A stretch of DNA of 50,138 nucleotides from Desulfuromonadales bacterium (GTDB lineage Bacteria; Desulfobacterota; Desulfuromonadia; Desulfuromonadales; Syntrophotaleaceae): the NCBI GenBank assembly GCA_013619105.1, contig JABXKU010000009.1, positions 1 through 50,138 on the forward strand. Direction: 5' to 3'. Position numbers and translations under genes: made by a program. Of the stretch, positions 1 to 50,138 are shown piece after piece. The first letter of the stretch is position 1, and the number at the start of each line of letters is the position of its first letter. The notes beneath the pieces are model-generated. The model was not told the origin of the DNA. It ran no database searches and saw only the letters and a program-made list of their open reading frames with translations.

Positions 1-1
1 G

Positions 2-205
2 GGTTGGCAGGGGTTGGCGGCAACGCTTGTGGCGCTGGCGGGCCTGATGTTGATCGGCGTGCCCACGGTGATGCTCGGCGACTCCTTCGCCCGCCAGGTA
101 CAGAAAGCTTATACCGCTTTCGACAACAATACGGTCAGCATCAGTTCACCCGATCCGGCTGTTTCGATGAGACCGCCAGGCGGTAAGGATGCATGTTGGG
201 AGTGA
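2..205 (+). pseudogene. Truncated duplicate of AI-2E family transporter gene
   Basis: The first ~168 bases are nearly identical to 1523-1670 inside the intact AI-2E permease gene at 1313. The reading frame gives the same stretch (LIGVPTVMLGDSFARQV, then KAYTAFDNNTVSISSPDPAV). Homology stops abruptly after the Pro-Ala-Val codons near base 167; the frame then runs through 12 unrelated residues to a TGA at 203-205. The two copies differ at scattered positions, some amino-acid changing (VALAGLM versus VVSGLL), so the duplication is not brand new. The 5' part lies outside the window, so this may be the tail of a longer truncated gene. It is most likely a remnant of a tandem duplication or recombination event. 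Confidence 0.8.
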
Positions 206-278
206 CTGTGCCCTGATTCTGTTTGCAAATGGGCAATTCTCCAGAGGTAGAACTATCAAAAGATCAAAAGGTCTTAAA

Positions 279-1205
279 TTGAGTCCAGTGCACAAAATTT
301 TCTGGTTGTGTTTCTGTCTCTTGTTGAGATTGTTTTTTGCCTCTTCATGTTCCGCCGAAGAGCTAGAGCCGCGGCGCTGGGCTCATCTGCCAATCGATAC
401 GAACTTTCTCGGTGCCGGCTATGCCTATACCGAGGCAGATATCAGCTTTGATCCTGTTCTCAAAATTGAAAATGGCCAAGTAGACCTGCATACTTGGGTC
501 GCAAAGTACATTCGATCGTTCGCCTTGTTCGAGAAAACGGCGCGTATCGGTATTCTGCAGGGCTATCAGGAGGGGCGTTGGAAAGGGTTGCTAGACGGCT
601 TTCCCACGACGGTCAAGAGGAGAGGTTTAACCGACACCCTGGTGCGATTCGCGATCAATCTCTACGGTGCGCCACCTCTGCAGGGACAGGAGTACGCTAA
701 ATATCGCGCAGCGACAGAGGTTGAAACCATTGTCGGAGTTGGCATTTCAGTCCAGTTGCCGACGGGTGACTACATGGACGACAAACTGATCAACCTCGGC
801 TCCAATCGATTCACCTTTCGCCCCCAGATCGGAGCCGTCCATACCCAGGGGAAATGGTCAGTGGAAACGACAGCAATCGTAGCGTTATTCACCGACAATA
901 ACGAGTTCTACAACGGCCATAAACTCGAGCAGGATCCGCTCTACATAGTGAACGGCCATCTCATTTATGCCTTCCGCCCCGGGGTCTGGGCGAGCGCCAG
1001 CGCTGGATACGATTATGGCGGTCGTTCAACAGTGGATGGCACGAAAAAAGATGATCGCAAGCAGGATTTGGTCTGGGCACTCAGCGTCGGCTTGCCACTT
1101 AATCGTCACTTGGGAGCCAAGGTTGTCTATGTTGCCACCCGCACTCAGGAATCGACCGGAATCGATTCGGACACCTTTGCTATTGGGTTGTCCGCGTTCT
1201 GGTGA
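279..1205 (+). CDS. Outer-membrane beta-barrel protein, MetA-pathway-of-phenol-degradation-like (transporter family)
   Basis: Predicted secreted beta-barrel of about 308 residues. The N-terminus has a hydrophobic stretch (FWLCFCLLLRLFFASSCSA) followed by a mature domain rich in alternating hydrophobic residues, and it ends in a terminal Trp-type barrel signature (AIGLSAFW). The segment VGVGISVQLPTGDYMDDKLINLG is typical of the Phenol_MetA_deg/transporter family of putative outer-membrane channels. The frame is open from ATG 189, but the signal peptide would then sit about 30 residues inside; TTG 279, with AAGG 8 bases upstream, or GTG 288 is more likely. The substrate is unknown. It lies between the broken and intact copies of an AI-2E permease gene, so it may have been captured within the duplication. 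Confidence 0.7.
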   Translation: MSPVHKIFWLCFCLLLRLFFASSCSAEELEPRRWAHLPIDTNFLGAGYAYTEADISFDPVLKIENGQVDLHTWVAKYIRSFALFEKTARIGILQGYQEGRWKGLLDGFPTTVKRRGLTDTLVRFAINLYGAPPLQGQEYAKYRAATEVETIVGVGISVQLPTGDYMDDKLINLGSNRFTFRPQIGAVHTQGKWSVETTAIVALFTDNNEFYNGHKLEQDPLYIVNGHLIYAFRPGVWASASAGYDYGGRSTVDGTKKDDRKQDLVWALSVGLPLNRHLGAKVVYVATRTQESTGIDSDTFAIGLSAFW

Positions 1206-1312
1206 TTATCTGGTCAATCTATGTTTTGTCCAGAGCACTGCCTGAATTGAACGGCCACAAACTGTTGCTTATGAGTCATAGCCAAAAACATTAAGGAAGG
1301 ATTATCCATACA

Positions 1313-2452
1313 ATGCAACCAGATGATTCGACCATTCGGAATCTGCTGTCGACAAATTTCACCGAAGGGGTGATTCGTCTCAGCCTGATCGCCTTGCTGG
1401 CGGTCCTGTGCGTTCGCGTCTTCGCCCCCTTTGCCAATCTGATGCTGTGGGCCTTGATTCTGGCCATCGCCCTCTATCCGCTGCATCAACGTTTGGCAAG
1501 ATGGCTTGGGGGGCGGCGGAAATGGTCGGCAACGCTTGTGGTGGTGTCGGGCTTGCTGTTGATCGGCGTGCCCACGGTGATGCTCGGCGACTCTTTCGCC
1601 CGCCAGGTACACAAAGCTTATACCGCTTTCGACAACAATACGGTCAGCATCAGTTCACCCGATCCGGCGGTGGCTGACTGGCCTCTCGTCGGGGACCGCA
1701 TTTACAGCGCCTGGAGTTCTGCGGCCAATAACCTGCCGGAATTTCTTCAGGAAAATCAGGGACAGCTTAGGGCTGTGGCCAAACGCGCTCTTTTAGCTAC
1801 CGCGAACACAGCCGGTTCGTTGCTGGGTTTTTTCGGTTCACTAATTATTGCCGGGGTCATCATGGCCTATGGCGAATCGGGCAGTCAAGTCATGCAGCGC
1901 ATTTGCAGGCGCTTGGCGGGAGCGAGAAGAGGGCCTCGATTGTTGAGCCTGTCTGCGGCGACCATCCGTTCCGTCGCCAGCGGTGTCATCGGCGTGGCGT
2001 TCATTCAGGCCTTGCTGCTGGGCATCGGTTTTATCATGGCTGGAATTCCGGCGGCTGGCGTGCTGGCCCTTGTGGTCTTGATCATCGGTATTGTGCAGTT
2101 GCCCGCCATCATTATTTCATTGCCCGCGATTATCTACCTGTGGTGGGCCGGTGATGCCTCCACCACGAGCAATATCGTCTACAGTATTTACCTGGTCGTG
2201 GCAGGCATGGCAGACAACGTGCTCAAACCGTTCTTGCTCGGTCGCGGGGTAGAGGCCCCCATGCCGGTGATTCTGCTGGGGGCCTTGGGGGGCATGGTGT
2301 CCGGAGGCATTATCGGCCTGTTTACCGGTGCCGTGCTGCTGGCGGTTGGCTATCAGATCTTCATGGCCTGGGTTGATCATGCTGAAGTAAACACCGGCGT
2401 TGAAACGGTACCGACAGGGTCGGCTGGACCGACATTGCCTGTGGATGAGTGA
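1313..2452 (+). CDS. AI-2E family transporter (PerM/YdiK-type membrane permease)
   Basis: Integral membrane protein of 379 residues with the helix pattern of the AI-2E_transport family: paired N-terminal helices (residues ~20-60), a helix around 75-95, a polar extracytoplasmic stretch (~100-160) and a block of five or so helices from ~165 to 350. The C-terminal segment DNVLKPFLLGRG followed by APMPVILLGALGG is a strong family signature (positions ~300-330). The family includes AI-2 exporters and Na+/H+ antiporters, so the substrate cannot be given. GGAAGG lies 12 bases before the ATG. Bases 1523-1670 are duplicated at the window start. The gene is followed by about 650 bases without an intact gene. 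Confidence 0.88.
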   Translation: MQPDDSTIRNLLSTNFTEGVIRLSLIALLAVLCVRVFAPFANLMLWALILAIALYPLHQRLARWLGGRRKWSATLVVVSGLLLIGVPTVMLGDSFARQVHKAYTAFDNNTVSISSPDPAVADWPLVGDRIYSAWSSAANNLPEFLQENQGQLRAVAKRALLATANTAGSLLGFFGSLIIAGVIMAYGESGSQVMQRICRRLAGARRGPRLLSLSAATIRSVASGVIGVAFIQALLLGIGFIMAGIPAAGVLALVVLIIGIVQLPAIIISLPAIIYLWWAGDASTTSNIVYSIYLVVAGMADNVLKPFLLGRGVEAPMPVILLGALGGMVSGGIIGLFTGAVLLAVGYQIFMAWVDHAEVNTGVETVPTGSAGPTLPVDE

Positions 2453-2700
2453 GGTGCAGCCCTCTCTTGGTGCCGTTGAGGAAAGAAAGCAGGTTCCTGC
2501 CGAACAACATGATTTTAATGGTGGCGTTGTTTGTAAAAGCCCCTGAGTTCACTAGCATTGGGGGGCGACAGGTTTGACCCTAGTACCTCAGGGTGCCGAA
2601 GAGTGGGAAGCTAGGGACACTCCCCAGATTTAGGGGCGCGGGAAAATAGACATTCTCTAATTTTAGTTGTCTCTCCTCTTTCTTCAGCTATTCTGGCCCT
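2453..2700. other. Intergenic region with small palindromes, left flank of a dead transposase
   Basis: There is no gene here. The stretch around 2570-2640 holds short self-complementary segments (GACACTCCCC with GGGG repeats, and CCTAGTACCTCAGGG) of the kind that flank REP-associated tyrosine transposase genes. It directly precedes the degenerate transposase reading frame at 2701. The assignment as an element flank is inference. Confidence 0.35.
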
Positions 2701-2925
2701 ATGTTAAGAATCGCCTGCATAGTCGCTCAGGGATATCCGTATCACGTAATCCCTCGTGGTAACAATCAATCGGCGACTTTTTTCGATGATGAGGATTGCT
2801 AAGCCTATCTGAAACTGCAGCACAAATACTCGACACAGCACCCCCTACAAACACAGGATTATTGTGTGATGGACAAACTTGTCCATCTGCTAAGAGGTGA
2901 TTTTGGGTCAGGCCGACGCAATTGA
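2701..2925 (+). pseudogene. Degenerate REP-associated tyrosine (Y1, IS200-like) transposase
   Basis: Reading from ATG 2701 gives MLRIACIVAQGYPYHVIPRG then NNQSATFFDDEDC, a stop (TAA 2800-2802), AYLKLQHKYS, and YCVMDKLVHLL, ending at TGA 2923-2925. This follows the N-terminus of REP-associated Y1 transposases (a YPxHVxxRGN motif, FFxDEDxxxYL, YCxMxNHVHLL). The catalytic HUH pair is degraded (HVH is replaced by LVH), one stop interrupts the frame, and the C-terminal two thirds with the catalytic tyrosine are missing. It is a dead fragment, too broken to appear as an open reading frame. Confidence 0.75.
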
Positions 2926-3010
2926 CATTCTCAAATATACAGCTTTGATTCCGATGATGCGATGGCGGTGATTTTAAAGAATCGCGGGTGAAGTACCTTT
3001 AGGATTCCTG

Positions 3011-3056
3011 AATAAAAAGGGCATGGTTGGCCAACCATGCCCGTTTATTCTTTTTG
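3011..3056. terminator. Bidirectional intrinsic terminator
   Basis: The arms GGGCATGGTTGG (3019-3030) and CCAACCATGCCC (3031-3042) are perfectly complementary. They are flanked by an A-rich run on the left and GTTTATTCTTTTT on the right. It sits just downstream of the minus-strand agmatine pathway genes, whose last stop is at 3103, and closes the plus-strand remnant region. Confidence 0.8.
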
Positions 3057-3102
3057 TATGTAAGGCGATCTGCAGAGTGGTAGGCCGGTGATGCGCGGTT
3101 GG

Positions 3103-3996
3103 TCAATCACGAAATCGCCGGGTCAGCTCATTATAAAAATCGATGCGCCGATCCCGCAGAAAAGGCCAGATGCGCCGCACCCGCTCGCTGCGTTGCTGGT
3201 CGATTTCGACCACCAGTACCTCTTCCTCTTTGGCCCCTGCCTGGGCCAGTATCTCTCCCTGACAGCCAGCCACGAAGCTGTTTCCCCAGAATAGAGCCCC
3301 TGGCCCCTTACCTTCCGGGTCTGGTTCCAAACCGACCCGATTGACGCTGACCAGCGGAATGCCGTTGGCGATGGCATGGCCGCGCTGCACTATTTGCCAG
3401 GAATCGAGCTGTCGGGCTTGTTCCTCGACCGTATCAGCCGGATCCCAGCCGATGGCGGTGGGGTAGATGAGGATTTCCGCGCCGGCCAGGGCCATCAGGC
3501 GGGCCGCTTCGGGATACCACTGATCCCAACAGACCAGCACCCCCAGTTTGCCGACGGAAGTGGCGATGGGCTGAAAACCGAGATCGCCAGGGGTAAAGTA
3601 GAATTTTTCGTAATAACCGGGATCGTCGGGAATGTGCATCTTGCGGTAGCAACCGGCGATGCTGCCGTCTTTTTCCAGCACCACGGCGGTGTTGTGGTAG
3701 AGCCCTGGAGCCCGCTTCTCAAAGAGGGAGACGACTAGCACGATACCGAGTTCCGCAGCTATAGCTCCGAACTGTTCGGTAGACGCCCCGGGGATGGTTT
3801 CGGCGAGGTCGAACAGGCTGCTGTCTTCGATCTGGCAGAAATAGCGACTGGCATGCAGCTCTTGCAAAACCACCAGCCCGGCGCCTTGAGCGGCAGCCTG
3901 ACGAATGCCGGCGATGCTGCGGTCGAGGTTTTCCTGGCGGTCGTCGCTGCAGGTCTGTTGCACCAGGCCGACGGTTAAAGAGGTTTGAGCGGTCAT
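3103..3996 (-). CDS. aguB: N-carbamoylputrescine amidase
   Basis: Nitrilase-superfamily amidohydrolase of 297 residues that hydrolyses N-carbamoylputrescine to putrescine, CO2 and ammonia, the last step of the agmatine route to polyamines. The catalytic triad is visible: Glu46 (LQELHASRYF), Lys119 (YRKMHIPDD) and Cys156 (VCWDQWYPEAAR). Segments KFYFTPGDLGF and WDPADTVEEQ are typical of AguB. The start is ATG 3996, with AAGGAG seven bases upstream; an upstream in-frame extension to 4032 lacks such a site and lies within aguA. The ATG overlaps the TGA of aguA by four bases (ATGA), so the two are translationally coupled. Confidence 0.93.
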   Translation of the reverse strand: MTAQTSLTVGLVQQTCSDDRQENLDRSIAGIRQAAAQGAGLVVLQELHASRYFCQIEDSSLFDLAETIPGASTEQFGAIAAELGIVLVVSLFEKRAPGLYHNTAVVLEKDGSIAGCYRKMHIPDDPGYYEKFYFTPGDLGFQPIATSVGKLGVLVCWDQWYPEAARLMALAGAEILIYPTAIGWDPADTVEEQARQLDSWQIVQRGHAIANGIPLVSVNRVGLEPDPEGKGPGALFWGNSFVAGCQGEILAQAGAKEEEVLVVEIDQQRSERVRRIWPFLRDRRIDFYNELTRRFRD

Positions 3997-5015
3997 GGCA
4001 AAACTCCTTGAGGCAGTTGCATGGTCAGGCAATGCAGGGAACCGTGTTGCAAAATCACTGCTGAGCAGTCGACGCCGATAATCTCGCGACCGGGAAAGGC
4101 TTCGCCAACAGTGGCCAGGGCTGCATCGTCCTGCGGATCGTCGTAAGTAGGAACCAGCACCGCACCGTTGATGATCAGAAAGTTAGCATAAGTCACCGGC
4201 AGGCGCTGGCCTTCATCATCGAAGCGGGCAGCAGGCCAGGGCAGGGGCAGCAAGCGATAGGGCTGTCCGGCTTTGGTGCAAAAGGTCGCCAGTTCTTCGG
4301 CCATACGGGAAAGAGCCGGGTAGTGCTCGTCCTCGGGGTCATCGCAGGCGACGTAAAGGATGGTGTCGCTGGGGGCAAAGCGGGCCAGGGTGTCGACATG
4401 GGCGTCGGTATCGTCACCGAGCAGATGGCCGTGGTGCAGCCAGAGGGTGCGTTGACAGCCCAGCGTTTCCTGTAGCTCCCTTTCGATCTGCTCCCTGTTT
4501 CGGTAAGGGTTGCGGTTGGGGTTGAGCAGGCATTGGCTCGTGGTCAGCAGGGTGCCGTCTCCGTCGCTTTCGATGCTTCCCCCTTCTAAGACCAGAGAGT
4601 GGCCATCGACGGGGGCGGAGAAAATGTTTTTTTGCTGTAGATGCGGAGTAACGGCGTTATCCTGTTCCGCAAAAAATTTATTGCCCCAGCCATTGAATGC
4701 AAAATCCTGTAGGCGAGGCAATCCATCCGCAAGGACGGTAATCGGCCCGAAATCGCGGCACCAGGTGTCGTCAAAAGGGATTTGAACCAGAGTGATAGCG
4801 GCCATCGTCGCGCCAAAGTTCTCTAGTTTGACGGCCAGGGGGGCAGGATCCGTGGTGACAATCAATACCTGCTCATAACGGCTTATGGTGGCGGCCAGTT
4901 GTAAAAAGACCGGTTCCACCAGGGGCAGTATCGACGCCCAGTCGGTTTTTGCGTGGGGCCAGGCCAACAGGACTCCGTCTTGTGGTTCCCATTCGGCGGG
5001 TAGTCTGACATTCAT
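3993..5015 (-). CDS. aguA: Agmatine deiminase
   Basis: Guanidino-group-modifying enzyme of 340 residues that converts agmatine to N-carbamoylputrescine and ammonia; with aguB it forms the arginine decarboxylase-dependent putrescine pathway. Visible family features are WPHAKTDWA near the N-terminus, the DDTWCRDFGP block (~residue 85), NGWGNKF, LEGGSIESDGDGTLLTT (~145-160), HGHLLGDDTDAHVDT (~205-220) and the C-terminal catalytic Cys329 in GSLHCLTMQ. No strong ribosome binding site precedes ATG 5015. Eleven consecutive C (minus strand) lie about 20 bases upstream, which could vary in length. No agmatine transporter or arginine decarboxylase is adjacent. Confidence 0.93.
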   Translation of the reverse strand: MNVRLPAEWEPQDGVLLAWPHAKTDWASILPLVEPVFLQLAATISRYEQVLIVTTDPAPLAVKLENFGATMAAITLVQIPFDDTWCRDFGPITVLADGLPRLQDFAFNGWGNKFFAEQDNAVTPHLQQKNIFSAPVDGHSLVLEGGSIESDGDGTLLTTSQCLLNPNRNPYRNREQIERELQETLGCQRTLWLHHGHLLGDDTDAHVDTLARFAPSDTILYVACDDPEDEHYPALSRMAEELATFCTKAGQPYRLLPLPWPAARFDDEGQRLPVTYANFLIINGAVLVPTYDDPQDDAALATVGEAFPGREIIGVDCSAVILQHGSLHCLTMQLPQGVLP

Positions 5016-5033
5016 TTTTGTCTTCGTTCAGTT

Positions 5034-5044
5034 GGGGGGGGGGG
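5034..5044 (-). repeat. Homopolymer tract (11 C on the coding strand) upstream of aguA
   Basis: An uninterrupted run of 11 G on the plus strand lies 19-29 bases before the aguA start codon, in the probable 5' untranslated or promoter region. Tracts of this length are prone to slipped-strand length changes. Confidence 0.7.
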
Positions 5045-5128
5045 CGACAAGGTCAACCTGTTGCAATGAACGCTCATCCTAAAGAATCCACTCTGAATTT
5101 GCAACCGAACCATGCAGGCTCTAGCCCC

Positions 5129-6658
5129 TTATAATAGACCGAGTTGAAGACGCAGATAATGGGCCATGGCGTAGAGTGCAACTCCGCTGGCCAGAGCCAT
5201 AATGGCATATCGTTGCCTGGCCGACAGTTGCAAGGGCTTCCAACCGGAGCGCCCTGGAAATTCCCCGATGAACCGGCGTCGAACTTCCAGGGTGGTGAGA
5301 AGAAAAGTCAGCCAGGTCATAGCTAGCAGATAGCCGGCCATGATGTCGCTGAACCAGTGCACGCCTAGATAACAGCGGCTGAGTCCCACCACCAGGGCCA
5401 AGAAACTCAAGAGAATAATCATCAACAGCCGTGATTGCCAGTAGCGTAGGGAGCCGAACAGGTAGTAGGCCAACAGGCCAACAAATAGCAGGGCGGAAAA
5501 GGCATGGCCACTGGGAAAACTGGCGCTGGTTGCCTGTAACTGTGCAAAGAAAGGCTCTGGCCGCAGACGATGGAAAAGGAGCTTGCCCAGCAGTACCAAC
5601 AGCTCGCCGCCGCCCATTCCAACCAGCAAAATCGCTGCGGAGAAATCCCGATTATTGAGAACCAGCCAAAGAAGTAAAAGACCGCAGATAATCAATAAGG
5701 CCGGAAGGTTAGCCAGAGAGGAGGCCAGCAGCATAAGTCGATCGGCCAGGGGATGATGTAGTTGACCTAAAAGGGTATAGATTTTCTGGTCCACACTGGA
5801 TACCAGCTCAAATGAATTCAGCAACCCAAAAAACAACCCGGAAAATAGGCTGCTGCAGGTAAAGCCGCAGGTCAAATAGAGGCCTGAACCCTTTTTTAAA
5901 CTGAAGCGGTCGGCGGCAAAGGTCCATAGGCGTGGGAACCGTTTCGATAGTGCGGTAATTTCTGGACGTTGCAGAAAAGACTGCCAGGAAACGGTCAGGT
6001 GGTGCCACAGAGATTGAGAACGTTTGACTATCCTAGGGAAGAGTTTTTTCCAGAACAGACTGTTGACGATAAATATCACCACCAGGGTGGCAAGTAACAG
6101 ACTGAATTGGCCGGTTAACAGCTGTACCTTCTTCCAGCTGGCCGCGCCGAAATATCCAAGGCCGGGATAGACAATGCCCCAAAGGATGCAACTTAGCAGC
6201 GTGTTGTTAAAAAATGCGCCTGGTCGCATACCTGAGCAGCCTGCTACAAAAGGAATGCTGCCCCGTAGCGGCCCGGCGAAACGGCCTAAAAATAAACTTT
6301 TACCGCCGTGGCTGACAAAAAAAAGTTCAGCTTTTTTGATCAGGCTGCGACGTTTTCGAAAGAGTTTACTATGCAGCAGGCGGGTACCGAAGCGGCTTCC
6401 TAGAACATAGCTGCACATGTCTCCAATTAAGGCCCCGGTAAAGGCAGATATTGCGATGGTAGTCACATCTCCCTTGCCATGAGCCGCCAGAAAGCCGACC
6501 AAAAGAACAAGGGTGCTTCCCGGCACCAATAGTCCTACCAGGACGATCGATTCAAGCAGAGCAATGGTGCCAATAAGCAGATAGTAGAGGCCCCCCCCGG
6601 GCAACAGGGAGACAATGTTTTCTAAAAATAATTGCATAGGGAATTTCGCATCCACCAT
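5129..6658 (-). CDS. DedA-family / PAP2 phosphatase fusion membrane protein
   Basis: A 509-residue membrane protein in two parts. Residues ~10-200 match the DedA/VTT family (LLVPGSTLVLLVGFLAA; GRFAGPLRGSIPFVAG), implicated in lipid carrier flipping. Residues ~265-480 are a type-2 phosphatidic acid phosphatase with all three signature motifs: KLLFHRLRP (359-367), PSGH (382-385) and SRCYLGVHWFSD (427-438), including the catalytic histidines. A plausible role is dephosphorylation plus transbilayer recycling of a polyprenyl or phospholipid phosphate; this is inference. The start at 6658 has no good ribosome site; Met8 (6637) is an alternative. It is a single gene, with lipid-handling neighbours absent. 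Confidence 0.9.
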   Translation of the reverse strand: MVDAKFPMQLFLENIVSLLPGGGLYYLLIGTIALLESIVLVGLLVPGSTLVLLVGFLAAHGKGDVTTIAISAFTGALIGDMCSYVLGSRFGTRLLHSKLFRKRRSLIKKAELFFVSHGGKSLFLGRFAGPLRGSIPFVAGCSGMRPGAFFNNTLLSCILWGIVYPGLGYFGAASWKKVQLLTGQFSLLLATLVVIFIVNSLFWKKLFPRIVKRSQSLWHHLTVSWQSFLQRPEITALSKRFPRLWTFAADRFSLKKGSGLYLTCGFTCSSLFSGLFFGLLNSFELVSSVDQKIYTLLGQLHHPLADRLMLLASSLANLPALLIICGLLLLWLVLNNRDFSAAILLVGMGGGELLVLLGKLLFHRLRPEPFFAQLQATSASFPSGHAFSALLFVGLLAYYLFGSLRYWQSRLLMIILLSFLALVVGLSRCYLGVHWFSDIMAGYLLAMTWLTFLLTTLEVRRRFIGEFPGRSGWKPLQLSARQRYAIMALASGVALYAMAHYLRLQLGLL

Positions 6659-6880
6659 AAAAAAGGGAAAATTTTAGGTCCTTAAAGATTGTCCAAGTTC
6701 TTCTTTAAAGAGCTTGAAATAAGAATGTGTTCGTTGCTGTCTATCAGAATAGGCCGGTTGCGAACAAGTGTCTAATTGTTACTATTATATTAGGAATTTA
6801 TCGGACTTCTCAACTGATTCGTTCGTGGTGGTTGTGCAGCAGGCGATGATGATCATCTAACCGCAAAAAGGGGGCAACTC

Positions 6881-9289
6881 GTGAAACAGTATCGGCTCAG
6901 TCCTGAAGAACTGACCTGGCGTTGCGATCCGGCTCAATTTGAATTTAAAACAACCGAAAGGCTTTGTTGTCTCGAAGAAACAATTGGACAGGATCGAGCT
7001 CTTGCTGCCATCGAATTTGGCTTGGGTATCGAAGCAGATGGTTTTAATGTTTTCATCCTCGGTGAAGCCGGAACCGGACGTTCATCGACCATTAGAAAGC
7101 TTCTGGAAAAGCGTTCTTTAAAGGAACCGGTGCCGGATGACTGGTGTTATGTCCACGATTTTGGAGATGGCTCCAGGCCCACGCATGTCCGCTTGCCTGC
7201 TGGAAAAGGCAAAGATTTCCGAAGGGATGTTGATGCTCTGGTGGTGCAGCTCGCTGCGGCCATACCTAAGCTCTTCGAGAGCAAGGAGTACGAACAGACC
7301 AAGAAGCAGATTGCTAGCGAATCTCAGGAACAGAACAAGAAATTCGTGCAGGAGTTGGAAGATCAGGTAAACAAGGAGGGCTTTCTTCTGCAACGGACTG
7401 TGGGTGGGTTGGTGCTTGTGCCGACCAAGGATAAAGAGCCGATTTCCCAAAAAGATTTTGCCGTGCTTGAAGAAGATGAACGTCAGACTATCGAAAAAAC
7501 GGGTACGAAACTACAGGATCAGCTCAATCAAGTCCTGCGTAAAGTCGTTGAATTGGAAAAAGAGATGCGTGCCGCCACATTGAAGATGGAAAAGGATTTG
7601 CTCAGCCAAGCGCTTTGTCACCTATACGAGGGCCTGGCTGAAAAATACCAGAAATATCCCAAAATTTTGGCTCACTTTGAAAATTGCGTAAAAAATATTA
7701 TAGACCGCGTCGATGAATTCCGACCCGCGCAGGGGGCGCAGATGCTTCCCGGGGGCAAAGTGGCCCACCAAGAGCCTTCTTTTGATCGGTATCGAATTAA
7801 CCTGTTTGTCGACAATAGTGACGCCACGGGGGCGCCGGTCGTCTATGAAGCGAATCCTACTTATTTTAATCTTTTTGGGCGCATCGAGCACATTATCACC
7901 TCCGGTACGGCGACGACTAACTTCACCATGGTCAAGTCTGGTGCGCTGCATCGCGCCAATGGTGGCTACTTGATCCTCGATTGCCGCGAGATGTTGATGA
8001 ATCTCTTTTCCTACGAGGCCTTGAAACGCAGCTTGCGTAATGGCGAGGTCAAGATCGAAGATATGGCCGAGCAGTACCGTCTCATTGCTACTGTTTCTCT
8101 CAAGCCAGAGGCCGTTCCTCTGCGCTGTAAGATTATTTTGATTGGTGTTCCTTGGCTCTATTATCTCCTCTATCAACTTGATCCAGATTTCCGAAAATAT
8201 TTTAAGGTTAAGGCGGATTTTGATCGCATGATGGATAACACCTGGGAAAATGTTCAGCAGTACGCCTTGTTTGTGGCGACCAAATGCAAAGAAGAAAATT
8301 TGCTGCCCTTTGCGTCTAGTGGTGTGGCGCGGGTGATAGAGCACGCAGCGCGGCTTATCGATGATAAAAACCGTTTATCCTCGCGATTCATCGATGTTGC
8401 CGACCTGATTCGCGAAGCCGCTTTTTTTGCCAAACGTCATGATGTCGCAACGGTAGAGCGGGAGCATGTTGAGCTGGCCATCGAGTCTAAAGTTTATCGT
8501 TCCAACCGAATTGAAGAACGGGTTCAAGAAATGATCGATGATGGCACCCTGCTGATCGATACCGAAGGGGAGGTCGTTGGGCAGCTCAATGGGCTCTCGG
8601 TCTATATGCTTGGAGATTACTCCTTTGGCCGGCCGACGCGGATAACAGTGCGTACCTTTATGGGGAAGGGTGGGGTGATTAACATAGAGCGCGAAGCGAA
8701 ATTATCCGGTCCTATTTATGACAAGGGGTTACTGATTCTAGTTGGATTTGTCGGAGATCGCTTCGCTCAGGACAAACCTTTGGCTCTGTCTGCCTCCATT
8801 TGCTTTGAGCAGTCCTATGGTGGGGTGGAGGGAGATAGCGCTTCTTCAGCTGAAATCTACGGGTTGCTCTCTGCCCTGTCGGGTCTGCCGCTTAGTCAAG
8901 CCATTGCTGTTACCGGATCGGTCAATCAGCTGGGTCAGGTGCAGGCCATCGGTGGTGTTAACGAAAAAATCGAAGGCTTCTATGTTGTCTGCAAGACCCA
9001 AGGTCTCAATGGAAAGCAGGGGGTAATCATCCCGGCATCTAATGCCAAAAATTTGATGCTGAAAAAGGAAGTGGTCGATGCGGTGGCTGCAGAGCAATTT
9101 CATGTGTGGGCCGTATCGGACATCGACCAGGGGATTGAACTACTAACCGGAGTTCCTGCAGGTGAGCCCCTAGAGGACGGGACTTGGCCGGAGGGGACGG
9201 TGAATTATTTAGTGAACAAGCGCTTGCGGGAGATGGCCGAAGGCATTTTCAAGTTTGGCCGGGAAGAAGGTAAAGAACCCAATAGTTGA
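6881..9289 (+). CDS. Lon-type ATP-dependent protease (AAA_32/LonB-like)
   Basis: A protein of 802 residues with a Walker A-like loop GEAGTGRSS (61-69), a long coiled middle region (~145-250, many Gln, Glu and Lys) inserted in the AAA module, and a C-terminal Lon protease domain. The Ser-Lys dyad is intact: Ser653 in GDSASSAEIYG and Lys696 in GGVNEKIEGF, 43 residues apart as in E. coli Lon. The N-terminal substrate-binding domain of classical LonA is absent and there are no membrane helices, so this belongs to the bacterial LonB-like/AAA_32 group of cytoplasmic proteases with poorly known substrates. The start is GTG 6881, behind AAGGGGG. The stop codon forms the edge of a 150 bp repeat. Confidence 0.9.
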   Translation: MKQYRLSPEELTWRCDPAQFEFKTTERLCCLEETIGQDRALAAIEFGLGIEADGFNVFILGEAGTGRSSTIRKLLEKRSLKEPVPDDWCYVHDFGDGSRPTHVRLPAGKGKDFRRDVDALVVQLAAAIPKLFESKEYEQTKKQIASESQEQNKKFVQELEDQVNKEGFLLQRTVGGLVLVPTKDKEPISQKDFAVLEEDERQTIEKTGTKLQDQLNQVLRKVVELEKEMRAATLKMEKDLLSQALCHLYEGLAEKYQKYPKILAHFENCVKNIIDRVDEFRPAQGAQMLPGGKVAHQEPSFDRYRINLFVDNSDATGAPVVYEANPTYFNLFGRIEHIITSGTATTNFTMVKSGALHRANGGYLILDCREMLMNLFSYEALKRSLRNGEVKIEDMAEQYRLIATVSLKPEAVPLRCKIILIGVPWLYYLLYQLDPDFRKYFKVKADFDRMMDNTWENVQQYALFVATKCKEENLLPFASSGVARVIEHAARLIDDKNRLSSRFIDVADLIREAAFFAKRHDVATVEREHVELAIESKVYRSNRIEERVQEMIDDGTLLIDTEGEVVGQLNGLSVYMLGDYSFGRPTRITVRTFMGKGGVINIEREAKLSGPIYDKGLLILVGFVGDRFAQDKPLALSASICFEQSYGGVEGDSASSAEIYGLLSALSGLPLSQAIAVTGSVNQLGQVQAIGGVNEKIEGFYVVCKTQGLNGKQGVIIPASNAKNLMLKKEVVDAVAAEQFHVWAVSDIDQGIELLTGVPAGEPLEDGTWPEGTVNYLVNKRLREMAEGIFKFGREEGKEPNS

Positions 9290-9440
9290 CGGCGTCGCTA
9301 AAAGTTCGCCCTAGGGCGTTAGGTTGTTTTTTCAGGCCCTCGACATACTGGCTGTTTGCCCGGAACCCCTGAAAAAACACCAGGCCTTGTAAAACGAAAT
9401 CTTTGCTTAGCCATCCCATATGTTTTTGCAAATGCATTAA
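9286..9440. repeat. Dispersed palindromic repeat, copy A
   Basis: This stretch aligns along its full length with 42542-42695. Shared blocks include GGCGTCG, CGCCCTA, GTTTTTTCAGG, CTCGACATACT, CCTGAAAAAACACCA, GCCTTGTA, TTTGCTTAGCCATCC and AATGCAT. The inner arms GTTTTTTCAGG (9326-9336) and CCTGAAAAAAC (9368-9378) are exact complements, and the outer parts are imperfectly complementary, so the whole unit folds as one long hairpin. It begins on the stop codon of the Lon-type gene. No coding capacity is seen. Confidence 0.85.
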
Positions 9441-9471
9441 TAGTTGAACAAATAACGGACTATATCTGGTC

Positions 9472-9504
9472 AAAGGTCGCTTCGAAATGAAGCGACCTTT
9501 TTTT
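9472..9504 (+). terminator. Intrinsic terminator after the Lon-type gene and repeat A
   Basis: A 12 bp perfect stem, AAAGGTCGCTTC (9472-9483) with GAAGCGACCTTT (9489-9500), around a GAAAT loop, followed by four more T. Confidence 0.9.
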
Positions 9505-9578
9505 GTGCCGGAAAGTCCGGTTGAACCAGGTTGATGATTGTTTTTCAGGCGACGGGGTGCCTAAGCGCAAGTGTTTCG

Positions 9579-9595
9579 TGCACTTATTTTGGGCA
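9579..9595 (+). promoter_or_regulatory. Putative NtrC binding site
   Basis: TGCACTTATTTTGGGCA resembles the NtrC consensus dyad TGCAC-N7-GTGCA with a single mismatch in the right half. It lies about 70 bases upstream of the sigma-54 promoter, a normal enhancer distance. The call rests on motif similarity plus the nitrogen-regulated genes downstream. Confidence 0.6.
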
Positions 9596-9646
9596 TAAAT
9601 TATCCATCGATGTCGTAAGTCCTTGAAATAAAACAATAAATTATTT

Positions 9647-9662
9647 TGGCATGTGCGATGCA
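9647..9662 (+). promoter_or_regulatory. Sigma-54 promoter of the PII-amtB-porin operon
   Basis: TGGCATGTGCGATGCA keeps the invariant GG (-24) and GC (-12) separated by 10 bases, against the consensus TGGCACG-N4-TTGCA. Transcription would start near 9673, giving a leader of about 135 bases before the PII start codon at 9807. Confidence 0.75.
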
Positions 9663-9788
9663 AACTTTCTTGTACAAGATTCAAAATATTGGTCTGCCTC
9701 CGGTTACAGTTTCTCTGGCCAGACAGAGCGCTTGACCATGGGTGTCAATCGACGAGCTTAACCGAGCGGTGACTGCCGGAGGCCATAA

Positions 9789-10145
<357 letters not shown>

Positions 10146-10179
10146 TTTGATCCCTGGAACGTAACGAGGAGGCAAAACA

Positions 10180-11511
10180 GTGAAACGATTCGGAATGTTA
10201 ATTGTAGCCGGTTTGCTGCTGGCGATCCCCGCTCTCGGCTTTGCCGAAGAGGTTGCTATTAGTGCTGCCGATGTGCAGAACAATCTCAATTTTGTTTGGA
10301 CCCTGCTTGCAGCATTCATGGTTTTTATCATGCAGGCCGGTTTCGCCATGGTCGAGTCCGGTTTCACTCGGGCCAAAAACGCCTGTAATATCCTGATGAA
10401 GAACATGATGGACTTCTCGGTCGGCGCAATCGCCTTCTGGGCCATCGGTTTCGGCCTGATGTTTGGCAGCACCAACGGTTTCTTCGGCACCACAGATTTC
10501 TTTTTCAGCGGTGCTACCGGCGATGGTGCCCCTTGGAACTACGCATTCTGGATGTTTCAGACCGTGTTTGTCGCTACGGCCGCGACTATAATTTCCGGAG
10601 CTGTGGCCGAACGCACCAAGTTCAGCGCTTACCTGGTCTACTCAATTTTTGTTTCGGCCCTGATCTATCCGATCTTCGGCGGCTGGGCCTGGGGCAGTCT
10701 GTTTAACGGTAATGGCTGGCTCGAAGGTCTCGGCTTCATCGACTTCGCTGGTTCCACCGTGGTTCATTCCGTGGGCGGTTGGTTGGCCCTGGCCGGCGCC
10801 ATCGTTGTCGGTCCCCGCCTTGGTAAGTTCGACAAGAAGGGCAAGGTCAAGCCGATCCCCGGTCACAGCATTCCCCTGGCTGGTCTCGGAGTCTTTCTGC
10901 TGTGGTTCGGTTGGTACGGTTTCAATGCCGGTTCCACCACCACCGGTGACACGTCCATCGCCATCATCGCCGTGACCACCACCCTGGCTGCAGCGGCTGG
11001 TTCCTGTACGGCAATGCTCGCTACCTGGATCAAGTACGGCAAGAGCGATATCGGTATGACCCTCAATGGCGCTCTAGCTGGTCTTGTCGGCATTACCGCC
11101 GGCTGCGCCAACGTCACTCCTGTTTCCGCAGTCATCATAGGCGCTATTGCCGGCATCCTGGTCCTCTACTCAGTTCTGTTTTTTGACAAAATCAAAGTTG
11201 ATGACCCGGTCGGCGCTGTCTCAGTACACGGTGTCTGTGGCGCATGGGGCACCTTGGCCGCCGGTCTCTTTGATTCCTCTGGTTTTTCTATAAAGGTGGT
11301 CGGCGTGCAGCTGATCGGCATCGGCGCTTGCTTTGCCTGGGCCTTTATCACCGGTCTGATCCTGTTCAAGCTGATCGACATGGTGATCGGCATGCGCGTG
11401 AGCAAGGAAGAAGAAATGGCCGGTCTCGACTTCTGCGAGCACGGTGCTACTGCTTATCCAGACTTTCAGACTCATCATCTGGGATCCATATTTACCCCAG
11501 GCAAAGAATAG
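10180..11511 (+). CDS. amtB: Ammonium transporter AmtB
   Basis: A 443-residue ammonium channel with a cleavable-looking N-terminal signal (KRFGMLIVAGLLLAIPALGFAEE) followed by the 11-helix Amt domain. Visible hallmarks are GFAMVESGFTRAKN (pore-mouth region), NACNILMKNMMDF, STVVHSVGGW (first pore His, ~residue 197), LLWFGWYGFNAGS, and VHGVCGAWGTLAAGLF (second pore His). The start is GTG 10180 behind GAGGAGG. It sits 34 bases after PII. The C-terminal tail (EEEMAGLDFCEHGATAYPDF) is the cytoplasmic segment that PII binds in characterised homologues. Confidence 0.95.
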   Translation: MKRFGMLIVAGLLLAIPALGFAEEVAISAADVQNNLNFVWTLLAAFMVFIMQAGFAMVESGFTRAKNACNILMKNMMDFSVGAIAFWAIGFGLMFGSTNGFFGTTDFFFSGATGDGAPWNYAFWMFQTVFVATAATIISGAVAERTKFSAYLVYSIFVSALIYPIFGGWAWGSLFNGNGWLEGLGFIDFAGSTVVHSVGGWLALAGAIVVGPRLGKFDKKGKVKPIPGHSIPLAGLGVFLLWFGWYGFNAGSTTTGDTSIAIIAVTTTLAAAAGSCTAMLATWIKYGKSDIGMTLNGALAGLVGITAGCANVTPVSAVIIGAIAGILVLYSVLFFDKIKVDDPVGAVSVHGVCGAWGTLAAGLFDSSGFSIKVVGVQLIGIGACFAWAFITGLILFKLIDMVIGMRVSKEEEMAGLDFCEHGATAYPDFQTHHLGSIFTPGKE

Positions 11512-11593
11512 TTTAGTCATTTTAAATAATGCGGCCTGGCGGGGGATGGTCTCCTTAAGGGCCGTATATATTGCAATCCGGAGGTATTCTAAG

Positions 11594-12331
11594 ATGAAAA
11601 AGTGGAGTGTTTTGTTGGCAGCTCTCATAGTTCTCGGGGCAGGGATGGTCACTACTAGTTTTGCGGCCGTCACCGTTGAAGGTGACGTTTATGCCGGCGT
11701 GTTTGACAAATATCTGTGGCGTGGTTTTGATCTCAGCGGCGGGCAGCCGGTTCTGCAGGGCGGAGCTGATTTGTCGGCAGGTAATTTTACTCTTAGCTAT
11801 TGGAGTAACTGGCAGCTGAAGAGTTCCTCCGATCATGTTGGTATTAATTCCGGTGAAGTTACCGAAACCGATATCATTGTGGATTATTCTTTTGATGTTG
11901 GAGAAATGCTGTCAGTTTCTGTGGGAGATATCTGGTACCAGTTAGAAGGCGCTGAGGACACCAACGAACTTTATCTGGCCGCTACCGTCAATACCCTTCT
12001 CTCGCCGACCTTCGCCATTTATTATGACTGGGACGCCGCTGAAGAAGAAGGCTTGTACTTTACTGCTGATATCAGCCATTCCATTGACCTCATGGAAGAG
12101 CTGTCCCTGAACCTCGGCGCATTGGTTGCTTACAATATGCACAGTGATTACGCTGTTGGTGACTATGCTGGCTTGCACAATTATGAACTCAGCCTCGGTC
12201 TTGATTACGTTCTTACCGATCAGCTTTCTGTAAGTCCTTCCTTTGTCTATTCGTCCGGCATCAGCAGTGCCGCCAAGGATGCCATCGACAGCGAAATGCT
12301 GGCAGGGGTTAACCTGACATTCACCTTCTAA
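11594..12331 (+). CDS. TorF-type putative porin (Gcw_chp family)
   Basis: A 245-residue predicted outer-membrane barrel. It has a signal peptide (MKKWSVLLAALIVLGAGMVT, cleaved after SFA), then GDVYAGVFDKYLWRGFDLSGG and PVLQGGADLS, the opening of the Gcw_chp/TorF family. It ends in AGVNLTFTF with the terminal Phe needed for barrel assembly. ATG 11594 with GGAGGT eight bases upstream is chosen; an upstream start at 11444 would lie inside amtB. Its place behind PII and amtB suggests a nitrogen-starvation porin that admits ammonium or small nitrogen compounds, which is inference from context. Confidence 0.82.
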   Translation: MKKWSVLLAALIVLGAGMVTTSFAAVTVEGDVYAGVFDKYLWRGFDLSGGQPVLQGGADLSAGNFTLSYWSNWQLKSSSDHVGINSGEVTETDIIVDYSFDVGEMLSVSVGDIWYQLEGAEDTNELYLAATVNTLLSPTFAIYYDWDAAEEEGLYFTADISHSIDLMEELSLNLGALVAYNMHSDYAVGDYAGLHNYELSLGLDYVLTDQLSVSPSFVYSSGISSAAKDAIDSEMLAGVNLTFTF

Positions 12332-12363
12332 GCCACTAGCGTAGAACATTAAGCTTGTCGACA

Positions 12364-12409
12364 AAGCCGCCGTCATCCACTAGAATTGGATGGCGGCGGC
12401 TTTCTTTGT
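12364..12409 (+). terminator. Intrinsic terminator of the PII-amtB-porin operon
   Basis: A 16 bp perfect stem (12364-12379 with 12387-12402, AAGCCGCCGTCATCCA and its complement) around a 7-base loop, followed by TTCTTTG. Confidence 0.88.
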
Positions 12410-12491
12410 TTGATTTCAGGTTGTTGGTCGGTGAGTTCAGGTCGCTGCTTTCTGCTTTTCCCTATGTTCTCTTTTTGCTCTGGAGTTATCC

Positions 12492-13244
12492 ATGCTCGAT
12501 TTTCCCCGCGGTTTTTATTCGTTACTTCGTGGCGGCCGTCTTTTTATACGTCACCCGCGGTTGTTGAAGCTGGTGCTGATTCCGCTGTTGATCAATGTGG
12601 TTACTTTCGCTCTGGCTGTGTATTTCGGTATACAGTTTTTTCAGGGTTTTGTGTTGAATCTGCTGCCCCAGGGTGATGCCTGGTATTGGTTGATGATTTA
12701 TTATGTTCTGTGGATAACGGTCGGCCTGGTGACCCTGGTGCTGGTTTTTTTCTGCTTTACCGTGGTCGGCAACCTGATCGCTTCGCCTTTCAATGAATTG
12801 CTCTCGGAGCGGATCGAAAATTTACTGCTGCCTGAGGGCGAGGCTAACCCCTTTTCCCTGAGGGCCTTTGGCCGCGATATGCTACGGGTCTGGCTGGTTG
12901 AGTTGAAAAAGATGAGCCTTTTCGTTATTGCCATGCTGGTGCTGTTGTTGCTTAATTTACTGCCGGTGGTCGGTAATCTGCTCTATGGGGTGTTGTCGAT
13001 TCTGCTGACCCTGTTTTTTTTAGCTCTGGAGTACTTCGCCTTTGTCCACGAGCGTAAAAAACGAAATTTTCGTTATCAGCGTCAGTACCTGATGCAACGT
13101 AAGCAGTTGGTGTTGGGGTTTTCCTTCGGAGTTTTGCTGATGCTGGCAATCCCTTTTTTACAGTTGGTTTGCATTCCCCTGGCAGTGGCCGGCGCCACCC
13201 TGTTGTGGTGCGAGGAAAAGGCTGGTTACCGTCTGGTGTCCTAG
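12492..13244 (+). CDS. EI24 domain membrane protein (CysZ-like)
   Basis: A 250-residue integral membrane protein starting FPRGFYSLLRGGRLFIRHP, the usual opening of EI24/CysZ family proteins. Helices are evident at ~25-50, ~68-95, ~140-180 and ~205-240, with the family segment VVGNLIASPFNELLSERIE (~95-115) in the loop between helices. CysZ imports sulfate in enterobacteria, but many EI24 proteins are uncharacterised and no cysteine biosynthesis genes adjoin it, so the substrate is left open. GGAG lies six bases before ATG 12492. Confidence 0.82.
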   Translation: MLDFPRGFYSLLRGGRLFIRHPRLLKLVLIPLLINVVTFALAVYFGIQFFQGFVLNLLPQGDAWYWLMIYYVLWITVGLVTLVLVFFCFTVVGNLIASPFNELLSERIENLLLPEGEANPFSLRAFGRDMLRVWLVELKKMSLFVIAMLVLLLLNLLPVVGNLLYGVLSILLTLFFLALEYFAFVHERKKRNFRYQRQYLMQRKQLVLGFSFGVLLMLAIPFLQLVCIPLAVAGATLLWCEEKAGYRLVS

Positions 13245-13315
13245 GAGATGGTTGGCTGCCCTGGCTAACGGTAGGACTCTTTGTTGCTGAGGTGATGCTC
13301 CATTAGCCTAGCCTT

Positions 13316-13350
13316 GTGCTATAATATTTTTGAGAAGGTAAAATTTCTCA
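13316..13350 (+). promoter_or_regulatory. Extended -10 promoter with an inverted repeat at the start point
   Basis: TGCTATAAT (13317-13325) is a perfect extended -10. Immediately after it, TGAGAA (13331-13336) and TTCTCA (13345-13350) form an inverted repeat covering the predicted start of transcription, a position suited to a repressor operator or a 5' mRNA hairpin. It would drive the small gene at 13427. Confidence 0.5.
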
Positions 13351-13426
13351 AGTACGCAATCAGCCCCCTTTAGCCGAGGTACGGTACCTTTGCCGGGGCG
13401 GGCTTCAGAAGTCATGAGGAGGTTGT

Positions 13427-13648
13427 ATGACCAAGCTGAACAATCAGGAAATCGATCGTGCCAGTCTGGATATGGAACTGAAAAGGGGATTGCAGAGGAC
13501 CGACGAAGACCTGAATATTATGGAGCGCCATGCTGCAGATTTGGCGATGGTGGAATCTGACATCCAGTTATCCATGCGTAAATGGGACCGTGAATATAAG
13601 GATTCTCATTTCCATAGTGTGCCGCGGACTATGAAGCATCAGTTGTAA
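13427..13648 (+). CDS. Small conserved-looking hypothetical protein (73 aa)
   Basis: The family is not recognised. It is a charged, probably helical 73-residue soluble protein (LNNQEIDRASLDMELKRG, MERHAADLAMVESDIQ) without a signal peptide or membrane segment. Support for reality: GAGGAGG seven bases before ATG 13427, its own extended -10 promoter, and a strong terminator straight after the stop. No function can be assigned. Confidence 0.65.
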   Translation: MTKLNNQEIDRASLDMELKRGLQRTDEDLNIMERHAADLAMVESDIQLSMRKWDREYKDSHFHSVPRTMKHQL

Positions 13649-13658
13649 AACTACTATC

Positions 13659-13709
13659 ATTCAGACCAACAAAGGGCCCCTAATAAAGGGGCCCTTTGTT
13701 GGTCTGAAT
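13659..13709. terminator. Bidirectional terminator with a 23 bp perfect stem
   Basis: The arms 13659-13681 and 13687-13709 are exact complements over 23 bp (core AAAGGGCCCCT) around an AATAA loop. It separates two convergent small genes. The stem is unusually long and perfect for a simple terminator. Confidence 0.8.
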
Positions 13710-13738
13710 ATTCTATCAGGATACTAGCGACGGAGCGG

Positions 13739-14104
13739 CTACTGTTCCTGCTCTTCTGTGGGTTCTTCTTCCGGTGCTTCTTCTACTTTTATGCTCTCGA
13801 TTTCCTGCTCCAAGGCAGCGGCTTCGGCCTTGAGGTTGTCAAGTGCGTGAAATAGCTCCTGCACCTCATTCTTTGCCAGAATATCGGGGGCGCCGCTTTC
13901 ACGAATATCGTCGATCAGCTTTCCTAAGTCGCCATGAGCGGCGGTGATTTTTCTATGCAGCGACGCGAGGTCAATTTTTTTCTGTACAATGCGTTTATAT
14001 TTATTGGCTTGAAATCCCGCCACGTGCAGAGTCTTTCGGGTGGAGTCCCAAAGTTTTTCGCTGGTTGTTTTTACTTTTTCCTTGGGCGTGCTCTGTTCTT
14101 CCAT
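13739..14104 (-). CDS. Hypothetical coiled-coil protein
   Basis: A 121-residue soluble protein of unknown function. The N-terminal part is basic (KLWDSTRKTLHVAGFQANKY), the middle (~45-100) has heptad-like hydrophobic spacing typical of a coiled coil (LHRKITAAHGDLGKLIDDIR; LFHALDNLKAEAAALEQEI), and the tail is strongly acidic (EEAPEEEPTEEQEQ). GGAGG lies seven bases before ATG 14104. It could be a scaffold or stress-type helical protein, but nothing in the sequence decides this. Confidence 0.7.
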   Translation of the reverse strand: MEEQSTPKEKVKTTSEKLWDSTRKTLHVAGFQANKYKRIVQKKIDLASLHRKITAAHGDLGKLIDDIRESGAPDILAKNEVQELFHALDNLKAEAAALEQEIESIKVEEAPEEEPTEEQEQ

Positions 14105-14265
14105 AGTATCCTCCGGAAAGATTAATGATCAAAAGCTGATAATATATTATCATATGTGTGGTTCCCGTCAAGACTCGACTCTTTGCCTTCGTCGTAAGAG
14201 ACAGGTCCAGATAAGGGGTAAAATCAAATTTAAAGCCCAGCAAGTGACTGGGAAAGGGGAGGCTA

Positions 14266-15207
14266 ATGCTCGAAGCAGGTAAAACAAAATTTCAGGTGGA
14301 TTTGCGTCGTTACCTTCGTGAAGACGGTGTTGACCATAAGCTGGTACATCTTATCTGCGAGATTGCAGAGGCGTCTAAATACATCGTCAACTCAATACGT
14401 ACTGGTGATCTAGGGGTTGCCGGTACCTCTAATCTTTATGGTGAAGAGCAGCTGGCTCTCGATGTTCTCTCCGACCGCATCATGCGTAAGCGTCTGGCGA
14501 AGAGCGGTGTAGTCAGCAATGTGGCCTCGGAGGAGACTCGGGATGTGATCGCTCTGGCACCCCATTGCGCGGGTAACTATTCGGTGGCTTTTGATCCCCT
14601 TGACGGTTCCTCGTTGGTCGATGTCAACCTCGCCGTGGGAACCATCGTGTCCATCTATGCCGGCAGTGACCTCCTGCTACCGGGACAGCGTCAGGTTGCT
14701 GCTCTCTACATCCTTTATGGACCGCGAACCACTCTGGTCTATACGACCGGTAACGGCGTGCATGAATTCGGCATGAACCAGCTGATGGAATATACTCTGC
14801 TGCGGCGTAATATCCGTTTGACACCCAAAGCAGCTATTTATTCACCCGGTGGGTTGCGAAATCGTTATTCTCCTGGTGTTGAGAATTTTGTCTCTTATCT
14901 TGAGGAGAGCGGGGCAAAATTACGTTACAGTGGAGGGCTGGTTCCCGATGTCAATCAGATGTTGATAAAGGGGACTGGAATGTTTCTTTATCCCCATTTA
15001 CAAGGGGCGCCACAGGGCAAGTTGCGGCTTCTTTATGAATTAAATCCGATGGCGTTTTTGATGGAGCAAGCAGGGGGGGCAGCCTCTAACGGCCGGCAGC
15101 GGATACTTGAATTGCAGCCTCAGGCCATTGACGATTGTCAGCCTTTTTTCTGCGGTTGTTGTGAGGACGTGGCAAAGGCCGAAGAACTGATCGCCAGTTT
15201 GGGGTGA
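14266..15207 (+). CDS. fbp: Class I fructose-1,6-bisphosphatase
   Basis: A 313-residue gluconeogenic phosphatase converting fructose-1,6-bisphosphate to fructose-6-phosphate. Metal and phosphate ligands are visible: ASEETRDV (~85), the signature FDPLDGSSLVDVNLAVGTI (~110-128), the substrate-binding segment KLRLLYELNPMAFLMEQAGG (~250-270), and the sugar-binding YSGGLVPDVNQML. It is slightly shorter than E. coli Fbp (332). GGGGAGG precedes ATG 14266. It stands as a single gene with a terminator 30 bases after the stop, fitting an organism that makes hexoses from acetate-level carbon. Confidence 0.93.
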   Translation: MLEAGKTKFQVDLRRYLREDGVDHKLVHLICEIAEASKYIVNSIRTGDLGVAGTSNLYGEEQLALDVLSDRIMRKRLAKSGVVSNVASEETRDVIALAPHCAGNYSVAFDPLDGSSLVDVNLAVGTIVSIYAGSDLLLPGQRQVAALYILYGPRTTLVYTTGNGVHEFGMNQLMEYTLLRRNIRLTPKAAIYSPGGLRNRYSPGVENFVSYLEESGAKLRYSGGLVPDVNQMLIKGTGMFLYPHLQGAPQGKLRLLYELNPMAFLMEQAGGAASNGRQRILELQPQAIDDCQPFFCGCCEDVAKAEELIASLG

Positions 15208-15239
15208 GTTCAGCTGATTTAGTTTGGTGTTGATATCGC

Positions 15240-15272
15240 AAAAAGCCCCCGTCCAAAGGACGGGGGCTTTTT
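15240..15272. terminator. Bidirectional intrinsic terminator between fbp and korC
   Basis: A 15 bp perfect stem (AAAAAGCCCCCGTCC with its complement) around an AAA loop. T runs on both strands let it end fbp on the plus strand and the kor operon on the minus strand. Confidence 0.92.
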
Positions 15273-15277
15273 ATCTA

Positions 15278-15826
15278 TTAAGCAATCAGGGATTTGACCT
15301 TTTCGTATCCGGTGTTGTAGGCCTTTTTGTTAAGTTCGATAAAGGCCTCCGGTACCCGAGCGATAACGGCCTGTTCGCCGGCCGCCCGAGAGACGATACC
15401 CGTCAAGGCCACCATGGCGCCAAGAGCAACGACATTGGCCACAATTTCCCGACCGACTTCGTTCTTAGCGGTGCTGATGATGGGAAATTTGATTGTTTTA
15501 AAATCACCCTTGGGTTCCCGTTTAACAAAATCCGAATCGATCAGCAGCATGCCACCGGGCTTGATGCCTATGGCATATTTGTCGGCGGCTTCCTGAGTGA
15601 GAGCCAGGCAGGCGTCGACGTTGGTTGCCTTGGGGTAGTCGATGGGATCATTGGAGATGATCACCTCCGATTTGGAAGCACCGCCGCGGGCTTCCGGACC
15701 GTAACTCTGAGACTGTACGGCGTACTGCCCTTCGACAATGGCCGCCGCCTCGGCCAGAATAATACCGGCGGTAATCAGCCCCTGGCCGCCTGCACCAGAA
15801 AAACGTAATTCGTATCTGCTCGACAT
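15278..15826 (-). CDS. korC: 2-oxoglutarate:ferredoxin oxidoreductase, gamma subunit
   Basis: A 182-residue gamma subunit of the 2-oxoacid:acceptor oxidoreductase family, opening with LRFSGAGGQGLITAGIILAE and containing SYGPEARGGASKSEVI, the family signature. With KorA, KorB and KorD it oxidises 2-oxoglutarate to succinyl-CoA and reduces ferredoxin. It is the last gene of the korDABC unit; ATG 15826 follows GAGGAG by nine bases. Substrate assignment to 2-oxoglutarate rather than another 2-oxoacid rests on the icd-mdh context. Confidence 0.88.
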   Translation of the reverse strand: MSSRYELRFSGAGGQGLITAGIILAEAAAIVEGQYAVQSQSYGPEARGGASKSEVIISNDPIDYPKATNVDACLALTQEAADKYAIGIKPGGMLLIDSDFVKREPKGDFKTIKFPIISTAKNEVGREIVANVVALGAMVALTGIVSRAAGEQAVIARVPEAFIELNKKAYNTGYEKVKSLIA

Positions 15827-15855
15827 TAGTGCTATCTCCTCGTTCTTTGCGGCTG

Positions 15856-16671
15856 TCAGTCGCCCTGCGCGCTAGCGATAACCTGCTGGTATTGTTCGCA
15901 ATATTCAGGACGTTCTTCTTGGTGTAGAATGCCAGTCAGAACCTTTCCCTCCAACTGCTCTGGCGTCATGTGAGCGGCTGCCTTGATCGGTACCGCGATC
16001 TCTTTGAGACGTTTCATCATGTCGATCACCGAACGGAATTTGTTGCGTCGGCCGTAGGCGGTGGGGCAGTCGTCCAGAACCTCAATGATCGCCATGCCTT
16101 TGTGGCGCAATCCCGCAGCGATCAGCTTGTCGATCTGGGTGGCATGAAAGGCGGTGGTGCGGGCAACGAAGGTTGCGCCTGCGCCGATAGCCAGCTTGGC
16201 AATATCAAAGGTCGGATCGGGGTTGCCGTAGGGTGTGGTCGATGCCTTAGCGCCGACCGGGGTGCAGGGTGAAAACTGGCCACCGGTCATACCGTAAATA
16301 TAGTTGTTGAGCAATACATAGGTCATGTCGATGTTGCGACGGCAGGCGTGGATAAAATGGTTGCCGCCAATGGCTACACCATCGCCGTCACCGCCAACCA
16401 CTAGTACGTCCATTTCGGGTTTGGCCATTTTGATGCCGGTTGCAAAAGCGGCGGCTCGGCCGTGTGCAGTGTGCAGGGTGTTGAAATCGACATAACCGGG
16501 CAAGCGGCTTGCGCAGCCGATACCGGATACGATAGCGGTGTTGTTTTTCTCCAGACCGCAGGTATCCATAGCCCGTATCAGGCCCTTCATGACGATGCCA
16601 TGGCCGCAACCGGGGCACCAGATGTGAGGCAGTTTTCCTGGGCGCAAATATTGTTCGTAATCAAAAGCCAT
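15856..16671 (-). CDS. korB: 2-oxoglutarate:ferredoxin oxidoreductase, beta (TPP-binding) subunit
   Basis: A 271-residue subunit that binds thiamine diphosphate. It shows the CPGCGHG opening (~20-26), GIGCASRLPGY (~50), and the TPP/Mg motif GGDGDGVAIGGNHF continuing to NNYIYGMTGGQ (~95-135). It lies two bases after korA, with AGGAGG inside the korA end, so expression is coupled. Its length and motifs match beta subunits of the four-subunit Kor type. Confidence 0.9.
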   Translation of the reverse strand: MAFDYEQYLRPGKLPHIWCPGCGHGIVMKGLIRAMDTCGLEKNNTAIVSGIGCASRLPGYVDFNTLHTAHGRAAAFATGIKMAKPEMDVLVVGGDGDGVAIGGNHFIHACRRNIDMTYVLLNNYIYGMTGGQFSPCTPVGAKASTTPYGNPDPTFDIAKLAIGAGATFVARTTAFHATQIDKLIAAGLRHKGMAIIEVLDDCPTAYGRRNKFRSVIDMMKRLKEIAVPIKAAAHMTPEQLEGKVLTGILHQEERPEYCEQYQQVIASAQGD

Positions 16672-16673
16672 GA

Positions 16674-17807
16674 TTAAAGGACCTCCTTGACCTTGGCGAC
16701 GATTTGCGCCGGAGTAATCGGTTCGCCGTCGACCCGGCCGATGCCCTCAACAGGACATACCCGTCGAGTAACCCGTTCGACTTCCAGGATCATCTGACCG
16801 AGATTCATTTCGGGCACCACAATGGCTTTGACCTGATTCGCCAACTCGGCCATTCGCGCTTCGGGGAAGGGCCATAGGGTAATGGGGCGGAACAGTCCAG
16901 CTTTGATGCCTTCTTTGCGCAAGACATCAACGGCGTAACGTGCCGAGCGACTGATGGTACCGTAAGCGACTACAATGAACTCTGCATCGTCGGTAAGGTA
17001 TTCTTCGTTTTTTTCGATATCCGCACGATTGGCTTCAATTTTACGAAGTTGGCGGCGCTCTTCGGCATCGACCAATTCGGGCTTGGCGGTCGGAAAGCCG
17101 TCGGCTGCTTTATTGAGACCGGTCACGTGATAACGGTATTCGGAACCGAAGGAGGCCAGAGGCGGGATGTCGCCCTGGCTGTCATCAAAAGGTTTGTAGT
17201 CAGCCGGCGAGACGGTCGGTTGCTGTCGGTCGATAACCTCCAGCTCCCCCGGTTCGGGAAATTCGATGCGTTCACGCATGTGGCCGTTGATTTCGTCCAG
17301 CAGAATCTGTACCGGCATGCGATAGATTTCAGCCAGGTTGAAGGCTCGCACCGTTTCGCTGAAGATCTCTTGGCAAGATGCCGGTACTAAGGCGATGGCC
17401 GGATGGTCGCCATGGGTGCCCCATTTGGCCTGCATGACATCGGACTGACTTGGTCCGGTCGGCATGCCAGTGGAGGGGCCACCGCGCATGACGTTGACGA
17501 TTACGCAGGGAATCTCAGCAATGCAGGCATAGCCGATTAGTTCCTGCTTGAGGGAGATGCCGGGGCCGGAGGTGGCGGTCAGAACCTTGGCGCCGGTTAG
17601 GGACGCGCCGAGGATCGAGGCCATGGCCGCAATCTCGTCTTCCATCTGAATAAACTTACCACCGGTCTTCGGTAGTTCCTTTGACATCACCTCGGCCACC
17701 TCGGTTGAGGGGGTGATGGGATAACCACCGAAAAAACTACAACCGGCATACAGGGCGCCTAAGGCGCAGGCTTCATTTCCCTGTAACAGAGCAACTTTTT
17801 TAGCCAC
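16674..17807 (-). CDS. korA: 2-oxoglutarate:ferredoxin oxidoreductase, alpha subunit
   Basis: A 377-residue alpha subunit. Family segments are GCSFFGGYPITPSTEVAEVM (~22-41), QMEDEIAAMASILGASLTGA (~55-75), TATSGPGISLKQELIGYA (~78-95) and RGGPSTGMPTGPSQSDV (~108-125). The C-terminal third (FRPITLWPFPEARM) is the transketolase-C-like domain. The start is GTG 17807, behind AGGAGGT. It lies 33 bases after korD and directly before korB. Confidence 0.92.
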   Translation of the reverse strand: MAKKVALLQGNEACALGALYAGCSFFGGYPITPSTEVAEVMSKELPKTGGKFIQMEDEIAAMASILGASLTGAKVLTATSGPGISLKQELIGYACIAEIPCVIVNVMRGGPSTGMPTGPSQSDVMQAKWGTHGDHPAIALVPASCQEIFSETVRAFNLAEIYRMPVQILLDEINGHMRERIEFPEPGELEVIDRQQPTVSPADYKPFDDSQGDIPPLASFGSEYRYHVTGLNKAADGFPTAKPELVDAEERRQLRKIEANRADIEKNEEYLTDDAEFIVVAYGTISRSARYAVDVLRKEGIKAGLFRPITLWPFPEARMAELANQVKAIVVPEMNLGQMILEVERVTRRVCPVEGIGRVDGEPITPAQIVAKVKEVL

Positions 17808-17840
17808 GTTGTCTGACCTCCTATAGAAAAAGAATCAAGT

Positions 17841-18026
17841 TCAGTGAACCTTGACAGCAAAATCGGGGCAGCGTAATTCACACTGCATACACTTGGTACA
17901 GGCCTCTGGGCGTACAACCTTGGCCAAAAAGCCATCCATCTCAAAGACGTCTGTCGGACAGAATTCGACGCAGATGCTACATCCCTTGCAATAACTTTCT
18001 ATGATTTCCACTTTCGGGCTGCTCAT
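17841..18026 (-). CDS. korD: 2-oxoglutarate:ferredoxin oxidoreductase, delta (ferredoxin) subunit
   Basis: A 61-residue 2[4Fe-4S] ferredoxin-type subunit with two cluster motifs, CKGCSICVEFCP and CTKCMQCELRCP. It passes electrons from the TPP-bound intermediate to free ferredoxin. ATG 18026, preceded by AGGAG, is chosen; the open frame reaches 18113 but the extra residues are not conserved-looking. It is the first gene of the korDABC unit. Confidence 0.9.
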   Translation of the reverse strand: MSSPKVEIIESYCKGCSICVEFCPTDVFEMDGFLAKVVRPEACTKCMQCELRCPDFAVKVH

Positions 18027-18181
18027 TCCCGTATTCTCCTTTTTTGAAATTGATCTCTGCTCGGATCTCCATTGGGCTGGGCCCGGGCGCAAGCGCAACG
18101 CGCAGCTTAACACATTTTTTATATCAAGTGATAAAAAATGGTTTTATTCACACGGCTTTGCGGGGGGATAGTTGCACAAAA

Positions 18182-18213
18182 AAAGCAGGGCAATCTTGAG
18201 ATTGCCCTGCTTT
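18182..18213 (-). terminator. Intrinsic terminator after mdh
   Basis: A 15 bp perfect stem, AAAGCAGGGCAATCT with its complement, around a TG loop. On the minus strand it follows the mdh stop (18237) by about 24 bases, so korDABC probably has its own promoter in 18027-18180. Confidence 0.85.
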
Positions 18214-18236
18214 AACTTGCTGTGTTTGTTCCGGCT

Positions 18237-19190
18237 TTAGAGGCTGTCAACTAGCTTTTTAACGGCGTCCACGGAATGGTCAAACATCTTTTGCTCTTCC
18301 GCTGTCAAATCAAATTCGACGATTTGTTCGATGCCTCCGGCTCCAAGGATGCAAGGCACCCCGACGTAGTAACCATTGACGCCAAATTCACCATTTAGCA
18401 GTGCGCAGACTGGTAGCAAACGTTTCTGGTCGTTGAGTACCGCCTCGGCCATGGCTACCGCGCTGGCCGCCGGCGAATAGAAGGCACTGCCGGTTTTAAG
18501 TAATTCAACCACTTCACCCCCGGCATTTTGGGTGCGGGTTACCAGGTCGTCCATCACCTGTTGGGCTTTGACTCGGTCGCCGCCGTATTTACGGATTAGC
18601 AAATCCATTGCCGGGATACCGTTCACGTTGGCGAATCGGACAATAGGGACCATAGCGTCGCCATGCCCGCCTAAAACCATCGCGTTGATGTCCCGCACAG
18701 AGACGCCTAATTCCCACGCGATGAAGCTGGCAAAACGGGCTGAGTCGAGCACTCCGGCCATGCCGATGACCCGTTGCGGGGGGAAACCGGTTATTCGCTG
18801 GCAGAGGGTGACCATAGCGTCGATAGGGTTGGAGAGCACGATAACAATGGCCTCCGGCGCATGCTCTTTGATGCCTGCGGCGACGGAGGTCATGATGCGG
18901 GAATTGACCTCAATGAGGTCTCCCCGGGTCATCCCCGGCTTGCGGGCTATGCCGGCGGTAACGATCACGATATCGGCGCCGGCGATACAGGAAATTTCAT
19001 TGCCGCCACTGATACGCAGATCAAAATTGACAATGGGGGCTGCTTCAGCCAGATCCAGAGTTTTGCCTTGGGGCAGACCTTCGACGACATCGAAAAGGAC
19101 CACGTTGCCCAAGATGCGTTGTGCCGCAATTTGGGCGATTGTGGCCCCGATCTGGCCGCCGCCGACCAATGCGATTGTGGGTTTAGCCAT
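18237..19190 (-). CDS. mdh: Malate dehydrogenase
   Basis: A 317-residue NAD-dependent malate dehydrogenase of the LDH-like type. The Rossmann motif is [12 protein letters not shown] (~8-20), the substrate-binding loop [11 protein letters not shown] (~80-92) holds the two arginines expected for malate, and the active-site histidine sits in [10 protein letters not shown] (~175). ATG 19190, with AAGGAG nine bases upstream, is chosen over an open extension to 19286. It oxidises malate to oxaloacetate in the TCA cycle and sits between icd and korDABC. Confidence 0.93.
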
Positions 19191-19382
19191 TCGTTTTCTC
19201 CTTACAAAAATAGCATGGGCCGCCTGAGTAGGGCCAAAGGGTTGCGAACCACCGGAAGATAGCTTGGTGGGTTGCGAAGCCCGCAAAAGAATTGTTACCT
19301 TTGCTGAAACCTGGTGAAGGGGTGAGAGAACCTAAAACAAGGTTTATGCAATAAGGTAATGAAGACCTCATAGAGCACGTTG

Positions 19383-20780
19383 TCAGGTTGCCATGTTGCG
19401 AATAATGGCAGTAGAGAATTCCGAGCACTTCAACAGAGTCGCTCCAGCCATCAAACGTTCGAAATCGTAAGTGACCTGTTTCTGATCAATGGTTTTTTCC
19501 AAAGCATTGATGATCAGGTCGGCTGCTTCCTGCCAACCGAGATGCTCAAGCATCAGCACACCGGAGAGGATGACCGAACCGGGGTTGACCTTATCAAGGT
19601 TGGCATACTTGGGCGCGGTGCCGTGGGTGGCTTCAAAAATAGCGTGCCCGGTATCGTAGTTGATATTGGCTCCCGGGGCAATGCCGATGCCACCGACTTG
19701 GGCCGCCAGAGCGTCGGAGAGATAATCGCCGTTGAGATTCATGGTGGCGATAACATCGAATTCCTTTGCCCGGGTCATCACCTGTTGTAGGGCGATGTCG
19801 GCGATGACGTCCTTGATCAACAGTTTGCTTCGCCACTGGCCGTTGCCATGGCTTGGAAGCAATTCAAGGGTCTGCTCCACTTCCCGGCAAATTTCGTTTT
19901 GCTGCTCGGCTGTCATCATATCGTAGCCAGGATCGATCAGGCGAGCGATGGCCCCATGGTCAAGGCTCGGATCCTGTTCGTGGTTATCTAAAATCCAGGT
20001 TTCCCGGGCCGTGACGCAGTCAGCGCGAAATTCGCTGCGGGCCACTTCATAGCCCCAGGTTTTAAACGCTCCCTCGGTGTACTTCATAATGTTGCCCTTA
20101 TGCACCAGGGTCAGGGACCGGCGGCCTTGCTTCAGGGCGTAGCGAATCGCCGCTCGTACCAAGCGAATGCTTCCCTGGCGGGAGATGGGCTTGATGCCGA
20201 TACCGCAATTCTCTGGGAATCGAAGTTGCTTGACACCCATTTCCTGCTGCAGAAAATTGATGACTTTTTGGGCTGCATCGCTGCCTGCCGGCCATTCAAT
20301 GCCAGCGTAGATATCTTCAGTGTTTTCGCGAAAGATGGCCATGTCCACATCTTGCGGTTTTTTCACTGGAGAAGGAACGCCAGCGAAGTAGCGCACCGGA
20401 CGCAGACAAACGTACAAATCGAGACGCTGCCGTAAAGCCACGTTTAGGGAGCGAATACCTCCGCCAATCGGGGTGGTCAAAGGCCCCTTGATGCCCACCA
20501 GGAACTCGTCAAAGGCGCTGACTGTCTCCTTTGGCAACCAGCCGATCCCCATGTTGAAGGCTTTCTCACCAGCGTAAACTTCCATCCAGCTGATTTTACG
20601 TTGGTTGCTATAGCTTGCTTCGACCGCCGCATCAAAGACCCGTACCGCAGCTCGCCAGATGTCCGGACCAGTACCGTCGCCCTCAATGAAAGGAATAACT
20701 GGCCGGTCTGGCACCTGAAGCCCCCCATCTTTAAGGGTGATTCTGTCTCCTGCAGGGATATTCGCATGGATGTAGGTCAT
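19383..20780 (-). CDS. icd: NADP-dependent isocitrate dehydrogenase
   Basis: A 465-residue decarboxylating isocitrate dehydrogenase that makes 2-oxoglutarate, the substrate of the Kor complex downstream. Signature residues include [31 protein letters not shown] (isocitrate-binding serine and arginines), [29 protein letters not shown] (catalytic Lys) and the metal and NADP block [17 protein letters not shown] and [10 protein letters not shown]. It is about 50 residues longer than E. coli Icd (416), mainly around residues 265-340. ATG 20780 has GAAGGAG upstream. It is first in the TCA block. Confidence 0.93.
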
Positions 20781-20825
20781 GATTGCTCCTTCGGCTGACG
20801 GTTCAACAAAACGTCGGATAGTTCT

Positions 20826-20854
20826 ATTATACACGGGAGCGAAGCTAGTTGGCA
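20826..20854 (-). promoter_or_regulatory. Putative sigma-70 promoter of icd
   Basis: A perfect minus-strand -10 TATAAT (20826-20831) lies 46 bases before the icd start codon. The matching -35 (TGCCAA, 17 bases upstream) is weak, so the promoter may depend on an activator. Confidence 0.45.
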
Positions 20855-20923
20855 GGCTGTTGGTAGCAATGGCCAGCGGGTGCCTGGACAGTGTCTAACG
20901 GTTTAATAATAGCAAACCGACCA

Positions 20924-21595
20924 TCAGCGGACGAGTTCACCGATGGGAAATATCTTCGATTCGCGGGCCCGTTGCCGTGCTTCCAGCTGATCCTCATCAC
21001 TGATCTGACGAGGGATAGTCAGGGTCTGCTGCGGGTAGATCCGCCGCGGGTCTTTGATCTGATCGCGGTTTGCCTGATAGATAAGAGGCCAGAGCAGGGC
21101 ATCCGCATAGATGTCATTACGGGCGGCAATGGTCCAGAGGGTTTCACCCCCTCGTACCTTATAGGATAGAGGGCTCTTGGGGGCCGGTTTGACTACCCGC
21201 GGAATCGCTACCACCTTCTTCTTTAGCGGCGGTGAACTGGTGCTTTGTTGGGCCGCTTTCTGCTTCGCCGCTTGCTCGGTTTCTCGCTCCTGGGCCTTGT
21301 CTTGTTCGCGCTGGGCTTGCTCCTGGCGGGCTAAGACGAGCGCCCTCTGGGCATGAGCTTCGGCCAGAGGTAGGATTTGCCGTGCCAGTTTGTACTTTTT
21401 GCGCCGAATCGCCACCTCACCGTCTTGCAGTGCATTGCTGGCGGTTCGGTATTCATCGGCTGCCAGAACCTGGGCTTCCGCCGCCGCCGCTCTGGCTAGT
21501 GCGTTGCGGGCGGTCAGCAGCTCCTGTCGTGGGGGGCTTGCGCACCCCCACAACAGACCTGTGAGCAGCAAGATTGAGCAGAATGCTCTTGCCAT
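20924..21595 (-). CDS. LysM-domain lipoprotein
   Basis: A 223-residue predicted lipoprotein. The signal ends in a lipobox, LLWGC (Cys18). Residues ~25-100 are an alanine- and glutamate-rich helical region resembling DUF4398 (ARNALARAAAAEAQVLAADE; QILPLAEAHAQRALVLAR), then a Lys/Pro linker, then one LysM peptidoglycan-binding domain (YKVRGGETLWTIAAR to YPQQTLTIPRQI, ~145-195). It probably anchors to the outer membrane and binds the cell wall. It lies between aspS and icd on the same strand. Confidence 0.85.
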   Translation of the reverse strand: MARAFCSILLLTGLLWGCASPPRQELLTARNALARAAAAEAQVLAADEYRTASNALQDGEVAIRRKKYKLARQILPLAEAHAQRALVLARQEQAQREQDKAQERETEQAAKQKAAQQSTSSPPLKKKVVAIPRVVKPAPKSPLSYKVRGGETLWTIAARNDIYADALLWPLIYQANRDQIKDPRRIYPQQTLTIPRQISDEDQLEARQRARESKIFPIGELVR

Positions 21596-21657
21596 CAGTC
21601 GACTTTCCTGGACAGAAATGCCCGTTACCGATCCCTTTAGGGCCGGCTGTGGGACGG

Positions 21658-23448
21658 TTACTGCGAGCGGACCGCGCTGCGGATCGAAAGCTCTCGCAGC
21701 TGTTTGTTGTCGACCTGTCCCGGTGCGCCAGAAAGCAGGCAGGTCGCTTTCTGGGTCTTGGGAAAGGCAATGACGTCACGAATCGAGTCGGAGCCGGTCA
21801 GAATCATGGCCAGTCGGTCGAGGCCGAAAGCGATGCCGCCGTGGGGCGGAGCCCCGTATTCCAAAGCGCTGAGTAGGAATCCGAATTTTTCTTCGGCTTC
21901 TTCGGCATCGATACCAAGCAAGGAAAACATCTTTTTCTGTATTTCCTGGTCGTGAATACGAATGCTGCCTCCGCCGATTTCTGAGCCGTTCAACACCAGG
22001 TCATAGGCCTGGGCACGGACACTGCCGGGATCGCCGTCGAGAAGAGCCATGTCCTCTTGTACAGGAGCAGTGAAGGGATGATGGACTGCCGTGTGGCGGC
22101 GGGCCTCACCGTCCCATTCGAGGAGCGGAAAGTCGGTAATCCAGGCGAATCGGTAGTCGTCTTTATTTGCCAAGCCAAGCTTGTGTCCGAGGTGTCCGCG
22201 CAGGCGACCTAGGGTTTCGTTGGTGATGCGGAATGAATCGGCCACGAACAACAGCAGATCACCCGGTTCAGCTTTCAGGGCTTGGTCAATAGAAGCGATT
22301 TCTTTATCAGTAAAGAATTTGGCGATTGGTGATTGCCAGCTGCCATCCTCCTGGACCTTGACATAGGCCAGTCCCTTGGCACCGTAGATCTTGGCGAATT
22401 CAGTCAGACCGTCGATCTCCTTGCGGGAGAATTTAGCGCAGCCCTTGGCGTTGAGTGCCTTTACAATACCACCCTTTTTAACCACTTCAGCAAAGACCTT
22501 GAAGCCCGAGTCCTTAACCTGATTGGATAATTCTACCAGCTCCAGATCAAAGCGCAGATCGGGGTTGTCGACGCCAAAACGAGCCAAGGATTCAGTGTAA
22601 CTGATGCGGGTCATGGGCAGGGCAACCTTCACCCCCAGGGTGGCTTGGAACACCTCGGCAATCATGGTTTCCATGATGTTGATGATCGTGTCGCGGTCGA
22701 CGAAGCTTAGCTCGCAATCAATCTGAGTAAACTCGGGTTGGCGATCGGCACGCAGGTCTTCGTCGCGAAAGCATTTGACGATCTGGTAGTAGCGGTCGAA
22801 GCCGGAGACCATCAACAGTTGCTTAAACAGCTGGGGCGACTGGGGCAAAGCGAAAAAGGTTCCAGGGGTGACGCGGCTCGGTACCAGATAGTCGCGGGCG
22901 CCTTCTGGAGTACTTTTGGTCAACACGGGGGTTTCGATTTCGACAAACCCCGCGTCGTCCAGAAAACGCCGCACGGTTTTGCTCACCTGATGACGCAACA
23001 GCAGGTTCCGTTGCAGGGGGCCGCGTCGCAGATCGAGAAAGCGGTGTTTGAGGCGAATGTTCTCCGCCACCTCAGAAAATTCATCGATCATAAAAGGAGG
23101 GGTCTGGGCGCTGTTGAGGATGCGCAGCTCTCGTACCTCGACCTCCACTTCGCCGGTCTTCATCTTGGAGTTGACCGTACCTTCGGGACGGGGTGAAACC
23201 ACGCCGCGAGCCGCTACCACGAATTCATTGCGCACCAGTTCGGCTTTTCCGTGGGCGTCAGGATCGCGGTCAGGATCGAGGGCCAGCTGAGCGATGCCTT
23301 CGCGGTCGCGCAGGTCGATAAAGATCAGCCCGCCATGGTCTCGGCGGCGCTGAACCCAACCCATGAGGAAGACCTCTTTACCGATGTCGGCGGCCGAGAT
23401 GTCGCCGCAATAATGGCTTCTTTTCCAATCTCCCAGAATATCGTTCAA
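21658..23448 (-). CDS. aspS: Aspartyl-tRNA synthetase
   Basis: A class II bacterial-type aspartyl-tRNA synthetase of 596 residues. It has the anticodon-binding domain ([31 protein letters not shown]), motif 2 ([18 protein letters not shown]), a GAD insertion domain (~290-420) and motif 3 ([14 protein letters not shown]). TTG 23448 is chosen because GGAG lies six bases upstream and homologues start just before LGDWKR; the longer frame to 23544 has no support. Whether it also charges tRNA-Asn cannot be told here. hisS lies upstream on the same strand. Confidence 0.93.
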
Positions 23449-23621
23449 GGGTGTCTCCTTTGGTGATGACAAATTAATGGGGCCGTTAGGAGGTCGTCTG
23501 CCTGCCATGAACCGAATAACCAATTGATCGTTACGGTTCGTCAAGCCCAGCAGCCTCCTGGCACGGCCGATATGACGCGAATTAAAAATTATAGTAAGCG
23601 AACTTGCTTTCGGTCAAGAAG

Positions 23622-24902
23622 TTATCCCGCCGTAGGCTCCAGCTCGGTTTCACTCAGCAACTTTAGTAGTTGTTCCTCAATGCCGGCTAGGGGCAGTTCC
23701 TGTTGGGTTCCGGCATCCATGTCTCGCAGAACAACCATCTGCCGGGCGAGTTCTTCTTCGCCGAGGATCAGCACAAAGCGGGCGCTAAATTTGCCAGCGC
23801 GTCGCATTTGGGATTTGAGGCTTTTGGTGGCATAGTCCATTTCAACGCGCAAACCCTGCAATTGCAAGGTGGCCATGAGCAGAAAAGCCCGGTCGCTGGC
23901 CGTTTGACCCATGGCAGCTAGAAACAGTGGCAGCCGCTGCTCAGCCAGTTGGTCGGCGCCCTTCATCAGCACCAGTCGCTCGACGCCCATGGCGAAACCG
24001 ATGCCCGGTAGGGCAGGGCCGCCGAGGTCCGCGATCAGACCATCGTAACGACCGCCGGCCGCAACGGCGTTCTGCGAGCCGAGACTGTTGGTTACCATTT
24101 CGAAGGTGGTCTTACTGTAGTAATCGAGGCCACGCACCATACGGGCGTTAACGGTGTAGGCAATGGCCAGTTCCTGCAGATAGTCTTGAACCTTTTTAAA
24201 ATGGTCGTCGCAGCCGCCGCACAGATGCTCCAGCATCGATGGGGCCGTAACGGTTGCCTCCTGGCAGGCCGGGACCTTGCAATCCAGAACCCGCAGCGGA
24301 TTGGTCTGAGAACGACGTTGGCAATCGCTGCACAGTTTGCCAAGAAGGTCCTGCAGGTAATCGATTAGAGCTTGGCGATAGGCCGGTCGGCATTCCTTGC
24401 AGCCTAGGGAATTGATGTGTAGTTCAACGTCGTCGATACCTACGGCGTTGAAATAGTTACACAGCATGGCCAGAATCTGGGCATCGATTTTCGGATCGTC
24501 TACCCCGATGGCTTCGACACCAATCTGATGAAACTGGCGGTAGCGTCCCTTCTGCGGCCGCTCATAGCGGAACATGGGCCCCATATAATAGAGCTTGGAT
24601 ACCGGGTCCTGGGTGTGCAGCTTCTGCTGGATGAAGGAGCGCATCACCGGAGCCGTTCCTTCCGGACGCAGGGTCAGGGAATTACCGCTCTTATCGGAAA
24701 AGGTGTACATCTCCTTCTCGACGATATCGGTGGTTTCACCGATGGAACGGCAAAAGAGTTCGGTCTTTTCTACCACCGGCACCCGGATTTCGGTGAAACC
24801 GTAGGTTTGAAAGATGCGATGAGCTTCTCGTTCAAGAAACTGCCAGGTGGCGATTTCGCCCGGCAGGATATCGTTCATGCCTTTAATGCCTGTGATGTTC
24901 AC
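23622..24902 (-). CDS. hisS: Histidyl-tRNA synthetase
   Basis: A class II histidyl-tRNA synthetase of 426 residues. It has the N-terminal GIKGMNDILP, TEIRVPVVEKTELFCRSIGE, motif 2 (YMGPMFRYERPQKGRYRQFH), the histidine-binding loop VRGLDYYSKTTFEMV (~255-270), motif 3 region GIGFAMGVERLVLM, and the C-terminal anticodon-binding domain. GTG 24902, preceded by AAAGGA, is preferred to an open extension up to 24974. The cluster CGGCDDHFKK with preceding CSDCQRR is an extra cysteine-rich patch of the type seen in some HisRS. Confidence 0.93.
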   Translation of the reverse strand: MNITGIKGMNDILPGEIATWQFLEREAHRIFQTYGFTEIRVPVVEKTELFCRSIGETTDIVEKEMYTFSDKSGNSLTLRPEGTAPVMRSFIQQKLHTQDPVSKLYYMGPMFRYERPQKGRYRQFHQIGVEAIGVDDPKIDAQILAMLCNYFNAVGIDDVELHINSLGCKECRPAYRQALIDYLQDLLGKLCSDCQRRSQTNPLRVLDCKVPACQEATVTAPSMLEHLCGGCDDHFKKVQDYLQELAIAYTVNARMVRGLDYYSKTTFEMVTNSLGSQNAVAAGGRYDGLIADLGGPALPGIGFAMGVERLVLMKGADQLAEQRLPLFLAAMGQTASDRAFLLMATLQLQGLRVEMDYATKSLKSQMRRAGKFSARFVLILGEEELARQMVVLRDMDAGTQQELPLAGIEEQLLKLLSETELEPTAG

Positions 24903-25093
24903 GGAACGTTCCTTTGTTGGTTCTATGGTCCAGTTGCTGGTTGTTTGACCATAACGGTTTGTAGCCAGCCGCATGTATACCTGAATCCGGCCGTTTTGGC
25001 AAATCGATTCGCCTTGTTGGGGGTTTGCCGGGTAACCGTTGCGGGCCGATGGGAGAGGCCGAAAACTGCAGAAGAGCGGCAGCAGAAGGAGGG

Positions 25094-26464
25094 TTAAAGG
25101 TTCAGCTCTTGAGCACTGCGAACGACGTTACGGACTTTCTTGCCGACATACATGGCTTGGTCCGCCAGATCAATGATTCCTTGATGATCTGCTGAGTCGA
25201 TGGGAAAGGTGGCGTAGCCGACGGTTGCCGTCAGTCGGGTGGGATGGTCGCTTTCAGCGAAAAAAATGTGTTGTTCGATGTTGCGGCGGATACGTTCCGC
25301 GACGATGGCGGCACCTTCGGTTCCCGTCTCGGCCAGAAATCCGGTAAATTCATCGCCGCCGTAACGGAACAGAATGTCGGCTTCACGAACACTCTGCCGT
25401 AGCAGACCGGCGACCTCTTTGAGGGCCTGACTTCCGGCCAGGTGGCCGTGGGAATCGTTGATTGTCTTGAACCGGTCGATATCGATAAAAACCAGAGAGA
25501 ACTGCAGGTCATATCGCTCTGCGCGATGAATTTCCTGGTCGATGATCATCTGCAGGTAGCGATAGTTATGTAGGCCTGTCAAGTCGTCCGTATGAACGAG
25601 TTTGCGGACATCTTTGTAGCGAGAGGCATTGCTGAAGCCGAGGGCCGTCTGTTCCAATAGAAAAAGTAGGTTGAGGGGCGGCACCGGTTGTTGGAAATCT
25701 TCTTCCTCTGGGTTAAGGAGTACCAGCAGGCCTTCGAGCCGTTTTTGATAGAGCAGCGGTAGCAGGCACAGGGAACGGGTGCCCGCTGGCAGAGGAAGGT
25801 TGGTGGGCAATTCATCGCCCTGTAATAAACGAAATTCCTTGAGTCCTTTAAGAGTGGGCAGCAAGGCATGGGCCAGAGGCAACGCTTCGTTTTCGGTCAG
25901 ATCATTGAGCGCAATGACTTGGGAGACGCAGCTTTCAGCTGGCAAAAAAGCCATGCCTCGACCACCACCAACTTCGTGAAGCAGCGCTTGTAATGCTTCG
26001 GTAAAGAGCTGTTCGATGTCGAGCAGAGCTGCCAGGTGCTGACCCCGCTGGAAGAGGTCAATCTGGAGTTTGAGTTGAGTGTTTTCGTTAAGCAGTCGAC
26101 GTTGCTCCAGGCTGGTGCGCACTACATGGCGTAGTTCTTCAGGGTTGAAGGGCTTAACCAAGTAGTCAAAGGCGCCGTTCTTGAGCGCTTGAACCGCTGT
26201 TTCGATGGTGCCGTGACTGGTGGTAAGGATAACTTCAGGAGGGTTTTTACAGGCGCGGCACTGGAGCAGCACCTCAAGGCCATCCATGCCGGACATGACC
26301 AGGTCAGTCACGACCATGGAGATTTCTCCCTGAGCAATGCGGGGCATAGCCAGTTCGCCCGAGGAGACCGCTTCCACTTCGTAACCGTCTTCGCTGAGGC
26401 ACTGGGTGAAGAGATGGCGAAAGGAAGACTCGTTATCAACAACCAGAATAGTCGTTTTTTTCAT
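25094..26464 (-). CDS. Response regulator with GGDEF diguanylate cyclase domain
   Basis: A 456-residue protein with three parts. Residues ~5-120 form a receiver domain (ILVVDNESSFRHLF; phosphoacceptor Asp in MVVTDLVMSGMDG; conserved Lys in YLVKPFNPEEL). Residues ~130-285 form a GAF-like sensory region. The C-terminal GGDEF domain has an intact active site (RYGGDEF) and an inhibitory RxxD site (READ) five residues before it. It makes c-di-GMP upon phosphorylation or ligand binding. The output process and kinase are unknown; no kinase is adjacent. ATG 26464 is chosen over an upstream in-frame start at 26479. Confidence 0.9.
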   Translation of the reverse strand: MKKTTILVVDNESSFRHLFTQCLSEDGYEVEAVSSGELAMPRIAQGEISMVVTDLVMSGMDGLEVLLQCRACKNPPEVILTTSHGTIETAVQALKNGAFDYLVKPFNPEELRHVVRTSLEQRRLLNENTQLKLQIDLFQRGQHLAALLDIEQLFTEALQALLHEVGGGRGMAFLPAESCVSQVIALNDLTENEALPLAHALLPTLKGLKEFRLLQGDELPTNLPLPAGTRSLCLLPLLYQKRLEGLLVLLNPEEEDFQQPVPPLNLLFLLEQTALGFSNASRYKDVRKLVHTDDLTGLHNYRYLQMIIDQEIHRAERYDLQFSLVFIDIDRFKTINDSHGHLAGSQALKEVAGLLRQSVREADILFRYGGDEFTGFLAETGTEGAAIVAERIRRNIEQHIFFAESDHPTRLTATVGYATFPIDSADHQGIIDLADQAMYVGKKVRNVVRSAQELNL

Positions 26465-26521
26465 CCTGTAGCTCTCCAAGGGGAATGAAATGCAAAAATT
26501 AGTAAATCACCAGTCAGACTG

Positions 26522-28954
26522 TCAACGGAAAAGGCCTCTGCGCCAATGCTGCAGCTGCCAGCCAGAACCGTCGCTGCTGAAGCGCAGGCTACCGTCACGG
26601 CCCGTGTCGTTCGACCTCAATCCATGCTCAGCCAGAGCTTCTGTAACTTCCTTGTGTGGCAGGCCGTAACTATTGTGGCGGCCACTGGAGGTAAACACAT
26701 GTTGAAGTTGCAATGATTTCATCAAGCGCCAAGGCTCCGAATAGCGACTGCCGTGATGGGGCAGTTTAAGCAGGGTGACCGGGCCGCCCGGCGGATTCGC
26801 CAGCAAGTCGCGGATTCCCTGCAGTTCCAGGTCACCGGTCAGCAGCAGGCCATCCTGACCATGACGGGCATAAAGGACTAGAGAACGGTCGTTGACTTTG
26901 GGTGCTTTTTGAGCCGGCGCATATATCGCAAGTTCGTCCAGTGTCCCTTGATTCAGTGTGGTCCAGCCTTCAGTAAAGGTGCGTATAGGAATGGCCCGCC
27001 TCAGTATCGGTTCGCGTATTTCAGGACGTAGCTCTGCCAATGTCTGGGTTGACCAGAAAGCCCTGACCGGAAAGTACTTGAGGATTTCTACCAGGCCCTG
27101 ACGGTGGTCCGGGTGGTCATGGGTGAGGATCACCGCTTCTAAGGAAGAGACGCCGAGCCGGGCCAGGGCCGGAGCTACCAACCGGGCGCCTACATCGAAG
27201 GTGCTGCCGTAGAGTCCACCACCATCGATTAGATAATGACCGGATTGAGGTTGCGAAAGGAGCAGGGCCTCTCCCTGACCGACGCTCAGCGCAGTCACCG
27301 TTAGGGTCTGTGGCGTTTTTTGCGGTAGAAACAGTAAGCACAGTACTGCCATCAGAAGTGGAATGCGCAGGAAGAGCCAGCGACCGGTCCAGCGCGGGAC
27401 CAGCAGTGATAGGCAAAGAATGGCGATACCGGTGAGGATGCGAGGTGAAAGATAGCAGACCTTGGCTGAGAGCAGCGGTCCCTGACTTAGTTGCTCGGCC
27501 CCCTGCAGAGTCAGTTGGCAGATTTGTCCGCACAGCTGAAAGAGTGCAGCACCACCAGATGGCCATAGAGAGTCGAGCAAGGCCCCGATTAAACCGAGGG
27601 GTACCGCGCAAAAACCGATCAAGGGTACCGCCAGCAGGTTGTTCAACAGGCCAGCCGGTGCCAGCAAATGAAATTGGCTAAGAATGAGTGGAGTGGTGGC
27701 AATGGTCGCGGCCAGGGTGGTTGCTGCCAGGCCGATGAGCCAGCGCCACCATCGGGGCAGGGCGGAGATGGTGCGTTGCCAGGTCGGCAGCAACAACAGG
27801 ATTCCGCTGACCCCGGCCATAGATAGTTGCCAGGCCGGTTCGAAGAGACTTAAGGGGGCGCTGCAGAGCATGATCAGGGCGACGCTGGCCAAGGCCTGCA
27901 GCGGTCTGGTGCGTCGGCCGATAATTAGCAACAGGGCGCCAACAACGGCCATATAAAAGGCCCTGCGGGTCGAAAGGGCGTTGCCGGTCAATTGAAGGTA
28001 CAGCCAGAGTAGAGGCAGTAACAGCAGGGGGAGCAGGCGGCCAGGAGGAGCCAGCAGCAATAGCCTTTCGCTGCGTCGATACAGCCAGTGGCCGATCGTG
28101 TAGAGCAAAAGGGCCAGCAGGCCAAGATGCAGGCCCGAGATAGCAAAAAGGTGGGACAGGCCGGTGTTCGCCAGCTGTTGGCGCTGGGATGGCGGTAGCT
28201 GTCGGTCACCGATGACCAAGGCACGCACCAGGCCTTGTTGGTCAGGTGCTAGAGCCCGGTCAATATGCTGCCCGATGGTGTGGCGCAACGCGGCCACTCG
28301 CACCAGGAGACCAGTCCCCTTTTGGGTGGCGAAGGGTACGATAGCTTCGGCGCTGGCGAGATAGGAGGTCACATAAATACTTCGCGCCGCCAGATAGCGT
28401 TGATAATTGAATTCTCCCGGAGTACCGAAAGGCTCAGGAGTTCGAAGGCGGCCGCGAAACCGAACGCGTTGACCCTTTTGCAGGTGGGGATCTCCTTCGC
28501 CGATGGTCAGTCGCAGGCGTCCGGTCAGGGTTTGCTGTCCCTGGCCCGTTACCAATCGTTCCGTGTCGAGGTCGATACGCAGAGTGTTACCGCCGTGAAT
28601 CGCCTGCACCCGGCCTTCGATGGTCAAGGGGCGGTCCTGGGGCAACCGTGCGACATGCTGGGTCGGCAGCATGGGCGACATTTGTCGCTGGTATTGGGCC
28701 ATTGCCAAAAGGATACAGAAGGAAGCCAGGATGACCGTTGCAAGGCGAGAGTTGCGCAGTATCCACCAGGCAAGGGCCAGCAGCATGGGCCAGAGTAGCG
28801 GCAGTGGCAGTGGTGGGAAGTAGGGGGCTGTGAGCAGACCGCCCATGGTGCTCAGCAGCAGTACGGCCAGGACCTGCGGTTGATCCGCTCCCCTAGCGAG
28901 CCTCGAGCGGCTACATTGGTGTGATAATGGTTCTGCTGGACGAGAGTGAGACAT
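26522..28954 (-). CDS. comEC: DNA internalization competence protein ComEC/Rec2
   Basis: An 810-residue polytopic membrane protein for passage of single-stranded DNA across the inner membrane. It has the N-terminal helices and DUF4131 region (~35-190), the Competence domain (~220-510; the segment HLFAISGLHLGLLALLLY is a strong signature) and a C-terminal metallo-beta-lactamase-like domain starting at ~550 with LTHDHPDH (~615) and LPHHGSRYS (~735). All three parts are intact, so the gene looks functional. The start at 28954 has no clear ribosome site, and internal starts are possible. No other competence genes are nearby. Confidence 0.9.
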   Translation of the reverse strand: MSHSRPAEPLSHQCSRSRLARGADQPQVLAVLLLSTMGGLLTAPYFPPLPLPLLWPMLLALAWWILRNSRLATVILASFCILLAMAQYQRQMSPMLPTQHVARLPQDRPLTIEGRVQAIHGGNTLRIDLDTERLVTGQGQQTLTGRLRLTIGEGDPHLQKGQRVRFRGRLRTPEPFGTPGEFNYQRYLAARSIYVTSYLASAEAIVPFATQKGTGLLVRVAALRHTIGQHIDRALAPDQQGLVRALVIGDRQLPPSQRQQLANTGLSHLFAISGLHLGLLALLLYTIGHWLYRRSERLLLLAPPGRLLPLLLLPLLWLYLQLTGNALSTRRAFYMAVVGALLLIIGRRTRPLQALASVALIMLCSAPLSLFEPAWQLSMAGVSGILLLLPTWQRTISALPRWWRWLIGLAATTLAATIATTPLILSQFHLLAPAGLLNNLLAVPLIGFCAVPLGLIGALLDSLWPSGGAALFQLCGQICQLTLQGAEQLSQGPLLSAKVCYLSPRILTGIAILCLSLLVPRWTGRWLFLRIPLLMAVLCLLFLPQKTPQTLTVTALSVGQGEALLLSQPQSGHYLIDGGGLYGSTFDVGARLVAPALARLGVSSLEAVILTHDHPDHRQGLVEILKYFPVRAFWSTQTLAELRPEIREPILRRAIPIRTFTEGWTTLNQGTLDELAIYAPAQKAPKVNDRSLVLYARHGQDGLLLTGDLELQGIRDLLANPPGGPVTLLKLPHHGSRYSEPWRLMKSLQLQHVFTSSGRHNSYGLPHKEVTEALAEHGLRSNDTGRDGSLRFSSDGSGWQLQHWRRGLFR

Positions 28955-29010
28955 ATTCTGTCACAGGGCAGGGGCATGCTGGGGACACTTCACCAGGAGA
29001 GAGGTTGCCC

Positions 29011-29124
29011 ATGTTTGAAATGATGATGCTGCTCGGATTTGTTTATGTAGGTTTCAGTTGTCTGTTACCGGAGCGTCGTGACTCCTCCCGCTTTCGATGG
29101 CAGGATGTCTTTACAAAACTCTAG
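29011..29124 (+). CDS. Possible small membrane peptide (37 aa)
   Basis: A short frame, MFEMMMLLGFVYVGFSCLLP then a basic tail (ERRDSSRFRWQD), with GGAGAGAGG eight bases before ATG 29011. It has one hydrophobic segment and a positive C-terminus, like many small membrane peptides. It is divergent from comEC. No family is recognised, and the call rests only on the ribosome site and composition. Confidence 0.35.
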   Translation: MFEMMMLLGFVYVGFSCLLPERRDSSRFRWQDVFTKL

Positions 29125-29340
29125 GTAGTTTTCATCCAGAAACGGCTCTTTTCCCATATGAAAACTGCACTGTGTCCACCCAAAGTTTTCGGATGGACGC
29201 TAGGTAGAGAAATCTGAGTAGTGAGACGAATCGATGTCCCACGCAAGAACTTGATTTCTTAAGATTTATAGAAAGCAATCCGTTTCCCAACCAGAAACTT
29301 GTTAGAGTTCATCGGCAAGGTTCGACTGGACACTAGCTAT
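29121..29340. repeat. Three diverged copies of a ~22 bp repeat
   Basis: Unit 1 (29121-29143, inverted: reads GTTTCTGGATGAAAACTACC on the minus strand), unit 2 (GTTTTCGGATGGACGCTAGG, from 29185) and unit 3 (GGTTCGACTGGACACTAGC, from 29319) are related. GTGTCCA near 29173 can pair with TGGACGC or TGGACAC of units 2 and 3. The stretch otherwise holds no gene. It may be a degenerate palindromic repeat cluster. Confidence 0.45.
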
Positions 29341-30238
29341 CGCCAAGAAAAGATTGACGGGTTTCTTCGAAGGCCCCGGAAACCTCTTCAAGTATCGCTT
29401 CAACTGCCGCTTTATCAAGGCCAAGTTGAGCCGCACTGGGGGTGCTCAGGAGTTCTAGGGATTCCTCGGTTAGGCGTTGGCCGATACCAAGGCGTTGGCA
29501 GACGCTGCCGGCCAGATTGACGGTCGCAAGCAGACGTTCCGTTGTTTGATCAAACGCTCCGTCCGGTGGTGGTTCCGAGTGAAACAAGGTACTGGCCACC
29601 AGGGTGGAGGAAAGGTTCCAGCTGTTGAGCAGGGCGGCGCCAATGGCGCTGTGAGTGTAAGGAAAGTATTTTCGTTCTAGGTTAGCCAGAGAGCCTTCCT
29701 CGTTATAAACCCCCTGAATGATCTCGGTGTAACTTTCCGGGGCGATGTTGTTCATCGCGATCTTGCCGATATGGCGCATCAGTCCGGCCAGAAAGGCTTC
29801 CTCTGGGTCCAGGTTGCCTGCCTGGCGGGCAATGGCCCGGGCGCTCAGGGCGCAGCCGATGGAGTCTTCCACTAGCAGCTTTTCAATCAGACCGAAGCGT
29901 TTATTCATGGTCTTCACGCCGGCGGCTAGAACCAGGCTCTTGAGGGTTTTTAGACCCAGTATCGAAACGGCGCTTTCAAGGCTGGCGATCTGGCGCTGAA
30001 AGCTGTAGTAAGAACTGTTGGCCACCCTGAGTACGCAGGCAGCTATACCTGGATCCTTGGCGACCACCATAGCCAGTCCTTTGGCTGTCCAGTCCGGATC
30101 CTGCGAGGCCATCAGAAAATCGGTGACGATATCGGCCATGGCCGGTAGATCTTTGACCGCGGCGGCGGCGGAAGTCAGTTCAAGATTGTCTGCTGCCCAT
30201 TGGTTAAAGGACCACGTACTTGTTTCGGGGCTTCCCAT
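29333..30238 (-). CDS. HDOD domain protein
   Basis: A 301-residue soluble protein with an HDOD domain (~15-215). Visible segments are LPAMADIVTDFLMASQDPDW, the typical VVAKDPGIAACVLRVANSSYY, SVSILGLKTLKSLVLAAGV-like VSILGLKTLKSLVL, and FLAGLMRHIGKIAMN. HDOD proteins resemble HD phosphohydrolases but usually lack catalytic metal ligands and act as signalling scaffolds, often in c-di-GMP or motility networks. A diguanylate cyclase lies two genes away. ATG 30238 has GAGGA upstream. Confidence 0.85.
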   Translation of the reverse strand: MGSPETSTWSFNQWAADNLELTSAAAAVKDLPAMADIVTDFLMASQDPDWTAKGLAMVVAKDPGIAACVLRVANSSYYSFQRQIASLESAVSILGLKTLKSLVLAAGVKTMNKRFGLIEKLLVEDSIGCALSARAIARQAGNLDPEEAFLAGLMRHIGKIAMNNIAPESYTEIIQGVYNEEGSLANLERKYFPYTHSAIGAALLNSWNLSSTLVASTLFHSEPPPDGAFDQTTERLLATVNLAGSVCQRLGIGQRLTEESLELLSTPSAAQLGLDKAAVEAILEEVSGAFEETRQSFLGDS

Positions 30239-30439
30239 GGGTTCGGTTCCTCGCCAGCTTCTATTAAGGTAAGAGAGATAAATGGTTTTCTCTGGAGATC
30301 AACAAGAGGTTCGGATATTTCTATAGCACCTTAGCAAAACAGGATCGGCATCGTCAATTCAGATTTTCCGTTGAACAGTCTATGGTCTGCCGAGGCTTGT
30401 GCCGGATTCTGGGGTAGGGCACAAACAAGGGTGCAATGG

Positions 30440-31537
30440 TTAAAAGGTAAAGCGGCGCATGCTGACATTGAGCAGCAGGCCGGCTCCAAGCATGGTGGTG
30501 ATCATGCTGGTACCCCCGTAAGAGAAGAGGGGTAGGGGCACCCCGACCACCGGCAGCAGGCCGATGACCATGCCAAGATTAATGACAATGTGCCAGAACA
30601 GCATGGCCGAGACGCCGAAAGCCAGAAAGGTGCCGAACAGATCGGCGGCGTTGCGGGCTACGTAAATGCCCCAGATGACGATCAATAGATAAAGGCAGAG
30701 CAGCAGCAGACTGCCGCAGAAGCCCCACTCTTCGGCGAATACCGAAAAAGCGAAATCGGTATGGCGTTCTGGCAGAAAAGAGAGCTGTGACTGGGTGCCT
30801 TGCATGAAACCCTTGCCGAAGAATCCACCACTACCGACAGCAATTTTCGATTGAATGATATGGTAGCCGGAACCGAGGGGGTCTCGTTCTGGCGCGAGAA
30901 AGGTCATAATGCGTTGTTTCTGATAGTCGTGGAGCAGAAACCATCCGCCGCCCGCCCCGCCTGCCGCCAGCACGGCAAGCGCCGCTAGGGTGCCTTTGCG
31001 AATGCCGGCGAATAGAATCATGGTAAAGCCGATGAACAGTACGATGAGGGCGGTGCCAAGATCGGGTTGTTTCATGATCAGCAGCGCCGGCAGTCCGAGT
31101 AACAGAAAGGGCAGCCACAGGTCGCTCAAGGAATAGGCGGCTAGGGTGTCTTGGCGAGCGAAGTAGCAGGCCAGGGCAATGATGATGACGATCTTCATGA
31201 TTTCGCTTGGCTGCAGATTGAAAACGCCGAGATCGAGCCAGCGGGTGGCCCCCATGGAGGTCTTGCCGACCAGCAGCACTGCCACCAGCAACAACAGGGT
31301 CAGAGCGTAGAGGATAAAGCCGAGATGTTGCAGATGCCGATAGTCGATAACGCTTACTATGGCGGCGAGTAGGATTCCTCCCCCTAGCCAGTAGATCTGT
31401 TTAAGATAGACCGGGAACGCCAGGGATGACCCAGAAGAGGTGGCGCTGTAGAGGTTAAAGATGCCGATCAAAGCGGTCAGCACGACCAGTAGCAGCAGTG
31501 GCCAGTCGAAATGGGTTATCAGACGGCGATCGAACAT
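30440..31537 (-). CDS. rodA: Rod-shape SEDS peptidoglycan glycosyltransferase RodA
   Basis: A 365-residue polytopic membrane protein of the FtsW/RodA/SpoVE family that polymerises lipid II into glycan strands in the elongasome with PBP2. Visible signatures are QIYWLGGGILLA (helix 2 region), LQPSEIMKIVIIIALA, KQPDLGTALIVLFIGF (loop with the catalytic Asp), and FSYGGTSMITTMLGAGLLLN near the C-terminus. It begins six bases after the mrdA stop, with AGGGAG inside the mrdA end. It is the last gene of the mreC-mreD-mrdA-rodA run. Confidence 0.95.
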   Translation of the reverse strand: MFDRRLITHFDWPLLLLVVLTALIGIFNLYSATSSGSSLAFPVYLKQIYWLGGGILLAAIVSVIDYRHLQHLGFILYALTLLLLVAVLLVGKTSMGATRWLDLGVFNLQPSEIMKIVIIIALACYFARQDTLAAYSLSDLWLPFLLLGLPALLIMKQPDLGTALIVLFIGFTMILFAGIRKGTLAALAVLAAGGAGGGWFLLHDYQKQRIMTFLAPERDPLGSGYHIIQSKIAVGSGGFFGKGFMQGTQSQLSFLPERHTDFAFSVFAEEWGFCGSLLLLCLYLLIVIWGIYVARNAADLFGTFLAFGVSAMLFWHIVINLGMVIGLLPVVGVPLPLFSYGGTSMITTMLGAGLLLNVSMRRFTF

Positions 31538-31542
31538 GGCGA

Positions 31543-33390
31543 CTATTCTCCCTCGGATGCAATGCTGGCGGGCGGCGGCAGCTTGAAGTAACTTTCGAAC
31601 ATGATCCTGGCAATGGGCGCTGCGGCGCTGCTGCCGTGGCTGCCGTGCTCGACTACCACCGCCACCGCAATTTCTGGGTTAGAGGCCGGCGCGTAGGCGG
31701 TGAACAGGGCGTGGTCGCGCAGTCGGTAGGGAATTTCCACATCCTGTTTTCGCCGTGTGCGTTGGTGAACAACTTGCGACGTACCTGTTTTCCCGGCGAA
31801 GGGTAGTTCTTTGATGCGACTCATCCAGGCGGTGCCGTGGGGCTCGTTGACAACTGCCTTCAGGCCCTGACGCAGGGTGTCGAGTTGGGCTTGGTCGAGG
31901 TGGGCCTGTTGCATGATTTGTGGTTTAGGCTCCAGCTGAACGTTGCCAGCCATGTCTTCGATACGTTTAACTAGATGGGGCCGCAGGACATTGCCGCCGT
32001 TGGCCACAGTGGCCATCATAGTGGCTAGTTGTAGCGGAGTGGTGAGGATGTAGCCCTGGCCGATGGAAGCGATCAGGGTTTCCCCTCGGTACCAGCGGTC
32101 GTTGAATTTTTGTTGCTTCCATTGTTGGTCGGGTATCAGCCCTTTGCGTTCGCCGGCTAAGCCTAGACCGGTTGGTGCTCCCAGGCCAAGACGGCGGGCC
32201 ATGGCGGCGATACGATCGATACCGACCTGTTGACTCACTTCATAAAACCAGACGTCGCAGCTTTCCTTTAGGGCCTTTTTTAAGTTGGTGATGCCGTGAC
32301 CACCCTTTTTCCAGCAACGAAAGGAGCGATTGCCGACGGTTAATTGACCTTGGCAATTGACCTTGGTATGAGCTGTTGTTTGACCGTTTTCCAAGGCCGC
32401 TAAAGCGGTGACGATCTTGAAAATCGAGCCGGGGGGATATTGGCCCTTGAGGGCGCGGTTTTGCAGGGGGTCGAGGTGGTTTTGTAGCAGTTCGACCCAT
32501 TCTTTGCCGGTGATGCCGCGGGCGAACAGGGAGGGGTCGTAACCCGGATTGCTAACCATAGCCAGCACCTCTCCGGTATGCACATCAAGAGCCACTGCGG
32601 CACCGGCCTGGTCGCCAAAAGCCGCTTCGGTGGCTAGTTGCAGGTCGCGGTTTATGGTCAGAGTGACGCGATTGCCCGGTATCGGTTCCTGGGTTTTGAG
32701 AATGCGCAGTTTTTTCCCCTTAACATCGACTTCTACGCGTCGTTCGCCGGGAATGCCGTTAAGGTAGGGTTCGATAGCCTTCTCCAGGCCATTTTTGCCG
32801 ACGAAATCGCCGCCACGATAGATTTGGTAGGGGGCGGTACGCAGCTCTTTTTCGGTAATCTCTCCCAGGTAGCCAAACAGATGCGCGGCAGATTTTCCGT
32901 AAGGGTAGAAGCGCACCGGACGAACCTCGGTTAGAATTCCGGGCAGTTCGAAAGAGTGCTCCATGACCTGTTCGAGTGCGCGGCGACTGACATCGTCAGC
33001 CAGGGGCACCGGGCGGTAGCGGGGAAAGCGTCGGCCGGCAGCCCAGCGTTGCTGTAGGGTGGCCAAGTCGAGATCGAGGAGTTCAGATAGGCGTGCCAGC
33101 AGTTTTTCAGGGTCTTCGACTTCCTGACGCAATGCGGCGATGCGAAAGGCGGGCCGGCTGTCAACGAGCATGTGCCCGTCCCGATCGACGATCGGTCCTC
33201 GGGGGGCGGCAATGGGGATATAGCGGGTGCGGTTCTTTTCCGACAAAGCCTGGTAGGTATCGGTCTGAATGATCTGAAGATACCAGAGGCGCAGAAACAG
33301 CAGCACAAAGATCGTTAGGGCTGCCAGGGAGGCGATAATAAATCGTTTTTTCAGGGCAGGTGAGCCCGACCAGCCGGTGTTAAGGGCCAT
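31543..33390 (-). CDS. mrdA: Penicillin-binding protein 2 (transpeptidase)
   Basis: A 615-residue class B penicillin-binding protein that cross-links peptidoglycan during elongation. It has one N-terminal membrane anchor (~17-38), the dimerisation (pedestal) domain (~55-215), and a transpeptidase domain with active-site SxxK in PPGSIFKIV (~325), the PBP2-type SCD motif in KESCDVWFYEV (~380), and KTGTSQV (~535). Its place between mreD and rodA fits the standard elongasome cluster. ATG 33390 has only a weak ribosome site. Confidence 0.95.
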   Translation of the reverse strand: MALNTGWSGSPALKKRFIIASLAALTIFVLLFLRLWYLQIIQTDTYQALSEKNRTRYIPIAAPRGPIVDRDGHMLVDSRPAFRIAALRQEVEDPEKLLARLSELLDLDLATLQQRWAAGRRFPRYRPVPLADDVSRRALEQVMEHSFELPGILTEVRPVRFYPYGKSAAHLFGYLGEITEKELRTAPYQIYRGGDFVGKNGLEKAIEPYLNGIPGERRVEVDVKGKKLRILKTQEPIPGNRVTLTINRDLQLATEAAFGDQAGAAVALDVHTGEVLAMVSNPGYDPSLFARGITGKEWVELLQNHLDPLQNRALKGQYPPGSIFKIVTALAALENGQTTAHTKVNCQGQLTVGNRSFRCWKKGGHGITNLKKALKESCDVWFYEVSQQVGIDRIAAMARRLGLGAPTGLGLAGERKGLIPDQQWKQQKFNDRWYRGETLIASIGQGYILTTPLQLATMMATVANGGNVLRPHLVKRIEDMAGNVQLEPKPQIMQQAHLDQAQLDTLRQGLKAVVNEPHGTAWMSRIKELPFAGKTGTSQVVHQRTRRKQDVEIPYRLRDHALFTAYAPASNPEIAVAVVVEHGSHGSSAAAPIARIMFESYFKLPPPASIASEGE

Positions 33391-33406
33391 AAATAGTGAG
33401 TCCGGA

Positions 33407-33916
33407 TTACAGGCGTTTAGCGGTGCGACGCAGTGATTGATGACGGCGCAGCAACTGCGGGATAGAAAGAAGCAACCAGGCGCAAATCAGGTTGAGCAGG
33501 ACTTGTAACGGCAAGGAGCTCAGGATGTTGCGCCAGACTGGCCCGGCATCGGTTAGAAACCCGAGCAGAAAAATCAACATGGCAGCCTGAAACAGAGTGC
33601 CGCAAAGTACCATGAAAAGCATCAGGATCGGGCTGCCGGTATGGAGTCGTTCGGCCAGTCCGCGCAGAGACAGGTATAGGACCAGGAAAATTAGGCCGTA
33701 GAGTCCCAGGCAGCTGCCGGCAAAGCTGTCCTGCAGCAGTCCAAGGGTGTAGGCTGCCAGGCCGCCGTAAAACCCCTGGCGATAGAGTCCGAGGTAGATG
33801 ACCAGAATCAGCAGTAGTTCCGGGGTTAGCCGCAGGGGCAGCAGTGCTGGGGCTATGGCGGTTTCGACCAGAATGCCAGCAAGGCCGAGGAAGAAATAGC
33901 CGACTACCAGATTCAC
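33407..33916 (-). CDS. mreD: Rod shape-determining protein MreD
   Basis: A 169-residue membrane protein with five to six helices and few polar residues, matching MreD in size and composition (PALLPLRLTPELLLILVIYL; GLLQDSFAGSCLGLYGLIFL). It helps assemble the elongasome with MreC. GTG 33916 overlaps the mreC TGA by four bases (GTGA), so translation is coupled. Assignment rests partly on position between mreC and mrdA. Confidence 0.9.
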   Translation of the reverse strand: MNLVVGYFFLGLAGILVETAIAPALLPLRLTPELLLILVIYLGLYRQGFYGGLAAYTLGLLQDSFAGSCLGLYGLIFLVLYLSLRGLAERLHTGSPILMLFMVLCGTLFQAAMLIFLLGFLTDAGPVWRNILSSLPLQVLLNLICAWLLLSIPQLLRRHQSLRRTAKRL

Positions 33917-34731
33917 GGCGTTTCCCCTAGTAGCACCAACACCTCTTCAAGGCGGCTGAAGTCAACCTTTGGGATTACAGTGACGGTCTGGAACAGTCCG
34001 TACGCTTCCCGTTCGATATCGCTGGCCTGACCGAGGACCAGACCCTTGGGGAAAGTGCCACCGGTGCCTGAGGTGACAATGTGGTCGCCGACCGCAATGT
34101 CATCACGGCGCAAGGCAAATTCGAGGGTCAGATAGTCGCCCTGGCCGCGGCAAATGGCCCTGGTCCGGCTACGCTGTGCCAGGGCCGCCACGCTGGATGA
34201 GGCGTCCGTGACCAGCAATACCCGTGATTGTCGGGGGGTGCATTTAACAACCCGGCCGACAGCCCCTTCGGCCACCACCACAGGTAACCCTTCCCGCAGG
34301 CCGTGTTTGCTGCCTTTATCGATAAGTACGGTGCGAAACAGGCTACTGGCGTCGACGGCGATGACCCTCGCTGCCACCCCGGAAAAACCGCTGGCTTCAC
34401 GGAAGTCGAGGAGCTTTCGCAGCCTTTGGTTGGCAAGGCGCACCTCCTGCAAGTCGGTCAGTTCACACTGCAGTCGACGATTCTCAGTCCGTAGTATTTT
34501 GTTCTGTTCTTCGGTGTTGATCAACCACAGGTAGCGACTCCACATTCCGTTTACTGTGCAACAGGTACTGTCAAAGCTGTACAGTAGCGGTGCCGCGATT
34601 TGCAACACAACCTTTTCAAAGAGGGTCGTGTTGCTTTGGTGGCGGAGGTTGGTCGAATAGAAGAGCAGGGCGGCCAGTACCAGGCCGCCAGCCAACAATC
34701 GAACGCGGTATTTGCGAAGTAGCTCCAGCAT
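33913..34731 (-). CDS. mreC: Rod shape-determining protein MreC
   Basis: A 272-residue bitopic protein. It has one N-terminal membrane helix (VRLLAGGLVLAALLFYSTN), a coiled coil (~65-105; NKILRTENRRLQCELTDLQE) and the beta-rich MreC core (SGFSGVAARVIAVDASSLFR; GRVVKCTPRQSRVLLVTDASS; VTSGTGGTFPKGLVLGQ). ATG 34731 is chosen as the usual short cytoplasmic start; a TTG at 34764 is open but lies in the T run of the terminator-like hairpin upstream. Neither start has a good ribosome site, which is unusual for this cluster. Confidence 0.9.
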   Translation of the reverse strand: MLELLRKYRVRLLAGGLVLAALLFYSTNLRHQSNTTLFEKVVLQIAAPLLYSFDSTCCTVNGMWSRYLWLINTEEQNKILRTENRRLQCELTDLQEVRLANQRLRKLLDFREASGFSGVAARVIAVDASSLFRTVLIDKGSKHGLREGLPVVVAEGAVGRVVKCTPRQSRVLLVTDASSSVAALAQRSRTRAICRGQGDYLTLEFALRRDDIAVGDHIVTSGTGGTFPKGLVLGQASDIEREAYGLFQTVTVIPKVDFSRLEEVLVLLGETP

Positions 34732-34761
34732 AGCGGTAAAATTCGCAGAAAAAGAGTCAGC

Positions 34762-34790
34762 CAAAGAAAAAAGAGGGCTTGGCGCCCTCT
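34762..34790 (-). terminator. Terminator-like hairpin between mreB and mreC
   Basis: On the minus strand AGAGGGC, a GCCAA loop and GCCCTCT are followed directly by TTTTTTC. This has the form of an intrinsic terminator but lies only ~35 bases before the mreC start, leaving no room for a separate promoter, so it may act as an attenuator within the operon. Confidence 0.65.
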
Positions 34791-34957
34791 CCCCTGCTGA
34801 AAATCCCCCGAGGAAAATTATTCAGCAAGATCGCGAAATGGTTGAATATCCTCAAGGCCAACAGGTGCAGCTTTGGGTTGGACTTTAGCGTTTTAGGTTC
34901 CCCCCAAGAGGGCTTTGCAACTCCGAGAACCGACCAGCCTTTAAGGGTGCAACGCGT

Positions 34958-36073
<1,116 letters not shown>

Positions 36074-36209
36074 TCAGTTACACTACCAGAACAACGAGCT
36101 ATTTTCAAGGGGCAAAAGGAGAAAGCAGTTGCAATTTTAAGGCCGATTGACTACCATGCTTTTTTTCGTTTGTAGCCTGAAAACATGTAGTTAAAAGGAG
36201 TCTTTGCCG

Positions 36210-38168
36210 ATGCTGGACTTAATAAGAAGAAAACAGAAGTCGGTGGTGGTCAAGATTGTGTTCTGGGTCATCATTGCTGCCTTTGTCGGAACTATTTTCC
36301 TGGTCTGGGGCCAGGGCGGGCGCGACAGCGGAGCCGATGGCGACGTGGCGGTTAAAATTAACGGCCAACGGTTGACCTTTGGCGATTTCCGTGGCGTCTA
36401 CGACAATATGCGACGCCTTTACCAGAATATTTACCGTGAAGGCTTCACCCCCGAGAGGGAAAAACAACTCGGACTGGAAGGGCAGGCACTGGAGAGTCTG
36501 ATCAGTCAGACCCTGCTGCTGCAGGATGCAGACGATCGGGACATCAAGGTATCCAAGAGCGAGTTGGTCGAGGCCATCTCTATGATTCCGGCCTTTCAGG
36601 TCGGCGGCGCTTTTAACAAGGAACAATATCTCAAGGTTCTTGAGCATGAGCGTCTGACCTCGGAGGAGTTCGAAGACAGCCAGCGCCATCAGTTGCTGAT
36701 CGAAAAGGTCCGGCAGCAGATCGAAGAGGCGGCCACGGTTAGTGCCGAAGAGGTTTCCGAGGAATATCTGCGCCGCAACGAAAAGATCAACCTGGCTTAT
36801 GTGCGCTTGGCACCTGCCCTCTTTGAAAGCAAGGTCAAGGTTACTGACGAGGCGTTGCAGGGCTATTACGATAATCATCAGGAGCAGTTCCGGGTGGCCG
36901 AGATGGTGGCCTTGAACTATCTTAAGTTCGAACCGGCCAGCTATGAAGGGGAGGTTGATCTCGGTGAGGAAGCGCTGCAGACTTATTACCGGCGTCACCA
37001 GGCCCAGTTTGATGTAGCCGAGCAGGTCCAGGCCTCGCACATTCTGTTGCGCGTTGACGCCGATGCGGCGCCTAAGGTCAAGCAGCAGAAGCGTCAATTG
37101 GCTGAAAAGCTTCTTCTGCAAATTAAGAACAAAGATAATCAGAACTTCGCCGAATTGGCCCGTCGTTATTCGGATGATGCCGGCAGCGCTGCTCAAGGTG
37201 GTGCCCTTGGCTTTATTACCCGTAGCACGATGGTGCCGGCCTTCGAAGAGGTGGTCTTTTCTCTGCAGCCAGGTCAGCTGAGCGACATTGTCGAGACCAA
37301 CTTCGGCTACCATATTATTCTCTGCCAGGGCCGGATCGAAGCGGGGGTCAAAGAGTTGGCTGACGTTCTCGATGAAGTCAAAGCGGGGGTTATCAAGGAA
37401 CAGTCCCGTCAGTTGGCTATGGAAAAGGCTATGGATACCTACAATATTCACCGCAAGAGCGGTGACCTGGCTGCGGCTGCCGAAGCCAACGGTCTGACCG
37501 TGAAGACCACCGCCGCCTTTGAACGGGGCTCTACGGTGCCCGGTATTGGCAAGGCGTCGGAACTTAACCAGGCGGCCTTTAAACTCAAGGAAAATGAATT
37601 GGGCCGACCGGTGCCCCTGGCTACCGCTATCTATCTGCCGGTCCTAAAAGAACGTCAACCCAGCCATGTGGCCGAACTGGCGAAAGTGCGGACCGCTGTT
37701 GAATCAGCTTATCGCCAGGAGCAGAGTTACCCCTTGGCTCGCCAGGCGGCAGAAAAGGTGTTGGCCGACGTGCAGGGCGGCAAAACGTTGGTTGCCTCTG
37801 CCCGTAAGGCGAAGCAAAAAGTTGAAGAGACCGGTTTCTTCTCCCGCTCTTACGGCACCTTTGTGCCGCGTATCGGTAGTGCTGCTGGTGTGGCTGCGGT
37901 AGCTTTTGATCTCAGCAAAGAAAAGATCACCGCTGACAAGGTTTTCGAGGTGGACGGCAAGTCTGTAGTCGTTGCCTTCAAGGCCCGTCAACAGGCCGAT
38001 ATGTCCAAGTTGGACGATGAAAAACGTGCCGAGTTGGAGAAGGTCCTGCTTGCTCGCAAAAAAGAAACCCTACTTGAAACCCGTCTTCAAGAACTGCGAA
38101 AAGAGGCCGATATCCACATCCACCCGGCCTTGCAAAACTCTCTTAAGGAAGAAGATCTGGCATCATGA
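36210..38168 (+). CDS. PpiD/SurA-type peptidylprolyl isomerase (membrane-anchored foldase)
   Basis: A 652-residue envelope chaperone. It has one N-terminal membrane anchor ([21 protein letters not shown]), a SurA_N-like helical domain (~40-185, e.g. [20 protein letters not shown]), then a parvulin PPIase domain with [14 protein letters not shown] (~275), [11 protein letters not shown] and [20 protein letters not shown] to GYHIILCQ (~380), then a long helical tail. The domain order matches E. coli PpiD. ATG 36210, nine bases after AAGGAG, is preferred to a TTG at 36204. The stop overlaps purC by four bases. Confidence 0.88.
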
Positions 38169-39055
38169 CACCCATCGTATTGCAAAGCGACTGCAGCGAT
38201 CTGCAGTTAGTCAACCGTGGCAAGGTCCGTGATATCTATGACCTAGGCGAGCATCTGTTGATCGTTACCAGTGACCGTATTTCCGCCTTTGACGTAATCA
38301 TGAACGAAGGTATTCCCGACAAAGGTTTCGTTCTGACTCAGGTCTCCAAATTCTGGTTTGAGCGCATGACCGATATCGTGCCCAATCACCTGGTGGCCAC
38401 TGAGGTCAACGATTTTCCGGCAGTGACACACAAATACCGGGACCAGCTTGAAGGACGCAGTATGCTGGTCAAAAAGGCCTCACCGCTGCCCATCGAGTGC
38501 ATTGTTCGTGGTTATATTACCGGTTCCGGTTGGAAGGAATATGGCCGTCAGGGCAGTGTCTGTGGAATTGTCCTACCCTCCGGTCTGCAGGAGAGCCAGC
38601 AGCTTCCAGATCCGATCTTTACCCCTTCGACCAAAGCGGAACTGGGCGCCCACGACGAGAATATCTCCTTTGATAAGGCCGTGGATCTGTGCGCGCCAGG
38701 ATTGGCCCAGCAGGCCAAGGAGGCCAGCTTGGCCATCTATCTGCGGGCAAGGGAAGAGTTGGCCGCCAAGGGGATTATCATCGCCGATACCAAATTCGAA
38801 TTTGGTCTCTTTGAGGATCGGCTGATCTGGATCGACGAAGCCCTGACTCCCGATTCATCCCGCTTCTGGCCTGCGGACCAATATTGCCCTGGCGGTTCCC
38901 AGCCAAGTTTCGATAAGCAGTTTCTGCGGGATTACCTGGAGACCCTCGACTGGAATAAGCAGGCTCCGGCGCCCTCTTTGCCGGCAGAGATCGTGCGCAA
39001 AACTTCGGAGAAGTATCTCGAGGCTATGGAACGGATCACTGGCAGCAAGATCTGA
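38165..39055 (+). CDS. purC: Phosphoribosylaminoimidazole-succinocarboxamide synthase (SAICAR synthase)
   Basis: A 296-residue purine biosynthesis enzyme joining CAIR and aspartate. Visible signatures are [26 protein letters not shown] (positions ~18-43), the [18 protein letters not shown] block (~105-122), [17 protein letters not shown] and [12 protein letters not shown] (~200). It is the longer ~300-residue form, as in yeast, not the ~237-residue E. coli form. It starts inside the foldase stop (ATGA) and is therefore co-translated with an unrelated envelope gene. Confidence 0.94.
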
Positions 39056-39084
39056 CCTGCATTGTTTTCGATTTAGAGACAAAA

Positions 39085-39120
39085 GAAAAGGCGCCATTCC
39101 AAAAGGAGTGGCGCCTTTTC
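39085..39120. terminator. Bidirectional terminator after purC
   Basis: A 16 bp stem with one wobble pair (core AAAAGGCGCCA with its complement) around an AAAA loop, between purC on the plus strand and a minus-strand small gene. Confidence 0.88.
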
Positions 39121-39148
39121 TAATTACATATTGAAAGAGGTGATTCGG

Positions 39149-39418
39149 TTAACCTTCCCAAAACAGGTAGTGAGGATCGTTGCGTAGCAACTCCAGGCAT
39201 TCATTGAGGGGCCCGATAAACTCCCGGCATTGCCAACCGGTGCCCTGAATAAAATATGCCATCTGCCAGTGTCTTGGCCGGTTGGCTGGTATCAGGCGCA
39301 CAAATATGCCCCTAGCGTTGTTGAGATGCAATTCGCCTGCTTCGTGATGCACCTCGAATGCGGCCAGACTTGGATCAGATGCAACCAAGCTTCTGGCACG
39401 GTCTAGGTCCCAAGGCAT
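39149..39418 (-). CDS. Small hypothetical protein (89 aa)
   Basis: A soluble protein of 89 residues, unrecognised, starting MPWDLDRARSLVASDPSLAA. Many Trp, Tyr and Phe residues are present (HWQMAYFIQGTGWQC; DPHYLFWEG). ATG 39418, with AGGA seven bases upstream, is chosen; the frame is open to 39520 but the extra segment looks noncoding. It has terminators on both sides, so it is a single-gene unit. Function unknown. Confidence 0.6.
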   Translation of the reverse strand: MPWDLDRARSLVASDPSLAAFEVHHEAGELHLNNARGIFVRLIPANRPRHWQMAYFIQGTGWQCREFIGPLNECLELLRNDPHYLFWEG

Positions 39419-39552
39419 AGTCTGTCCTATAAATGGAGAGATTGGCAATTGAGCATTTGCTGGTTTATTTATTACTAAAACTGCAAATAGGCCATTCGTC
39501 AAGGGCAAGAGAGCAAACAAGGGCTGATTTTAACGCAGGCTTTATGGAAATA

Positions 39553-39589
39553 AAAAGTCCCCGGTGATTAACAATCACCGGGGACTTTT
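39553..39589 (-). terminator. Intrinsic terminator after purT
   Basis: A 17 bp perfect stem (AAAAGTCCCCGGTGATT and its complement) around an AAC loop, 30 bases after the purT stop on the minus strand; it is symmetrical with T runs on both sides. Confidence 0.9.
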
Positions 39590-39618
39590 GTAGATAAAGA
39601 ACTATCGATGGCTCCTGT

Positions 39619-40797
39619 TTAGCGGGGCACCACCTTCATCGCAGCTGCGGCCTTTGCAGCCTGCTTGCGGGCCTCTTCAACGTTATCAGCGAGGACCAAG
39701 GCTACCGCCATGCGCCGACCGGGGCGGGTATCGGGCTTGCCGAACACACGCACTTTGCTGCGGGGTACGGTCAAGGCCTCCGCCACGCCGGTGATGCTGA
39801 CATTGTCGGAATGCTCAGTGGCCAAGACCACATGAGAAGCTCCGGGCGAGAGGAGTTCGATTTCCGGTACCGGCAAACCGAGGATTGCCCGCACGTGCAG
39901 TTCGAACTCCGACATGTTCTGGGTGACCATCGTCACCATGCCCGTGTCGTGGGGGCGCGGTGAGATTTCGCTGAAAAAGACCGTGTCGCCTTTGATGAAG
40001 AATTCAACGCCGAAAAGACCAGTGCCACCCAGGGCGTCGGTGACAGTCTTGGCTTGGTTCTGTGCTTCTTGCAGCGCTGCCGGAGTCATGGCCATGGGCT
40101 GCCAGGATTCCTGGTAGTCGCCGCCTTCTTGTACATGACCGATGGGTGGGCAGTAGCTGGTGCCGTTGGCGTGGCGCACGGTGAGCAGGGTGATTTCGTA
40201 GTCAAAGGGGATAAATTCCTCGATGATCACCTTGTCGCCGGTGCCCCGTGCTCCGGCTTGAGCATAGGCCCAGGCCTTGTCGATATCGCCCTCTGCGCGA
40301 ACCGTGCTCTGGCCCTTGCCGGAGGAACTCATGATCGGCTTGACCACACAGGGCCGGCCGATTTCCTGTACGCCATTGCGAAACTCTTCAAGAGTGGTGG
40401 CAAATAGGTACTTAGCGGTGAGCAGGCCCAAATCCTCGGCCGCCAGGCGACGAATGCCTTCCCGATTCATGGTCAGGTTGGTAGCCCGAGCGGTTGGGAT
40501 GACGTTGAAGCCTTCCTTCTCGAGTTCGAGCAGGTATTCGGTATTGATCGCCTCAATTTCAGGAACGATGAAGTCCGGTTTTTCCTGGTTGATCACTCGG
40601 GACAGAGCCTCGCGATCAAGCATGTCGATAACATGGCTGCGATGGGCCACCTGCATGGCTGGTGCATCGGCATAACGGTCGACGGCTATGACTTCAATGC
40701 CGAAGCGCATTGCCTCGATGACCACTTCCTTGCCCAGTTCGCCACTGCCGAGCATCAGAATTTTAGTTGCGCCTTGTTTCAGTGGAGTGCCGATCAT
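39619..40797 (-). CDS. purT: Formate-dependent phosphoribosylglycinamide formyltransferase
   Basis: A 392-residue ATP-grasp enzyme, the same length as E. coli PurT, that formylates GAR using formate and ATP. Visible features are [17 protein letters not shown] (~13-29), [20 protein letters not shown], the ATP-grasp segments [12 protein letters not shown] (~155) and [16 protein letters not shown], and [15 protein letters not shown] (~287). It replaces the folate-dependent PurN step, useful where formate is available. ATG 40797 follows GGAGG by eight bases. Confidence 0.95.
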
Positions 40798-40854
40798 CGT
40801 TGTCCCTCCATTAGGGTTAAAATTTGCGGTTTCAGGGTATTGTTGAGGTCCCGT

Positions 40855-40883
40855 ACTATGCAAAATTAACGCTCAATTTTCAA
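40855..40883 (-). promoter_or_regulatory. Putative sigma-70 promoter of purT
   Basis: On the minus strand, TTGAAA (40878-40883), a 17-base spacer and CATAGT (40855-40860) lie about 58 bases before the purT start codon. Confidence 0.5.
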
Positions 40884-41079
40884 GTTTTTTCTGGATTTGA
40901 CAGGGCTCCCAAAAGGATTGAACAGCACATTCCTGGAGGTTGATAGTTCTTGTCCTGCCTTGGCTGCGGCCATCTGAGTACGTATATTCAAAAAGTACCT
41001 ACCCCAGAGAAGAAGGGGCAGGCGATCGCTCCTCACTGCGGCCCGTGTTAGACCAAGGTGCCTTACGGGGGGGGGGAGT
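40884..41079. other. Intergenic region between purT and the ars operon end
   Basis: There is no gene here. It holds a weak hairpin (CCTACCCC with GGGGCAGG, around 40999-41023) that could end the ars operon on the minus strand, and a run of 10 G (41067-41076) three bases after the last stop codon of that operon. Confidence 0.4.
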
Positions 41080-41772
41080 TTACAGTGAGATGCCCCAAAA
41101 CACCGCCAAGCAGTAATACACCCCGATCAGAATGAACAGGGCACCGGTAATCCGTCTGGCCCAGCGTTCGAAAGCCTGGATATGATTGAACGCCTGACCG
41201 ACCTTGTTGGCCCCAAGGGCGATCAGCACGGCAAATATCAACACGGGCAGGCCGGTAGCAATGCCGTAGACCGCTGGCAGCATCACGCCGGAACCTTGAT
41301 GCAGAGCCAAGGGTAGCAGGCTGCCAAAAAACAACGCCGCCGACGTCGGACAAAAGGACAGGGCGAACAGAAATCCGAGCATTCCGGCGCCCCAGACGCC
41401 CATGGACTCGGCCTTTTTTTGAAGCCGGTCACCAACGCCGCTCCCGGGCAGATTAAAAGAAACCACCTCCAGTAACACCAAACCCACCAAAATCAGGATC
41501 GGCCCCAGGGCGCGATTCATGTATTTTTGCAGAACTTGGGCCAAAAAAGGTGCAGAAAGCATGCTGGAGACCAGAAGGCTGCCAAGGGCCAGATACGCCA
41601 GACTACGTCCGGAGGTGTAAAGCAGGCCTGCGGAAAAAACCTGCCGCGGACTATCCACCCGCCGGCCGACGAAAGAGATGGCAGCGATATTTGTCGCCAA
41701 GGGGCAAGGGCTGATCGAGGTCAGCACGCCAAACCAGAAGGCTGAGGCGATGGCCAGGGCATACTCATGCAT
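41080..41772 (-). CDS. ArsG-like organoarsenical efflux permease (CcdA/DsbD-type membrane protein)
   Basis: A 230-residue membrane protein with about six helices, of the cytochrome-c-biogenesis/TauE-like superfamily. The segment TSISPCPLATNIAAISF (~18-34) and the second Cys-Pro element FALSFCPTSAALFF (~138-151) match the ArsG family, described as permeases for reduced aromatic arsenicals. The paired membrane Cys-Pro motifs also resemble DsbD-type reductant carriers, so transfer of electrons is an alternative role. ATG 41772 has GGAAGGGG seven bases upstream. It follows the ArsF-like gene by two bases. I know the ArsG assignment from family recall, not from a search. Confidence 0.75.
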   Translation of the reverse strand: MHEYALAIASAFWFGVLTSISPCPLATNIAAISFVGRRVDSPRQVFSAGLLYTSGRSLAYLALGSLLVSSMLSAPFLAQVLQKYMNRALGPILILVGLVLLEVVSFNLPGSGVGDRLQKKAESMGVWGAGMLGFLFALSFCPTSAALFFGSLLPLALHQGSGVMLPAVYGIATGLPVLIFAVLIALGANKVGQAFNHIQAFERWARRITGALFILIGVYYCLAVFWGISL

Positions 41773-41774
41773 GC

Positions 41775-42254
41775 TCAAGCCCCTTCCATCATGGTCTCAA
41801 TCTGTTTCTGTACATACTCCATAAAGGCTGTTTTGTCGCGGATAAGACTCCAGACCTGGTCAAGGTTTTTCCACTGTTGCTGCTGGTCCCCCGCGCGTCT
41901 TTCCAGAATCACCGAGCGCGTATACAATTGAAAATCCTGCACGTAATGCTCATTGGCAGATTCGTCCACATTGATCACTTGCAATTCCAGGTTTCCGGTT
42001 TGTAATGCTTCGGCAAACTCGGACTGGAGGGCTTCTTTGGTATAGGCCTCGATTTTTCTGCAGGAAGCGCAGCGCATGTTGCCGTGAAAGTAATAGACCA
42101 CGGTTTTGACTTGATGCTGCAGGAGATTGGCCGTTTCGGATGCGTTTGCAGGGGCCGACTGTGCGGCGCTGGCATTGGTCAGTAGTGACATTGCCAAAAG
42201 AGCGATAAAGCTGAAGCAAAGACAATATTTCTGCAAAACAGTAAAAATTTTCAT
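41775..42254 (-). CDS. ArsF-like periplasmic thioredoxin-fold protein
   Basis: A 159-residue predicted exported protein. The signal peptide (FSFIALLAMSLLTNASAAQS) precedes a thioredoxin-like domain with VVYYFHGNMRCASCRKIE (CxxC at ~70), then LELQVINVDESANEHYV. These segments match the ArsF family, annotated as a subunit reducing nitrophenyl compounds in organoarsenical resistance. The stop lies two bases before the ArsG-like gene. ATG 42254 follows GAGG by six bases. It likely works with the CxxC protein upstream and the permease downstream; the direct reaction is not established by sequence. Confidence 0.78.
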   Translation of the reverse strand: MKIFTVLQKYCLCFSFIALLAMSLLTNASAAQSAPANASETANLLQHQVKTVVYYFHGNMRCASCRKIEAYTKEALQSEFAEALQTGNLELQVINVDESANEHYVQDFQLYTRSVILERRAGDQQQQWKNLDQVWSLIRDKTAFMEYVQKQIETMMEGA

Positions 42255-42282
42255 CAAAAGCCTCGCTTGATAAAGGTAAGGG

Positions 42283-42516
42283 TCAGGTGCTCAATAGCCC
42301 CTTGAGTTCCTTGACGGAAGGAGCCTTCCCCGACAGTTTGACCTGCCCGTCTATGGCCAGGGCCGGAGTCATGAGAACCCCGAAAGCGGTGATCTCCTGG
42401 ATGTCAGTCACTTTAACCAACTCATATTCCAAGTGCAACTCCTGGGCGGCAGTTTCGGCGTTTTTGGCCAGTTTCTTACATTTTGCGCAGCCGGTTCCCA
42501 AAATCTGAATTTTCAT
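42283..42516 (-). CDS. Small thioredoxin-like redox protein (CxxC)
   Basis: A 77-residue thioredoxin_3-type protein (redox-active disulfide family). It starts MKIQILGTGCAKCKKLAKN with a CAKC active site, and has the cis-proline element LMTPALAIDG (~50) and a C-terminal helix. It is cytoplasmic, without signal peptide. Related proteins accompany permeases and ars genes, and it may be the ArsE-like partner that supplies electrons; that naming is inference. GAGGAG precedes ATG 42516. It lies 28 bases before the ArsF-like gene. Confidence 0.82.
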   Translation of the reverse strand: MKIQILGTGCAKCKKLAKNAETAAQELHLEYELVKVTDIQEITAFGVLMTPALAIDGQVKLSGKAPSVKELKGLLST

Positions 42517-42541
42517 AATAAGCTCCTCGTTGATTCAAATA

Positions 42542-42695
42542 ATGATGGCGTCGTAAAAAATCCGCCCTACTGCGTTACGGCGTTTTTTCAGGATCTCGAC
42601 ATACTAGACGTATGCCTTCACTCCTGAAAAAACACCAAGCCTTGTAGAACGAAATTTTTGCTTAGCCATCCTTTAAGTTTTTGAGAATGCATCAA
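42542..42695. repeat. Dispersed palindromic repeat, copy B
   Basis: This is the second copy of the 150 bp element at 9286-9440, with the same inner arms GTTTTTTCAGG (42582-42592) and CCTGAAAAAAC (42623-42633). The outer halves GATGGC...TAAAAAAT and the complement of ATTTTTGCTTAGCCATC also pair. It fills the gap between the ArsP-type permease and the CxxC protein, and its right end forms the permease stop codon. Transcribed within the operon it would make a long RNA hairpin. Confidence 0.85.
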
Positions 42696-43765
42696 ATAAT
42701 AAGGTTAAACAGATATCCGACGAGCAGAATGCCGGCACCGACCACGGCGATAAAGGTAGCGATCAGCCGCGGCTTGAGTACCTTGCGCAGAATCACCATC
42801 TCCGGAAAGGAGAGGGCGATGACGCTCATCATAAAAGCCAGCACGGTGCCCAATGCGGCCCCCTTGCCGAGCAGCGCTTCCACCACCGGAATGATGCCGG
42901 CGGCGTTGGTATACATGGGGATGCCAATCAGCACCGAGACCGGTACCGACCACCAGGCGCTCTTGCCCATGATGCTGGCCATGAAATTTTCTGGCACAAA
43001 GCCGTGGATGGCCGCTCCGATCAGAATGCCGATGACCACGTAGAGCCAGACCCTGCCGACAATATCCCGCACCGCTTCGATGCCGAACCGAACCCGGTCT
43101 TCCCAGGATTGGCGGTTGTCGGGCATGGCTGCCTGATTGACCTGCATCTCCCGCACCCAGTCTTCCACATAGTTCTCGAGTTTCATACGGCCGATGGTCC
43201 AACCGGCTATCGTAGCAATGAGTATCCCGGTGACAAAGTACAGGGCGGCGATTTTCCAGCCCAACAGGCCGAACAGCAGCACCAGGGCAATTTCATTGAC
43301 CATTGGGGCCGAGATGAGGAAGGAAAAGGTGATGCCCAGGGGGATGCCGGCGGTAACAAAGCCGATAAACAAGGGCACCGCTGAGCAGGAACAAAAGGGC
43401 GTCACCACTCCGAGCAGGGCGGCCAGCACATTGCCGGTACTTTCCCGGCGACCGGCCAGGATTTGCCGGGTCAACTCAGGGGTAATGAAGCTGCGTAATA
43501 CGCCGACGCCAAATACCACCAGTATCAGCAGCATCAAGACCTTGGGGGTATCGTAGAGAAAGAATTCCACCGCCGAGCCCAGGTGGGATTCCAGCTGCAG
43601 GCCGATGAGATCGTAGCTGAGAAACCGCGCCAGAGGCAGCAGCTGCCGATAGAGCAGGAACCAGACGATCAGAAATAGTCCAATTTTCACGCCAAGATGC
43701 TTGCTGAGAAAATTTCTCTGGGCTGTCCCTTCCGTGGTCATATCTTCATCCGTTTGATGATCCAT
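42692..43765 (-). CDS. arsP: ArsP-type permease (organoarsenical efflux)
   Basis: A 357-residue membrane permease of the ArsP_1 family, with about eight helices. The signature TPFCSCSAVPLFIGFVTAGIPLG (~130-152) holds the closely spaced cysteines of this family, and SWWSVPVSVLIGIPMYTNAAGIIPV (~265-290) is the second characteristic segment. Characterised ArsP proteins export trivalent methyl and aromatic arsenicals, not arsenite. ATG 43765, eight bases after GGAG, is chosen rather than the open GTG at 43840. Its stop codon is supplied by the edge of repeat copy B. The gene symbol rests on family and context. Confidence 0.78.
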   Translation of the reverse strand: MDHQTDEDMTTEGTAQRNFLSKHLGVKIGLFLIVWFLLYRQLLPLARFLSYDLIGLQLESHLGSAVEFFLYDTPKVLMLLILVVFGVGVLRSFITPELTRQILAGRRESTGNVLAALLGVVTPFCSCSAVPLFIGFVTAGIPLGITFSFLISAPMVNEIALVLLFGLLGWKIAALYFVTGILIATIAGWTIGRMKLENYVEDWVREMQVNQAAMPDNRQSWEDRVRFGIEAVRDIVGRVWLYVVIGILIGAAIHGFVPENFMASIMGKSAWWSVPVSVLIGIPMYTNAAGIIPVVEALLGKGAALGTVLAFMMSVIALSFPEMVILRKVLKPRLIATFIAVVGAGILLVGYLFNLII

Positions 43766-43851
43766 TGAACGTACTCCGTCAGGCATAAATCGTTTAAGAC
43801 TGTAAACCAGCCTAAGGTAATCGGAGGCGAGTCTCGTCACCGGTAACCGTC

Positions 43852-45231
43852 TCAGGGCTGCTCCGCCCGATAGGCCCGGGCCAGAACTTCAACCGGATGA
43901 TAAACAGGGTAGGGCAGGCAATGATTGAATTGCAGGCGGCAGCTCATGCAATCGGTGACAATAGCCTGCGGATTGCACTTGCGAATCTTGTCCATCAACG
44001 GTCCCCCCAGATCCAGAGACTTTTGGTGGAAATGCTCTTTGAACCCAAAAACTCCCCCCATCCCACAGCAGTCGTAATCGCTGCCGACCTGTTCGATTTC
44101 CAGTTCGGGAACCAGTTTCAGCAGATCCAGATAGGGCAGTCCCATCTTTTGCTCCCGCAGGTGGCAGGGGGCAAAATAGGCAAGGCGCTCCGGCAGGGGC
44201 CTGAAGTTGGTGGCGAGCCGTCCTTCACCCTGCAGGCGGGTCAGATACGCTCCGAAATCGAAGAGGTGATCCGATAGGGCGACCCGGTCAAGGGGGTCGA
44301 TGCCAGAGAAATAGCCGTCGTCTTTGAGAATCTCCCGGTACATAGACTTTCTTAAGGTCCAGAACTGGTTCTCGCCTTTCTCCGGGGCCGGCACCTTTAG
44401 TTCTTTTTCGTTGGCATTCACCGATTGCTGGTAGGCATCGGAATAATAAGCCCGTTCTTTGAGCAGTTTTTTTAGGAAATATCCGCAGGTGGGGCAGGAG
44501 TAGACCAGATCGTCTTCGTCGCTAACCGTTTCGAGCAGGCGCTCCATGTTGTCCTGGGCCAGCTGTAGGGTACGCTTTCGATCTCCTTCTACCAAAAAGG
44601 GCATGCCGCAACACTGCTGGGGCGGAACGTAGACCGTGGCACCGTTATGCTGCAGGATCTCCACCACGCTGCGTCCAATTTCGGGGAACAGATAACCGGC
44701 GGTGCAACCGGCAAAGTAGGCCACCCGATGCTCGCCGTTCCGTTTTTGGTCAAGGCCTTGGCTGGCCGCCCATTTGAAAAAATTCTGTTTCGGAAAGGTC
44801 GGTAGTTGACGCTCGGGATGCAAGCCGGTGGCTTTACGCAGCAGAGGGCCAAGCACGCTGTTCGATTGCAAAGCCTTGGACAGCTTGGGAAAGGTGCCGC
44901 ACAGACGGGCCATGCGCGGGACATCGTTGAGCAGACGGGTCGCCAGCGGCATGCCTTCTTGCTCGATGTAGCGGCTCTTGGCCTCCATCACGTCCATGGG
45001 AACCTTGGGGCAGGGGCATAGTCCACAGAAGGTACAAAGTTCGGTCAGGTAGCGCAGCTGCGCCTCGCTGATGGGCACCCCGTCCTCATGTTCCTGATCC
45101 CAGAGTCTATAGAGTTCGATGAAAAACGCGCAATCGTCCTCCATCATGGTGCGGCAGGTGTCACAGTTGGCGCACAGCTTCATGATCCCTTGCAGGATTT
45201 CTTGCGGCGTCTGTTTTTTGGGACTATCCAA
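43852..45231 (-). CDS. CCG-domain Fe-S oxidoreductase (heterodisulfide reductase/GlpC-like)
   Basis: A 459-residue cytoplasmic protein. The N-terminus has two unusual cysteine clusters (CANCDTCRTMMEDDC, ~21-35; CTFCGLCPCP, ~66-75) replacing standard 4Fe-4S motifs. Two CCG domains follow: GCTAGY...QQCCGMPF...SCPTCGYFL (~175-255) and APCHLRE...DCCGMGGVFGF...DCMSCRLQF (~355-445), as in HdrB, GlpC and LutA, where they bind special Fe-S clusters or pass electrons. It starts at TTG 45231 after AAGGTGG. Its place between arsR and arsP, behind a putative ArsR operator, suggests a role in reducing arsenicals; no partner flavoprotein is adjacent. Function is inferred. Confidence 0.85.
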   Translation of the reverse strand: MDSPKKQTPQEILQGIMKLCANCDTCRTMMEDDCAFFIELYRLWDQEHEDGVPISEAQLRYLTELCTFCGLCPCPKVPMDVMEAKSRYIEQEGMPLATRLLNDVPRMARLCGTFPKLSKALQSNSVLGPLLRKATGLHPERQLPTFPKQNFFKWAASQGLDQKRNGEHRVAYFAGCTAGYLFPEIGRSVVEILQHNGATVYVPPQQCCGMPFLVEGDRKRTLQLAQDNMERLLETVSDEDDLVYSCPTCGYFLKKLLKERAYYSDAYQQSVNANEKELKVPAPEKGENQFWTLRKSMYREILKDDGYFSGIDPLDRVALSDHLFDFGAYLTRLQGEGRLATNFRPLPERLAYFAPCHLREQKMGLPYLDLLKLVPELEIEQVGSDYDCCGMGGVFGFKEHFHQKSLDLGGPLMDKIRKCNPQAIVTDCMSCRLQFNHCLPYPVYHPVEVLARAYRAEQP

Positions 45232-45264
45232 GGGCCCACCTTCCTTTCGTTCGATCGATCGTGC

Positions 45265-45286
45265 AATATCCGAAAAATCGGATATT
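45265..45286 (-). promoter_or_regulatory. Putative ArsR operator before the Fe-S oxidoreductase gene
   Basis: A perfect inverted repeat, AATATCCGA and TCGGATATT, separated by four A, lies between arsR and the Fe-S gene. It shares the ATCCG/CGGAT arms with the repeat inside the arsR promoter. Confidence 0.65.
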
Positions 45287-45298
45287 TTAGATAAAAAA

Positions 45299-45637
45299 TC
45301 AGGCGCAGTCCTTTTTCTGCAAAGCCTCCGACAGTTTTTGGCAATCCTCGGCCCCGATGTTGGTATGGGGCAGATGTTCCCCCAATACTTCCAGCAGTTG
45401 GCCAGCCAGGGGGCTGCAGTTCCTGGCCAGAGAGTAGTGCGCCCAAGTGCCGTCCCGACGGTCCTCGACTAGTCCCGCATTTTTCAGAATAGCCAGATGG
45501 CGGGAAGCTGTCGACTGGGGCAGGCTAAGGATAGCCATGATCTGGCAAACGCATACTTCCCCATCGAGAAGCAGACAAAGGATGCGCAATCGGGTCTGGT
45601 GGGCCAGGGCCTTGAAGAGAGCGGTCGTGTTTTTCAT
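45299..45637 (-). CDS. arsR: ArsR-family arsenic-responsive repressor
   Basis: A 112-residue winged-helix repressor (KALAHQTRLRILCLLLDGE; QSTASRHLAILKNAGLVEDRR). The metalloid-binding pair CVC is present in GEVCVCQIM (~33-36), the E. coli ArsR-type arrangement, and additional cysteines lie near the C-terminus (AEDCQKL; KKDCA). ATG 45637 is chosen; the open TTG at 45673 lies in the -35 box. Transcription from the promoter at 45645-45673 would start at or next to the ATG, so the mRNA may be leaderless. It heads the Fe-S/arsP/trx/arsF/arsG operon. Confidence 0.9.
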   Translation of the reverse strand: MKNTTALFKALAHQTRLRILCLLLDGEVCVCQIMAILSLPQSTASRHLAILKNAGLVEDRRDGTWAHYSLARNCSPLAGQLLEVLGEHLPHTNIGAEDCQKLSEALQKKDCA

Positions 45638-45644
45638 ATTGAAT

Positions 45645-45673
45645 ACAATAATCCGGTTTTTCGGATATAGCAA
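45645..45673 (-). promoter_or_regulatory. arsR promoter with operator in the spacer
   Basis: On the minus strand TTGCTA (45668-45673), a 17-base spacer and TATTGT (45645-45650). The spacer contains the inverted repeat arms ATCCG and CGGAT (45651-45655 and 45662-45666), matching the palindrome before the Fe-S gene. A repressor bound here would block RNA polymerase. Confidence 0.7.
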
Positions 45674-45734
45674 GGGTGAATAGTTCGGAAATATAAACTC
45701 TATTTGAGCAAAGACCTCGTTGATCCTTCGTATC

Positions 45735-46937
45735 TTAGCTCTGCTGGAACCATCCCGTGGTTCGTTTACAGACTCCCACCAGCATCAGCATCACCGGTAC
45801 CTCGATCAGCACCCCAACGACGGTGGCCAGGGCCGCACCGGAGGAAAGGCCGAACAGCATGACCGCAGTGGCGATGGCCACCTCGAAATGGTTAGAGGCA
45901 CCGATCAGGGCGGACGGTGCGGCATTTTCGTAGCTGAGACCAAGTTTTTTGGCAATACCATAGGTCAGAGCGAAGATCATAACGGTCTGGATGAAGAGGG
46001 GAATAGCGATCCAGAGGATGGTTAGCGGGTTGTTCAGGATGACTTCGCCCTTGAAGCTGAACAGCAGCACCAGAGTGGTCAGCAGAGCGATGATGGTCAC
46101 CGGCGTCAGTCGATGGAGGAACTTGTGCTGAAGCCATTCTTGACCCTTGGCCGCGACCAGCCAGCGGCGGGAGAAATACCCGGCCACCAACGGCAGCGCA
46201 ACGTAGATGCCGATGGACAGCAGTAACGCCTGCCAGGGCACCGGCAGGCGGCCGATGCCCAGTAGAAAGCCGCCCAGCACACCGTAGAGCAGCAGCATGG
46301 TCAGCGAGTTCAGGGCGACCATCACCAGAGTCAGGCTGTCGTTGCCCCGGGCCAGATAACCCCAGACCAGCACCATGGCAGTGCAGGGCGCGATGCCGAG
46401 CAGAATGCAACCGGCCAGGTAACTGCGCCACAGAGGAATCTGCAGCATCTTCATCCCCTCGTGCAGCACCACCGTTCCGGCACCGTGGGCCGCACCCACA
46501 GGCAGGTCGAGGCCGAAGGGCAACTTGACCAGGTCCATGGCTTCGGCACCGATCAATCCGCGAAACAACACGCCAAGAAACAGCAGGGACAAAGCATACA
46601 TGGTAAAGGGCTTGATGCCCCAGTTCACCAGCAGGGTCAGCAGCACCGGTTTGCCGCTTTTGCCGGTTTTGACCACCGAGGCAAAATCGATCTTCACCAT
46701 GATCGGATACATCATGAAAAACAGGCAGACCGCGATGGGAATGGATACTACCGGAGCGCCATTAACTGTAATCGCCATACTATCCAGGGTGGTGGCCAGG
46801 TTGGGAGCGATTTTACCCAGCAATATGCCGGCGACAATACAGAGCCCAACCCAGACCGTTAGGTAGCGCTCAAAGATGTTGGACATCCTCCGTTCGTCGT
46901 TGGCCGGTGTCGCAGAAACGGATTCTGGAAGTTGCAT
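45735..46937 (-). CDS. acr3: Acr3-type arsenite efflux transporter
   Basis: A 400-residue membrane transporter with about ten helices. Family segments are [17 protein letters not shown] (~72-88), [19 protein letters not shown] (the conserved Cys, ~178-196), and [18 protein letters not shown] (~342-359). It expels As(III). There is an extra ~40-residue stretch before the conserved Cys ([20 protein letters not shown], onward to LWRSYLAG) that most Acr3 proteins lack to my memory. ATG 46937 follows GGAAGG by seven bases. It lies upstream of arsR on the same strand with 98 bases between, so it may be a separate unit. Confidence 0.9.
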
Positions 46938-46995
46938 GTCAGAACCTTCCGGTACGGGGGGGCAGTGTACGCGTTTAAATATTCGGCACTGAAGG

Positions 46996-47724
46996 CTACT
47001 TGATCGTAATACTCATCAGTAAGACATCATCGTTAAAACCGTCAGCAGCATGCGCCTCTGCCTGCATCAGGATGGCTGTATTCAAAGCCTGGCCAGTGAG
47101 ACTACGGTTTGCGATCAAAGTGCTGGACAGTCTTTGTGTTCCAAAGGCTTGGGCGTGGGCATCTTCCACTTCGATCAGACCATCGGAATAGAGCAGAAAA
47201 CGATCTCCGGAATTTAATCGCAACGGCGTCGAACCACAGGGCACGGGCAGCGGATCATCCATGCCGATAAAGGTGGTAATCGATGGCCACTCCTTGCACC
47301 GGTCCTGGCCTTTTTCAAGTTGCAAGACCGGTGGGTGGGCAGCGCCACTCAGAGTTATCGTGCTCGCTTCGAAATCTAACAACAGGGCGTAAAAGGTCGC
47401 ATATATGCCCGTGTCGGACAGGCGTTTGCACAGATAGGAGTTCAGCCCGGAAACCAGCTTGCAGAGATCCTGATCCAACTCGGCATGGGTAAGAACATAG
47501 GTATTAATCCGCGCCGCAAAGAGTGCCGCCGAGACGCCATGGCCGACCGCATCGCAGATACAGGTCAATAGGCGATTTTTTCCCAGCGGAAGGATACTGC
47601 AGTAGTCGCCGCCGATGGCGTACAGGGGGCGCAGATTAACTGCGATGTTCAGCCGGTTATCTTCGTAGTCTTCGGGCAAAAAGCCGTAATGAACCTTGGC
47701 TGCCAGTTCCATATCTTCCGACAT
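46996..47724 (-). CDS. SpoIIE/RsbU-type protein serine phosphatase
   Basis: A 242-residue PP2C-like phosphatase domain of the SpoIIE family (~10-240). Metal-binding aspartates are visible in [13 protein letters not shown] (~36-48), [18 protein letters not shown] (~57-74), [10 protein letters not shown] (~180) and [10 protein letters not shown] (~232). No sensor domain is fused, so it probably forms a partner-switching module with a separate regulator, usually an anti-sigma factor antagonist, which is not seen nearby. ATG 47724 has GGAGAG upstream. The link with the arsenic genes downstream is only positional. Confidence 0.87.
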
Positions 47725-48068
47725 GCTCTCTCCAGGGGAATGGTGTTGGCCCTGCTCCCTGATTATATCATTTCTTGCTGGCGCATTGAACGAGGAGGGA
47801 AAAACAGGTGTGCGGGATGCCCGATGGGCGTTGGATTGACTGGTGAGGGAAAGAGAAAGGGGGGCTGAACCTATCCGCAGGTTTCGATTTTCTCAAGGAC
47901 AAGCACCTGGTCACCGCCCAGCTATTGTCGATCCGCTAGATATCATGGTTGAACGAAGCCGCTATCGCGGCAGAAAAAAAAACCCTAATCACTATCAATC
48001 TCGCAGTCAGGGTATACCTTCTTGGAATGGTCCAATGCCGGACCCCATTCTGACGGAAGGAGTTTGCC
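47725..48068. other. Intergenic region holding the left part of an IS91-like element
   Basis: There is no gene. A GAAC tetranucleotide (47951-47954) is followed by the short hairpin GCCGCTATCGCGGC (47958-47971) and an A run, a layout resembling the hairpin-bearing ends of IS91-type elements. The integrase ribosome site (GGAAGGAG) is at the right end. The element boundary is a guess. Confidence 0.35.
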
Positions 48069-48973
48069 ATGAATGCAGCCGAACAATCCCGCTTTGACGA
48101 TCTGTACAAACGCCATCTGCGCATGCTGAAACTGCAGGGTAAGAGTGACAGTACCATCGATGTTTACGCCCGTGCGGTTCGTCGGGTGACTAAGCATTTC
48201 GATTGCTGTCCCGACCTGCTGAGTCCCGACCAGTTGGAGATCTACTTTGGTCAGCTAGTTGAATCCCACTCCTGGAGTACGGTCAAAGTAGACCGCAATG
48301 GCCTGCAATTCTTTTGGCGACATGTCCTCAAGGTTGACTGGCAATGGGTCAACATTATCAAGCCGCCGAAGGTTCATACAATCCCCGACATTCTGACGCT
48401 GACAGAGGTTGAGCGCCTTATCGGGGCAGCCCGTAAATTACGCTACCGGGTGTTTTTCCTCACCACCTATTCCATGGGGCTCCGTCTGGAAGAGACCCTG
48501 TCGCTGCAAGTTGGCGATATCGATGCTCAGCGACGACAGGTGCATGTCCGCCGTGGCAAGGGGCACAAAGATCGGTTGGTGCCGTTGCCTGGTCTTACCT
48601 GCCAAGCTTTACGTGCCCTGTGGTGCAAGCATCGACACCCTTATTTACTGTTCCCCAGCGCCCGGGGCACACTTGAAACGGTGTGCCAGGCGACAGCCCA
48701 CATGGATCGTGGCAGCACTCAGGTGGCCATGAAAGTGCTCGTCAAAGAGTGCGGCATTAAAAAAAAATCTCCATCCATTCCCTCCGCCACAGTTTTGCCA
48801 CCCATCTGCTCGAACGGGGCTTGAGCCTGCGCCATATTCAGGGGTTGCTCGGCCATTCCAGTCCCACCACTACCGCTCGCTATGCCCACCTGACCAAGGT
48901 CACGGAGCAAGATAGCCTAACCGCCATCGACAACCTGATCAATGGCCTGCATGTCGATTTACGGCGGCTGTGA
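48069..48973 (+). pseudogene. Tyrosine recombinase/integrase with frameshift at nine A
   Basis: The frame from ATG 48069 encodes an N-terminal SAM-like DNA-binding domain (~10-95) and the start of the catalytic domain (catalytic Arg in MGLRLEETLSLQVGD; Lys in GKGHKDRLVPL). At a run of nine A (48759-48767) the normal continuation shifts frame. The shifted frame gives [36 protein letters not shown] and ends at TGA 48973, with the remaining HxxR, His and nucleophile Tyr intact. Ten A would restore one 301-residue protein. Either it is a recent one-base loss or the slippery A run allows frameshifting; the product is otherwise complete. Confidence 0.85.
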
Positions 48974-49878
48974 TGATAGACATGGCCTCTATTGTCGCGC
49001 AATTTCGGGATGCTTTTATCGTCAAATATGCGAACCGTCTGCTCCCTGGTCACCTGAACGCGCTCCGTGCCATAGAGCGCTGTCGCACGGCCGATTCGGG
49101 AGAGCTTCGTGTGCGTTGTACCGAATGTGGCAGGGCCGAATGGCGGCCTCTGTCCTGCGGGCATCGCAGTTGCCCCAAATGCCAGAATCATGAAGCAAGC
49201 AGGTGGCTCGATCGGCAACAGGCCAAGTTATTGCCAGTACCTTACTTCATGGTGACGTTTACCCTGCCTTATGAGCTCCGACCGCTGGCCTGGTATTTCC
49301 AGCAAAAGGTTTATACGATTCTATTCGCGTGTGCCATCAGCACCCTGAAAGATTTCGGTCTGAACCCCAAGCATCTGGATGCGGCTATGGGGATGACGGC
49401 CGTACTGCATACCCAGACCAGACGCCTTGATTATCATCCGCATATGCATGTCATTGTGCCTGGCGGCGGTGTCGATAAGCGCAGACGACAGTGGAAAAAG
49501 GTCAAGGGAGAGTACCTGTTCAACGAATTCGCCCTGGCCCGTGTCTTTCGTGCCCGATTCCTGGAGGCGGCAAGTAATGCAGGGCTGTCGATCCCGGTCG
49601 GTGTCCCCCACAAATGGGTGGTCGACTGTGCCCATGTGGGCAAGGGCTTACCGGCCCTTAAATATCTGGCCCGGTATCTTTATCGCGGTGTCATCACCGA
49701 GAAAAACATCCTCGCCTGTCGGGATGGCCAGGTGACCTTCCGTTACATCGAAAGCGGTACCGATCAAAAACGCACTCGCACTCTAAAGGGGACCAAAGCC
49801 GGTGTTTAAATGCCCCTGTTGTAAAGCGGTTATGCTGATTACAGCCTTTCGACGACCGGGGTGGTTATCGGGATAGAG
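48973..49878 (+). pseudogene. IS91-family Y2 transposase, internally deleted
   Basis: The reading frame has the N-terminal zinc-finger domain (CTECGRAEWRPLSCGHRSCPKC, ~45-70), the HUH motif HPHMHVIVPGGG (~155) and the Y2 region KYLARYLYRG (~230-240) with its tyrosines. At 49801-49809 it ends early (KGTKAGV stop). The overlapping frame directly continues FKCPCCKAVM to a stop at 49876-49878, which is the cysteine-rich tail of full-length IS91 transposases (FxCPCC). So roughly 70-90 residues between TLKG and CPCC were deleted with a frame change. ATG 48973, overlapping the integrase TGA, is one candidate start; GTG 48970 is also open. Confidence 0.8.
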
Positions 49879-50138
49879 TGCCCAAACGGCATCGCTTTGC
49901 GCCCATCTCAATAGAGGAGGATCTGCAGTCCGAATGACCGTCGCAAGGATCGAATGTTTTAGCCTCTTCAGTAGGTGAAGGCTCCCGCTCGCCTTCGAAA
50001 AAGTGTGTAGAAGATCAACTCCTTAGCAACCAAAAAAACAAACCGACATATTTGCTTTATCTGTATTGCGGCCGGGCTTGTTCAACCACGGGATAAGATC
50101 GCGGCTCGTTCCTCGCGCTATCTATCCTTATTCGTTAT
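49879..50138. other. Terminal region without a gene
   Basis: I see no intact gene here. It follows the transposase tail and probably includes the right part of the IS91-like element. The final 45 bases hold short inverted segments (GCGGCTC, CTCGCGC) but no clear end motif. Confidence 0.3.

Follow-up and report, generated by a model that had tools for sequence, protein, structure and literature searches.

A short palindromic, MITE-like element of Desulfobacterota that duplicates its target and enters existing stop codons

The window, 50,138 nucleotides of a Desulfuromonadales bacterium (contig JABXKU010000009.1, positions 1 to 50,138 of the forward strand), holds two copies of a dispersed palindromic element. 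Copy A (9288-9438, 151 bp, plus strand) begins one base inside the stop codon of a lon-like gene (6881-9289) that has Lon-type domains by Pfam. Its borders were guided by the target-site duplication AATAGTT, which lies at 9281-9287 on the left and, identical at 7/7 positions, at 9439-9445 on the right (both plus strand). The left terminal motif (9288-9306, plus strand), a degenerate form of GATGGCGTCGCAAAAAGTC in alignments of 40 and of 50 copies, opens an imperfect-palindrome core (9288-9415) whose conserved pairing is carried by the minus strand. Beyond the element, 3' of the lon-like gene, a terminator-like hairpin with a T run occupies 9472-9504 (plus strand); it recurs behind lon in G004 and in the complete relative G003. 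A terminator scan of this region returned one terminator-like site against a shuffle mean of 0.9; because shuffles also average 0.9 sites, the call rests on the conservation of the hairpin.

Copy B (42544-42693, 150 bp, plus strand), again with duplication-guided borders, is flanked by matching AAATAAT sequences at 42537-42543 and 42694-42700 (plus strand). Its imperfect-palindrome core (42544-42670) folds on the minus strand and was matched by a covariance model that had copy B's sequence in its training set. To its left lies a small gene (42283-42516, minus strand), thioredoxin-like as judged from a CxxC in its translation, and to its right an ArsP-like permease gene (42692-43840, minus strand). 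By alignment, 33,255 bp separate the two copies, in agreement with the 33 kb given in a first-pass annotation of this DNA; its description of exact inner arms and an imperfect outer stem in both copies was borne out as well, as was its statement that the element encodes no protein. Both copies lie on the plus strand, and the GC skew of the window is positive.

The two copies are far from the only ones. Many more were found in the element's own genome (3.32 Mb, 205 contigs) and in relatives, and their stop-codon positions and stem covariation were counted. In the own genome, 40 of 63 first-look candidates were copies at E <= 8e-20, and a search for the 20-nt left end that tolerated as many as 3 mismatches gave 60 matches, against 0 for a reversed control. 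The alignment of own-genome copies took in 50 that each span at least 120 model positions, and its mean column identity is 80%. With a length of about 150 bp, these 50 aligned copies and no gene of its own, the element is short, multicopy and non-coding in the manner of a MITE.

The body of the element contains a 127-bp imperfect palindrome, and its terminal motif is GATGnnnTCGYAAAAAGTC. When 40 copies were aligned with their flanks, the borders were sharp: the left end reads GATGGCGTCGCAAAAAGTC, the right end, read inwards, GATGCATTCGCAAAAACTT, and a second motif, GATGGCTAAGCAAAAA, stands immediately inside the right end. Many relatives carry GATGnnnTCG(C/T)AAAAAGTC at both outer ends. Terminal inverted repeats are present, with this motif at either end in many relatives and in imperfect form in the window's lineage. 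The C/T position of the motif covaries between the arms, being C-G in 21 of 46 sequences, T-A in 20 and unpaired in 5. At five loci (L072, L097, L143, L149 and L083) the same ends enclose unrelated palindromic filling, as expected if one enzyme recognises the ends only.

Target-site duplications were analysed in 105 stretches located within fetched loci, 55 in G000 and 50 in G003. The right end was reached in 78 stretches, and this 78-copy set was used for both duplications and stops; some sites are common to the two genomes, and the counts are to that extent not fully independent. A clear duplication, defined as a match of at least 5/6 or at least 6/7, was found in 41 copies, compared with 5.6 on average and at most 14 in 500 shuffles for which the borders were re-optimised. 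The duplicated sequence was 6 bp long in 26 of the clear cases and 7 bp in 15, and the other 37 of the 78 copies lacked a clear duplication. From the flanking bases, the target consensus is AnnnnT^RR. Among the 26 clear copies away from stop codons, the duplication ends in T in 21, and a purine follows at +1 in 23 and at +2 in 22.

Orthologous loci with and without the element were also compared. The lon stop is occupied in G000, G001 and G002 (the G001 contig ends 31 nt into the element) and is without the element in the other 17 loci compared, namely G003, G004 and 15 more, one of which (L298) has Ns at the gene end. Without the insertion, in G003 and G004, the lon-like gene terminates in its own TGA. 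G004 carries another copy, in opposed orientation, about 70 bp beyond its lon stop. At a second site the element is present in G000 and G002 and absent from G003. At these orthologous empty sites the flanks are too diverged for the single target copy to be confirmed base by base, and the copy B locus in G003 is not a clean empty site, as a stretch resembling the right end remains there. Judged from these sequences, the orthologous lon loci without the element show it to be an insertion of MITE-like kind. The term MITE-like in the first-pass annotation is thus supported by the terminal motifs, the target duplications and the orthologous loci that lack the element.

Each copy had also been described as landing at a gene end and supplying that gene's TGA stop codon. 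The position at gene ends is correct for both copies, but the stop is not contributed by the element, which exchanges two bases of one that was there before. At copy A, the TGA is formed by T, the last base of the left duplication, and GA, the first two bases of the element, and the same TGA can be read again at 9445-9447, where the last T of the right duplication and 9446-9447 make up the original stop. At copy B, the stop involved belongs to the opposed ArsP-like gene and is found at the element's right end.

In the 78-copy set from G000 and G003, a gene in the same direction ends exactly at the left-end T|GA in 19 copies, and 3 copies have the end of an opposed gene at their right end (19 vs 3, p = 0.0009). 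When the flanks of the 19 left-end cases were joined, 14 retained TGA, TAG or TAA at the identical codon, several of these having an unclear duplication that makes the joined site a guess; in the remaining 5, the next in-frame stop lies 6 to 1,398 nt further. Among left-end stop cases with a clear duplication, 11 of 12 retained a stop at the same codon. Phylum-wide, the exact T|GA position is taken by 25 of the 137 elements in the set, or by 24 of 136 when L340, a copy from the window's genome, is left out. The second commonest offset there, 7 nt upstream, accounts for 10 elements, and each other offset for at most 3. One element of this set follows a tail-tube gene on a phage contig (L370).

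In such cases insertion thus takes place one base into a stop codon already present (T^GA, T^AA or T^AG), and the GA of the element rebuilds TGA. As stop codons have the form T-R-R and the element starts with GA, insertion inside a stop restores a TGA and leaves the protein unchanged; TAA and TAG stops become TGA in the process. Landing at gene ends is largely explained by the T^RR target, and it holds for a sizeable minority of copies (22/78 in the two genomes, 25/137 phylum-wide). The idea that stop insertions reflect survival bias only was weakened, since clear copies away from stops share the T^RR preference. Safe insertion inside stop codons offers a simple route by which a mobile element can persist harmlessly.

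The element is widespread in the phylum. A BLAST search with one copy gave matches in 24 of the 40 nearest genomes, its own included. With the covariance model at E <= 0.001, matches were obtained in 140 of 395 genomes sampled from the phylum, taken from record titles to be Desulfobacterota, and in 93 of 246 genera, again including its own; these phylum counts stand without a shuffled control, and the weakest matches may be other palindromes. The model scored the best 8 candidates per genome, which makes the copy numbers lower bounds. The exact left end occurs in at least 117 stretches in named genome records. Among the 80 of these listed, most belong to Desulfobacterales, Desulfobulbales, Desulfuromonadales, their families or 'Deltaproteobacteria'; a few are labelled just Proteobacteria/Pseudomonadota or 'Bacterium', two are cyanobacteria (L117 and L139) and one is a Chloroflexi bin (L134). 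The cyanobacterial matches have no second end and look coincidental, while L134 looks like a real short element, perhaps in a misbinned contig. No match to the element was found in plasmid and phage collections.

Folding differs between the strands. The top strand of copy A folds no better than shuffled sequences (z -0.91), whereas the bottom strand does (z -3.19). A 41-pair structure of the bottom strand, scored over 46 sequences drawn from many genomes, has 91.2% of its cells paired, and this falls to 34-36% when the partner columns are slid by one and to 34-44% when they are slid by one to three, a comparison that favours the structure in so far as it was partly derived from the same alignment. 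Cells changed on both sides number 194 against 65.3 in shuffles, none of 500 shuffles being as high, and pairs with change on both sides, a weak measure, number 21 against 17.8 (24/500 as high); both shuffle tests are inflated by relatedness, as related sequences can beat every shuffle without any structure. The stem is kept in relatives despite quite different letters, and base changes across the phylum preserve it with strong compensatory change. Neither of the two conditions by which the first-pass annotation would have been refuted, a total of two copies and a stem broken by base changes, turned out to hold.

Because the 41-pair structure was chosen with G.U allowed, a wobble-blind self-alignment of 59 diverse elements serves as the unbiased test of strand. 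In it, top-strand mismatches comprise 220 A.C against 85 G.T, although arm composition predicts a ratio of about 1:1; per element, 47 lean one way, 4 the other and 8 are tied. The bottom strand folds better than the top in 58 of the 59. RNAalifold found almost no consensus for the top strand of the 50 own-genome copies (-0.35 kcal/mol) and -22.83 kcal/mol for the bottom strand of a different and more diverse set of 46; as these runs differ in their sequences, the strand contrast rests on the single-copy folds, the wobble-blind alignment and composition. An A.C mismatch on the top strand is a G.U pair on the bottom strand, and the bottom strand therefore appears to be selected for folding as a single strand, either RNA or ssDNA. 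The label 'RNA-hairpin element' in the first-pass annotation is accordingly right about a stem held by compensatory changes and a folding bottom strand, and too narrow in naming RNA, since ssDNA fits too.

Strong compensatory evolution and the frequent position directly after stop codons are also what would be seen if the element were a structured RNA or 3'-end element that benefits the host, such as a terminator, mRNA stabiliser or small RNA kept for regulation. Against this, the best-folding strand is antisense to the gene at the left end, the element's presence at the same locus varies between species, and a simple consensus scan found no promoter-like site in 9200-9900. The window has no Rfam match at gathering scores, and two matches in seven related loci were both below the gathering score, weak and at chance level. 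A role of copy A as terminator was rejected, as lon retains beyond the element a terminator-like hairpin that is common to relatives without the element. We consider retention for host regulation very improbable.

We infer instead that the folded strand serves mobility, and orientation relative to replication bears on how it might do so. In G003, with dnaA at 2.2665 Mb, the GC skew of 20 sampled stretches switches sign at dnaA and again around 0.65 Mb; a single stretch (0.96 Mb) runs contrary to the pattern. Left ends lie on the leading strand in 22 of 23 exact matches and in 65 of 76 matches with up to 3 mismatches, the latter set including three tandem copies and perhaps some chance matches, the reversed control having given 5. 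In 40 fetched stretches of this genome, 40 of 46 elements point with replication. This was so for 20 of 22 elements when both flanking genes run with replication, and for 16 of 17 when the flanking genes differ in direction. In G000, neighbouring copies on one contig agree in 18 of 19 pairs, or in 18 of 20 (p = 0.0003) when a right-end match (C13:21998) is included. Orientation there follows local GC skew in 42 of 55 copies, a test based on short stretches and confounded by gene direction. Elements thus lie along the leading strand in the window's genus.

The bottom-strand wobble and compensatory pairs, together with a leading-strand orientation in G003 that gene direction does not explain where flanking genes differ, would fit an element whose folded bottom strand (RNA or ssDNA) is needed for its own transposition, with insertion at replication forks and duplication combined with single-strand recognition. 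However, only 4 of 7 elements in G003 point with replication when both flanking genes oppose it, and no significant orientation bias was seen among neighbour pairs in G008 (19/32 agree) or in G023 (9/13, or 8/14 with the right-end match C10:290479). Nor was the relation to local GC skew significant at 105 loci of other genomes (57/105; with stronger skew 53/87, p = 0.053). The searches described below also yielded no enzyme for such a route, which we regard as possible but rather doubtful. The same tentative standing applies to its broader form, a phylum-wide non-autonomous class that would combine one-strand recognition at the fork with short duplications and the T^RR target and be neither a classical DDE MITE nor an IS200/605/REPIN element.

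A mobilising enzyme was sought with the PF01609, PF01797 and PF00665 profiles in nine copy-rich genomes. PF01609 (DDE_Tnp_1) had no match in G000 or G003, both copy-rich, and none of its fetched loci (11 of 11 matches scanned) was a partner of the element. Neither the 30 fetched Y1 loci (of 55 matches) nor the 30 fetched rve loci (of 38 matches) fit the element model or contain an end pair. A single 16-nt end, with 1 mismatch, occurs at one of the Y1 loci (L285). There were 22 end pairs with a spacing of 0.6-4.1 kb, and 14 of their segments were listed for ORFs; none of the 10 ORFs between widely spaced pairs that went through a Pfam scan is a transposase. The genes between the end pairs in L145, L038, L115, L097 and L180 appear ordinary on reading of their translations. 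The PF01609, Y1 and rve loci thus held no autonomous relative with the same ends, and IS256, IS66, ISL3, IS982, IS1595, IS1 and IS110 lay outside the search.

REPINs, mobilised by RAYT, and IS200/IS605 include short non-autonomous palindromic elements with strand-specific hairpins, and IS200/IS605 insertion is oriented by replication. In the former, a RAYT (Y1) gene is flanked by copies and no target duplication is known; the latter have single-strand hairpin ends and are not known to have terminal inverted repeats or target duplications. An element of either type would move as ssDNA through a Y1 (HUH) transposase that recognises a hairpin on one strand. The conserved one-strand hairpin and the replication orientation in the window's genus agree with this, and Y1 genes are present in 9 of 9 copy-rich genomes tried, which says little because only copy-rich genomes were checked. 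However, our element has target duplications of 6-7 bp, and its two ends carry similar terminal motifs, neither of which the Y1 transposases of these systems are known to produce. In this it differs from both, and no copy lies within about 1.5 kb at any of the 30 fetched Y1 loci. Mobilisation of this type is therefore unlikely.

In our preferred reading, the element is quite probably a MITE-like mobile element, non-autonomous and about 150 bp long, moved in trans, with a T^RR target and a bottom-strand fold. An enzyme acting in trans, which we infer to be a cut- or copy-and-paste transposase, would recognise GATGnnnTCG(C/T)AAAAAGTC, once at the left end and, at the right end, as an outer motif together with an inner GATGGCTAAG(C/T)AAAAA. 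It would insert the element at AnnnnT^RR and duplicate 6-7 bp, and where the insertion falls one base inside a stop, TGA would be rebuilt with the protein unchanged. The body would be maintained as an imperfect hairpin, the bottom strand being the functional fold, and the orientation bias would probably reflect replication-coupled insertion. If they are linked to mobility, the one-strand fold and the leading-strand orientation point to an unrecognised route of transposition.

Several known systems resemble the element in part. ERIC is a dispersed, intergenic, imperfect palindrome of about 127 bp in enterobacteria, and E. coli genomes carry it. Our element shares the dispersal, the intergenic position and an imperfect palindrome of about that length; however, a search of 20,395 E. 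coli records with the element, not the ERIC consensus, as query gave nothing at E <= 1e-3. QMITE2 of Coxiella burnetii (about 190 bp; PMC10969869) is likewise short, with 7-9 bp direct repeats, 23-29 bp terminal repeats and a foldable transcript, but its host is unrelated and the passages on it mention no covariation, replication orientation or stop-codon target. Closer in host is Chunjie, a MITE of 178-235 bp from the related bacterium Geobacter uraniireducens (Chen et al. 2008, as reviewed in PMC10969869), which also has terminal and direct repeats. Another 37 copies of it lie in intergenic regions; according to the title cited, it enters an operon without disturbing its structure, while the review text says that it disrupts one copy (PMC10969869). 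Chunjie is longer than our element of about 150 bp; compared by description alone, it may be a relative.

None of the titles and abstract openings that make up most of the literature compared describes this element, and we found no such element said there to insert in stop codons, to covary on one strand or to be oriented by replication; MITEs as a kind are already known, and these three properties are without a precedent found there. Our verdict is that the element represents a new, unusually structured MITE superfamily, the nearest candidates having been compared by description only. It forms a defined, testable family, which may explain some of the 'multicopy sequences' of sulfur- and metal-metabolising bacteria. 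Such sequences, and 'predicted short RNA elements', are described in Geobacter metallireducens, G. bemidjiensis and Pelobacter carbinolicus, and a central palindrome, GRCGTAGCGCTGCTACGCC, marks one 24-member family of G. metallireducens (PMC2700814, PMC2996986, PMC3543383). Unlike our account, the passages on these families contain no target-duplication, strand or stop-codon analysis. They are nevertheless dispersed, partly palindromic and intergenic in related genomes, as our element is, and the G. metallireducens palindrome is reminiscent of the apex in some relatives of our element; by description, these uncharacterised multicopy sequences of Geobacteraceae may be earlier sightings of the element.

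The terminal motifs of the element (GATGnnnTCGYAAAAAGTC) were found around differing interiors. In five loci (L072, L097, L143, L149 and L083), unrelated palindromic cargo lies between terminal motifs common to all, one type of cargo reading CGTCATTCCCGC...GCGGGAATCCAG and a second CTTCGACAAGCTC...GAGCCTGGCGAAGG. These loci represent several fillings within one end type.

Other copies carried additional pieces. An insert of ~26 nt (CAGGTAAGCGAG...GAGACTCCG), which occurs in both orientations, was observed within the palindrome of several relatives (L082, L084, L098 and L130). At the hairpin apex of L041 (2222-2290) and of L291, the copy at the stop codon of the lon-like gene in the relative G002, we detected a stretch of GTGTCCATC(C/T)GGAAAC, which is perhaps the end of another insertion element; at the G002 site, the arms adjoining it form a perfect inverted repeat. 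In L042 (2102-2418), about 155 bp of inserted sequence, with TACCCTG...CAGGGTA at its borders, interrupts one copy; the insert is perhaps another MITE.

Copy number differed between orthologous sites. G003, a complete relative within the window's genus, has three tandem copies (L214:2393-2849), whereas the orthologous place in the window's own genome has one (L039:991-1137); tandem pairs were also observed in L228 and L237. At the G003 site orthologous to copy B (L196, about 6140-6170), the element is absent and a stretch resembling its right end remains, perhaps as a deletion remnant. In the G295 assembly, equal-scoring copies were located at the ends of contigs C12, C16, C17 and C27, a hint of near-identical copies and a recent burst in this genome. 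Separately, the window contains a 162-bp direct repeat (1-162 and 1510-1671, 90% identical), which may belong to a tandem gene duplication.

An IMG/VR contig (L370:2332) carries one copy, located where a phage tail-tube gene reaches its stop codon. Phage could be a carrier of the element between species.
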